DNA of 64,000 bases. It comes from Argopecten irradians (taxonomy: Eukaryota > Mollusca > Bivalvia > Pectinida > Pectinidae). The notes beneath the pieces are model-generated. The model was not told the origin of the DNA. It ran no database searches and worked only from the letters and a program-made list of their open reading frames with translations. Made by a program: the position numbers and the translations under genes. Positions 1-64,000 of the stretch are shown here, piece after piece; the stretch's first letter is position 1, and the number at the start of each line of letters is the position of its first letter. The stretch covers positions 33,188,909-33,252,908 of the forward strand of contig NC_091147.1 in NCBI RefSeq assembly GCF_041381155.1. Direction: 5' to 3'.

Positions 1-2245
1 GCATCTTTAATAAATTTTGAGTAAAAAACAGATTTATTTCCAATTTTTATGTTTTCATTATACCATATTGGTGATTTTAAAACAGATATATCAATATTAT
101 TTTAAAGATTTCAACCTTAAATTATACCATGATTTAAAAACATCTACCCAGAAAGCATTTTTTTATCCTTTTCATTACAATATTTAAGTAGTCACTGCCA
201 CAATTGGCCAAAAAAGAAAACTTACCTTAAAAAAAAAAAAAAAAAAAAAAAAACACACACACGAAAAAAATCATTATAAATAATGTAGTCGCGACCCAGT
301 ACCCCACTTTCATCGGTTTTCGACGGCGTAAGACCAAAATAGATTTTTTACACACAATGTCAAACATATTCAATTCAAATCATTAATTAAATGTTTCAGA
401 AGCATGTTAATGATGTTTTTGTGCGATATTTTATAAAGATCATCTACTTTACGAAGCATTGTATCGACAAACACAGTAAGATACAATGTAGCCTACAGTA
501 GGCCTGCTGTTTCTTTTTCTTTTTGTCAAAGTGACGTTTAAATGATAAAAAGTTTCAATCTCAGTCAATCAGAAGCAACGTTACAAACGGCGACGCCATT
601 TTTTATGGGCTGATAAAGTAAATTTTAAGCCAATGAAAATACTCGTAACAAGCAAAATTGAATTATTTTGAATTCAAGCTCTTTCTAGTCTTAAAAACAC
701 ATGGTTAAAAATTGTGTACGCCCAATATTATTTTGTGTATGGGGATGTTGTGTATGTATGTATGTGTGTGATAAGATTATATGATGTGGTCAAAGGAGAC
801 AACTTAACTCTAATTATACGAGTTATGCCTCTAAGTCTAAGATTTGTCGAAAAGGACAATGGACTGGACTTGGAACCAAACAGACGTGTTCTTGTGTTGT
901 GGAGAATCAAGACATGTAGAGCGAGTTCCCGAACCCAACTCAGTTATATGACACAACTGTAACCTATTGTTCCGTTCGGTCGGGTACGAAAAGTCCCTTT
1001 GTGTCCAAGTGGAGCATTGCCTCCGGAAATCACTCGGGCACAGTTTTCTATACCTTTTTGTAGGTGTCCAATCATTTTATGCGTATACGTGCCTTTATAT
1101 ATCATTTTTGTCTAAAACAAACATAACGACCCTTCTAAATATCTACCGTACAACTCACAAGATGTCAAATCAACAATTTTAAGACTTGCCGAATAAACTC
1201 CGTCCGGAAAGACCTGTATTGTGTATGCGTAAAAATACTGCTGTCTCGCTGTGAATTTGATATTTTATACGGCTTAATTTTATTGCTTTGTAAATTAGAG
1301 ATATAAAACAAATACTTTAAAATGCATACAAACATTTTCATAATGATTTGTATGATCATTACTTTGCTCCTTCAGCAGTAAAAGCACCAATTGTAGCTCT
1401 AAAGACGATACCATTTCTGTCTACAAGTCTGTTGAGCTACAATAATACAGCTAGTTTTACTGTGCGGTATTTTTATTTTTCACATATACATTTGTATCAG
1501 TATCAGTACTTTCTGTAAGTTTGATATATAAGATATGACAATATGACAACATCAACACACATTTCCAAGACTTTTAACGGAACTTGTTTTTCTCACTAGG
1601 CTCCGCATATTGGCTCATTTAATTGCGATATCTTGTACCGTTGCGCAAGATGGAAAGGAAGATACGTGGATTTCAATATTTAGCTAAATACAATGTGTAA
1701 TCATTTATTTTATTCGTACGATCGTTCTTTATTTCGTTCATTCATTGTTCTTTTTTTCTTTTGTTCGTTCGCTCGTTATTCATTCATTCGACTTAAAAAC
1801 GAAGGGAAAGGGTATAGGCAATCGTTTGTTCGATAACATTACTTTAACCTTCACTGGGTGGAAATCCCGTGTTTTGGTCGCTATCAAATCTAGTTTTATC
1901 TTTGTTACTATTCCATAAAAATTGAAAAAATGGAGATCAACTGTTTGATAAAGCTTTCATCAGGATTGGGAAAAGAAATAAAAAGGTTATTCAACTGAGA
2001 AATTAAAAGTGATTTAATTAGTGTGATTCTGCCAAGGGGTGTTAGATTTCTTTTATCCTAAGCCTTTATTATGCTTTTAGTTTTTCCTAATTTTTATCAT
2101 TGTTCAATTTCGGAATTCTGTGTAGGTTAAAATGAAATTATTTACCAAGAAGTGTAAATTTATTCCGAAAGAAGTGTATCGTTTTTTAACTTCAAATCCA
2201 AATCACCTTTTCAGTTTTTTCATAATGTACGAAGATATGCTCACT
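1..2245. other. gene-free AT-rich stretch
   Basis: No coding region, RNA gene or recognisable element could be supported here. A pure A run followed by CA repeats lies near 229-261. A degenerate TTCG/TTCA-rich simple repeat lies near 1722-1792. Short open frames are isolated, lack splice context and resemble no family I recognise. Confidence 0.6.
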
Positions 2246-2757
2246 GTAAGATAATGATTAACCAGATTACTTAGGTTAATGAAATAAGTATCAACATTTA
2301 TGTAAGATAATGATTAACCAGATTACTTAGGTTAATGAAATAAGTATCAACATTTATGTAAGATAATGATTAACCAGATTACTTAGGTTAATGAAATAAG
2401 TATCAACATTTATGTAAAATAATGATTAACCAGATTACTTAGGTTAATAAAATAAGTATCAACATTTATGTAAAATAATGATTAACCAGATTACTTAGGT
2501 TAATGAAATAAGTATCAACATTTATGTAAAATAATGATTAACCAGATTACTTAGGTTAATGAAATAAGTATCAACATTTATGTAAAATAATGATTAACCA
2601 GATTACTTAGGTTAATGAAATAAGTATCAACAATTTTGTAAAATAATGATTAACCAGATTACTTAGTTAATGAAATAAGTATCAACATTTATGTAAAATA
2701 ATGATTAACCAGATTACTTAGGTTTAATGAAATAAGTATCAACATTTATGTAATCAC
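2246..2757. repeat. 56-bp satellite, left block
   Basis: About nine head-to-tail copies of a 56-bp AT-rich unit; successive unit starts at 2246 and 2302 give the period. Copies are nearly identical, with a few single-base differences. Each unit carries a short inverted repeat, ATTAACC and GGTTAAT, separated by ten bases. The same unit resumes at 8931, beyond the DIRS-like element, so this is the left part of one interrupted array. Confidence 0.95.
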
Positions 2758-3638
2758 TTAAAAATTTTGTTGTACTTAGGTTAATGAAATAAGGTTATCA
2801 ACATTTATTTCTGTTGTAAAAAGTAAAATAATGGATTAATTCAACCAATTATGTTAAGGTTAATTATTTTGGTGAAATATGATTCTGCTATCTTTTAAAA
2901 CAGTTTTATGTGTATTTTAAAGGAATAAACATATCTGTGAACTGTGATTTCATTAACATTCCAGATTACTTACTGTGGTTTAATGATTCACTGCTTTTAA
3001 GTATCAACATTTATGTGCAAAGCCAATTGCAATGCTATCCATGAGATATGATTCTTTTTTTGATTTGGTTGATTAACCAGATTACTTAGGTTACAAATGT
3101 ATCTTTCTTATTTCCTGTGTTGCCTTTTTTTGGTATGCATATTTTTTGTTTTTTTGTGTTTTTTTATTTGGGTAATTAATGCAGATTCTTCTTTATATTA
3201 ATACTTCAGATGGCACTTACTACAATAATGGAACCAGTTTAGTTTGTTGTCTGTTGATGTTCCTTTTTACGCTAATTGTTCTAAGTGAATCTATTATTGT
3301 TTTTTTATTGTTTTTTGTTGTTTTTATGTCTAGAACTTTGTATGATAAATTGCTTTCAATTTGTTTTTTTTAAACTGTATCCCTTTAATGTTACTTTCAT
3401 AATAAAGTATTATAATGTAAAATAATGATTAACCAGCCATTTTAAAATTATTACCAGAAAGTTCAAATGTGTTTTATGTTATACAGGATACAAGGTGAAT
3501 CCATTTTTATTTTTATTTGTTAATATAAACATTTATGTGATTTGTTTTGAAGTAATGATGATGCCACAAACCAGATTATCTTAGGTTAATGCTCTAAATA
3601 AGTGTGTTTACAGTCAACATTTATGTAAAATAATGATT
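2758..3638. repeat. disrupted 56-bp satellite with interleaved filler
   Basis: Recognisable pieces of the 56-bp unit continue in the right order (for example near 2770-2810, 3070-3095, 3415-3435 and 3615-3638). They are separated by T-rich non-satellite sequence of varying length. The change from near-perfect copies to diluted copies at about 2757 is abrupt. This could be an old, insertion-riddled array edge, or a consensus or assembly artefact. Confidence 0.7.
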
Positions 3639-4062
3639 CTCTTCATTTTTTATTGGGTTTTGTATTTTGTTTTGTAGGTGTATCTTTGTCTTTTTGTGTT
3701 ATTTGCATTTTGATTTTTTATTTTGTATTCTGTTTTTTTTATTGTGTGGGTTTTTTTTTTTTTGTTGTTTTTGTTGTTTTTACTTTTTTTTCTGTGTTGT
3801 ATTGTTTTTTTTGTTATTTTTTTATTTGGTATTGACACGCTTGTGTATTTTTTTTTGATGTTTTTATTCGATAATTATTATTTTTAATACTTTATGTTAG
3901 TTTTCACCCTACTAGACTTTATGTTATTTGTTAAGATTATGCAGTTCATATTTTGTAGTGTCATAATTATTTTCTATGGTATCTGTAGGACAGGGAATGT
4001 GAAAACTAAAATACATGATTTTTTGATTTTATTTTTTTTGGATGTATTTTTGTTTTTGTCAA
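3639..4062. other. T-rich low-complexity stretch
   Basis: Very T-rich plus strand, especially 3650-3860, between the last satellite fragment and the left inverted repeat of the DIRS-like element. Open frames on both strands here are low-complexity Phe/Cys/Val or Lys/Asn/Thr strings and are not credible genes. Confidence 0.6.
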
Positions 4063-4193
4063 TCAACCTATAGGTGCGTGACACTGACGTTAAAAGACTA
4101 AAAATATACAACCAATCATGGTAAGCTGACCCTAGGTAGCCCGTGCTTGACCCCGGTCCTATAAAAAGTCTACCCGAAACATCCCACACGCTT
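4063..4193 (+). repeat. DIRS-like left inverted terminal repeat
   Basis: About 131 bp that match the reverse complement of 8712-8841 almost base for base. It contains a TATAAAA-like segment near its inner end, which may serve the element's promoter. Confidence 0.9.
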
Positions 4194-4272
4194 TTTTTGT
4201 CAGTCAGGTGCGTGACTGGTAGCTCAACAGGTCGGTACGGCTTGTACGGTACAAAGCTACTATTAGAACGAT

Positions 4273-5598
4273 ATGCGGTCTAAGTCTAGGCCGGGTAGGG
4301 GTAGGCCGTCGGCCACCAAACAAAGCAGTGTTACTGTTTCGTTAGAGAATTACAGTGATGACAGTTTGTCGTTACACCCTGAAACAGACAACGAGTTGTT
4401 TCTGGAAATGCCTCATACCATTTCGGGCGGTCTTACCGCGGAAGAGAGAGTGCTCGTAAACGAGAGTTCGGGCGAGATTTCGGTTCAACATGGCGGTGAC
4501 AGTACAAACACCGGTGAGTTTGGCTTTCCCGAGGGCGCGGCCCGGGGTGTAAAGAGGCCTTCTTCTGCCGCTGGCAGTGAGGAACAAGATAACAGTAGAA
4601 AGCAGCAACGTAAGTATCGACAGGATATGGTTGAGGAAAGAGTGAGATATTTGGAAAGTAGGTTAGAAGAGATGAATAGGCGGCCGGTGGCCATGGCTCC
4701 ACGTGCAGTACAACCGAACGTTATTGACACAGAATGTTTTGATAATGCTGATTTGGATTGGGAGGACCCGTTGGGTTTAAAAACTCCAAGTATTGAGGCC
4801 GAGGATGACGGTTATTCAGCAATGTTGCCGGTGTTACCGGATAAAAATGACGACAATTTGTGTGTCATGTCAGAGTACTTCGAAGACGAGACGTTCGGCG
4901 AGGGTCTCAATGCTCAGGTGGCACAACTCGTGAATTCAGCTTGTTCGAAAGCTGCTATTAACATATCTAAAACAATGGATAAATATAAAGTACCTGAGAA
5001 CTGTGTCAATGTGAGAGTGCCGAAGGTGAATAAGGAAATTTGAGTTAAGCTGGGGAGGCCCATGCAGGCACGCGATTACGAATTTAAAGAAGCACAACGC
5101 ATGCTAGGTTTGGGTATGGTGCCCTTGATGAAACTGACACAGGCTTTAATGAAGTTTCCTCAGTTCGCTGATACACTGAGGCCTTTGTGTGTGGATTCGT
5201 TATTGTTGTGCGGAAATGCTTTTCAAAAAATTTCAACCGAGAGGAGGTTTCTGTTGAGACAGGCTTTACCGAAAGCTTTTCACTCTCTTTGCTCAAAGGA
5301 CGTCCCGGTTACTGAATGGTTGTTTGGGGATGAGTTAACGAGAAAAGTTAAGGACATATCTGAGGCCAATAAGGTGTTTAATGCCTTTAATAACTCTTAT
5401 GATAACAGGTCAAACAAGTCTTGGCGAGGAAGGGGCCGAGGTGCACAGAACTTCCAGTACAGAGGTCAGAGTGGCCATTTTTTACGCCCACGGGGCAGGG
5501 GGTACAGCAGGCGGCCAGGTCGGGGCCAGCACTTCCAAGGCCATCGCCCCAGTGCTCCACAAGGCAACAACAGCAGCCAGACTGCGAAACAGGAGTAG
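4273..5598 (+). mobile_element. gag-like region of the DIRS-like element
   Basis: The first coding region of the element. The N-terminal part is acidic and hydrophilic, with a short coiled-coil-like stretch. The C-terminal part is rich in Arg-Gly, as in RNA-binding RGG tails. This matches the usual position and character of the DIRS first ORF. It is treated as a fossil part and not as a host gene. Confidence 0.7.
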
Positions 5599-5599
5599 A

Positions 5600-7633
5600 G
5601 GTAAGTCAAAATTGCCCCTCTGGTAGATTAAAATTTCACCTTTCTTACTGGCAGTCTATCACTGATGATGAGTGGGTCTTAGAAACCATTCAAGGTTTAC
5701 ATATTGAGTTTGAGAGTCAGCCTGTTCAGGTTAGACTACCTGGCCCTATTTCTTTCAACGAGAAAGAATTTGAAATCATAGAGAAGGAAGTGGCGGAGCT
5801 TGTATGTAAGGGCGCTATTCGCCACTCGATACACGAAGCTGATGAGTTTATATCAAATTTGTTTTTGGTAAAGAAAAAGAATGGGAAGTTTAGACCAGTG
5901 ATAAATTTGAAGAAATTAAATGAATTTGTGGTGTATCACCATTTTAAGCAAGAAACCCTGAATGTGGTGTTGGACTCGGTTGAGAAAGGTGATTTCTTTA
6001 CTTCTATTGACCTCAAAGATGCGTATTTTAGTGTGCCAGTAGACAGTCAATTCAGCAAATTCCTGAAATTTAAATGGAATGGTTCTCTGTATGAGTTCGT
6101 AGCTTTGCCTTTTGGTTTGACAAGTGCTCCTAGGGTTTTTACTAAGGTTCTTAAGCCCATTTTTGCTCGGGTTAGAAGTATGGGTATTTCTGCTTTTTAC
6201 TATATTGACGATTCGCTTGTGAAGGCAGCAGAGAAAATTCTATGTGAGGAGCAGTGTCAGGTTTTAGCAGGAAATTTGGAATCTGCAGGGTTTCAGATTA
6301 ACAGAGAGAAGTCGTGTTTTGAGGCAAAAACAGAGGTCGTTCATTTAGGATATGTGATAAATTCCATAAATTTCACTGTTTCTCTTACGACAGAGAAGGT
6401 ACAGAAAATCTCTGACAACTGTACTCGCATTTTGAGTAGTGAGAGTCCATCTCTTAGGGATTTGGCAAGCTTAGTTGGTTATTTTACGTCTTCATTGAGG
6501 GCTGTACGCTTGGCTGGGTTGTATTATAGACGATCAGATAATTTTAAGTCGCAGTGTTTGTCAGCAGGAAGTCATATGATGACATAGTCAGGTTACCTGT
6601 TGAGGCACGAGAGGAAATTCAGTGGTGGATAGATAATGTGAGATCAATGAATGGTCAAGTTATCAGGCCGGAGGATCCTGCTGTGATTTTAGAAACAGAT
6701 GCATCATTGTCAGGTTGGGGAGCAAAGTGTGGAGATAAACAAACTAAGGGAGGTTGGTCTCCTTCAGAAAGAAGTTGTCACATTAATGTGTTAGAACTTA
6801 AGGCAGTATGGTTGTCTCTGTTATCACTCTGTAGGGAGGTTCGTGATGTACACATTAGGGTGAAGATGGATAATGTTGTGGCTCTGTCATACATAAATAA
6901 GCCTGGAGGTAGTGTTCTATCCTTGAATGATATTGCTATTAGGATTTGGAGTTGGTGCGAGGAGAGAAATGTTTTCATTTCTGCATGTCATGTCCCTGGG
7001 ATATTAAATGTGGAGGCTGATTATTTGTCAAGATCTCTACAGACGTCAGGTGAATGGGCTCTAAATGAGTCTATATTCCAGAGAATATGCAGTCATTTCT
7101 TTGTTCCAAGCATTGATTTGTTTGCCAGCAGATTGAACTGTAAGGTTGAGAAGTTTGTGTCTTGGTACCCAGACCCATATGCTTGGGCTTCAGATGCCTT
7201 CTCATTTTCATGGACAGATCATTTACCATATATTTTTCCTCCTTTCAGCATGGTTACAAGGGTGATTCAGAGAATCAAGCAGGACAGGGTGAGTGCGGCA
7301 ATTTTAGTCCTACCTTTGTGGAGAAACCAGGTATGGCTACCTATGCTCCTAAGTATTGTTACAACTGCCCCTGCAAGGTTACCAAGATGGCGAACTCTCC
7401 TGTCCTCTCCAGAGGGAGACAGTCATCCATTACGCAGCATGAGACTGATCGCATGCTGCGTATCTGGCGATCCTTGCAAAGGCAAGGCCTATCGAAACAG
7501 TCTGCCATTATTGTCTCCTCGTCATGGAGATCATCAACAAATAAACAGTATGATCTTGCCTGGGACAACTGGGTGTCTTGGTGTGGTAAACAGCAAGTTA
7601 ATCCCAATCGTCCCACTGTGTCGCAGGTTATAG
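5600..7633 (+). mobile_element. reverse transcriptase and RNase H region of the DIRS-like element
   Basis: Reverse transcriptase motifs are visible in order: a KKKNGKFRPV-type fingers motif, the first catalytic Asp in SIDLKDAYF, the LPFGLTSAP block and the YIDD active site. RNase H follows with ETDAS and an HINVLELKA block. A trailing region leads to the recombinase. DIRS coding regions commonly overlap. This is a fossil part of the element. Confidence 0.9.
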
Positions 7634-7678
7634 GTTTATCTCACACATCTACATAACCTAGGGAAATCCTATAGTGTT

Positions 7679-8419
7679 TTGAATACACACAGGAGTATGA
7701 TAGTTCAAACTGTTTCTTTATTGGGCAGTCCACATTTGGTAGGGGTGCCAGTGATATCTAGGTTCATGAAAGGGGTGTTCAACATGCGTCCTCCGAAACC
7801 TCGATACGATTCCATGTGGGACGTGGCAGTGTTATTACGATATTTAGAGACCCTTTACCCTTTATCTGGGTTGGACCTTCCTATGTTGACGAAACGGTTA
7901 GCATGTTTGTTGGCTTTAACAACAGCACAGAGAGCGCAAACTTTAGTTAGTCTAGATATTTCTTATATGCAGGATTCGGGGAATTCTGTTGTATTCACTG
8001 TGCCTACCTTAATGAAAACGTCAAAACCGTCTGCTCCTTTTTATAAGGTGAAAGTAGATAGATTTACTTCAGAGAGGTTATGTGTTGTAACTAACCTGAA
8101 AGAATATGTGTGTAGAACAGAGACATTGAGGAAAACGAAAAAACTATTGGTCTCTTTTAAGCTAGGCACTCCTGTTTCTACAGAGACTTATTCTAGATGG
8201 GTCAAGGACTTAATGCGTAGAGCAGGAGTCAGCGATAGGTTCAAGCCACATTCTGTTCGAGGTGCTTCTACCTCGGCTGCTGTGGCATCAGGAGTTTCAT
8301 TACAAACTATATTAAAAACTGCTAATTGGTCTTCTGCAGGTACCTTCAGACGATTTTACTACAGAGAGATAGAGGAAGAAGAGTCCTTTGGAAATTCCGT
8401 ATTGTCTCTGTCAATTTAA
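7679..8419 (+). mobile_element. tyrosine recombinase region of the DIRS-like element
   Basis: The C-terminal part carries the phage-integrase-type signature: HSVRG (the His-x-x-Arg pair), then NWSSAGTF and the Tyr-containing FRRFYYRE. An upstream TTAQRAQTL block supplies the first conserved Arg. A recombinase of this class separates DIRS and Ngaro elements from other reverse-transcribing elements. Confidence 0.9.
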
Positions 8420-8572
8420 TTGTCAATTTAATTGTCATAATAAAATTAGTAACAAGTATTGGAAGTTGGTTGTTTGTTTATTGGATTGTCTTCGTCTTCA
8501 ATTTCATTTGTTGACTAATCGCTTTGAAGATGCAATTTTAACCCGAACTGCCGTAGGGCGAGAATGGAAGAG

Positions 8573-8656
8573 AATCCCCCTCTCATCCGAGTATCTCTGA
8601 TATGATGGATGAGAAGGATTCTCTGTAATGAAGCCCGAAGGCTGGAGGGTTAAAAT
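8573..8656 (+). repeat. DIRS internal complementary region
   Basis: An 84-bp segment just inside the right terminal repeat. It is repeated in inverted orientation at 8851-8934, the outer right edge of the element. In DIRS elements this pairing is thought to allow completion of a circular DNA. Confidence 0.85.
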
Positions 8657-8711
8657 ACCCTCCCACCCACCTCTATCAGTCCTGGATTGTCAACAAATTT
8701 TGTCTTTTAAG

Positions 8712-8841
8712 AAGCGTGTGGGATGTTTCGGGTAGACTTTTTATAGGACCGGGGTCAAGCACGGGCTACCTAGGGTCAGCTACCATGATTGGTTGTATAT
8801 TTTTAGTCTTTTAACGTCAGTGTCACGCACCTATAGGTTGA
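8712..8841 (-). repeat. DIRS-like right inverted terminal repeat
   Basis: Reverse-complement partner of 4063-4193, nearly identical. It is followed directly by the inverted copy of the internal complementary region (8851-8934). Confidence 0.9.
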
Positions 8842-8930
8842 CATAGTGCAATTTTAACCCTCCAGCCTTCGGGCTTCATTACAGAGAATCCTTCTCATCC
8901 ATCATATCAGAGATACTCGGATGAGAGGGG

Positions 8931-9988
8931 GATTAACCAGATTACTTAGGTTAATGAAATAAGTATCAACATTTATGTAAAATAATGATTAACCAGATTA
9001 CTTAGGTTAATGAAATAAGTATCAACATTTATGTAAAATAATGATTAACCAGATTACTTAGGTTAATGAAATAAGTATCAACATTTATGTAAAATAATGA
9101 TTAACCAGATTACTTAGGTTAATAAAATAAGTATCAACATTTATGTAAGATAATGATTAACCAGATTACTTAGGTTAATAAAATAAAAATCAACATTTTT
9201 TGTAAAATAATGATTAACCAGATTACTTAGGTCAATGAAATAAGTTATCAACATTTTATGTAAAATAATGATTAACCAGATTACTTAGGTTAATAAAATA
9301 AGTATCAACATTTTTGTAAAATAATGATTAACCAGATTACTTAGGTCAATGAAATAAGTATCAACATTTATGTAAAATAATGATTAACCAGATTACTTAG
9401 GTCAATGAAATAAGTATCAACATTTATGTAAAATAATGATTAACCAGATTACTTAGGTTAATAAAATAAGTATCAACATTTATGTAAAATAATAATTAAC
9501 CAGATTACTTAGGTTAATAAAATAAGTATCAACATTTATGTAAAATAATGATTAACCAGATTACTTAGGTTAATAAAATAAGTATCAACATTTATGTAAA
9601 ATAATGATTAACCAGATTACTTAGGTTAATAAAATAAGTATCAACATTTATGTAAAATAATGATTAACCAGATTACTTAGGTTAATGAAATAAGTATCAA
9701 CATTTATGTAAAATAATGATTAACCAGATTACTTAGGTTAATGAAATAAGTATCAACATTTTTGTAAAATAATGATTAACCAGATTACTTAGGTTAATAA
9801 AATAAGTATCAACATTTATGTAAAATAATGATTAACCAGATTACTTAGGTTAATGAAATAAGTATCAACATTTATGTAAAATAATGATTAACCAGATTAC
9901 TTAGGTTAATAAAATAAGTATCAACATTTATGTAAAATAATGATTAACCAGATTACTTAGGTTAATAAAATAAGTATCAACATTTATT
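8931..9988. repeat. 56-bp satellite, right block
   Basis: About 19 copies of the same 56-bp unit as at 2246, beginning directly at the right edge of the DIRS-like element. Copies are highly similar. They vary mainly at AATGAAAT versus AATAAAAT and at GGTTAAT versus GGTCAAT. The array ends sharply at about 9988 in unique sequence. Confidence 0.95.
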
Positions 9989-11693
9989 TGGTACCTGACT
10001 CCGTAGCCTATGGTCACAACATATGCAATGATGACGTCAGAAATAGAGTGTGTATTATCAAACGTGTGGCGGAAAGTTCACCCTGATAATAAATTTTGCG
10101 TTTTGTGCGTTTAGTTAGTTTAACGTCTAATTAACGGCCAGGATCATGTAAAGATCATGTTTGTTAATTAAGGAAAGTTGGAGTATCCAAAGAAACCCCA
10201 CCAACCAAGTCTGTAATTGGCAACTGCCCCACTTGGGACCTAGGGGTGTAGTGTTCGTCGAGACATTACAACAACTTGGTTACTGACGTCTTCACTTTTA
10301 GAGTAAACTGCCATCACCGTCAATGTAAATATGTATATGATGTAATCATTTTCTGCGGTAACGTCATGATTCATGTGAAGGTTTCAATACTCTATATTCA
10401 CTATTTGTGTAAATGTGAACACGCAGCCATAATCTATTTTCGTTGAGCTTTTTATCGTGGATTGGCACTTAAATTGTAGAGAATTAAAATCGAAAAACTC
10501 CACAACACATAATGACGTGGTCGTATACTAATGCTCGCGGGGATGTAAATTCGTTGACTAATTTAGTAAGAACCGAAAATGAAACCCACACGAGAGAAAA
10601 AGGTTTCACAGTATTGTAAAGTTTCGACACAGGGTATTCTACAATGATACTCTCCTACACTTTCTTATGCATGCCACGATGTTCATGGCTCCTTAGCGTT
10701 AGATATCTCATAATGACAAACAATAATCTATATAATTTTGAACTATTGAAGTCAAAGACATACTGATATTTCTAAAAACCAGTTAAATAAGTCTTAATGC
10801 CGGGTAAACATCAACGGAAATATGTGAAGATGGGCGGAATTCCGATTGCGATGATCATTAGGTCAAATTTCAGCACGCGCGTGAAGCTCAAGCTCGAGTT
10901 CGAATGTCATATTGATTGTCCAATTGGACTGCACGGGTTAATTTTCAATTTTTATTTGCATATGTCGTTTTTCAACTTCCGGTTTATCACGCGAATATTT
11001 ACAGGCTGCCTTGCCCTGGTAATACAGAGAAGTCTTACCCTCATCGGAAGTGCAGATATCTCTGTCCGAGGGGAGAGAAACAACTGTCTCTTCCTGAGGA
11101 AAGTCTCTATATAAGAAAGTAGAAAAACATTTTCTAGCTAAATTGTCCTTATGAGATTACAATGAAATGAGCTCGTTATGTCTATTGCAAATGAGTTTAC
11201 ACCTATATTTTCTAATTTATAAATGCAGCAACACTTTGAAGTTATCTTAATTTTAAAGAACATAACACTATTATATAATAAAACTGGGTATAAGTCTCCA
11301 TTCCATATAACAATATATTTCATTTGATAGGTTATAAAAGCACTTCTGGTTGTAGTTCAGCATTACTCAGGTAGCTACATTTCAGATCAATGCTCTCGTG
11401 TTGCCTAGCATCCCGGTTAAATAGGCTAACTGTTATAGATTTAGGTCATCGAATATGTCTTTAACGACAGATCAGCATAAACAATACTCATCATTTGAAA
11501 AATAAATGATGGTTTATTATGAATAGATACGTATGATTTAATTAACACAAAAATTGAATAATATATATATATATTTGGTACATGTTGTGCAATCAGTATT
11601 TAATTGTAACTGACGAAAAATACTTATTCGTCTAAAAGCATTTGTCAGGGGTGTAGGATTTTTTAAATGCATTATTTTATTCTAATCCTTAAA
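9989..11693. other. intergenic stretch with a possible SINE remnant
   Basis: No gene is supported. About 10170-10290 resembles, in degraded form, the SINE-like sequence at 49465-49612 (shared AACTGCCCCAC-type core). AT-rich hairpins occur near 11565. Towards the right end, a sequence that reads AATAAA on the minus strand (11676-11681) lies just past the acetyltransferase stop and could be its polyadenylation signal. Confidence 0.5.
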
Positions 11694-14600
11694 TCATAGT
11701 TTTATGTCAGGGTTAGACACTTCTTCAAGTTTTGATGTCGGTATCCTGAATGCATGCACGTTGAATGTCTCTGAGAAATCATATGCCCCTTTGCTTTTAT
11801 AAAATTCCTGTGCACTGGTGTTCCAATTGTGAACAAGCTGCTCCATGTATGAACAGCCACTTGCTACGACATCCTGAAGAAAAAATAATGACATATTTTA
11901 ATAGAATATGTGATGAAAAGAAATTGTGTGATATATGTTAAAAAATAGATTTAAATGAACTGGTTGATATGGACACCTTGCATTAGTACTATGCTCTGTA
12001 CTTAATGCATATGTTTACTTTTGTCGTATACAAAAATAAATCAAATGATTTTTTTTTCGATTAATCATGTGATTGTATGTGTGATTTTACTTTTAGATAA
12101 TCAGCTGATTTATTTCTTTCTTTTTCATTTTAAACTTATTAATAGCGGTTTATGGGGGTTTGAAAGTCCTTCTCCGGTCGAAAACGATGTTAGAAAATAA
12201 AAGTCTTGAAACTTGCTGCTGCGAGAAGAGGATTTTTGGTTAACGAGTTAATATGAAATGTTGACTACAGCTTGGTGTAGATACCTGTAGCTAACTGTTA
12301 TGGTTTATCTATTATTTTATATCTCAATTAGGGCAAAACATTTAGTCATTGGGATTGTGTTATTCCGTCTTTGCATATTACAGAGTTAGCTCCCTTGTGG
12401 GTAGGTATCGATTGTTACGTCATTATTTTGTGAGCGCAATTTACGTCGTTTTCTACAAAAAGTGTGACATTACGCTCGCAAAGACATGACGTCACAATCA
12501 ATACCTACCCGCAAGGGCAGATAACTCTGTAATATGCAAATACAGAATAAATGTATTGGTTTGTCTCCGAAAATTTATTTCCTTGGCACCCAGTCTATAA
12601 TGATTTTCATTCCATGTGAGATACAAACCTACTGCAGCCTCCAAAACAAAAAAACTGTACTTGTCATCTCACTTTCACAGACGGGGGATATTATAGTTGT
12701 TCAAAAAATAAGAAAGTAAAAATGTTTTCCTCGCCTTTGCCACTGTTGTATATAGAGCCGATCCTATGCCTTTGTTTCTGTGTTCTGGGACCACGTACAT
12801 ACTATCGAGGATAGCTACTTTTCCCTCCCATCCATCAAATCTATACACATACAGAGCAAAGCCTAGCAATGGCTTGGAGCTGGAACCTATAAAACAAGAG
12901 ATGTGAATGGCAAGATTACCTGAATGTGGTACATTCAAAGAAAACAAATATAAATGAAACGAAACATTTCTTTCACAATTGCAAACCGTGAACATTAATA
13001 AGATAAATGAAATTATGATGAACAAAATGTTACAAATTCCACATCAAAGTGTAAAAATTCCTCAATGGTTTAATGTAAATAATGAACGTGAAAGAGTGTT
13101 GACTTTTTACGGATCATATACCAATTAAATTGTAAAAGAGAACTTGTCAGCTTCCTAATTTGTTCGCCTTTGCCAACACCTTGTATACGTATAGTTACTT
13201 GCTGGACACATTCCAGTGTATAACCAATCTCATCTGATTGGTCGCCATGTTTCTGCTGTTGTGTTTGATTATTTTTGATAAGAAAGAAATTTACTCATAA
13301 CTAACCATCCGTGACCTTGCCTTCTGCTACGACACACTTGTACGACATCTGGTTTTCTTTGAGCACTGTGTCGAATATAAAAAAATGCAGAGATTCAACA
13401 TGTAAGCGACACAAATATATGCAGGTTTTATATATAATTAAAAATAATAAATATAATGCAAAGATGTATAAACGTACGTCCCAAAGCAATTTAATTATAA
13501 ATAACTTCAACGGCTGATACATTTTTTCATGTTACTCCGCATGTACAAGATCGAGATAGCAGAAATGTCTTACATTCAGGCGTGACGGTTATAGTGTTTT
13601 TCTCGCCAAGGTGTTCCGCAAGTTCCTAAAACATTAAATAATATGAATGACTTAATTTATTTATATTATTATATAAGTATATGCCCTATTGTGGTACATT
13701 TTCGGGGAGAAAAGATGGTTTTAAAAAAAATCTGAACGTGATTATTTATGTTGCATACAAGTTCATGATAACTTACTTTATTATAAAACTATCGACTTTT
13801 GTACCGGTGACTATGATGTGATATGAACTAGAAAACAATATATTGACCGAGGTGGAGTTCATGCTGTCTAACACGATTTACTGACACGCTATACTCTTTT
13901 TTGAAGTGTACATAACGCATCATAAACCAATCATACATGCAAAAGTTTGTAAGGCTGCAAAATCTATATTTGTTGGTATTCTTATACTATTGCTGATGTT
14001 ATGTCATTAAGTACACATACTTTGAAACCTGAAAATCATGCGTACAAATACCAAATATATAAGTAAGTCGTTTCAACTACAGTACTGGTATTTTAGTTAG
14101 AATTTTTACCATACTTGCCGTTCCATTACTATTGTAAGTACTGTGAATAACAATATAGAATCCCAAACTGCAGAAAATTAAACTAACAATGTTTCTTTAT
14201 ACAGATACCAAACATCAATTTAGCTGAAAAGTGTGTTGAAATAATTTGAAAACATCATTCTAGGCGATCAATAAAATACGCGATATATATCCGAAATAAA
14301 AAAAAAGAGAAAAAACATCTGTTTGGCTCTTTCAGATGCCAACACACTAAAATTCAAGCTGTAGCCGAAATGGACAAAGCACAAAATAAACAAATTTTAT
14401 TTCACGCATTGTACAATATTTTGTGCACAATGGAAATGAACTCATTGTCGCAAGATCAGTCAATCGGTATTGTTATTATATGTGTTGATAAGCTTTTCAC
14501 GCATGACTAGTTCACTGTAACAGATGGCTTGGATATTAAGATTACTTCATTCAAAGTTTACATTTCCATTGTATCCGACTGCGCTCTTTTGCTTGGCAAC

Positions 14601-15916
14601 ATTTTTATGATCCGCAAACTTATCTGGTGAAATACATGGATCTTCTAGACACGTTATGGCCACACAGTCCGAGATGTTATGTCGGCCTGTTGTCCTATTA
14701 AAGAACAATCTTCTTCGTGACAGCGTAACCAGTGTTATGAACATATTCTATAATTGTGTATGTTCGTTGCCAATTTGGTTCATACTAACGTATACGCATT
14801 CAAAATGAAGATCAATCCTTATATAAAGAACAATAGTGACTATCACTAGCATAAACGTACGTTAAAGATGCTCCATCGCCGACAGAGCATAAATAATATT
14901 CATCACTTGAACAATAATTGGTGTTTAATCATGTATATATATGCCTAATTAACACAAAAATAACATAAAATAATTTAATTCGCCTTTGGTGCATGCGCAA
15001 TCATTACTTCATTCCATATAGGATATAGTGCAACGGATTTTTTTCGGAATGCAATTGATTATTTTTCATATTTTTAACTTGAAGTAAAATTAGAAGGTCA
15101 AACTTTTCAATGGTGGCAATGGTGTAAAGTAAGTAACTAAAGAAAAATACGAAATCGTCTGCTCCTGTTTTTGATAGAGAACAAATACCATTTTTCAGTG
15201 GTGGAGCATCTTTAATGAATTGCCAATGACAGCTCCATATTAATGTCACTGTCTACACTCACCGTGATATTAGGTAGATACTTTAAAAGGCATATAGGCC
15301 TGAATTAAACACAAATGTATGACCCATATTTGAATCATCTAAGCATAATATTCATTATACATGCTACAACTGTTGTACATCTTGATGGTCTCTTATTTTC
15401 ACAAATTTCACAATAAATCATGAGTAGTACACGTATGACTATGAAAGTTATTGATATGTTATGATATATATATATGTTAATTTGATATTTTGGTGGTTGG
15501 GGAGCGTTTTGTATAACTTAATTACGGATGTATACAACATATTCTTATGCAACATAACATATTCTTGTAAAACACAGAATTTTCTAGACTGACATATGTT
15601 TCAGGATTTATGAATACGCTGATGTATTCTCAACAAAATTCATCAGTTATTTAAGGGGAAATCGATAATATTGGAATTTAAAATTTAAATCTTTACAATC
15701 AGTGTAGCAGGTGTGTTGAAAGCCTTGAGATCCCTTCGAACCCGTTGGGTATAGCCAGCGAATATGAAACATGGCTATAGCATTAACGACACTAATGCTC
15801 ATATTGTAACTGATTGCTTACATTAAGCGAAAAAAATGATATCTACCTACCTTGGTCATCACAAATATTTTATCAACATCTTCTTCTCGTGCATTTCTGA
15901 TGTGAATGTCCGCCAT
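11694..15916 (-). CDS. diamine N-acetyltransferase (SSAT/thialysine acetyltransferase family), complete, 5 exons
   Basis: A GNAT-fold enzyme that transfers acetyl from acetyl-CoA to spermidine/spermine or related amines such as thialysine, acting in polyamine catabolism in the cytosol. Coding exons on the minus strand are 15916-15851, 13625-13574, 13365-13306, 12886-12735 and 11873-11694, giving 169 aa, against about 170 for the family. The start MADIHIRNARE is typical. The acetyl-CoA loop is RNKGIG (residues 96-101) after the strand motif MYVVPEH. Tyr135 in FYKSKGA matches the catalytic Tyr of human SAT1. Phases join cleanly. Introns 1, 2 and 3 have GT donors; intron 4 has a GC donor after AAG and an AG acceptor. 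Intron 1 holds a TTAA-flanked MITE and intron 4 a palindromic MITE. SAT1-like and SAT2-like roles cannot be told apart from sequence alone. Confidence 0.93.
12355..12551. mobile_element. palindromic MITE, unexpanded copy A (acetyltransferase intron 4)
   Basis: About 190 bp with terminal inverted repeats of about 60 bp. The left arm reads inward from TTATTC through CAGAGTTAGCTCCCTTG to GTAGGTAT. The right arm is its inverse, ending in CTCTGTAATATGCAAATA. It contains a TGACGTCACAATCAATACC segment. The same element occurs at 49288 and, expanded, at 55948. Confidence 0.85.
14872..15215 (+). mobile_element. TTAA-flanked MITE, copy 1 (acetyltransferase intron 1)
   Basis: About 340 bp bounded by TTAA on both sides, with short terminal inverted repeats AGATGCTCC and GGAGCATCT. 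The interior is non-coding and shared with copies at 28428, 50293 and 52736 (conserved GGTGCATGCGCAATC and CTTTTCAATGGTGG). The TTAA duplications suggest mobilisation by a piggyBac-type transposase, but no transposase is present. Confidence 0.85.
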
Positions 15917-17392
15917 GATCTATCGTTATACAAAAATGTATGCTCATACTATGTGTAGTCACGTGTTCTGTTTATTTCTAAATATCGATCGTCTATATTA
16001 AGTAGATATGTAATTTACTAATGAGATTATACTTATTTTCGCGCACAAACTGCATCATTAAACACATTCGGAAACATCTGGGTCATCATAGATTATAAAT
16101 TGCCATACAAAGCATCTACAAAATCAATCAAATGTGTTCCTACCTGCTTGATTTCTGTCTAAACAGCGTCTTTGGTTGCATTAAGATATTAGGTTATTAC
16201 TTCCGGTTTATTCAACTGATATTTATTCCTATTTATCTGATCTGAAGTCTATGGTCTATATATTTCCGTTTGCTTGGGACTGGCACTATAAGACCTTCCG
16301 AACCAAAAACAATGATAATTTTTGGGACCACTATTCTCCTATAACTTCCATTGTTATACTGATATGTACATGTAATATAGATCGTGACGTCTTCTTGACC
16401 TTAGTCATGACGTACAATATGTAATGACGTAATTATGTCTGCTATCAAATCAGAAAGTATAAACACACTTCCAACGCTAGCTAAAGCAGCGTTTCCTTTA
16501 AATGCATATAAAACATCTCTACAAGCACATGTTCACTCTCCAAACACAAACACCCCCGAATTCTTCTCAAGCGTAACATTTTCTTGCTGCAATTTCGATT
16601 CCAATAGCATAAGCAAATCACGATATAAATGAGCTATTTAATAACGCATATCTTTATGCGTACTTACGATCAACCGGGATGAAAAACCAAATGATTCTAT
16701 GGTGTTCACAATATACGTACTTACGATTTTAAAATCTATAAAGATGGAAACATGTGTGTTTCCGTGGACTTACTTATGACGTCACATTAAGATGCTCCGA
16801 TGACTGGCAGCTGGGAATTAGATTTGGCAATAAAGACAACGGTGTACATTACAGATTGGATTCTCGAATTCTGTTATCGCCATTCCTGGTATAAGCGACA
16901 CTTCTGTGCTGGTATTTAAATTACGTAATTACCGCGATTTGAATTGAAATTTGGTATTGTTATCATCGTAACCAATACCTCATTTAAATATTTTAGGTGC
17001 TTGTATGTTTATTATGGAGAATACGGCACTACAAAACTTTCATTTTTCTATAGTCATTTTGTCCGTCCGTGTAATGTTAATTGAATTGTTTTCAAACTGA
17101 GGAATTGCTATATAACACTGAGGTAACGTAGTAAATAAAAAGGAATTGTTGTTATCAACTGCATGCAAAGTTTGTACTATGTGGTGTTTACTTCCTAGTA
17201 CCAGTGGATAGTGTTACAGAACTATAATTATGGGATATTATTCATTTGTTTCTTAATGATTTTTTATGATTATATTTTCGACGATCTTACGTTTGTCAGG
17301 TATTCAGTGCTTGTTAATATATATTTATTCCCTGCAATACAAGAATACATGTATTAAATATCTGCGTATGGATCATTTATGTTGTGTTCTGC
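15917..17392. other. upstream flank of the acetyltransferase gene
   Basis: No coding sequence is supported. It is the probable promoter side of the minus-strand acetyltransferase gene. Three TGACGT motifs lie close together (16385, 16408, 16425), and a further TGACGTCA lies near 16777; these are CRE/ATF-like matches. A 65-codon open frame at 16435-16632 has no supporting features. Confidence 0.5.
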
Positions 17393-18634
17393 GTATGGTT
17401 GTGTTGTGTTGTTGTGTTGTTTTGTGGTTGTGTGTTTTTGTGTTATATGCATGTTGTTTGTTGTGTTGTGTTGTTGTGTGTTGTTGTGTTGTTGTGTGAT
17501 GTTGTGCGATGTTGTGTTTTTATGTTGTGTGTTGTTGTGTGTTGTTATGTGTTGTTGTGTAATGTTATTGTGTTGTGTGTTATTCGTGTGTTGTTGTGTT
17601 GTGTGTTGTTATATGCTGTGTGGCTGTGTTTGTGTTGTGTTGTTCTGTGGTTGTGTGTTGTTTGTGTGTTTTGTTTTGCTGTGTGTGATTTTGTGTTGTT
17701 GTATCGTTGTGTGTTGTGTTGTTTTGATGTGTGTTGTGTGTTATTGTTGTGTCGTTGTGTGTTGTGTTGTTATTGATGTGCTGTTGTGTGTTATTAATGT
17801 GTTGTTGTGTGTTGTGTTGTTGTTCTGTGTTTGTGTAATGTGTTGTTGTGTGATGTTTTTGTGATGTGCTGTTGCGTTATGTTGTGTGATGTATTGTTGT
17901 TGTTAGGTGTTGCGTTGTTGTTGTGTTGTGTGTTGTGGTGAGTTTTTGTTTTGTGTTGTTGTGTTGTGTGATGTGTTTTTGTGTGATGTTTTGTTGTGTG
18001 ATTTTGTATTGTGTTATGTTGTGTGATGTGTTGGGTGATGTTGTCGTGTGTTGTGTATTATTGTGTTGTGTTGTGTTATGTGGGATGTTTTGTTGTTATG
18101 TTGTGTTGTGTTTTGAGTCGTTTTGTGGTGTTGTGTGTTGTTGTTGGGTGGTGTTGTGTTGTTCTTGTGTGTTGTGTGATGTATTGTTGTGTGATGTTGT
18201 GTTATGTGATGTTGTGTTGTGTATTGTTGTTACGTGGTTGTGTGGTGTGGTTGTGTGATGTGTTTTGTTGTGATTTTGTGTCGTGTTGTTGTGTAATGTT
18301 ATCTTGTGTTGCGTGGTTGTGTGATGTTGTGTTTAGTGTGATGGGTTGTTGTGTTGTGTGATGTTATGTTGTGTGATGTTGTGTTGTGTGGTGTTGTGTT
18401 ATTTTGTTGTGTGATGTGTTGTTGTGTGGTGTTGTGTTCTGTAGTTTTGTTGTGTTGTTGTGTTGATGTGCTGTGTGATTCTTTGTGGTTTCATGGTGTT
18501 GTGATGTCGTGTTGTGTTGTTGTGTGGTGTTGTGTAGTGTTGTTGTGTTATTGGTGTGTTGTTGGTGTGTTGCTGTGCTGTATGATGCTGTGTGGTTTCG
18601 TGGTGTTGTGGTATCGTGTTGTGTTGTTGTGTAA
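17393..18634. repeat. T/G-rich strand-asymmetric low-complexity block
   Basis: About 1.24 kb in which the plus strand is almost only T and G, built from irregular TGTTG, TGTGT and TGATG words, with C and A rare. There is no fixed period. It gives long cysteine/valine or histidine/threonine open frames on both strands, which are compositional artefacts. Confidence 0.9.
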
Positions 18635-18639
18635 AAACA

Positions 18640-18792
18640 AGTTCTTTTGGGGTCACTTTTCAACGGGGTCTATTTTCAACAGGTCGGTGTAAAAAGTGCG
18701 TTTAAAATTCAGTTTTCAACGGTTTTCGGGGTCATTTTTCAACGTTGAAAAATGAACTGAGGTCAGTTTTCAACGGGGTCCATTTTCAACGT
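18640..18792. repeat. cluster of TTTTCAAC motifs with a perfect palindrome
   Basis: Six copies of TTTTCAAC lie at about 18657, 18673, 18713, 18735, 18777 and 18783. Most are followed or preceded by GGGGTC. At 18733-18754 a 22-bp perfect palindrome is centred on AACGTT. It directly abuts the T/G-rich block. The element or function is not recognised. Confidence 0.75.
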
Positions 18793-21420
18793 TACACCGG
18801 CAAGAGCATGAATTCCATCCCGTTGCCGATAGTGTTGCAAGCGACGATGTGATCCACTATACAGTACCCCTCGTGTAATTCCTATGACCAACACCATACC
18901 ACTCAATTGACTGTTCTTTGTCGGTTTTAACACCTCCGGGGTGAAGGTCACTCTAGAGGCACACGTTCGATGACATCTTAACTCATAACGAGAGCTTACG
19001 TTATTTCCCGGATCGTGACTGTGCATTTACGCATACAAAGTGGAAAGGTTCCACATTACTGCTTAACATGAATGAGATGACTTGTTGATCAACGTGTTTT
19101 ATCTGCCATCGTCACGTTTCTGTATTGATTAACCGGATAAAATGTTCATTGAAGCAATACATAATTATCAATGATTTACTAGATACAAAAATGATGCGGT
19201 ACATGGTAAGTACTTGACCAATAACAAAAGCAAACATGTCCAATTGGCTACTCCTTCAACGGGTCGAATAATCCACAACATACAAAATCTGAAAAACAAA
19301 TAATAAAAAAATATTGCGTGCAAACACGGAAAAATATATTTTTCATTAACTATGTATCTGGTAATCAATTGGTAACAACCACAAAACTAACAGCAGTGTT
19401 ATTACCAGGCCGTAATAATACTAACAAAGGAGGGTGAAAGAGAATGAATGCATATGTCCCGGGTGAGGGTGAAAGAATGTTTAAATACAAAACATATATC
19501 AATGAACTAGAAAATAGTACTAATGAAAAATGAATTAACAGATGTACGATGATGAAATGGCTTCATGTCAGAGGCACGAAATATTATATAAAATGTCTAT
19601 TATAAAATTAACAGGGCAAATTAACAAATACTAATTTTACTGTATTCAAGATTAAGCAACTTTGGATTGGTTTATTTTTATAATTTAAACAAAATTTGTT
19701 TCAATTATTATTCGTTATGCGTCATTCAATTCTTAAAACATTGGTATGATTTTGACAATGCTATGTATAGATACATGACGAGCCAACTCTACTTACTTAA
19801 CTATTTTCAGCAGTCCAATATGTAAAATGTAACTGTTAAATATTTAAGCATTAAATTAACTTCCTATGGCATCTATGGTCTATGTAGATGCCAGAACTTT
19901 GCAGACAATCTCCATAATGTGCGCTATAGTGCGCATTATGAGATGATTGCCTGCAAAGCTCTGGCATCTATATAGACCATAGATGCCATAGGAAGATAGT
20001 TTAATGCTTATATTTACATTATAAACTCATTTTAGGATCTCTGCATTAACATTGTTTAAGCTAGACCATGAAAACCGTTTATCAACGACGATTTAATCCA
20101 CAAGATGGAACAGCCATTTTGACGGTGATCAGTTGACGTCACCACGTCAACATTAGTGACGTCATAAGGTCACGTTTTGGGTGTCAGTTATACCGTCATA
20201 TCCTTCACTTTGCCTTGGTTAGTTTCTATAGAAAAAGATACAAGTAAATGTAGATATGTATCTGTCAAATACGTCTATTCGTAAGCGTAGTTTAGCTACA
20301 GGTAAACTAACAGTCACAAGCTACCATTCTGCATTTGATATGCATGTGCATGTAGTACTTCAAAAAACAATGGATGATATCATTGCTGAGTTTTGATAAA
20401 AATATATATCATAAGTATTTTCTTCCACGTCTACATCTTTATTAGTTAACATGTGAATTAGGACACGGCACTTGCAATTCTACACTATTCAGAGGATTAT
20501 ATGATGACTAACTAGTGATTCTGACGATAGAGAATAGTGATTCTGACGATAGTGACTCTATTGATTTTGATGATAGTTATCATTATAATGAATTTTATAA
20601 TAACAGTTATTGATATCAGAAAATCGATGATTGTTGGAAAAGTCATGCAGTTCAATGACAATATAAAAGAAACTAGGGTTCATAAATCCTAAATTAGGGG
20701 CATTCAGTCCTTTTACATATTCCTTTTTTTCTGCCGCCGATTAACCGATATAATATGCAGTCGCTGTATGAATATTTATACATATGGATGAGATAACAAT
20801 TGCTGATGTAGTGTAAAGTGACTAGATGTGCATCAATATTTCTAGGATATGTTTTTGGGAACAAGGGTTTTATACATATCGAAAGACAGGTTGCATATCT
20901 AATATGTGTCGCTACACATACTACTTATCATCATTTAGCATATTTGGTTAGCAATCGCATGTATAACAAAGTCTATGGTTGGCTACAGGTGAGAGATTGA
21001 CAGCTATCTAACCACGCCTATTTGGAATTTTCTGTAATAAGAAGGGTGTTAATTTTGGCATTGACTCAGACAGAGAGCATTTCGCTGACCAGAAATACAG
21101 ATTTGTATACTGTATTACGTGAAGTGTATATGAACTCACCGGCATTCAGTTTTGAAATGCATGAAAAAATAGTAAAATACAAAGTTAACAACGAAAAACG
21201 ATTAATGAACAGTAGAGTCCTTCTTAGTAATAAGGGTATTACCAAACCTGAGCTAAAGAGTACTTCGACTATTTCAAATGTTCTGTAATAAATAGAGTTA
21301 TCAGAGATTCCACGAGCCAAAGATAAACAACGACTGTATATTGTGGACTGTACAACCAGAAGCCACTCACCATCATGAAGGTTTAAAAAGCTGGGTAGAC
21401 ATTGAATTACGGTGGAAACA
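18793..21420. other. intergenic stretch between T/G block and fibrinogen-related gene
   Basis: Apart from the long hairpin at 19845-20010, no gene or element is supported. Short direct repeats of GTGATTCTGACGATAG lie near 20514-20552. The last few hundred bases should contain the promoter and 5' UTR of the fibrinogen-related gene, but no clear TATA box was identified. Confidence 0.5.
19845..20010. repeat. 166-bp long hairpin (fold-back element)
   Basis: A near-perfect inverted repeat over its whole length. The arms begin TAAGCATTAAA and end TTTAATGCTTA. The centre is a GTGCGC-rich palindrome with almost no loop. It is probably a fold-back MITE. Confidence 0.9.
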
Positions 21421-28134
<6,714 letters not shown>

Positions 28135-28427
28135 ACTTACCTTAAACGTTTTTTTTTCAATATTTGATCTCAGTCAACAAGGCTTTTACCAAAAGTGTAC
28201 TGTAAACGTATCGATTTTAGCGGTAGTTTAATTCTAGGGTTATTAGCATTGTCTTTGATACGTTGGTATACGTATATTAAGGATATAATTTATTACCAAA
28301 CGTAGATTTTTCAATTTTTTCCCGAGTTTGGAATTTTGTAAAACACATGTGCAAAATTAAAACATTTGAAAACATTGAAATATTACACAGAGACATCTGA
28401 AAATCGGAAGTCGGAATTTTAATTTTA

Positions 28428-28788
28428 TTAAAGATGCTCCATCGCCGAGAGAGCGTTAATTATATTCATCATTTGAATTATTGGTGTTTAATCGTGTATA
28501 TGTAAGTCTAATTCACACAAAAAATAATATAAAATAATGTATTTCACCTTTGGTGCATGCGCAATCAGTACTTCATTCCATATAGAATATAGTGACACAG
28601 AATTTCTTCGGGATGCAATTAATTATTTTTCATATCTTTAACTTGAAGTAAAATTAGAAGCTCAAACTTTTCAATGGTGGTAATGGTGTAAAGTAAGTAA
28701 CTTTTGTAACTAAAGTAAAATACTAAATCGTCTGCTCCTGTTTTTGATAGTGAAAAAATACCATTTGTCAGCGGTGGAGCATCTTTAA
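28428..28788 (+). mobile_element. TTAA-flanked MITE, copy 2
   Basis: The same element as at 14872, with TTAA on both sides and AGATGCTCC/GGAGCATCT termini. It lies about 290 bp past the stop codon of the fibrinogen-related gene, perhaps within or near its 3' UTR. Confidence 0.88.
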
Positions 28789-28809
28789 TATGACTATACA
28801 GAGAATTAA

Positions 28810-29800
28810 ACGGATATTAATATTAAACATTGTTTGTAAAAGGACATTTGCCCGTTACTCTATTTGATTTGATATAAAACGATGTTTGTAACAGGACATT
28901 TCGTCGTGATTTTGGTTTATATTCATGTAAATAGATGTTTGTAAAGGGACATTACATCATGACTATATTTGATGTTGATATAAAAAGATGTTTGTAAAAG
29001 GACATTTCTCCGTGGCTATACATGATGTTGATATATTGTAAAAGGACATTTAATCATGAGCAAATTTGATGTGTTATGTAAATAGATGTTTGTAACAGGA
29101 CATTTCATCGTGACTCTATTTGATGTTGATGTAAACAGATGTTTGTAAAAGGACATTTCTCTGTGGCTATATTTGATGCCGATATTAAAAGATGCTTGTA
29201 AAAGGACATTTCTCCATGGCTGTATTTTATTTAGAAAAAGATGTTTGTAAAAGGACATTTTATCATGAATAATTTGATGTTGATTTGTAATTTACAAAAG
29301 GACATTTCACATCATGTAACGAAAAAAATAAAAGATTTGTAATCGGACATTTCACCGTGGCGAAAAAAAATGAAAAGGACGTTTGCCCGTGTTTTTATTT
29401 AATGTTGATATAAAACAAATGTTATTAAAATGACGTCACTCTGTTGCTATATTTGATGTTGATATAAAAAGATTTTTGTAATCGGACATTTCACCGTGGC
29501 GAAAAAAAATTGTAAAAGGACGTTTGCCCGTGTTTTTATTTAATGTTGATATAAAACAAATGTTATTAAAATGACGTCACTCTGTGGCTATATTTGATGT
29601 TGATATTAAAAGTGTATTTGATGTCGATATAAAAAAATACTTGTCAAAGGACATTTCCATGTGGCTATATTTGATTTTGATAAAAAAATTATGTTTATAA
29701 AAGGAATTTTCTCCGTGGCTAATTTGATGTTGATATAAAAGATGCTTGTAAACGGGAAATTCTTCGTGGCTAAATTTGATGTTGATATATAAAAATGCTT
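28810..29800. repeat. degenerate tandem repeat, about 53-55 bp unit
   Basis: Roughly 17 diverged copies of a unit containing GATGTTTGTAAAAGGACATT, a CGTGGCTATATTTGATGTTG segment and ATATAAAA. Within it, 29340-29470 and 29470-29600 form a longer duplicated block that shares GGCGAAAAAAAATG and an AATGACGTCACTCTG segment. Confidence 0.85.
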
Positions 29801-30657
29801 GTTGTTATATATGACAATAAATACATGTAGTTATTAGATAAGGGAGATAATTCCTATAGCTATATATCAATACATCCTATAAAGTTCATATCATTAATTT
29901 AGGTCATAGAACTTTCTAGAATATTGTCATGTGTAAACATACATATTTGTAAACATGTTGATTATAAGTAGGGATCTAGAATGATCTATTTTCAGAAAGT
30001 TCGTGTGTTTATTTGTTTACTGTTTTAGTTAGATATTTCTAGAAGTAGAAGGTTCTCCAATATTCTTGAATTAGGGTTTAGCTATATATACTCCAGCTAT
30101 CCAGGGCTAATCAGAACTGTGATGAGATCTGTAATTAGATATATCAAGAATTTTGCAACTCCATATTAGATTCTATTGGGAGAGCTATTGTGACTTTATC
30201 TGTGGATTATTACAACACTTTGTGTGGATTTATTCATATTGTCTGGAACTTTACAAATTATCTGAGGACATTAATTTTCCTCGTGAATTTGTGAACATTA
30301 TTAATTCGGAAACTGGAAGGATCAAGGATTATACCAGGACATTCTCACACAGATAAGTAACACTTTAAAGTCTTTTTATTACTCTTGTACGACCAGCAAT
30401 TACTTTGGACATTGTAAACTTTCTCGCTGCTGGTTTCTCATTTCTGTTACTCGTTCATGTAACAATACTCTTCCATTGCCTTGGAATTGAATTGAATAAT
30501 ATTCAAGAAAATTGATTGTCAAGTTTTATTTATCACAAAACCTTTCATAAATTAAAAGTACATTGTTTTCTATCAAATCATTAATAAAAAAATCACAACA
30601 GTGCTTATAGATAAAAGTTTTGTTATCAATCTTATTGAAATTATTCAATCCTAATTG
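29801..30657. other. gene-free stretch
   Basis: AT-rich sequence with TATATA-containing segments (near 30083) and no supported gene. A 67-codon open frame at 30153-30356 shows no family features. Confidence 0.45.
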
Positions 30658-30956
30658 TTATGAGGCAATCGCATCTGGGGTTGTTGGGGGTCCTCTCCAA
30701 GTATTTAAAGATCTAATTCTTACCGAAATACCTTCTTTTCTTAGTCTTAAGACCTTATCCCCTCTATATGCTTCAATACCATCTAAAAGAATTAACGTCC
30801 ACGGAGTACAATTTGATGGGTCTACTAGTTTTTTATCCAACACATTTTCAAAGTGTGACAAAAAGTTAAAATATGCGGAACACATAGTCCACCTTCTTCA
30901 TCATCACCATACATTAATTCTCGTTTAACTTTATCTATTTTATCGTTCCAAATAAA
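30658..30956 (-). pseudogene. LINE (non-LTR retrotransposon) ORF2 C-terminal fragment
   Basis: On the minus strand, translation from about 30956 gives FIWNDKIDKVKRELM, then a GGL-containing segment and LKMCWIK. This is the block found after the reverse transcriptase of L1/Tx1-like LINEs (F-W-x-x-K, GGL, L-K-x-x-W-I). The frame shifts by one base in an A run near 30863, after which KLVDPSNCTPWTLILLDGIE and following residues continue to about 30660. No reverse transcriptase core, 5' part or poly-A tail is present, so this is a dead fragment. Confidence 0.6.
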
Positions 30957-31233
30957 TTAAAAAACAATATTGCCTACCTTTGCATGTTCTTCGTCATATA
31001 TAAAAAATGTGTTGGTTACTATGTTGGGTAACTACGACAGTCAGGATGATATAGTTCTGCTTTTGGCACATTATAGCTTCCGTGTGATTAGAAATATAAC
31101 AATTATAACTTTCCGATATTTTAAGGATATGTTCTGCCGGCTTCAAAATTTGATCATACATTAATAATGTCCAGTTCAAGAATGTTTCTTATAAAAATTA
31201 AAACCTGGTTGTTTTGCCACAGAAAAAACCAGC

Positions 31234-31696
31234 AAACAAGGGGCCCAGGGGTCCTTTATCACATTAGATGTGTTATGCCGATTTGTTCGTAATATAGCTA
31301 CGGTGTTTATTTCCTCCAAGATTGACTCCAATTTCCTGTTAGGCCCTACCCTTCCCACAAGGGCGTTTTGGGGCAAAATGTTGTTTGATATCAGGCATAA
31401 ATTTATGGCTAGTAGCGATGTAAATGAGTTACCAGCGGTTAACCCTATTGGACTCTTCCCTCCTGCCCCATTAAGGCCAGAACTAAGACTTTTACAACTG
31501 AAGTCCCAAGGATGTTTCCGTCCAAAATTGGTTTAAATCTATGCAGAACTGTAGCTATGTAGCAATTTAAAGAAATGTTGACGGATAGACAATAGATTGT
31601 CGATGGACGGACGGGCGGACAGATGGACGGAGGGACGACGATGGACAACGCGTCATGAAAAAAGTGCACCTGTCTCTCAGGCCTGGTGATCTAAAA
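31234..31696 (+). mobile_element. hairpin-bounded repeat element, lineage 1
   Basis: The head is AACAAGGGGCCCAGGGGTCC. The interior resembles about two units of the 157-bp repeat at 45916 (CTCCTGCCCC, CAAGGATGTTT, ATGCAGAACT, AGCAATTTAAAG). A GGAC-rich tract (31607-31647) follows, then a tail with paired CACCTG and CAGG ending CTAAAAA. It is non-coding. Confidence 0.7.
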
Positions 31697-34600
31697 ACAA
31701 AATCCAAAAAGAAAATGTTTGCGACAAAATCCCTATTATGTCTCTTCTCTTTTCCCCAGAAAGCCAGCCGAACGGCTTATACATCTATATTCGTATATTT
31801 ATATTTTACACTGAGACTCCCATTACTCTGATGATAATCGTGATCTGCATTATGAGCCAATAAATGTAGCCTCGAATTGGTGTAGTAATATCTACATAAA
31901 TGAATGTGAGTCTTGTTTACTGACACCATGTTAGTCCGCGCGGAGAAATTGACATTATATTTCAATTAACATTTTGGTTATGAAACTTTTGAAAAATCTT
32001 TTAAATGTCTGGATAATTGAAAGTATACTGAAAAGCTATTGAAAAACATTGAAATTTTGTTATCTTTTCAATTTTTATAGGAACTATTTTTATCACATTG
32101 AACTTGGCTGTTGAGGTTAAATGGCTGAAGCGGGAAATTCTTATGTTCACTCGCATCTAAATTATATTTTACTTTGAACTAGAAAGTAAAATGTAAATAT
32201 AACAATCAAAGGATTGTTAGATTGCATTTATTGGATATATAAATGCAATCTGGGTGGCAGATAAATATTCATAGCGCCCGTGTATCTGTTTCACGGTTGC
32301 CTAATACATTAGGACATTTTACGGAATTCAACACAAGAGTACACCCCACCTAAAACTTCAGCAATATGGTACATCTTAAAAAAAAACCAAAACTCGTATT
32401 ATAAATCTGATATGAAGGGAAACTCATGACAGATCCTCTATGCAGGATCAGGGCTATTTTGTATCAGATTTATTCAAAATAAGGCATTTTTTACGATTGC
32501 CACACGATCTCTGGAGACAGTGAATTATATATAGATCATTATACAGAAATACCCGTTCTGATTTATATTTGCCCAAAGGGAAATGTCAATTGTATACTAA
32601 TGTTCTTCTGATGTAAATATTCCCTCTGAAGCATATGTAAAGAACATATTTTTGACAGAGAACATCAGTTTATATTAATTATATATCAATACTGAATAAT
32701 TAAAAAGCTATTTTCCATCGCTGTAGGCATGCGTCAAGCATACCTCATATACCTTATATTATATTTCTGCCTGGATTATTTCTCGTATTGCTTTTATTAT
32801 CACAAACTCACCGATATTTCATCATATAATTCATGTTTCGCCTTTTTCTGTTATATGGACATAACGTACACTGCAACTGCTTTACATGATAAATAATTTG
32901 CGTGCCCTGAGCTCGGCCTGAGGTGAGCAAGATTACATTTTACGGTCCAGAAATAGCAGTTGAGATGGGTTGTATTTATCTTGTACGCATGTTCCTTCCA
33001 CATAATCATGGAAAATAGCTGCTGTCGAAGAAAGATATGTCTGGATCAAACAACCAATGAACAGTTACATAATGTAAGACCACGATCGAGTGCATCGTGG
33101 GTTGCGATATGCTTAGAACGTCCCCTTGCAGCCGATGTGTGGAACTTGCAAATTATCAAATGCCTCAATGAAATAAATGATTTGTTTTAATAACTGGTTT
33201 ATGTAAATATAATAAAAGTACAACTCTTTATATTGCTGTACTCAATAACAATGCTGGAATCGTTTGTGCGATGAGATTAGATGGCGAGGTTTTGCCGTGT
33301 CGACACCAAAACAAAACTTGTATTGTAAGATACTGACGGTGTATTCTGTTTATCTTGCAACTTTTTCATTATACATGCAGATGGCATTCAAAACGAAAGT
33401 GTGTACTCCTTTTTACAGTATGTATAAGCCCGGCTGAATGAAGAGTGGATTAATTACGGATGAATTTAGTTTACAAATTTTGGCCGTTCGTTGTCATCCG
33501 CAAAACAATTGGTTAAAAATAACAATTTTTAAAGTATAAATTACAGATATATTAATAACATTCTGCGAATCTATTACGAACAAATGCGGATATTTCACGA
33601 ATAAAAGCGAATACGATAACGGATGCTCTCCCGTGAGGGGTACAATCGGTAAGATTATCCAACAATGCAGATACGTAACAATCCTCCAGACAAAGAATAT
33701 CCAGTCTATTTCAAATTCAAATCAAAGCAGGCAACTTTCTCTTTTCTGTCTTTGAAACAATTTCAGAACTTGAACAAGTTGATTGATATGTTGTTGGATA
33801 CCATTGTTATGCTGCATTGGTATTATTGCCGAGGACCCATTATTACAACTGTACTTCTCACCAGACTGGATATGATAGACAGATCTGTCGTTTTTTGCCA
33901 TATTTATACAGTAGTTTTGGTTTACGCAACACGTTTGTTATACATTCGCAAATTATTCTCAAATCAAATGCATAACAGACGCAATACAAACGCTGAACTC
34001 AATATACATTCGTTACAAATTATATTAAGTCGTGATTTCAACGTGATAGGTACGCTATACATTCGTGTTACACACTATCCCAGTTCGCTATAAAAGCCGC
34101 AAAACCTTGTCAGTTGCGGATATCAAAGAATAACAGCGGATATACAGCGCATATAATAAGCTTGTATAGAGAATATTTTGCAAAGGAATAGCGTATATAA
34201 TGCGAATGATTTCCGCAATCAAAATTTTGTGCAGTTCAAAAATCCTAGGAACGAAAAAACACGCCATTGCGGATAATGACGGACGTGTGCGGATATAGGG
34301 CGACAGATACAAGCACGATTTACGGACGCCAGTTGGACCGGGCCTTAAGCGATATTATTTCGATGCTTGTGACGTCACTTTACGTGACGGAATACCGGAT
34401 TCTGCCCGGGCAAGGATTGCAATAGTGCCCGGGCAAGCAGTATTTTGACGTCACCATTACATGACGTCATTATAACGTTGTGCTTCGATGAAGACGTCAA
34501 AATGGCGGACAGGCTGTTGTGTGCGGGGATGGAAGCAAATGTTGCTTTTCTACAAAAGACAGTTATTCATATTCTATAATATGACTGAAGGCAAGGCCTT

Positions 34601-34827
34601 AAAGGGCGCAGTCTGATGTTTCAGTAAACCATTCTTTATACAATGTTAAAAAGTCCAATTTAGGGAAATAGAGCCGAATTTTCTGTTTATTGTTTTATTC
34701 ATATATTCACACTCTGTCCTTGTCCCCAAACCCTTATTTGAGAAAGAAATCCACATTTTATTTCCGTAACAGATCTTCCGTTTTTAGTCAGCTGATTATA
34801 TTGAAAGTGGTCTATCACTTGGTAGTT
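31697..34827. other. gene-free stretch
   Basis: No supported gene. About 33425-34347 may be a diverged TIR element: the left end reads TAAGCCCGGCTGAATGAAG and the right end reads, in reverse complement, TTAAGGCCCGGTCCAACTGG. Its interior is rich in GCGGAT-like words on both halves. No transposase was seen. Open frames at 32960-33190 and 33665-34093 show no family features. Confidence 0.45.
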
Positions 34828-35136
34828 TCTGCTCCTGCTTGGCGCTCAGCATACAGGGAGTAGGACGACTGGTTCGCCCGTTGTCAGTATAATGTAACCG
34901 GGTGGGGTGTGTTGCTTGGTGTCTTTGGCGGCATGCTTCAATGATATAGCACTATAAAAAGGGCAACAGTTCCACTATACAAGAAGACACAACATTAATA
35001 TACCGCAGTCTTCCAAAACACGCACCTCGCACAACATACATGCAGCACACCGCATACATGGGAGGCCGTCCTTACATGACCATAGCTGTTAATAGGACGT
35101 AAATTAATCAAACAAACAAACAAACAAACAATCTAT
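34828..35136 (+). mobile_element. SINE-like dispersed repeat, copy 1
   Basis: About 310 bp starting GTAGTTTCTGCTCCTGC. It passes through GCAACAGTTCCACTATACAA and CATGGGAGGCCGTCC and ends in an AAAC-repeat tail (35110-35131). The simple-repeat tail and several copies in the window suggest retroposition. No clear tRNA boxes were found. Confidence 0.75.
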
Positions 35137-35613
35137 CATTTGAACGCTTGCAATCAAAGAACAATAGCACAGAGCTCCTGCCGGATGTTTTTCGGATCAT
35201 AAAAGCGTTTGAACCGCTTGATTATATAATGAGCTGACTTCAAAGCATCACATTCACGCTGATGGAATTTTTTACAATGGCGGTCGCAAACTGAAGCTGT
35301 CAGTGTGTAGGATTGAATTTGAAAGATTGTGTTTTTTCTTATATTTCATGTGTGTGTTACCTTAGAAGTGCTTCGCACTTCGTACCCTTCGTGCCCTTAT
35401 TAATTGATCTACTTTTAAATCTTCGTGAAGCTGTATCCCGGTTTATAGAAACACAGACTTCTGCAACAATTCATATGTTGTACTTAATGTAACAACGTGG
35501 TGAGGAAATGGAGATAGCGTAACGAGGTGTCGCTTGACGTGCTTCTGTTACGATGACATGAAAACGGGTCTCATGTGAGTGTGTATACTAAACCCATTAT
35601 GGCCTGGTTGAGA

Positions 35614-35711
35614 GGGCACTATTGCCTCATAGTATTGTCTCGTGATGTGGAAATGGAGGTCGGCTCGGGCATTATTCCATCACGAGACAATACTATGAGG
35701 CAATAGTGCCC
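35614..35711. repeat. perfect 34-bp-arm hairpin
   Basis: Arms at 35614-35647 and 35678-35711 are exact reverse complements, starting GGGCACTATTGCCTCATAG, with a 30-base loop. A C/CAC-rich tract follows. It is likely a very recent fold-back element. Confidence 0.92.
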
Positions 35712-35861
35712 CCCACCACCACCACCACAAGGGAAATCTCATAACGTCTGTGAGTGACATTGGATCGTCAGGTCTTTACATGTACATCGGTATATCGCAT
35801 GGGTTTCTCTGTAAAATGAAGTTTCTAGAGAGCTGTTGTTGGTCACTTGACCTTTACTATG

Positions 35862-35920
35862 GTGTACCCCAGGGGTGTAGTGACCGTAAGTGATCGTAAC
35901 CCCTGGAAGTCGAGGATGTT
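35862..35920 (-). repeat. solitary arm of the 26700 TIR family
   Basis: Contains CCCCAGGGGTGTAGTGACCG and TAAGTGATCGTAACCCCTGG, matching an arm of the TIR element at 26700-27031. No convincing partner arm was found to its left. Confidence 0.65.
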
Positions 35921-36478
35921 GTGACACCATCATTCAACTACATGGTTACCATATTAAGGTGTGATCAATCAAACAACGGTTAGACACAAAGAACGTTTTA
36001 AAAAAAATATGTCCCAGGGTGTGTTTTAATGGACGTTTTAAAATGAACTCATTTACAACAAGCTGATGTCCTTCTGGCAATATTCTCGTCATCCTTCACA
36101 GGCCACTTACAAGAATGTATCTCTTAAAGCATATCCTGGATTCAATGATTACCTGTTATGTCAAACTTTCCTATACGATGGTGATTTATTGTTTGAATAC
36201 TTTAAAGCTATCAATATTGTAAGTGCAGCAGGATTCAGACGTTACACACAGACATTATGACATTGAACCGGGTCGTACTCAGAGGTGAGTTTAATTCTTT
36301 AAGTTTGATCGAAAGTTCTTACTGGTTATATGATCACATACTCTACGCTTTTAACCAATAGTTTAAATGATGTGTGTTTGAATTTACATGTATACCTTAT
36401 TGTTATCTTCTGATCAAGAATGCGACATCGCCGCTTATGTGTAAAGCTCTGGGTTATATCCCCTGACACGTCCTAATC

Positions 36479-36740
36479 ATGGTAGTTTCTGCTCCGGGTT
36501 TGGGCTTAGTATAAAAGAAGGGATGATCAGTTTATCTGTTATCAGTTCAATGAGACCAGACGGGGGTGTTTCAGTGGGATGGTATATAATCATACAGAGG
36601 GAATATAACACGGATATACCACAGCCTCCCAAAATATATTCAGATTCATACCTCGGTGCATCGCAACATATTGCACACATGGGAGGCCGTCTCTAAATCA
36701 CTTTGTCTGTTACGTTACCTAATAAACCAACCCCAATCAT
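36479..36740 (+). mobile_element. SINE-like dispersed repeat, copy 2
   Basis: A shorter, diverged copy of the repeat at 34828: GGTAGTTTCTGCTCCGGG at the head, CCACAGCCTCCCAAAA in the middle and CACATGGGAGGCCGTC near the end. The AAAC tail is not preserved. Confidence 0.7.
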
Positions 36741-37069
36741 GGAGGAACGAAAGACAATTTCAAGAAATTAGCTATTGTTATTCGGTTTTGGAACAAATAT
36801 ACATTTTTTTCATTTAGAAATATGAAAACCATAAAAGTTTACAGAAAGTCGGAATCGAAACTTACTCTTTTAAATCAGTTTATTCTCTGAGTTTATTTAT
36901 ACATGCTTCGATGTTGATTTTACCTTGTAAGTTACTTCCTACGGGTTTTGAATCTAGATAGGGAAAGATTCTATTATTCTGTCTAACGATAAAAGTTTTT
37001 ATTTCGACTTTTGATTGCTTAGTTACAACTGCGACCATGTTTTCAATTTTTTTTCTATTTTTAGCAAAA

Positions 37070-38368
37070 ATGAAACGTCGACGTATATATATAAGGATAG
37101 TTGTTACCTTAGCGTTTGTATTGTGTGTTTGGATTAAAGTTTTCTACAAAATTTCTCCAAATATGCAACGTATTTCTCACTATGAAAACAACCAAACAGA
37201 GAAATTATTAACGACTTTCATAAAGATAAGAAATGTAACAAGTGATGAAAACAAACGTCTGGCTACAAATGGAATCAAGCACCTCGGTACGAAAGAAGAA
37301 CTTCCAAATGTTGTAATGCGTCCGACAATGGCAGACGATAGACATAGTCCTCGCACGATCTTAATGTATAAACCCGTACATTGGATTACTGATTGGATCG
37401 GTCAAAACGGATGGGATACATCCAATATATTCAAAAATTGTCCCGTTTCTAACTGTGTTTTATCAAAAAACATAACAAAATTTAACGAGGTTGACCTCAT
37501 AATATTTCGAGGAATATACGGAACAACTTGTTGGAAGAAATCAAAACTAGGGCAAATATGGATGATAATGGAGCATGAAACGCCATTTTCTTACGGCAGA
37601 TTTACAGAATGTCATCGTTATAAGTTCAACTGGACAATGACATACCGAAGGGATTCCGATTTTACATTGGTGCACGGACAATTTACTCATTCGTCAGGCT
37701 ATGACGAAAGAAAACTGGAGTCTATTATTAAAGCGAAAAAGAATGCCATTGTCGGTTTTATGAGCAATTGCAAAACACCATCTAAAAGAGAAGACTATGT
37801 AGAAAGACTACGCTCCTACGGTTTACATATAGACGTTTACGGACATTGCGGAAATCATACCTGCCATATGGATGGAAACAAATGGAAAACTGTTTGGAAT
37901 TCGACCGGTCGTGTAAAAGACAAAAACAATTGTTTCGGTGTATTGGATACTCCTTACAAATTCTATCTCTCATTCGAAAATAGCCTCTGTACAGATTACG
38001 TCACAGAAAAATCCATGCACCTGGTTTTACGCCATAACATTGTGCCAATTATCCGTGATGCCTCAAATCATACCTTATTCCATCCCCCGAAATCTTACAT
38101 ACATACAAATGACTTTAAGGATGTGACGTCATTAGCGGATCGTTTAAAGCAATTATTTGTGGATACTAATGAATATAAAAGCTATTTTGATTGGAGAAAG
38201 TACTATTCTTCACAGCCAATAACAGGGGTACTACAAAACGAGTTTTGCAATATATGTCATCGACTACAAAATTCAATGAAATATCAGCGTGTTTATAATG
38301 ATATAGACAATTTCCTGAGGAGGAAAGACATCGAAACTCCAATATGTAAGAGTGTAACAGATATATAA
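37070..38368 (+). CDS. alpha-1,3-fucosyltransferase (GT10), single coding exon
   Basis: A Golgi type II membrane enzyme that transfers fucose from GDP-fucose to N-acetylglucosamine in glycan chains. The family motif FYLSFENSLC-TDYVTEK lies at residues 309-325 when counted from the in-frame ATG at 37037. Earlier family blocks are WIGQNGWDTSNIF with CPVSNC, MEHETPFSYGR (about 175) and FNWTMTYRRDSDF (about 196). Several N-glycosylation sites are visible. I prefer the ATG at 37070, giving 432 aa: it starts MKRRRIYIRI, a short basic tail followed by a membrane anchor. A polypyrimidine tract with AG at 37063-37064 lies just upstream, so the ATG at 37037 may be intronic. Length is normal for the family (about 350-450 aa). 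The linkage made cannot be read from sequence. Confidence 0.92.
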   Translation: MKRRRIYIRIVVTLAFVLCVWIKVFYKISPNMQRISHYENNQTEKLLTTFIKIRNVTSDENKRLATNGIKHLGTKEELPNVVMRPTMADDRHSPRTILMYKPVHWITDWIGQNGWDTSNIFKNCPVSNCVLSKNITKFNEVDLIIFRGIYGTTCWKKSKLGQIWMIMEHETPFSYGRFTECHRYKFNWTMTYRRDSDFTLVHGQFTHSSGYDERKLESIIKAKKNAIVGFMSNCKTPSKREDYVERLRSYGLHIDVYGHCGNHTCHMDGNKWKTVWNSTGRVKDKNNCFGVLDTPYKFYLSFENSLCTDYVTEKSMHLVLRHNIVPIIRDASNHTLFHPPKSYIHTNDFKDVTSLADRLKQLFVDTNEYKSYFDWRKYYSSQPITGVLQNEFCNICHRLQNSMKYQRVYNDIDNFLRRKDIETPICKSVTDI

Positions 38369-39734
38369 TATAAATGTGTCAGTTGTTATAAAGCATTTAT
38401 AATTACCCAAATCTGATCGCATAAGTCTCAAGCTTATCGAAAGTAAACTGTATGTTTAAAAGATCTTCGATCATTGAGAAAATGATAAAAGGACACTATA
38501 TAATATTAAGACACGAGTCAATTTTACAAAGCAAATATGTTTACATTCACCTGCCTGTTCTACTATACACAGTGTGCGAACTCTTTTGTACGGTTACCGG
38601 ATGTTGCGATGGACGAAGCGATACAAATATTCTGAAGTTGAGAATGAGGTCATATCATATGTATAAAGTGACAGTGTTATTTTCATTGAAAATATAACAG
38701 AAATCAACAGTTGATCTTGCTACCACGTTGAGATTTGCAGTTTTACAGAGCTGTTCTTTTTCGAATCTAAAGTTAGACTGATCAGTGAAGCAAATCGGTT
38801 TCTCTGTAACAGAACCAGACCATTCCCACTTCCATGGACGAACTTGACAACGACTGTACGGGTTGTTAAGTAGACTAACTTTTGTTTGTGTACGGGTACT
38901 AGAGATGGTCTTGTAAGAGTAGTTGAGATTATAACTTTTGCTTTAGTGACGACGTTTCTGTAGCTTACATGTACTCATTTTTTCAGAAATAAAAAAAACA
39001 AACCAAGAAGCCATCACCTTTTAGATGAAATCATGGAGATTGAGGGAATCATAAAGTTGCATCACCTGTGTACGCTCAATAATAAAAGTTCATACTTCAT
39101 TTCACTGTTTCTCTTTTTCCCTGGCATTTACATGTAGTTATTTGGCGCGTAATGTTTTCATGCCTTTAAATCATTGCTTTAAAGCTGGTGAAATGTCTTA
39201 ATTGATCAAAAGCTCGTACCGTGATTAACCTATTGTTTTCTGTTCACGCGTAATCTATTTGTTGACTTGCTGATAAATTAAAGCAGAATATGCGAAAAAA
39301 ATGTATAAGTTTCGCAGTTAGGATCATAGTATATACTTTTTTGTACAATTTAGTTTTATACAGTAGTTGACTTAAAAAAAAGAATGATCTTTGAATCAAA
39401 CTGTCATACCAATGAGCCTATACCCACCATGTTTTACTACAAATACATTGGTTAAACAATTATTATTACATAGCAGACCTATTTTCATGTCTAGAGTTCT
39501 TTATATAAAGTAGGAGAATATATCATTTGAATTGCCTTGGCTTCCCCTTAAATATGATCCAAACTTGCTGCATTCTATTTTTAATTATTTCCCATATTTT
39601 GTCAACTCTGCACAGCGACGTATGCGCCAACAGTATTGATAACAATGGCTAGCCATACTCACAAAACAAACGACCTTTTGATATGTAGCTCGTTCTGTTG
39701 ATGTACACCAAAGAAGTGGTATAAAGGTATGTCT

Positions 39735-39812
39735 GAAAGGAGCGATTCGGTGTTGCTAGAAGTTTAGATTATCACTATGGAGACCTGGGTTCGAATCCTG
39801 GTTGGGAACTCG
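39735..39812 (+). mobile_element. tRNA-like SINE remnant
   Basis: A good B-box (GGGTTCGAATCCTGG) follows GAGACCT, but the A-box region is degenerate and no acceptor stem closes. It is better read as the head of a decayed tRNA-derived SINE than as a functional tRNA. Confidence 0.45.
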
Positions 39813-41009
39813 ACAGGAATTTTGTGTTTCCCCTGTATACATGTAATATATCACTAAATACAATAACCCAGGCATGCTGCTGGGTTTGAATGACTCCTGG
39901 AAGCATATGTATCATCGGTACAATTGTAGATAGAACTCGACATATGTTGCTGTTCCTGTTGATGTTGTTTTTTCCTGTTAAGAGTAAATATTTTGATCGT
40001 AAATTTCATCGGATAATAATCTATATTTTAATGGTAGGTAGTTGTTTGTCTTCATTGGAGATGATTTACATAGGGGTTGCGTATATGTGGAGAATTCATC
40101 GATGATGGAAAATTTTCCCTTTGCTTTCTGCGTCTGTGTATGTATTTCATATGGTATTTTTCGATGGTTTTAATTTGTATTGTACAATATTTACATTCAT
40201 TGTATATGTTACTAATTGAGATATAAGTATGTATCATGCATGTAAATTGCTGCTGTATGCAGCAAATTTCTCCAATACATACATGTATTTTTGTATAAAA
40301 ATAAAGTTGCAAAAGTAGTCACCGGAACTCCTTATATAATTACGTAATGTGCAAAAAATGGAACAATGTTAAGACTGTTTGTTAATTAGAAATCAATTGA
40401 AAGTTACGCATCGTGATGAAATGTGACAAAAATGTATAACACCTTTAAAGTGAACAGTCGGGCAAGGATGGCTAAAGTCGGTAAAAATGGTGTGAATGTA
40501 TCCAGTATAATTTCTTATGAAATGGAAAAATAAAATCTCTCGTCAAAATCTGTCTGCGTACGAAGAAATTAATTTAAAGTATGGAAATTCTAAAACGTCC
40601 TCCCGGCTCACTATGTCCGTGGTTACATTTCCACGCAGCCTCGCTTTCAATGCTTTCAACTTTTCTTTACTTTAATGGTCAGAACTTGGAAACTAAGCAG
40701 AACTTGACCGTCAAATCAATATGTGAGAACTTTTGGAAGGCCAATGAACGCATTTAGACTGGTTTTCTTTGCCCGACTATTCACTTTAAAACTTTAGTAG
40801 CAATAAAGACTTCGACGTTACTGAAGCTTTATGTGTATCCCTATTAAAACATATCAAAGAGGTCACTTTACATTCACTGATTAATAAGTTCCTGGATTGT
40901 AACTGTACATGCGTAATCGGAGGATCATCTCTCAGGGGCTTTTCCGACTCATCAACTAGAACATTTTCAATGTCGCAAGTCAACAGCGATTGACACAAAT
41001 TTCAGATTT

Positions 41010-41665
41010 GCAGCCATTTTGAATAATAAATGAAAATTGAATTTTTTTTTATCAAACGCTAAAAAACAGAAAAACTCACTGTAATTGCAGGTATTTTATT
41101 TGCTTAAATCAGCTTAGCCAATCATTATATTATTATTATTATTATATTTGGCGGCCATCTTGGAATGCAAAATGGTGGTCAGAATGATCCTAATCATCAC
41201 TAAAAATAAATATCAATAATTTGGGTGTAGACGCTTAAGAATGTTAACTTGAGTTTTTGCTCGATCATTTACAGAGTGAAATTCGGAAACATCTTTGATT
41301 TAAACGGACATCTTGGATTTCAAAATGGCGGTCATTTTGAAATTAAAATAAGAATCAAACTATACATGTTACAAACCCTACGAAAATATAAATACTCTCA
41401 TTGTATTTGCAGGTGGTTATTTGCTTAAAGTCAGATTGGTCATTAAAATGTATTATATACAGATATAGCTCGCAATGTAGGCGGCCATCTTGAAATACAA
41501 AATGGCGTCCTTCTACTTGACGTTTAACACTACCAGAATGTTCCTAGGTATCAATAATATGGGTATAGACGTTTAAAGTATGGGTCTAGCTGTTATAGAA
41601 CGTGAGATATAGGTCGCAGAAGGTGGTTTCTGGCGGCCATTTTGAAAACCAATATGGCGGCCAAT
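41010..41665. repeat. degenerate tandem repeat, about 160 bp, with GGCGGCCAT motif
   Basis: GGCGGCCATCTTG-like words paired with CAAAATGGCGG-like words recur near 41150, 41305, 41480 and 41632. They are accompanied by ATTTGCTTAAA and ATCAATAAT segments. The copies are strongly diverged. Confidence 0.65.
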
Positions 41666-42877
41666 AGAGTCCGTGATTTTTTGGGGTCCATTTTTTTCCT
41701 GAACCCTTATGTCCCAATGAAGCCATATGCAAAGTTTAATGCTTTCTTCAAACTTGAACGATTTTTATGCTTAGCCGCTCCACTAAAAATCTACTGAATC
41801 CGTATACCAATTAATTAACATTCCTTTGTTCTGTGATTGATCGTTACAAGGTCATATGCTGACTTTACCTGGTAAAGGCTTTGAAAGGCCAAAACAGTTT
41901 TACGTTTCCTTTCATCATAGTGGTTTTTTTTCAAATGCATGGAGTTTGATATATACGGATGCCTAACTAAGTTTTGTAGACAAACCGTCAGCAGGCCTAT
42001 ATACGACAGAATCTGGATGGAATGAGGCAGCAGCCTCTCCATCCTGTGGTGCTTCTTGAAGCCAAACGCCATCTTTTCTCCCATACCTCACAGGGATATC
42101 CCGTGGTTACTAGGGAAAAGATAACTCTTTCTCCCATACTTCACAGGGACATCCCGCGGTTGCTAGGGAAAAGAAAAAGCTGGGTACCAAGTGGAATTTC
42201 ATTTTTTTTTCTTTTGTCATGTGACAGCGAGGGACTTTCAAAATGGTTGCTCAAAGTAGCGATCGAAAAAGACATCGTTTGCAAAATGAGATGGTTCTTT
42301 GTTTTCAATACATGTCACTTCATAATATATGTGCGTTTTGAGAGAAAAATATCTCCACTATCGGTGTGTGCCAGTATGGGAACCACTGCAGTTGGCTTAT
42401 TTTTGTAATAGACCCTTACATGAGGTAGGTCAACCTGACTTGATTTTCTATCAAACGTCCGAATATAAAAGAGTCTAGAGGAGGAATCTCAATAGGGATT
42501 AGACTGTCACTGCTATCTCACTTTTTGTTGCACGCTTCCGTTTGTTGATGCGGTCTCGTTTTGGAAAAAAATACGTCATGTTCTATGTAAAGCTTGACTT
42601 CGCTCTATATTTAGAGGAGTATTTTCCTGGTCAAGTTAGGCAACTGACCACCCATATTGTTCGCTGTATGCATTAAAAATGATCTGAAGATTATATCTAT
42701 GTAGATCTACATGATACATTTTAATTTTGTAGTCTTTATATTTCATTGGGCGAAACCTACCTTTAACAGTTGTTTAAACCGCTGGACGGAACAGTTCATT
42801 CATTGGCGGTTTTGCCAATAGAGTTTATACAGAAACTATTTCATAGGGATATAACAACAGCAAAAAAGAAAAAAAAA

Positions 42878-43013
42878 CAGTTGTCGACTGGATTGTCGGG
42901 CAACAGATGATAGGATCCTCACACAAACTGTTCGGCCTTCGGCCTCGGGCAACAGTTTTTCTTCGGGACAAACAAATCATCTGTTGCCCCAACCCAAGTC
43001 AACAACTGTATGT
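42878..43013. mobile_element. palindromic element
   Basis: The left arm ACAGTTGTCGACTGG plus GGGCAACAGATGA pairs with the right arm TCATCTGTTGCCCC plus AAGTCAACAACTGT. The centre is GCCTTCGGCC-like. It is a short fold-back MITE. Confidence 0.75.
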
Positions 43014-43428
43014 TGTTGCCTTACCAGTCAACAGCCGAAACTCTTTCCCCGATGTGTTGCGTTTCCAATGGCTAAGGATTTTTAGCATGTGCAGATCGAC
43101 ATATGACGTATACATGTACGTATAAGTAGGGTAGCGATATTTGGAATGGACCTCGAAAATTAAAATAGAATTATATCGTTTAGCTCCTACGGGCATTCGG
43201 AACAGTCACTCAAAGTTGGAGGGAGTTCCCGCAAAGGAGTAGTATTATATCGATTCTTTATTGATGAAGTTATGCTTAGTGTAATATTCACGGTAAGCTA
43301 ATATTGTTTTCAATAGCAATTTGATCCCAGAATGTATCAGAAAATCAAATAATGTGAAACCTTACAAATCCAGCTTTCCAAAGGCATTGAGTATCCATAA
43401 TATCGTAATCAAAGATGATTTTCCACAT

Positions 43429-45179
43429 CTAGTGTATGTTAAAAGGACGACAAGCTATTTTGTGGGCTTTTATACCTAGTGTATGTTATAAGGACGACAA
43501 GCCATTTTGTGCGCTTTTATACCTAGTGTATGTTATAAGGACGACAAGCCATTTTGTGCGCTTTTATACCTAGTGTATGTTATAAGGACGACAAGCCATT
43601 TTGTGGGCTTTTATACCAAGTGAATGTTAAGGACGACAAGCTATTTTGTGGGCTTTTATACCTAGTGTATGTTATAAGGACGACAAGCCATTTTGTGCGC
43701 TTTTATACCTAGTGTATGTTATAAGGACGACAAGCCATTTTGTGCGCTTTTATACCAAGTGAATGTTAAGGACGACAAGCTATTTTGTGCGCTTTTATAC
43801 CTAGTGTATGTTATAAGGACGACAAGCCATTTTGTGGCGCTTTTATACCTAGTGTATGTTATAAGGACGACAAGCCATTTTGTGCGCTTTTATACCTAGT
43901 GAATGTTAAGGACGACAAGCTATTTTGTGGGCTTTTATACCTAGTGTATGTTATAAGGACGACAAGCCATTTTGTGCGCTTTTATACCTAGTGTATGTTA
44001 TAAGGACGACAAGCCATTTTGTGGGCTTTTATACCTAGTGTATGTTATAAGGACGACAAGCCATTTTGTGGCTTTTATACCTAGTGTATGTTATAAGGAC
44101 GACAAGCATTTTGTGGCTTTTTACCTAGTGTATGTTATAAGGACGACAAGCATTTGTGGCTTTTATACCTAGTGTATGTTATAAGGACGACAAGCCATTT
44201 TGTGCGCTTTTATACCTAGTGTATGTTATAAGGACGACAAGCCATTTTGTGCGCTTTTATACCTAGTGTATGTTATAAGGACGACAAGCCATTTGTGGCT
44301 TTTATACCTAGTGTATGTTATAAGGACGACAAGCCATTTTGTGGCTTTTATACCTAGTGTATGTATAAGGACGACAAGCATTTTGTGGGCTTTTATACCT
44401 AGTGTATGTTATAAGGACGACAAGCCATTTTGTGGCTTTTATACCTAGTTATGTTATAAGGACGACAAGCCATTTTGTGGGCTTTTATACCTAGTGTATG
44501 TTATAAGGACGACAAGCCATTTTGTGCGCTTTTTATACCTAGTGTATGTTATAAGGACGACAAGCCATTTTGTGCGCTTTTATACCTAGTGTATGTTATA
44601 AGGACGACAAGCCATTTTGTGCGCTTTTATACCTAGTGTATGTTATAAGGACGACAAGCCATTTTGTGCGCTTTTATACCTAGTGTATGTTATAAGGACG
44701 ACAAGCCATTTTGTGCGCTTTTATACCTAGTGTATGTTATAAGGACGACAAGCCATTTTGTGCGCTTTTATACCTAGTGTATGTTATAAGGACGACAAGC
44801 CATTTTGTGCGCTTTTATACCAAGTGAATGTTAAGGACGACAAGCCATTTTGTGGGCTTTTATACCATACCAGTGTATGTTAAAAGGACGACAAAGCCAT
44901 TTTGTGCGCTTTTATACCTAGTGTATGTTATAAGGACGACAAGCCATTTTGTGCGCTTTTATACCTAGTGTATGTTATAAGGACGACAAGCCATTTTGTG
45001 CTTTTATACCTAGTGTATGTTATAAGGACGACAAGCCATTTTGTGCGCTTTTATACCTAGTGTATGTTATAAGGACGACAAGCCATTTTGTGCGCTTTTA
45101 TACCTAGTGTATGTTATAAGGACGACAAGCCATTTTGTGCGCTTTTATACCTAGTGTATGTTATAAGGACGACAAGCCA
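43429..45179. repeat. 47-bp satellite
   Basis: About 37 copies of a 47-bp unit containing CCTAGTGTATGTTATAAGGA, CGACAAGCCATTTTGTG and CGCTTTTATA. Variants have GTGGGC or GTGGC for GTGCGC, or lack the TATA of GTTATAAGG. Because 47 is not a multiple of three, open frames across it are short artefacts. Confidence 0.96.
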
Positions 45180-45915
45180 ATCCGGAAAAATAATAATCTG
45201 AGGAACAAATTCACTCTGGATATATGAACTATTTAATAATTATATCAATAATTGTTTTAAGTTTTAAGACAATTGAGATAAAACAGTGTCAGTAAATTTT
45301 CGCCCAGAATATGGTCCTGCCACTATCATATACTCTTTGTTTTGACACAGCATTTAACTACAATTTTTGACCATGTTTAGAAATATTACATTTCTGAAGA
45401 TTGCCAGAAATTACTGCGAAATATTGCGATTGAGCACAACTGTCGATGCGGAAGTTTACGATGGTTTTCTACATTATCTTCCCGTCGTTTTCCAACATGG
45501 ATCGGGATATTCAATCAAAGAACCAAGTATCCTGTTCGTTAAGTACTACTACTAATATGAATTTAAGGCAAAGCCCTAGAAGAGCGCAGAGAAATTGTAA
45601 ATAAAGCTAAGATTAATAAACTTGTAGTCCGATCATTGTACATTCAGCAGGTAAAGATGTTCATGAATTACACTTTACCTTAGTACATCTACTGCATGCA
45701 CAGATTTTGTTACAGTTTTGTGACAAAAATTGAATTCTCAATAGCTATTTTCTACATCTCAGCATTGTTAGACCTACATAAATATAAATGGTTATCCAGT
45801 GTCGGAAATGTTTCATTTACTGACGTTGTGTATACTGGCAATGCATTATAAAGGTATATATGCCATAAATATTATAGGCAAGACTTTTGAATTTTTTTTC
45901 TTCAATAACGTGTTG
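45180..45915. other. gene-free stretch
   Basis: Unique AT-rich sequence between the 47-bp array and the next mobile element; no gene is supported. Confidence 0.5.
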
Positions 45916-47195
45916 AACAAGAGGCCCAGAGGGCCTGTATCGCTCACCTGGTTTGTAATGCCAAGTAATGTTCTGAATACAGGTTCATTGTTTCTTTTCT
46001 GAAGGAATTTTAATATCAACCTCTAAATCCCCTATTGGGCCCCACCCCTCCCGCCCCCAGGGGGTCAGAGCCAAAATTTATACAAGTTCTGTTCCCCTTC
46101 TTCCAAGGATGTTTATGGCCAAATTTGGTCACAATCCAAACAAAACTCTAGGACAAGAAGTGATTTATAGGATTTACCTCTATTTCCCCTATTGGGCCCC
46201 ACCCGTCCTGCCCTCGGGGGCCAGAGTCAAAATTTATACGAGTTCTGTTCCCCTTCCCCCAAGGATGTCTGTGGCCAAATTTGGTTACATTCCATTCAGA
46301 ACTCTATGACTAGTAGCGATTTAAAGGATTTACCTCTATTACCCCTATTGGGCCCCGCCCCTCCTGCCCCCGGGGGACCAGAGCCAAAATTTATACAAGT
46401 TCTGTTCCCCTTCCCCAAAGGATGTTTGTGGCCAAATTTGGTTACATTCCATTCAGAACTCTATGACAAGTAGTGATTTAAAGGATTTACCTCTATTTCC
46501 CCTATTGGGCCCCGCCCCTCCTGCCCCTGGGGGATCAGAGCCAAAATTTATACAAGTTCTGTTCCCCTTCCCCCAAGGATTTTGTGGCCAAATTTGGTTA
46601 CAATTCATGTAGAGCTCTAGGACAAGTAGAGATTTAAAGGATTAACCTCTATTTCCCCTATTGGGCCCCGCCCCTCCTGCCCCCAGGGGGTCAGAGCCAA
46701 AATTTATACAAGTTCTGTTCCCCTTCCCCCAAGGATGTTTGTGGCCAAATTTGGTTACATTCCATTCAGAACTCTATGACTAGTAGCGATTTAAAGGATT
46801 TACCTCTATTACCCCTATTGGGCCCCGCCCCTCCTGCCCCTGGGGGACCAGAGCCAAAATTTATACAAGTTCTGTTCCCCCTCCCCCAAGGATGTTTGTG
46901 GTCAAATTTGGTTACAATCCATGCAGAACTCTAGGACAAGTAGCGATTTATAGGATTTACCTCTATTTCCCCTATTGGGCCCCGCCCCTCCTGCCCCCGG
47001 GGGGACAGAGCCAAAATTTATACAAGTTCTGTTTCCCCTCCCCCAAGGATGTTTGTGGCCAAATTTGGTTACAATCCATGCAGAACTCTATGACTAGTAG
47101 CGATTTAAAGGAAATGTTGACGGACGGACGGAAGGACGACTGACGCCGCGCCATGACATAAGCTCACCGGCCCTTCGGGCCAGGTAAGCTAAAAA
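45916..47195 (+). mobile_element. hairpin-bounded repeat element, lineage 2, with seven 157-bp units
   Basis: The head is AACAAGAGGCCCAGAGGGCC followed by TCGCTCACCTGG. Seven tandem units of 156-157 bp follow (ATTGGGCCCC at 46034, 46191, 46347, 46504, 46660, 46817 and 46974). Next is a GGACGGACGG tract (47111-47140), then a tail that folds as AGCTCACCGGCCC-TTC-GGGCCAGGTAAGCT and ends in an A run. It is non-coding; open frames inside it only reflect the near-multiple-of-three period. Confidence 0.88.
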
Positions 47196-47246
47196 TCAAT
47201 AAATTTCATGATTTAAGTTATATTAACAATTTGTAAAGTTGATACA

Positions 47247-47345
47247 ACACAAACAATCGCTCCTTGTGATATGGTTATTTGCACCAGAACAAATACCACA
47301 CAAACAAGCGCTCCTTGTGATATGGTTATTTGCACCAGAACAATA
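47247..47345. repeat. two-copy 51-bp tandem repeat
   Basis: Two adjacent copies of a 51-bp unit containing ACACAAACAATCGCTCC and GATATGGTTATTTGCACCAG; unit starts are at 47247 and 47298. Confidence 0.9.
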
Positions 47346-47635
47346 TATAGAGATTGGAAACTCCTTCTTTGTCAATGTTGACAGGCAGAGGGACCTCCGG
47401 TTTGTAGGCATTTTGCCTTGGCTAACTACTTTTAAGCATATTCTTTTAAACAAGTTATTTTTGCACCAACACAAAAGTTAAACATTATATCATGGTGTGA
47501 TATGATCAGTTTTCCCGATTGATGATATTTTACCTGATTTTTCGAAAATCAGGCATTCAAAACTGGAAGTGTGTTTTGTTTTATTAATAAATAAGTTAAA
47601 ATATTATTTTTTCTATCCAAAATCGTACTCAAACT

Positions 47636-47821
47636 ATCTGAAAAGTTTGTAGAACGATTGTTTATGCTATCGAAAGCATAACGCGACAATTGAATAATGA
47701 CTTTACAGAATGGTTAATGCCAAGGTACTAGTAAGGCTAGGCAGGTGCGTAGGAAGCCATTATTCAATAGTCGCGTTATGCTTTCGATAGCATAAACAAT
47801 CGTTCTACAAACTTTTCAGAT
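47636..47821. repeat. 186-bp long hairpin with 64-bp arms
   Basis: Arms at 47636-47699 and 47758-47821 are nearly perfect inverted repeats (ATCTGAAAAGTTTGTAGAAC outward; CGAAAGCATAACGCGACAA inward) around a loop of about 58 bases. It is probably a fold-back MITE. Confidence 0.92.
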
Positions 47822-48576
47822 ACCCCATTTCCGCAGACTGAAATGTTTTTTTCACATTTTATGTACTTCGTTTTAGAATTTTTTCCGCTGCGCGGCGTAT
47901 TTCTTAAAACATTCACATAATGTTAAAATCTTTAACAGTAAAAAATTCACTACACATTAACTAGACTAAGAATGTCTACCAAGGGATTCTACAAAAATGT
48001 ATCTTAAAAGATTCATTTGTTTATATGTCTTAGCAAGACAATTAATTCATTATTATTTTGTAACGTTACAAAACAATGTGCCGATGGTGTGGAGCTGGTA
48101 TGTTCAGATCGAGCTGGGTTGCATAATGAAATGACGACATTCACAATTATCATTTCTAAATTCAAGTTACTTTTAAATAAAAAATATCATATTATGAACG
48201 CTTTAAAATAATTAAAATACATCGTAAAACTCATCTCGGCCATTCTAAATTGTACTATTTTTACCCGGGGAACATTTGCCCTCCCCCCCCTTCCCCCCAA
48301 TTATGTTTCATCTTCCTACGCCACTGCTAGGAGTAATTCAAAGAAAAAATACATAGATTGTTTGATGACGGACATCCAGGTACTCTTGGCAGAAGCTGGA
48401 GGCCAGATGGCGAGTTAAGACACCATAAAACATAAACAACAAATAGGTACATATACATGTATGTGTATTCTATTGTTTTCTTTTATATCTTATGCATCAC
48501 AAAAATATAAATAAACCAAATGGTCATATAATGAATAATCAAAACTGACATTTTACCGATTCTAAAAATGATTTTT
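47822..48576. other. gene-free stretch
   Basis: AT-rich unique sequence with a C-rich tract near 48281-48298; no gene or element recognised. Confidence 0.45.
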
Positions 48577-48897
48577 AACAAGGGCTGAATGGCTCCGAAT
48601 CGCTCACATGCTATCTGGAAATCACATAGCAGATTCAATAGGAATTTTGGTTAATGATATGGAGTCGTTTAAAGATTTCATCCTAGATTGAAGGTCAAGG
48701 TAATTCATTTGAACAAAACTTCGTAGCCTTTCATCCCAGCATCCAAATTTCAGGGCTCTAGGTCTAGGTCCCCTACTTCTGGAGAAAAATCTATTTAAAG
48801 AAGTTGTTTAAAGGGAAAAGTTGACACCGAACAGACGGTCGGATAACGAACGAACACCGAACGCTGCACCAAAGCAGAAGCTTGCGAGTTGAAAATA
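48577..48897 (+). mobile_element. hairpin-bounded repeat element, lineage 3 (short, degenerate)
   Basis: The head is AACAAGGGCTGAATGGCTCC followed by TCGCTCACATGC. The interior includes CCAAATTTCAGGGCTCTAGG. The tail follows an ACGGTCGGATAACGAACG tract and ends GCTTGCGAGTTGAAAATA. It has the same plan as 45916 but no internal tandem units. Confidence 0.6.
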
Positions 48898-49287
48898 ACA
48901 GGGAAGTGAAATCCATAACGGAACATTATATTGGTTTTAACACACTAAATCAAGAATAAGAAATGGTGAGCAGAATTATGGCTTATCAGTGAGTGTCTCG
49001 GCTCCAAGATTTTGACACACTTTGTTACAATTTCAGAATGAACTAGTCTAGTGTTTGATTTAGAAGGGTCCATGTGTGCTCAGGGGGGGGGAATGTGTTA
49101 AACGTTTATATAACTTTGATGTAGTTATCTAGTGTATGATCCAAGTTTCCTCTCATCCTACACCAGTCTTGGACATAGTAACATGAATTGTAGATATCTG
49201 CATATTTATTGCTGTTATTGAAACAGAGTTTATATGTTATAAAATCATATTGGAGACGCACCGTAAATTGCACTACGCTAAGCTACA

Positions 49288-49446
49288 CTTACAGAGTTAG
49301 CTCCCTTGTAGTTGGGTATTGATTGCTATGTCATTATTCATGTATTTTTCTCCAAAAAGTATGACATAATGCTCGCAAACACATGACGTCACAATCAATA
49401 CCTACCCGCAAGGGCAGATTACTACAACTTCAAATACAGAATTGGT
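49288..49446. mobile_element. palindromic MITE, unexpanded copy B
   Basis: The left arm (TTACAGAGTTAGCTCCCTTG) and right arm (ATGACGTCACAATCAATACC then CTACCCGCAAGGGCAGAT) are the same as in the element at 12355. The centre shares ATGCTCGCAAACACATGACG with the expanded copy at 55948. Confidence 0.85.
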
Positions 49447-49464
49447 CATGTAAATACGTGCCAG

Positions 49465-49612
49465 GTTTGATGGAGGAGGAAACCAGAGTACTTGGAGAAA
49501 AAACCGCAGACAAGCGGTCAGTAACCTAGCAACTGCCTCAATTTGGATTTGGCTCACGACCCAGAGATTGAGGGCATGTGATATTATGTCAGGACATTTT
49601 CACCACTCGGCC
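49465..49612 (-). mobile_element. tRNA-derived SINE (Leu/Ser-type head)
   Basis: On the minus strand it starts GGTGGCCGAGTGG, an A-box typical of Leu/Ser tRNAs. A degenerate B-box region follows, and then a body ending in a TCTGGTTTCCTCC segment. No functional tRNA is encoded. Confidence 0.65.
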
Positions 49613-50292
49613 ACCACTTATACATTATCACATAAGTGTACGTATTACATAGCACAATCAATTGTTGGTCTCCCACCGTGACGTTATAACAAATATCTTG
49701 GTAATAGACCTCTGATGTAAATACCTTTTAAAACATATTGGTTCGTGTCATCACATATACTGTAAACTACCAGGTACATTGTACTTCATTTCCACTCATA
49801 CAATATTTCGAGTAATCTTTATTTTCAACATATATTGCAAATCCATAAATTTGCTATCAATGAATCTTTCTAATTTTATAATATATAAAAGTCATGCATT
49901 CGTATAATTAAAAATCCATTTTTTTTTTTTTACAATTACGGTAACCGCAAAATACTTGAATTTGCACTCCAGCTCAGCTTTACGAAATCACACGAAATTT
50001 TGTATCTCGTGAAAAATAAAGTGGCTACAGTATTTGAAGGTTTTTTTTTATAAACTCTTTTAATGTACTTTTTATTAAGTCAAAAAATGGTCATCATTCA
50101 GTATCAATGATATATTCTATTAATAAAGTTTTCACAACCACAATTTATCAATCTAATTCTGCATTTCAAAAAAACAAAACTACAAACACACACCTAACTC
50201 ATAATACAGCTGTAATTGGAAATTCAAAATGATATAGCAATAGGCCAAGTAATTTCACCTTTCATTTAAAAGAACAATTTCTTTTCTTAATA

Positions 50293-50651
50293 TTAAAGAT
50301 GCTCCACTGCCGACAGTGCATATTAAATGATACTTATCATTTGAACTATAATTGGTGTTTAATCTTTCATATATCTGTCTAATTTAAAACATATGAAATA
50401 ATTTATTTTGCTATCGGTGCATGCGCAATCGGTACTTCATTCCATATACCGGGGTAGGACATAGTGTTTTCGGGATGCAATTTAATATTTCTAATATTTT
50501 TAACTTGAAGTAGAATAAGAAGCTCAAACTTTTCAATGGTGGTAATGGTTTGAAGTAAGTAACTTTGGTAACTTTACTAAAGACACTAATTTGCTTGCTC
50601 CTATTTTTGATAGAGAAAAAATATCATTCATCAGCGGTGGAGCATCTTTAA
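50293..50651 (+). mobile_element. TTAA-flanked MITE, copy 3
   Basis: The same element as at 14872 and 28428, with intact TTAA flanks and AGATGCTCC/GGAGCATCT termini. The interior keeps GGTGCATGCGCAATC and CTTTTCAATGGTGG. Confidence 0.88.
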
Positions 50652-52735
50652 GACTTGATTAACTATTCATAGTCCTGATTCACAACAACTTTTATAAGTT
50701 CCATGAAAGTGCGTGATTTATATACCAGTTTATATACTGTAGACTTACTAATATTCGCAGGGGTTTTAATTTTGCTAAATTTGCTAGTTCATCCGAAATC
50801 TCGAAATTTATTACCTCGTGAAATTGATCAAAATCATTGATTCATATATTAGAGCCTGTCATAAGAATGGGAATTTTCAAAGACTTGAAAGATAATTAGC
50901 GAAAATAAACCTATGTGAATAGGTTCAAAACAGTGAAGCGCGAAATTTCACACCTGTGAAATCATGTAACTAATTACAGTAGCTTATCAATGTGCCAAAT
51001 TATCCCACTTATCATACTTGGCTAAATATGACTACTTCATATATCTAAGAACAACTCATTCATTGCACAAAACTAACAAAACAGAAATAAAAACACAAAG
51101 AAACGCACAAAAATCAACTTTAAATCAACTTATAATGGTCCCTTGTTAAAACCACTATTTTTATCAAAATAAGCCTTATGCTGAAATAAGATGACTAGTT
51201 GTACATTGTATCACCATCTTGATTGATAACAACATTAGTGACATTATTAGATTTAATTTCTATTTAAAATCAATAGTGCTTTATCAATTCGTAAACAACA
51301 GAAAATAATTACAAGAGTTATACTCCTGATTCGCGTTCATGATTCGATAGACAATTTACAACAATTTGTTAGTGATTTTAAAGAAAAAAAATCAACAAAT
51401 CACTAATAAATTTTTCAAATCTTTTAACTAAGGTTTTTCGACACAATATGTAGCTATCATACTTTTTTTTAATAAAATCATATATATATTTCAAAAGTAT
51501 AAAATTGTCCTAGTATTCTTTATATCTTACTAATATCTAATGCTGAATAATTGAAAAAACTAATGCTGGAATAGTAAAGTATCATTCAAAACATGATATT
51601 TCTTCAAGAAAAATATCAATTTTGTCTGTAAAAAAAACATTTAATATTTGATGTTTTAAATGCCACTTCAAACCATAAACACAACCACAGTTAACAATTC
51701 TGACAATCGCAAACAAACTCAATCACTATAGACAAACTAAACTTTTATGCATTGTGAATATTTCGACTTAAAATAAAGCTCCAAAGACTGACAATTCACG
51801 ATTCTTGTTTTAATGCGTAACATTATAGTGTTTGTAAAATAACTGAAGATACTATATTCGACACAGAAAGTGCTTCCCTCCCTATTAGCCCCCTCCCATG
51901 CTTTCTTTTCAGATCACAATTTCATTTACCTCAAATTATCAAGTCTCTTGATATGAAAACTGTGTAGGTTTCTTTTCGATTTTATTTACGGAATGATTAT
52001 AACATACTTTGTGTCATCATTTAATGGAAATTCTAGGCTAAATTTGGTTCTATAAGCATCGCATTATTACTTTCAAATTGTGCAAAATTGGATCGAATAC
52101 GGTATTTGCTAGAATTGTGACGATGAATGTCACTTCTGACAACCATAATCGATGTTGAATTGATTTTAACCAGAATATGTAAATGGAAAATCGTTCATAA
52201 TGGTAGGAACAAACATCCCCTCAAAAGTATAGAGGAACTAAATAAGTTTTTGGCAAAATATAACATATTAAAATACTTTTTGTAGTATGCAGTCCTTTTT
52301 CTATCACCATATTTGACATGCTAAGCACCCAGAGTATTAAAAAATGAAAAAATGAAAAGGTGCTTCATATGGCAAATTTAATGCAAACCTATATTGTTTC
52401 ATGTAGTTTTGGTCTTATTTTATTCCCAGGCAATTGAAATTGAGGCCTCAAAAAGGATGAGGGCCCTTATAGGGTCATAGGTACCTATTGGGACACATTC
52501 ACTGTGATAGTATGGATCAGATTATAGTTATGTCTTCAGGGCTTCAAAGGTATGTAAACTAACAAATAGGTTATGTAATAGAAACTGGTAATTATTATAA
52601 TATCAACCAAATAAATGGGTTTTTTTCCATACAGGTAAATACTACATAAAAATGATCTGAAGTTAGAAAGAGATGGAGCCAAATTACATTTAGTGTTTAG
52701 TGTTAATTTATACAGCGTTTACATTTTGAAGATGC
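50652..52735. other. gene-free stretch
   Basis: AT-rich sequence without supported genes. About 52380-52510 has text resembling the bodies of the hairpin-bounded elements, but no head or tail was found. Confidence 0.45.
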
Positions 52736-53898
52736 TCTACCGCTAATGATTTTGTATTTTTCTTCAGTTACAAAAGTAACTTTATACCAATGCCACCATT
52801 GAAAAGTTTAAGCTTTTTAATTTACATAATTGAAAGATAACAAAAGATCCCAGAGGGATCTTGGCGCCCACCAAAGAATGATCTATGTCTGACAATGGAA
52901 AGAGGGATCTTTTCCCTGCTTTTCAAACTTTTTCAAACACACTACTAAGAAATAGTGGTAATAAACTACAACAATGAAATCTAAGATGGCAGCCGGTTGG
53001 CCATCTTGTTTACCCATCAGTCCCGAAAGGTATTATGGATCAGTCCTAAAAGGTACTATGCACAACTAGGGTACAAGTGGAAACTATGCATGGAATTTGA
53101 GAAAGATCCCTTCTGTACTCTCTGAGAAATAGCGATTAACAAACTTTAACTATCAAAATCCAAGATGGCCGTCGGTCGGTCATCTTGTATACCGATCGGT
53201 CCAAAAATACAATATGCACAACTAGGGTCCTAGGGGAACCTGTATATGAAATTTGAGAAAGATCCCTTTAGCACTTTTTGAGAAATAGTGGTAACAAACA
53301 TTAACTATCAAAATCCAAGATGGCCACCTGTCGGCCATCTTGTTGACCGATAAGTCCAAAAATGCAATATGCACAACTAGGGTCCTAGGGGAACCTACAT
53401 ATAAAATTTGAAAAAGATCCCTTCAGTACTTTTTGAGAAATAGCGGTAACAAACTTTAACTATCAAAATCCAAGATGGCCGCCTGTCGGCCATCTTGTTC
53501 ACCGATCGGTCCCAAAATGCAATATGCACAACTAGGGTCCTAGGGGAACCTACATATGAAATGTGAGAAAGATCCCTTCTGTACTTTCTGAGAAATAGCG
53601 GTAACAAGAATTGTTAACGGACGGACGGAAGGACGGACGGACCACGGACGAAAGGCGATTTGAATAGCCCACCATCATCAGATGGTGGGCTAAAAATATC
53701 AAAAATAAATTATTGCATCCTGAAAAAATTCCGTGGCACTATGCCCTATATAAAATGAATACCTGATTGTGCATGTACCTAAAGCAAAACAAATGTTATA
53801 TGTATTTTTGTGTTAATTAGACCAATATAAACACAATTATACATCTGTTGTTGTTCAGATGGGTATTGTTTATGCTGTCTGTGGAGGAGCATCTTCAA
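52736..53898 (-). mobile_element. TTAA-type MITE, copy 4, split by a nested element
   Basis: Inverted relative to the other three copies. Its two parts (52736-52839 and 53697-53898) together cover the MITE, with decayed flanks TTGA and TCAA and termini AGATGCTCT and GGAGCATCT. Element 52840-53696 lies inside it. Confidence 0.82.
52840..53696 (+). mobile_element. hairpin-bounded repeat element, lineage 4, nested in a MITE
   Basis: The head hairpin AAGATCCCAGAGGGATCTT is followed by GGCGCCCACCA. Four units of about 155 bp follow (AAGATGGC at about 52983, 53163, 53318 and 53472). Each holds a GGCCATCTTG palindrome partner and an AACTAGGGTCC segment. A GGACGGACGGAAGG tract follows (53619-53650). 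The tail hairpin is AGCCCACCATC-ATCA-GATGGTGGGCT, then an A run. It is non-coding. Confidence 0.88.
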
Positions 53899-55704
53899 CA
53901 TTAAACTTCTGAATAGAAATACGTGTACAATAGTTACTATCATAATTATAATCCACAACTTTAAATTACCATGTTTAAATGAATTATAATTTATTTTATT
54001 GAAAAGTTTGGTTGGAATAAACAAAATACTTCAAATTAAACAAGGTCTTTTAATTAGTGAGTTTTACTGTCGACGCAATAATAGTGTGAACGGTTTCGGT
54101 TGATCACTACATCAGCATGTTGACGCTATTGCCTGGCACGCTGTCGCTACACTCTCGATAACTTGGTCACAGTGTTGGTTATGTTATCTCGACGGTGCCG
54201 GCAAATGGCGCTGTTACTTCATACACACGTGTGTAAGCCTACACAGGTATTTCACTATAGCTTGAAATAAGCAGTAACGGTATGTTGTGTATGAAATTAC
54301 ACTTAATGAGATTTCATCTTTAGTGAGTTAGTTAATTAATATATTTAATATGTTTTAATTACACCGAATATAATGGAATGACAACCACCATTACATAGTT
54401 TGAATATTCTTGTAGGACACATGCATCCAAAGTTGCTGGATGTTGGAGAGACAAATGAAGCTCACAGATTTACTGTTTTTGTAATTAAAAGACCCTTCAA
54501 CAAAAGAATACTGTTGGACTGAAAGAATACATACAGTTTAAGACAATAGACAAAATGTCAGTTATACTAAAAACATCTAGCTGCGATATTGTAGCTCAAA
54601 AGACAATGGTGTTGTCTTTAGAGCTACAATTGGTGCCTATTACTGCTAATGGAGCAAAGTAATGATTATGTAAACCATTATATAACATTTCTTTGCATTT
54701 TGTAGTACCTGTTTGATATTGCTTACCTACTAGGCAATAAAACTGAACTGCATAAAATACCAAATTTTCATGGAGGCATTAGATTTTTTACATAACACAT
54801 ATGAAGGGCTTTCTGAAGGGAATTTATACGGCAAGTCCACAAATTGTGAATTTCACGTCTTGTAAGCGGTACGGTAAATATTAAGAAAGGTAGTTATGTT
54901 TGTTTTGGACAAAAATATTATGTAAATGAATGTATACGCATTAAATGATTTGAAACCTATAAAAAAGTATAGAAAACTGTGTCCGAGTGATTTTCAGAGG
55001 CAGTGCTCCACTACGACACATAGGGACCAAATCGTACCCGGCCGAAAGGTATAGTAGGCCAGGTTTGTATATTCGTTCTAACATGTAGCATACATGCAAA
55101 AAAATGGGGTAAATAATTTTCAGCAATCTTTTACAAAGAAATTGCATTCATATTGACATTAGGTATACATTATATTCAGTATACACATTTTTCAATAGTT
55201 TGTCTTATATAGTTTGTGTGAAACATACTAGGTATATTAATTTGGTAATATTGTTTACATATTTTACTGAAACAGATTTTAGCTAATATGTAAATTTTTA
55301 AGCAATGCTGGTATTGAAAATATATGATGAATCAGTCTTTACCTACAGAGCATAACAAGCATCGTGAACTATATGTAACTTTGACCCCAAATGAATATTT
55401 TTTAAGATTTAAAAAAGATAAATCTAAATCCTATCAAAATAGCTAAAAGAATCTTTCTAAACCTTTTTGCTAGAATTTTCAAAAGTTTTCAAAAAAGAGG
55501 AATAATTTTACACACGTGTATTAATGTCTATTGACATAGGGTTTTGATAGTGATTTCTCATTGCAACATAACATTGTGGAATTTATCACAGTTTAGCATA
55601 AAACATTTACTAAAATGAAAGTCTACTTATCACTACAATCTCCAGGGCATAATTTGGCATAACACATGTTCATAAACATTAAATTATAATCATACACTGA
55701 ACGC
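53899..55704. other. gene-free stretch downstream of the glycohydrolase gene
   Basis: AT-rich sequence. The right end is the 3' flank or 3' UTR of the minus-strand glycohydrolase gene. No other gene or element was recognised. Confidence 0.5.
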
Positions 55705-58700
55705 TCAGTGAATATCTCGGAACGCATCGTCGGAGAGAAGTAACTGGAATAAGTTTGGTTTGTCCACGTCTGCTTCGTCCATCTCTCTCACTGTTACACA
55801 GTAGCAGCGTAAGGCCTGCATCAACTGCCCCACATTCCAGCCACGCTTCCGTATTGAGTCTATCACTTCTTGTAACTGAAAATAGAGACGTCAGAGATGG
55901 TGAATATTTTAAATAGAAGATATCTTTTCTATTACCATGTTCTGTCTTTGGATATAACAGAGTTACCTCCCCTGCGGATAGGTATCCATTGTGACATCGT
56001 TATTTTGTAAGTGAAATTTGTATTGTTTTCTCTGAAAGGTGTGACCTTGTGCTCGCAAACACATGACCTCACAATCAATACCTACCCACATGGACAGTAA
56101 TATGACGTCACAATCTATACCTACCCACATGGACAGTAATATGACATCACAATCTATACCTACCCACATGGACAGTAATATGACATCACAATCAATACCT
56201 ACCCACATGGACAGTAATATGACATCACAATCAATACCTACCCACATGGACAGTAATATGACATCACAATCTATACCTACCCACATGGACAGTAATATGA
56301 CATCACAATCTATACCTACCCACATGGACAGTAATATGACATCACAATACCTACCCACATGGACAGTAATATGACATCACAATCTATACCTACCCACATG
56401 GACAGTAATATGACATCACAATACCTACCCACATGGACAGTAATATGACATCATAATCTATAATTACCCACATGGACAGTAATATGACGTCACAATCTAT
56501 ACCTACCCACATGGGCAGTAATATGACATCACAATACCTACCCACATGGACAGTAATATGACATCACAATCTATACCTACCCACATGGACAGTAATATGA
56601 CATCACATTCTATACCTACCCACATGGACAGTAATATGACATCACAATCTATACCTACCCACATGGACAGTAATATGACATCACAATCTATACCTACCCA
56701 CATGGACAGTAATATGACATCACAATCTATACCTACCCACATTAACAGTAATATGACATCACAATCTATACCTACCCACATGGACAGTAATATGACATCA
56801 CAATCTATACCTACCCACATGGACAGTAATATGACATCACAATCTATACCTACCCACATGGACAGTAATATGACATCACAATCTATACCTACCCACATGG
56901 ACAGTAATATGACATCACAATCTATACCTACCCACATGGACAGTAATATGACGTCACAATCCATACCTACCCACATGGACAGTAATATGACGTCACAATT
57001 TATACCTACCCACATGGACAGTAATATGACGTCACAATCTATACCTACCCACATGGACAGTAATATGACATCACAATCTATACCTACCCACATGGACAGT
57101 AATATGACATCACAATCTATACCTACCCACATGGACAGTAATATGACATCACAATCAATACCTACCCACATGGACAGTAATATGACATCACAATCACCAT
57201 ATACCTACCCACATGGACAGTAATATATGACATCACAATCACAATCAATACCTACCCACATGGACAGTAATATGATGTCACAATCAATATCTACCCACAT
57301 GGACAGTAATATGACATCACAATCTATACCTACCCACATGGACAGTAATATGACATCACAAATCAATATACTACCCACATGGATAGTAATATGACGTCAC
57401 AATCTATACCTACCCACATGGGCAGTAATATGACATCACAATACTACCCACATGGCAGTATATGACATCACACATGACAGTAATATGACATCACAATCTA
57501 TACCTACCCACATGGACAGTAATATGACATCACAATCTATACCTACCCACATGGACAGTAATATGACATCACAATCTATACCTACCCACATGGACAGTAA
57601 TATGACATCACAATCTATACCTACCCACATGGACAGTAATATGACATCACAATCTATACCTACCCACATGGACAGTAATATGACATCACAATACCTACCC
57701 ACATGGACAGTAATATGACATCACAATCTATACCTACCCACATGACAGTAATATGACATCACAATCTATACCTACCCACATGGACAGTAATATGACGTCA
57801 CAATTTATACCTACCCACATGGACAGTAATATGACATCACAATCTATACCTACCCACATGGACAGTAATATGACATCACAATCTATACCTACCCACATGG
57901 ACAGTAATATGACATCACAATCTATACCTACCCACATGGACAGTAATATGACGTCACAATTTATACCTACCGACATGGACAGTAATATGACGTCACAATC
58001 CATACCTACCCACATGGACAGTAATATGACGTCACAATTTATACCTACCCACATGGACAGTAATATGACGTCACAATCTATACCTACCCACATGGACAGT
58101 AATATGACATCACAATCTATACCTACCCACATGGACAGTAATATGACATCACAATCAATACCTACCCACATGGACAGTAATATGATGTCACAATCAATAC
58201 CTACCCACATGGACAGTAATATGACATCACAATCTATACCTACCCACATGGACAGTAATATGACATCACAATCAATAACTACCCACATGGATAGTAATAT
58301 GACATCACAATCTATACCTACCCACATGGACAGTAATATGACATCACAATACCTACCCACATGGACAGTAATATGACATCACAATCTATACCTACCCACA
58401 TTAACAGTAATATGACATCACAATCTATACCTACCCACATGGACAGTAATATGACATCACAATCTATACCTACCCACATGGACAGTAATATGACATCACA
58501 ATCTATACCTACCCACATGGACAGTAATATGACATCACAATACCTACCCACATGGACAGTAATATGACATCACAATCTATACCTACCCACATTAACAGTA
58601 ATATGACATCACAATCTATACCTACCCACATGGACAGTAATATGACGTCACAATTTATACCTACCCACATGGACAGTAATATGACATCACAATCTATACC

Positions 58701-60600
58701 TACCCACATGGACAGTAATATGACATCACAACTGATCACAATCTACCCTACCACATGGACAGTAATATGACATCACAATCTATACCTACCCACATGGACA
58801 GTAATATGACGTACACAATTTATACCTACCGACATGGACAGTAATATGACGTCACAATCCATACCTACCCACATGGACAGTAATATGACGTCACAATTTA
58901 TACCTACCCACATGGACAGTAATATGACGTCACAATCTATACCTACCCACATGGACAGTAATATGACATCCACAATCTCCAATCTATACCTACCCACATG
59001 GACAGTAATATGACATCACAATCAATACCTACCCACATGGACAGTAATATGACATCACAATCTATACCTACCCACATGGACAGTAATATGACATCACAAT
59101 CAATACCTACCCACATGGACAGTAATATGATGTCACAATCAATACCTACCCACATGGACAGTAATATGACATCACAATCTATACCTACCCACATGGACAG
59201 TAATATGACATCACAATCAATAACTACCCACATGGATAGTAATATGACATTACAATACCTACCCACATGGACAGTAATATGACATCACAATCTATACCTA
59301 CCCACATGGACAGTAATATGACATCACAATCTATACCTACCCACATGAACAGTAATATGCAAATACATTACAATGATTTTTTTAATGGGGATAACTTTTT
59401 AGTGATTTCTCAGAAAATTGCTATAATCGCAAAAAAAATTGTGATTCATGAAATATATACAGAAAAACATTTTAAACACATTTCTACAACAATAGGCAGT
59501 GTTATTCAACTCTCACAGTATTAAATTAACAGTGCAGCTGTTGATTAACAATTTGTTTATACCACACATGGTTCTTCGCATTCTGATTGACTGACACAGT
59601 GAACTTTGACTGAACTACTTATATCTCAGTGTCACGTTGTCAAAAATCAAATGACATCATTCTATGTTGTGATCGCCGCTTGATGTCCAAAACTGCTGTT
59701 GGAAAGCGTATGCGTCATGGTTGTTGTGTCAAAATACGTGAGATTTTCATACATGTTAAATTGACCATAAGTACTAATAATATTGACAGACAAGAATTTC
59801 ACTAATGAGTCTGGTAGATTTAACGTGTATGAAACGAACTTGGTGATCTAGATGGTAACGGCTTGATGATTATCTGGCGGGAAATAGACGATGCTGTGTC
59901 GTGCGAATGCTTTTACATGTATCCATGTAGTCCAACACTTAATTTTATTTTCTGGAAGCAACTACCAGTTTGATGATTTGAACTCAATAAGACGTTAAAT
60001 GAGCATTGTTTAACCCTAAAGATGTTCCGAACGAGAAGAATTTGATATCGACGGACTTTTGAAAACTAATTAGTGTCTTTTTGCTGATGAAAATATTTCT
60101 ACACCTTATTGGCATATTTCAATAAACACACGTTACCGTCTCCCCGCTGTATTTCTATCGGCTAAAAAAAATATGATTGTGGTAAAAACAGGTCACACTA
60201 CTCGTGGTTGTTGAATACAAAAGACACTTGCTAAAGCTTGTGTCTTTAGAAACTTTTAAAATAACTCACTCGTGTGGGTTAAATTCACTCATTGTGTAAC
60301 TATATATTGACTATTCACCTCTGACATTTTATGATGAACTGTTCCAGTCTTTGAAATGTATCTACAGGGAGTGAATGAGTTGGATAAAAATTCCTCAATA
60401 GTTTGGAAGTTTAAGACAAACAATGCACGACAAATAAAACTTACCTGATCGAGGTCAGGGTGTTGGAAGGTATAGTAGAATACATATGGTACGCCTGCAT
60501 AAGACGCAGCCATCCATTGCAGCATTGATTTAAGGTGAGGATCGCCGCGGAACGCACCACACCCCCAGTTCCCAGTCGATATTGGTCGGCCATAAACCCT
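55705..60600 (-). CDS. PARG: poly(ADP-ribose) glycohydrolase, last two coding exons (partial)
   Basis: An enzyme that cleaves ribose-ribose bonds in poly(ADP-ribose) and so reverses PARP signalling. The minus-strand exon 60600-60445 (52 codons, phase 0 at both ends) encodes RVYGRPISTGNWGCGAFRGD and LKSMLQWMAAS, the conserved block near the C-terminus of the PARG catalytic domain. The last exon 55875-55705 encodes LQEVIDSIRKRGWNVGQLMQ and ends DDAFRDIH before TGA, as in the short C-terminal helix region of the family. Splice sites are GT-AG. Upstream exons, including the catalytic Gly-Gly-Gly and QEE motifs, are not in this window and should lie beyond 64000. The intron of about 4.6 kb between the two exons contains the expanded 39-bp satellite. 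Confidence 0.9.
55948..59375. mobile_element. palindromic MITE expanded into a 39-bp satellite (PARG intron)
   Basis: The left part (55948-56075) is the left arm and centre of the MITE seen at 12355 and 49288: CAGAGTTACCTCCCCTG, then GCTCGCAAACACATGAC. Where the single right arm should follow, its sequence is repeated about 85 times. The last unit ends AGTAATATGCAAATACA, matching the outer end of the normal right arm (TGTAATATGCAAATACA at 12528). Confidence 0.85.
56065..59360. repeat. 39-bp satellite
   Basis: About 85 head-to-tail copies of a 39-bp unit: GACATCACAATCTATACC, TACCCACATGGACAG, TAATAT. Some copies are 35 bp, lacking CTAT. Variants include TGACGTCA or TGATGTCA for TGACATCA, and CAATCAATACC for CAATCTATACC. 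As 39 is a multiple of three, frames stay open on both strands; these are not genes. Confidence 0.97.
59376..60444. other. remainder of the PARG last intron
   Basis: Unique AT-rich intronic sequence; no further exon or element recognised. Confidence 0.5.
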
Positions 60601-60750
60601 CTGTAACAAAATAACAGAGAGTCTGATATTGGAAGAAAATTGGTTTATCAATAATGCAACATGGCAACAATGCTGGGCGTCAAATCGACCTAATATTAAG
60701 GATTGATTTTCAGTCCTCTTAAATTAAATATGTGCGTATAGGGTCTTTTT

Positions 60751-61985
60751 AACAAGAGGCCCATGGGCCTTAACGGTCACCTGAGTTCAGATACAGAATG
60801 AAACAAAGACATAAACACTATATATTGGCCCATTAGGCACTTGAAGTAAGTCAATGATTTTATTAATTTGACTTTTTAATCTATGTAGAGTATTTGGTTC
60901 CATCAAATCTGTGAATTAAGAAGAAAGATTTTTGAAATGTTATCCATTATTGACCCATTTTTGCCCCGCACTTCTGGCCCCTGAGGTCGGCTAGGACCAA
61001 TATGGATATAACGTTAAAATGCTATCTCAGGCTAATAATTCAAACCCAGGTTGACTAATTTCCTATGAATAGTAAACAAATAATGTTCAAAAATATGTTT
61101 TTCATATATAAACTATAGTAAATTTGACCCCCTCCCCAGGGGAGAGGAGAGTCTGAGATCCCAGGACCATGAAATTCACAATTTTTGTAAAGGGGCTTAA
61201 CACCTTCCAATCTATGAAGAATATCTGGTTCCACCAAATCTGTGAATTCAAAGAAGATTTTTGAAATTTTAACCGTTTTGACATCTTTTGGCCCCATCCC
61301 TCTGGTCCCTGGGGGTCAGCCAGGACCAATATGGACATAGTTTTAAAATGCTATTTCAGGCTAATAATTCTAACCCAGTTTGACTAATTTCCTATGAAAA
61401 ATAAGCAAATAATTTTCATAAATGTGTTTTTCCTATATAAACTATAGTAAACTTGACCCCCTCCCCAGGGAGAAACCTGAGACCCAAGGGTCAATAATTT
61501 ACAATTTTTGTAAAGAATCTTTAAAACTTTCCATCTATATGAAGAGTATTTGATTCTACCAGTACCAGAATTTCAAAAGATTTTTGAAGTTTTAGCCTAT
61601 TTGACTTCTAAGGCCCATGGGGGTCAGTCATAGAAAATTTGTTAATAGGATTTAATGGCCATCTCATACTGACAATTCTGACAACATTTGACTAATTCCC
61701 TATTACAAATGACCAAATAATGCTCAAAAATGTGTTTACCCTATATAAACTATAGTAAACTTAACCCCTTCCCCAAGGGGAAACACAAGACCCCAGGGTC
61801 ATATAATTCACAATTTTTGTAAAGGACCTTAAGACCTTTCCATCTATATGAAGAGTATTTGATTCTACCAGTTCCATATTTGTTTAGGGACACACGACAG
61901 ACAGCGCACAACGCACGATAGACAGTGCATGACGACGGACAAAAGGCGTTTAGAATAGGTCACTTCATCTCAGTTGACCTAAAAA
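60751..61985 (+). mobile_element. hairpin-bounded repeat element, lineage 5, with units of about 320 bp
   Basis: The head is AACAAGAGGCCCATGGGCC followed by GGTCACCTGAG. About three diverged units of 310-335 bp follow (each with CCTATGAA or CCTATTAC, ATATAAACTATAGTAAA and a CCCCTTCCCC or CCCTCCCC tract). A GACAGACAG/GACGGAC tract is next (61893-61942), then the tail AGGTCAC-TTCATCTC-AGTTGACCT and an A run. It is non-coding, and lies upstream of the penultimate PARG exon in an intron. Confidence 0.85.
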
Positions 61986-62424
61986 TTTAAGCATGTTCCG
62001 TCTTATCTTAATAAAATAACTAATAGCTATAGTTAATCAATTATCTTTTGCGGCCACTAGATTTCGCAATTATATATTTCAAAATAAATTTGTGTAGATT
62101 AACATTCGTAGATTGAAAATATTGACTATTATTGCCACTAAATGTTAGTTTTGTTGAAATCCCCTCAGTAGTTAAGGAGTAGTCTGTCAATCATTGTGTC
62201 TACAGACAGACAGATGGACTACATGGATCTATAGTACACCGTCTCCCCCATCCCCCAAGTTTGTTGTAAGGGTATACGTATAAATACTATAATTGTATAC
62301 ATACCAAAAACAGAATATCATGATATAATTATAACATAATTGCATGTGGTAGGTGGTGTTCTGGTCATTCACCAGTGTTCTCTCCTAAGCATTTGTTACT
62401 GTTGGTCCTAAGGACAGTCTGACC
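61986..62424. other. short unique stretch
   Basis: No gene or element recognised; presumably PARG intron sequence. Confidence 0.4.
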
Positions 62425-63090
62425 CTAAAAGTTACTGGTTCTAACTAAAAGTTACTGGTCCTAACTGAAGTTACTGGTCCTAATATATAACTGAAGTTAC
62501 TGGTCTTAACTGAAGTTACTGGTCCTAACTGAAAGTTACTGGTCCTAATATATAACTGAAGTTACTGGTCTTAACTGAAGTTACTGGTCCTAACTGAAGT
62601 TACTGGTCCTAACTGAAGTTACTGGTCCTAACTGAAAGTTACTGGTCCTTACTGAAGTTACTGGTCCTAACTGAAGTTACTGGTCCTAACTGAAGTTACT
62701 GGTCCTAACTGAAGTTACTGGTCCTAACTAAAGTTACTGGTCCTTACTGAAGTTACTGGTCCTAACTGAAAGTTACTGGTCCTAACTGAAGTTACTGGTC
62801 CTAACTGAAAGTTACTGGTCCTTACTGAAGTTACTGGTCCTAACTGAAGTTACTGGTCCTAACTGAAGTTACTGGTCCTAACTGAAGTTACTGGTCTTAA
62901 CTGAAGCTACCGATCCTAACTGAAGTTACTGGTCCTAACTGAAGTTACTGGTCAAAACTGAAAGTTACTGGTCCTAACTGAAGTTACTGGTCCTAACTGA
63001 AGTTACTGGTCCTTACTGAAGTTACTGGTCCTAACTGACGTTACTGGTCCTAACTGAAAGTTACTGGTCCTAACTGAAAGTTACTGGTCT
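62425..63090. repeat. 19-bp tandem repeat
   Basis: About 34 copies of a 19-bp unit ACTGAAGTTACTGGTCCTA, with 20-bp variants carrying AAAG. A longer composite unit containing CTAATATATAACTG occurs twice near 62480 and 62546. Confidence 0.95.
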
Positions 63091-64000
63091 TTAAGTTAAG
63101 TTAATAGTAAAGTTACTAGCATAGTAATATTTAAACTGTTTATATATTTCCTAGTACAGTAATAGTTTAACTATTTATATAATTACTTGCAAAGTAATAG
63201 TTTTACTGTTTATATAATTACTTACAAAGTAATAGTTTTACTGTATATATAATTACTTGCGAAGTAATATTTTTACTGTTTAAATAATTACTTGCAAAGT
63301 AATAGTTTTACTGTTTATATAATTACTTGCAAAGTAATAGTTTAACTGCTTATATAATTACTTGCAAAAGTAATAGTTTTACTGTTTATATAATTACTTG
63401 CAAAGTAATAGTTTTACTGCTTATATAATTACTTGCAAAAGTAATAGTTTTACTGTTTATATAATTACTTGCAAAGTAATAGTTTTACTGTTTATATAAT
63501 TACTTGCAAAGTAATATTTTTACTGCTTATATAATTACTTGCAAAAGTAATAGTTTTACTATTTATATAATTACTAGCAAAGTAATAGTTTTACTGTTTA
63601 TATAATTACTTGCAAAGTTAAAGTTTTACTGTTTATATAATTACTTGCAAAGTAATAGTTTTACTGTTTATATAATTACTTGCAAAGTAATAGTTTTACT
63701 GTTTATATAATTACTTGCAAAGTAATAGTTTTACTGTTTAAATAATTACTTGCAAAGTAATAGTTTTACTGTTTATATAATTACTTGCGAAGTAATATTT
63801 TTACTGTTTATATAATTACTTGCAAAGTAATATTTTTACTGTTTAAATAATTACTTGCAAAGTAATAGTTTTACTGTTTATATAATTACTTGCAAAGTAA
63901 TAGTTTTACTGTTTATATAATTACTTGCAAAGTAATAGTTTTACTGTTTTTATAATTACTTGCAAAGTAATAGTTTTACTGTTTATATAATTACTTGCAA
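63091..64000. repeat. 35-bp tandem repeat, running off the window
   Basis: About 25 copies of a 35-bp unit containing TTTTACTGTTTATATAATTA and CTTGCAAAGTAATAG. The first copies (63091-63180) are diverged, and the rest are nearly uniform. The array continues past the window end. Confidence 0.95.

Follow-up and report, generated by a model that had tools for sequence, protein, structure and literature searches.

In-place duplication of a MITE arm as the probable origin of a single-locus minisatellite in a PARG intron of Argopecten irradians

Introduction

How does a minisatellite begin? The beginnings of tandem repeats are usually erased by later homogenisation. At the locus described here thousands of sister arms of a MITE reveal the unduplicated ancestor of the repeat unit, the breakpoints are legible at single-base resolution, and sister elements show both a two-copy state and states of 13 to 60 copies. 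The principle that the ends of transposable elements (TEs), and their terminal inverted repeats (TIRs), can seed tandem repeats is already established; the array in our window (the whole stretch of Argopecten irradians DNA that was analysed, 64 kb in length) is a well-resolved new case of it.

The array element and its host intron

In what setting does the array lie, and which part of the MITE does it repeat? The features that bear on this question are the following.

55876..60444, minus strand: PARG intron containing the array element, with GT at 60444 and AG before 55875
55940..56062, plus strand: left arm and centre, single copy (consensus 1–123; alignment of the collapsed element)
56063..59356, plus strand: minisatellite array of 85 units, 39-bp unit (TRF, unit parse)
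59357..59370, plus strand: outer tip of the right arm, single (consensus 172–185; alignment)

The exons that flank the intron, one ending at 60445 and the other starting at 55875, are open and in phase across the GT..AG joint. The peptide that they encode when joined matches PARG structures from the PDB (15 distinct sequences, best E 4.9e-12) in alignments that span the joint, and the open reading frame of the upstream exon matches PARG_cat_C of Pfam with E 6.3e-18; the downstream exon alone gave no Pfam match. The array element sits within an intron of this PARG gene, which is on the minus strand.

Within the array, TRF calls a period of 39 bp with 84.1 copies and 90% matches over 56063–59359. 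A motif parse finds 85 unit starts, a count made on the assembly sequence only, and an alternative parse finds 83, one of them double. Sixty-eight of the 84 units that are bounded by a following start in the first parse are 39 bp long and seven are 35 bp long. The unit consensus is ATGACATCACAATCTATACCTACCCACATGGACAGTAAT. The array also carries the motifs TGACGTCA (n=15) and TGACATCA (n=63), which we take to be CRE-like.

When the array is collapsed to unit 0 plus the tail, the element aligns over its full length to the 185-bp consensus of the family, with one 9-bp gap and with 31 of 176 bases differing (17.6%). It begins with TTCTGTCTTTG, where the family begins with TTCYGTC. The 39-bp unit consists of positions 124–171 of the right arm of the consensus minus 9 bp at 159–167, and is identical to the consensus at 30 of the 35 positions from 124 to 158. 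The tip at 59357..59370 is ATGCAAATAC, the normal outer right tip, followed by altered last bases. Taken together, tip, junction and unit locate the duplicated piece exactly. An earlier note had proposed that a MITE arm was expanded to about 85 copies in a PARG intron, and the TRF call, the 85 starts and the alignment to the consensus bear this out. Its description of a single left arm and centre, an iterated right arm and an ending in the outer tip agrees with the alignment of the collapsed element, and the expanded segment can indeed be defined exactly, as consensus 124–171 less 159–167. The coordinates given there, 55948–59375, mark the right locus; the start moves to 55940 and the end to near 59370.

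The TA duplication that is expected at the edges of the element is not visible there. A direct repeat that matches at eight of nine bases does lie at these edges, ATTACCATG (55931–55939) and ATTACAATG (59367–59375). Six matches of this kind, the element's own pair included, occur across 63,991 window positions, and the repeat may reflect chance or a rearranged tip.

The MITE family

What kind of element supplied the arm? The 185-bp consensus of the family is a near-palindrome, close to its own reverse complement. It was built from 30 copies, 29 from elsewhere in the genome and one from the window; these were the best matches to the copy at 12363 and are thus biased to young copies. TA stands on both sides of 25 of the 30 copies scored, a young-biased set in which two loci (L035 and L036) show identical flanks. 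A 48-base pattern from the right arm, allowed three mismatches or fewer, matches the genome 1,326 + 1,322 = 2,648 times, and its control 0 times. The family is thus short, has inverted repeats at both ends and is present in many similar copies, as a MITE should be. At 185 bp it is too short to hold a transposase and is therefore non-autonomous; given the TA target, the transposase that moved it was probably of the Tc1/mariner type. Four short stretches of the MITE had no match in the literature full text that was searched, a body of text outside which most subscription papers and all supplements lie.

Two unexpanded members lie in the window, both found by BLAST of the consensus.

12363..12547, plus strand: complete member, unexpanded, with TA on both sides
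49289..49423, plus strand: older member, unexpanded, 81% by BLAST, with degraded outer tips

The former is 96.8% identical to the consensus, to whose 30 rows it contributes one; the latter has diverged by 17.9%. An unexpanded element of the window folds into a long hairpin at -59.7 kcal/mol (shuffle mean -16.6, z -14.3), and a 195-base piece of the array forms no such hairpin (-1 kcal/mol, z +4.6).

The copy that carries the array is a remote member of the family. Over its single-copy part, non-array matches reach only 82–85% among the 40 scored of 2,208 candidates, and one additional match in this scored set, on the reverse strand, reaches 71%.

A single-locus minisatellite

Does the 39-bp unit occur anywhere else? 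The 33-base junction from unit to unit, searched over 846 Mb with three mismatches or fewer, gave 71 matches, and its reversed control gave 0 over the same 846 Mb. All 71 lie in the window array, as do all 51 genome matches to a tandem right-arm pattern without mismatches. No single arm elsewhere matches the sequence at the end of the array within three mismatches; the sole match (1/1) is the array's own end. At this sensitivity of three mismatches or fewer, the 9-bp deletion appears private to the array copy. Nor did the junction search, at three mismatches or fewer, reveal any place where the window's 39-bp unit stands in an intermediate copy number.

These results bear on three statements of the earlier note. 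A wide occurrence of the 39-bp unit outside any MITE context, which it named as evidence against its reading, was looked for and was not seen, all 71 junction matches lying here. Its term ‘satellite’ has to be given up. Satellite DNA forms long arrays at many loci or in heterochromatic blocks; this array measures 3.3 kb at one intronic locus, and it is therefore a single-locus minisatellite, with no sign of movement. Its units are in register with the arm, its flanks are those of a single TE and its unit is private to the locus, as in a minisatellite born from a TE copy. The earlier note's placing of the donor within the window does not hold either: the copies at 12363–12547 and 49289–49423 are only relatives of the array copy, which stands 17.6% off the consensus and has its private 9-bp deletion.

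Other expanded copies of the family

If one arm of this family could be expanded, have others been? Clear cases were found at five places.

C14:38.5 Mb (L070): 33.0 x 55 bp, 99% matches; unit from consensus 96–147
C6:43.1 Mb (L078): 56.5 + 3.3 x 48 bp (~60); unit from consensus 124–174
C10:28.5 Mb (L072/L077): 16.8 x 37 bp; unit from consensus 132–165
C4:7.65 Mb (L079): 12.7 x 43 bp; unit from consensus 141–182
C1:34.3 Mb (L073): 2 x 65 bp, perfect; left arm and centre

On one flank of the C14 array lie the left arm and centre, on the opposite flank the outer right arm. The array at C6:43.1 Mb is closed by an intact right tip with TA beyond it, and a centre piece is present; no left arm was found at that locus. 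In the C10 element both tips are present, the left arm starting after a TA and the right tip standing before one. The C4 array adjoins a left-arm piece, and no separate outer tip follows its last unit. Shorter events accompany these. A partial duplication on C15 of about 1.6 copies has, by eye, the same ATG junction as the window array; at C6:3.1 Mb (L087) the outer 36 bp are doubled; and C6:40.5 Mb (L071) holds another partial duplication. The family has thus yielded four or more further arrays, whose units differ, besides a perfect two-copy duplication and partial duplications, and these are new here. Two further arrays are probably derived from the family, at C3:21.4 Mb (33 bp x 17.9, match 29/31 bp) and C1:1.34 Mb (33 bp x 8.2, match 32/36 bp), both with poor flanks. 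The intermediate copy numbers that the earlier note had foreseen do exist in the family, mostly in other segments with other breakpoints, and are absent for the 39-bp unit.

How complete is this count? Of the 95 genome matches to one relaxed pattern, 54 belong to the window array and 32 to C14:38.5 Mb; the other nine fall at seven places, four of which were inspected. A further pattern gave seven matches outside the window array at five places, one of which was inspected. For one right-arm pattern, arrays were drawn from the first ~100 of the 242 matches listed. The searches covered some segments only and some match lists were truncated, so that the number of family arrays is a lower bound. 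Two of the patterns are specific for the right arm, and no bias of arrays towards that arm can be claimed.

Several candidates were set aside. At C3:7.0 Mb, C7:4.9 Mb and C5:46.1 Mb the alignment to the MITE extends over only 16, 20 and 20 bp, mostly the search motif. The arrays there are long, with unit lengths of 47, 39 and 41 bp; what they have in common with the MITE is the AAGGGCAGATAACTC region, and they may descend from different MITE families that possess this core. At C12:36.3 Mb (L074) what might be taken for a tandem duplication is a complete element beside an arm piece, and C7:4.0 Mb (L075) holds two element pieces. The match at C5:39.5 Mb (L081) is by eye a diverged ordinary arm, of which BLAST aligns only 14 bp. 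Three matches at C4:8.16 Mb belong to a 50-bp array that by eye has only the searched words in common with the MITE. A separate loose tandem pattern, TACCTACCCN{18,46}TACCTACCC, was abandoned: it gave 1,486 + 1,414 matches against 231 + 223 for its reversed control, and the matches listed belonged to an array of 51-bp units and a 27-bp satellite on C1, neither of them MITE.

Some neighbouring sequences were noted in passing. From C1:11976379 onward there runs a long 27-bp satellite, TACCTACCCTGTATATATGACYTGTCR, by eye not the 185-bp MITE; it accounts for most of the matches listed for the loose tandem pattern. About 150 bases past the 48-bp array at C6:43.14 Mb lies a second array (L078, 3740–4399), made of 18 copies of a dissimilar 36-bp unit. 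The C10 element ends about 90 bases ahead of an exon-like open reading frame with a weak match to Band_7 (E 0.0011, below Pfam's cut-off), and its 37-bp array may also lie in an intron.

Origin and growth of the array

The anatomy of the element, its single-locus state, the blocks within its array, and the arrays and short duplications elsewhere in the family are all directly observed. What history would account for them? We consider it probable, at about 0.8, that the window array arose by tandem duplication of the MITE arm in place, followed by slippage or unequal exchange. Long ago a foldback MITE of 185 bp would have inserted into the PARG intron at a TA target. The inserted copy would then have lost 9 bp and changed at a few bases of the right arm, and we infer that this deletion came before the duplication. 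A segment bounded by ATG, the inner boundary reading ..CAC-ATG-AC.. and the outer ..TAAT-ATG-CAA.., would next have been duplicated in tandem; the likeliest route is through the 3-bp microhomology, whether by slippage of the strand, a template switch or end joining. From two copies the array may have grown to 85 through slippage and unequal exchange, the duplication of multi-unit blocks included. Replication might have stalled at the hairpin arm, a role for which the folding is a correlate only. Similar events, mostly at other breakpoints, would have taken place in other copies of the family.

What do the junctions say? The three sequences compared at the window array (proximal, distal and junction) have exactly ATG in common; elsewhere the microhomology is ATG (C6), TG (C14:38.5 Mb) and AA (C1:34.3 Mb). 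These four junctions were scored with contexts set by hand, and the C10 and C4 arrays, with degenerate edges, were left out. Among breakpoint pairs of the consensus that lie 30–70 bp apart, 16.4% have at least 2 bp in common and 5.3% at least 3 bp, so that each case of microhomology is weak when taken alone.

The growth of the array has left traces of its own. At a lag of 22 units, variants of the unit reappear, with seven matches against a best-lag mean of 3.7 in 5,000 shuffles (p 0.0012), which indicates block duplication. The 39-bp units differ from each other by 4.0% on average and the array copy stands 17.6% off the consensus, a pattern compatible with an array that arose after the insertion; since homogenisation could equally lower the divergence between units, the order in time is not proven. 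Across the family there is a graded series of 2 x 65, 13 x 43, 17 x 37, 33 x 55 and ~60 x 48 bp.

Might the duplication have been inherited? On this alternative a MITE lineage whose right arm was already duplicated at the ATG junction transposed, and the window, C6 and C15 copies then grew independently. The recurrence of the ATG junction at C6, with its 48-bp unit, and at C15, with ~1.6 copies by eye, could reflect such inheritance of an already duplicated element, the 39-bp unit being the 48-bp unit minus 9 bp and the states TAACAATC and CTCTATAATATG being common to C6 and C15. The window unit, however, lacks both of these states. Outside the window the ATG junction, at three mismatches or fewer, has 52 matches, of which 50 are at C6, one at C15 and one at C5; since the last is a diverged ordinary arm by eye, clear junctions remain only at C6 and C15, whereas a mobile duplicated lineage would be expected to leave more copies and the 2,648 right-arm matches run on into the normal outer tip. 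We consider an inherited duplication unlikely. The similarity to the arm might also be secondary, a pre-existing minisatellite having been captured by a MITE or having inserted into one, as proposed for miDNA4. The genome is rich in other arrays (eight in the window, the MITE-arm array included), but here the arm itself forms the units, which keep its register and run on into single arm sequence at both ends, the 39-bp unit is absent elsewhere, and other members have expanded other segments of the same arm. Capture is accordingly the least credible of the readings, and we give it hardly any weight. Inflation of the unit number, or duplication of blocks, by the assembler is very improbable. Similar blocks do recur at the 22-unit lag and the count comes from the assembly alone; yet the blocks carry private variants and changes of length, the flanks are in order, and such an artefact could alter the number of units, not create the junction. 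In-place duplication of the arm is therefore the reading that we prefer. With long reads from populations or related species, the family's loci could serve to measure the birth and growth of minisatellites directly.

Comparison with known systems

How does this locus compare with tandem repeats already traced to TEs? Tetris of Drosophila virilis, with its TIR-220, carries tandem repeats within the TIR in arrays of up to 66 copies (PMC4079207). It is the closest precedent, being likewise a non-autonomous foldback element whose in-TIR repeats have expanded to arrays. TIR-220, as PMC4079207 describes it, has units of ~220 bp on many contigs and is satellite-like, strongest in pericentromeric heterochromatin; by contrast, the Argopecten 39-bp unit is private to its locus and the family's arrays consist of 13 to 85 short units.

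According to two reviews, satellites and minisatellites can derive from TIRs and from MITEs (PMC12628747, PMC9659126). Their Xenopus examples resemble ours in that MITE segments are linked to tandem arrays. In miDNA4, a Tc1/mariner MITE, short direct repeats of 5 bp or more are proposed to drive changes in copy number (PMC12628747, PMC9659126); the source of Xstir is a TIR according to the table of one review and internal sequence according to the other (PMC12628747, PMC9659126). As these reviews present them, Xstir and miDNA4 arrays occur in several or many copies of their elements, and capture is proposed for miDNA4, whereas in the window the arm of one insertion was duplicated in place, on our preferred reading. 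In humans at least 7,276 minisatellites and satellites are TE-derived, and the minisatellites among them are mostly private to a locus, 185 of 5,932 clusters occurring at more than one (PMC3389668). The human cases stress Alu, ERV and L1, as far as that account goes, and the window array comes from the hairpin arm of a DNA transposon.

The model of Haber and Louis (1998), as given in PMC6947457, has slippage duplicate the sequence between direct repeats of 5–10 bp. Our junctions may likewise reflect duplication between short direct repeats, but these are only 2–3 bp long, with the ATG of the window at 3 bp and the other three at 3, 2 and 2 bp. Tandem arrays of the coral CMITE have been attributed to replication slippage (PMC2872659); there, as described, whole elements stand in tandem, and in the window part of one arm. 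Among bivalves the Pearl and CvA MITEs and the HindIII/BIV160 satellites similarly combine small non-autonomous elements with tandem repeats, a likeness drawn from their descriptions (PMC9659126, PMC6947457).

Is the family a hotspot?

Do the arms of this family give rise to arrays more often than other sequence? Counting arrays of at least five copies and a period of at least 10, we found four (1,841 bp) in 92.6 kb around 29 family members, and eight in the 64-kb window, the MITE-arm array included. The family comprises at least 2,648 x 185 bp = 490 kb, taking arms at three mismatches or fewer, in which the flank rate predicts ~21 arrays; we found five clear ones and partial ones, a lower bound. 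This rough comparison, with its small flank sample of four, shows no excess of family arrays over background. It is possible, though we hold it more doubtful than not, that the hairpin arms form a recurrent nursery of minisatellites, in which several independent duplications, with different breakpoints and with at least the ATG junction used more than once, reach graded states of 2 to 85 copies. If that were so, a graded copy series within one genome would expose the founding step directly.

The window itself holds further arrays at 43429–45179, 46019–47112 and 62428–64000, with units of 47 bp, 157 bp, 19/96 bp and 35 bp, and the MITE consensus did not match the arrays at these three places at E 0.001. 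Two others, at 2245–2753 and 8931–9987, lie ~6 kb apart and have a near-identical 56-bp unit in another phase.
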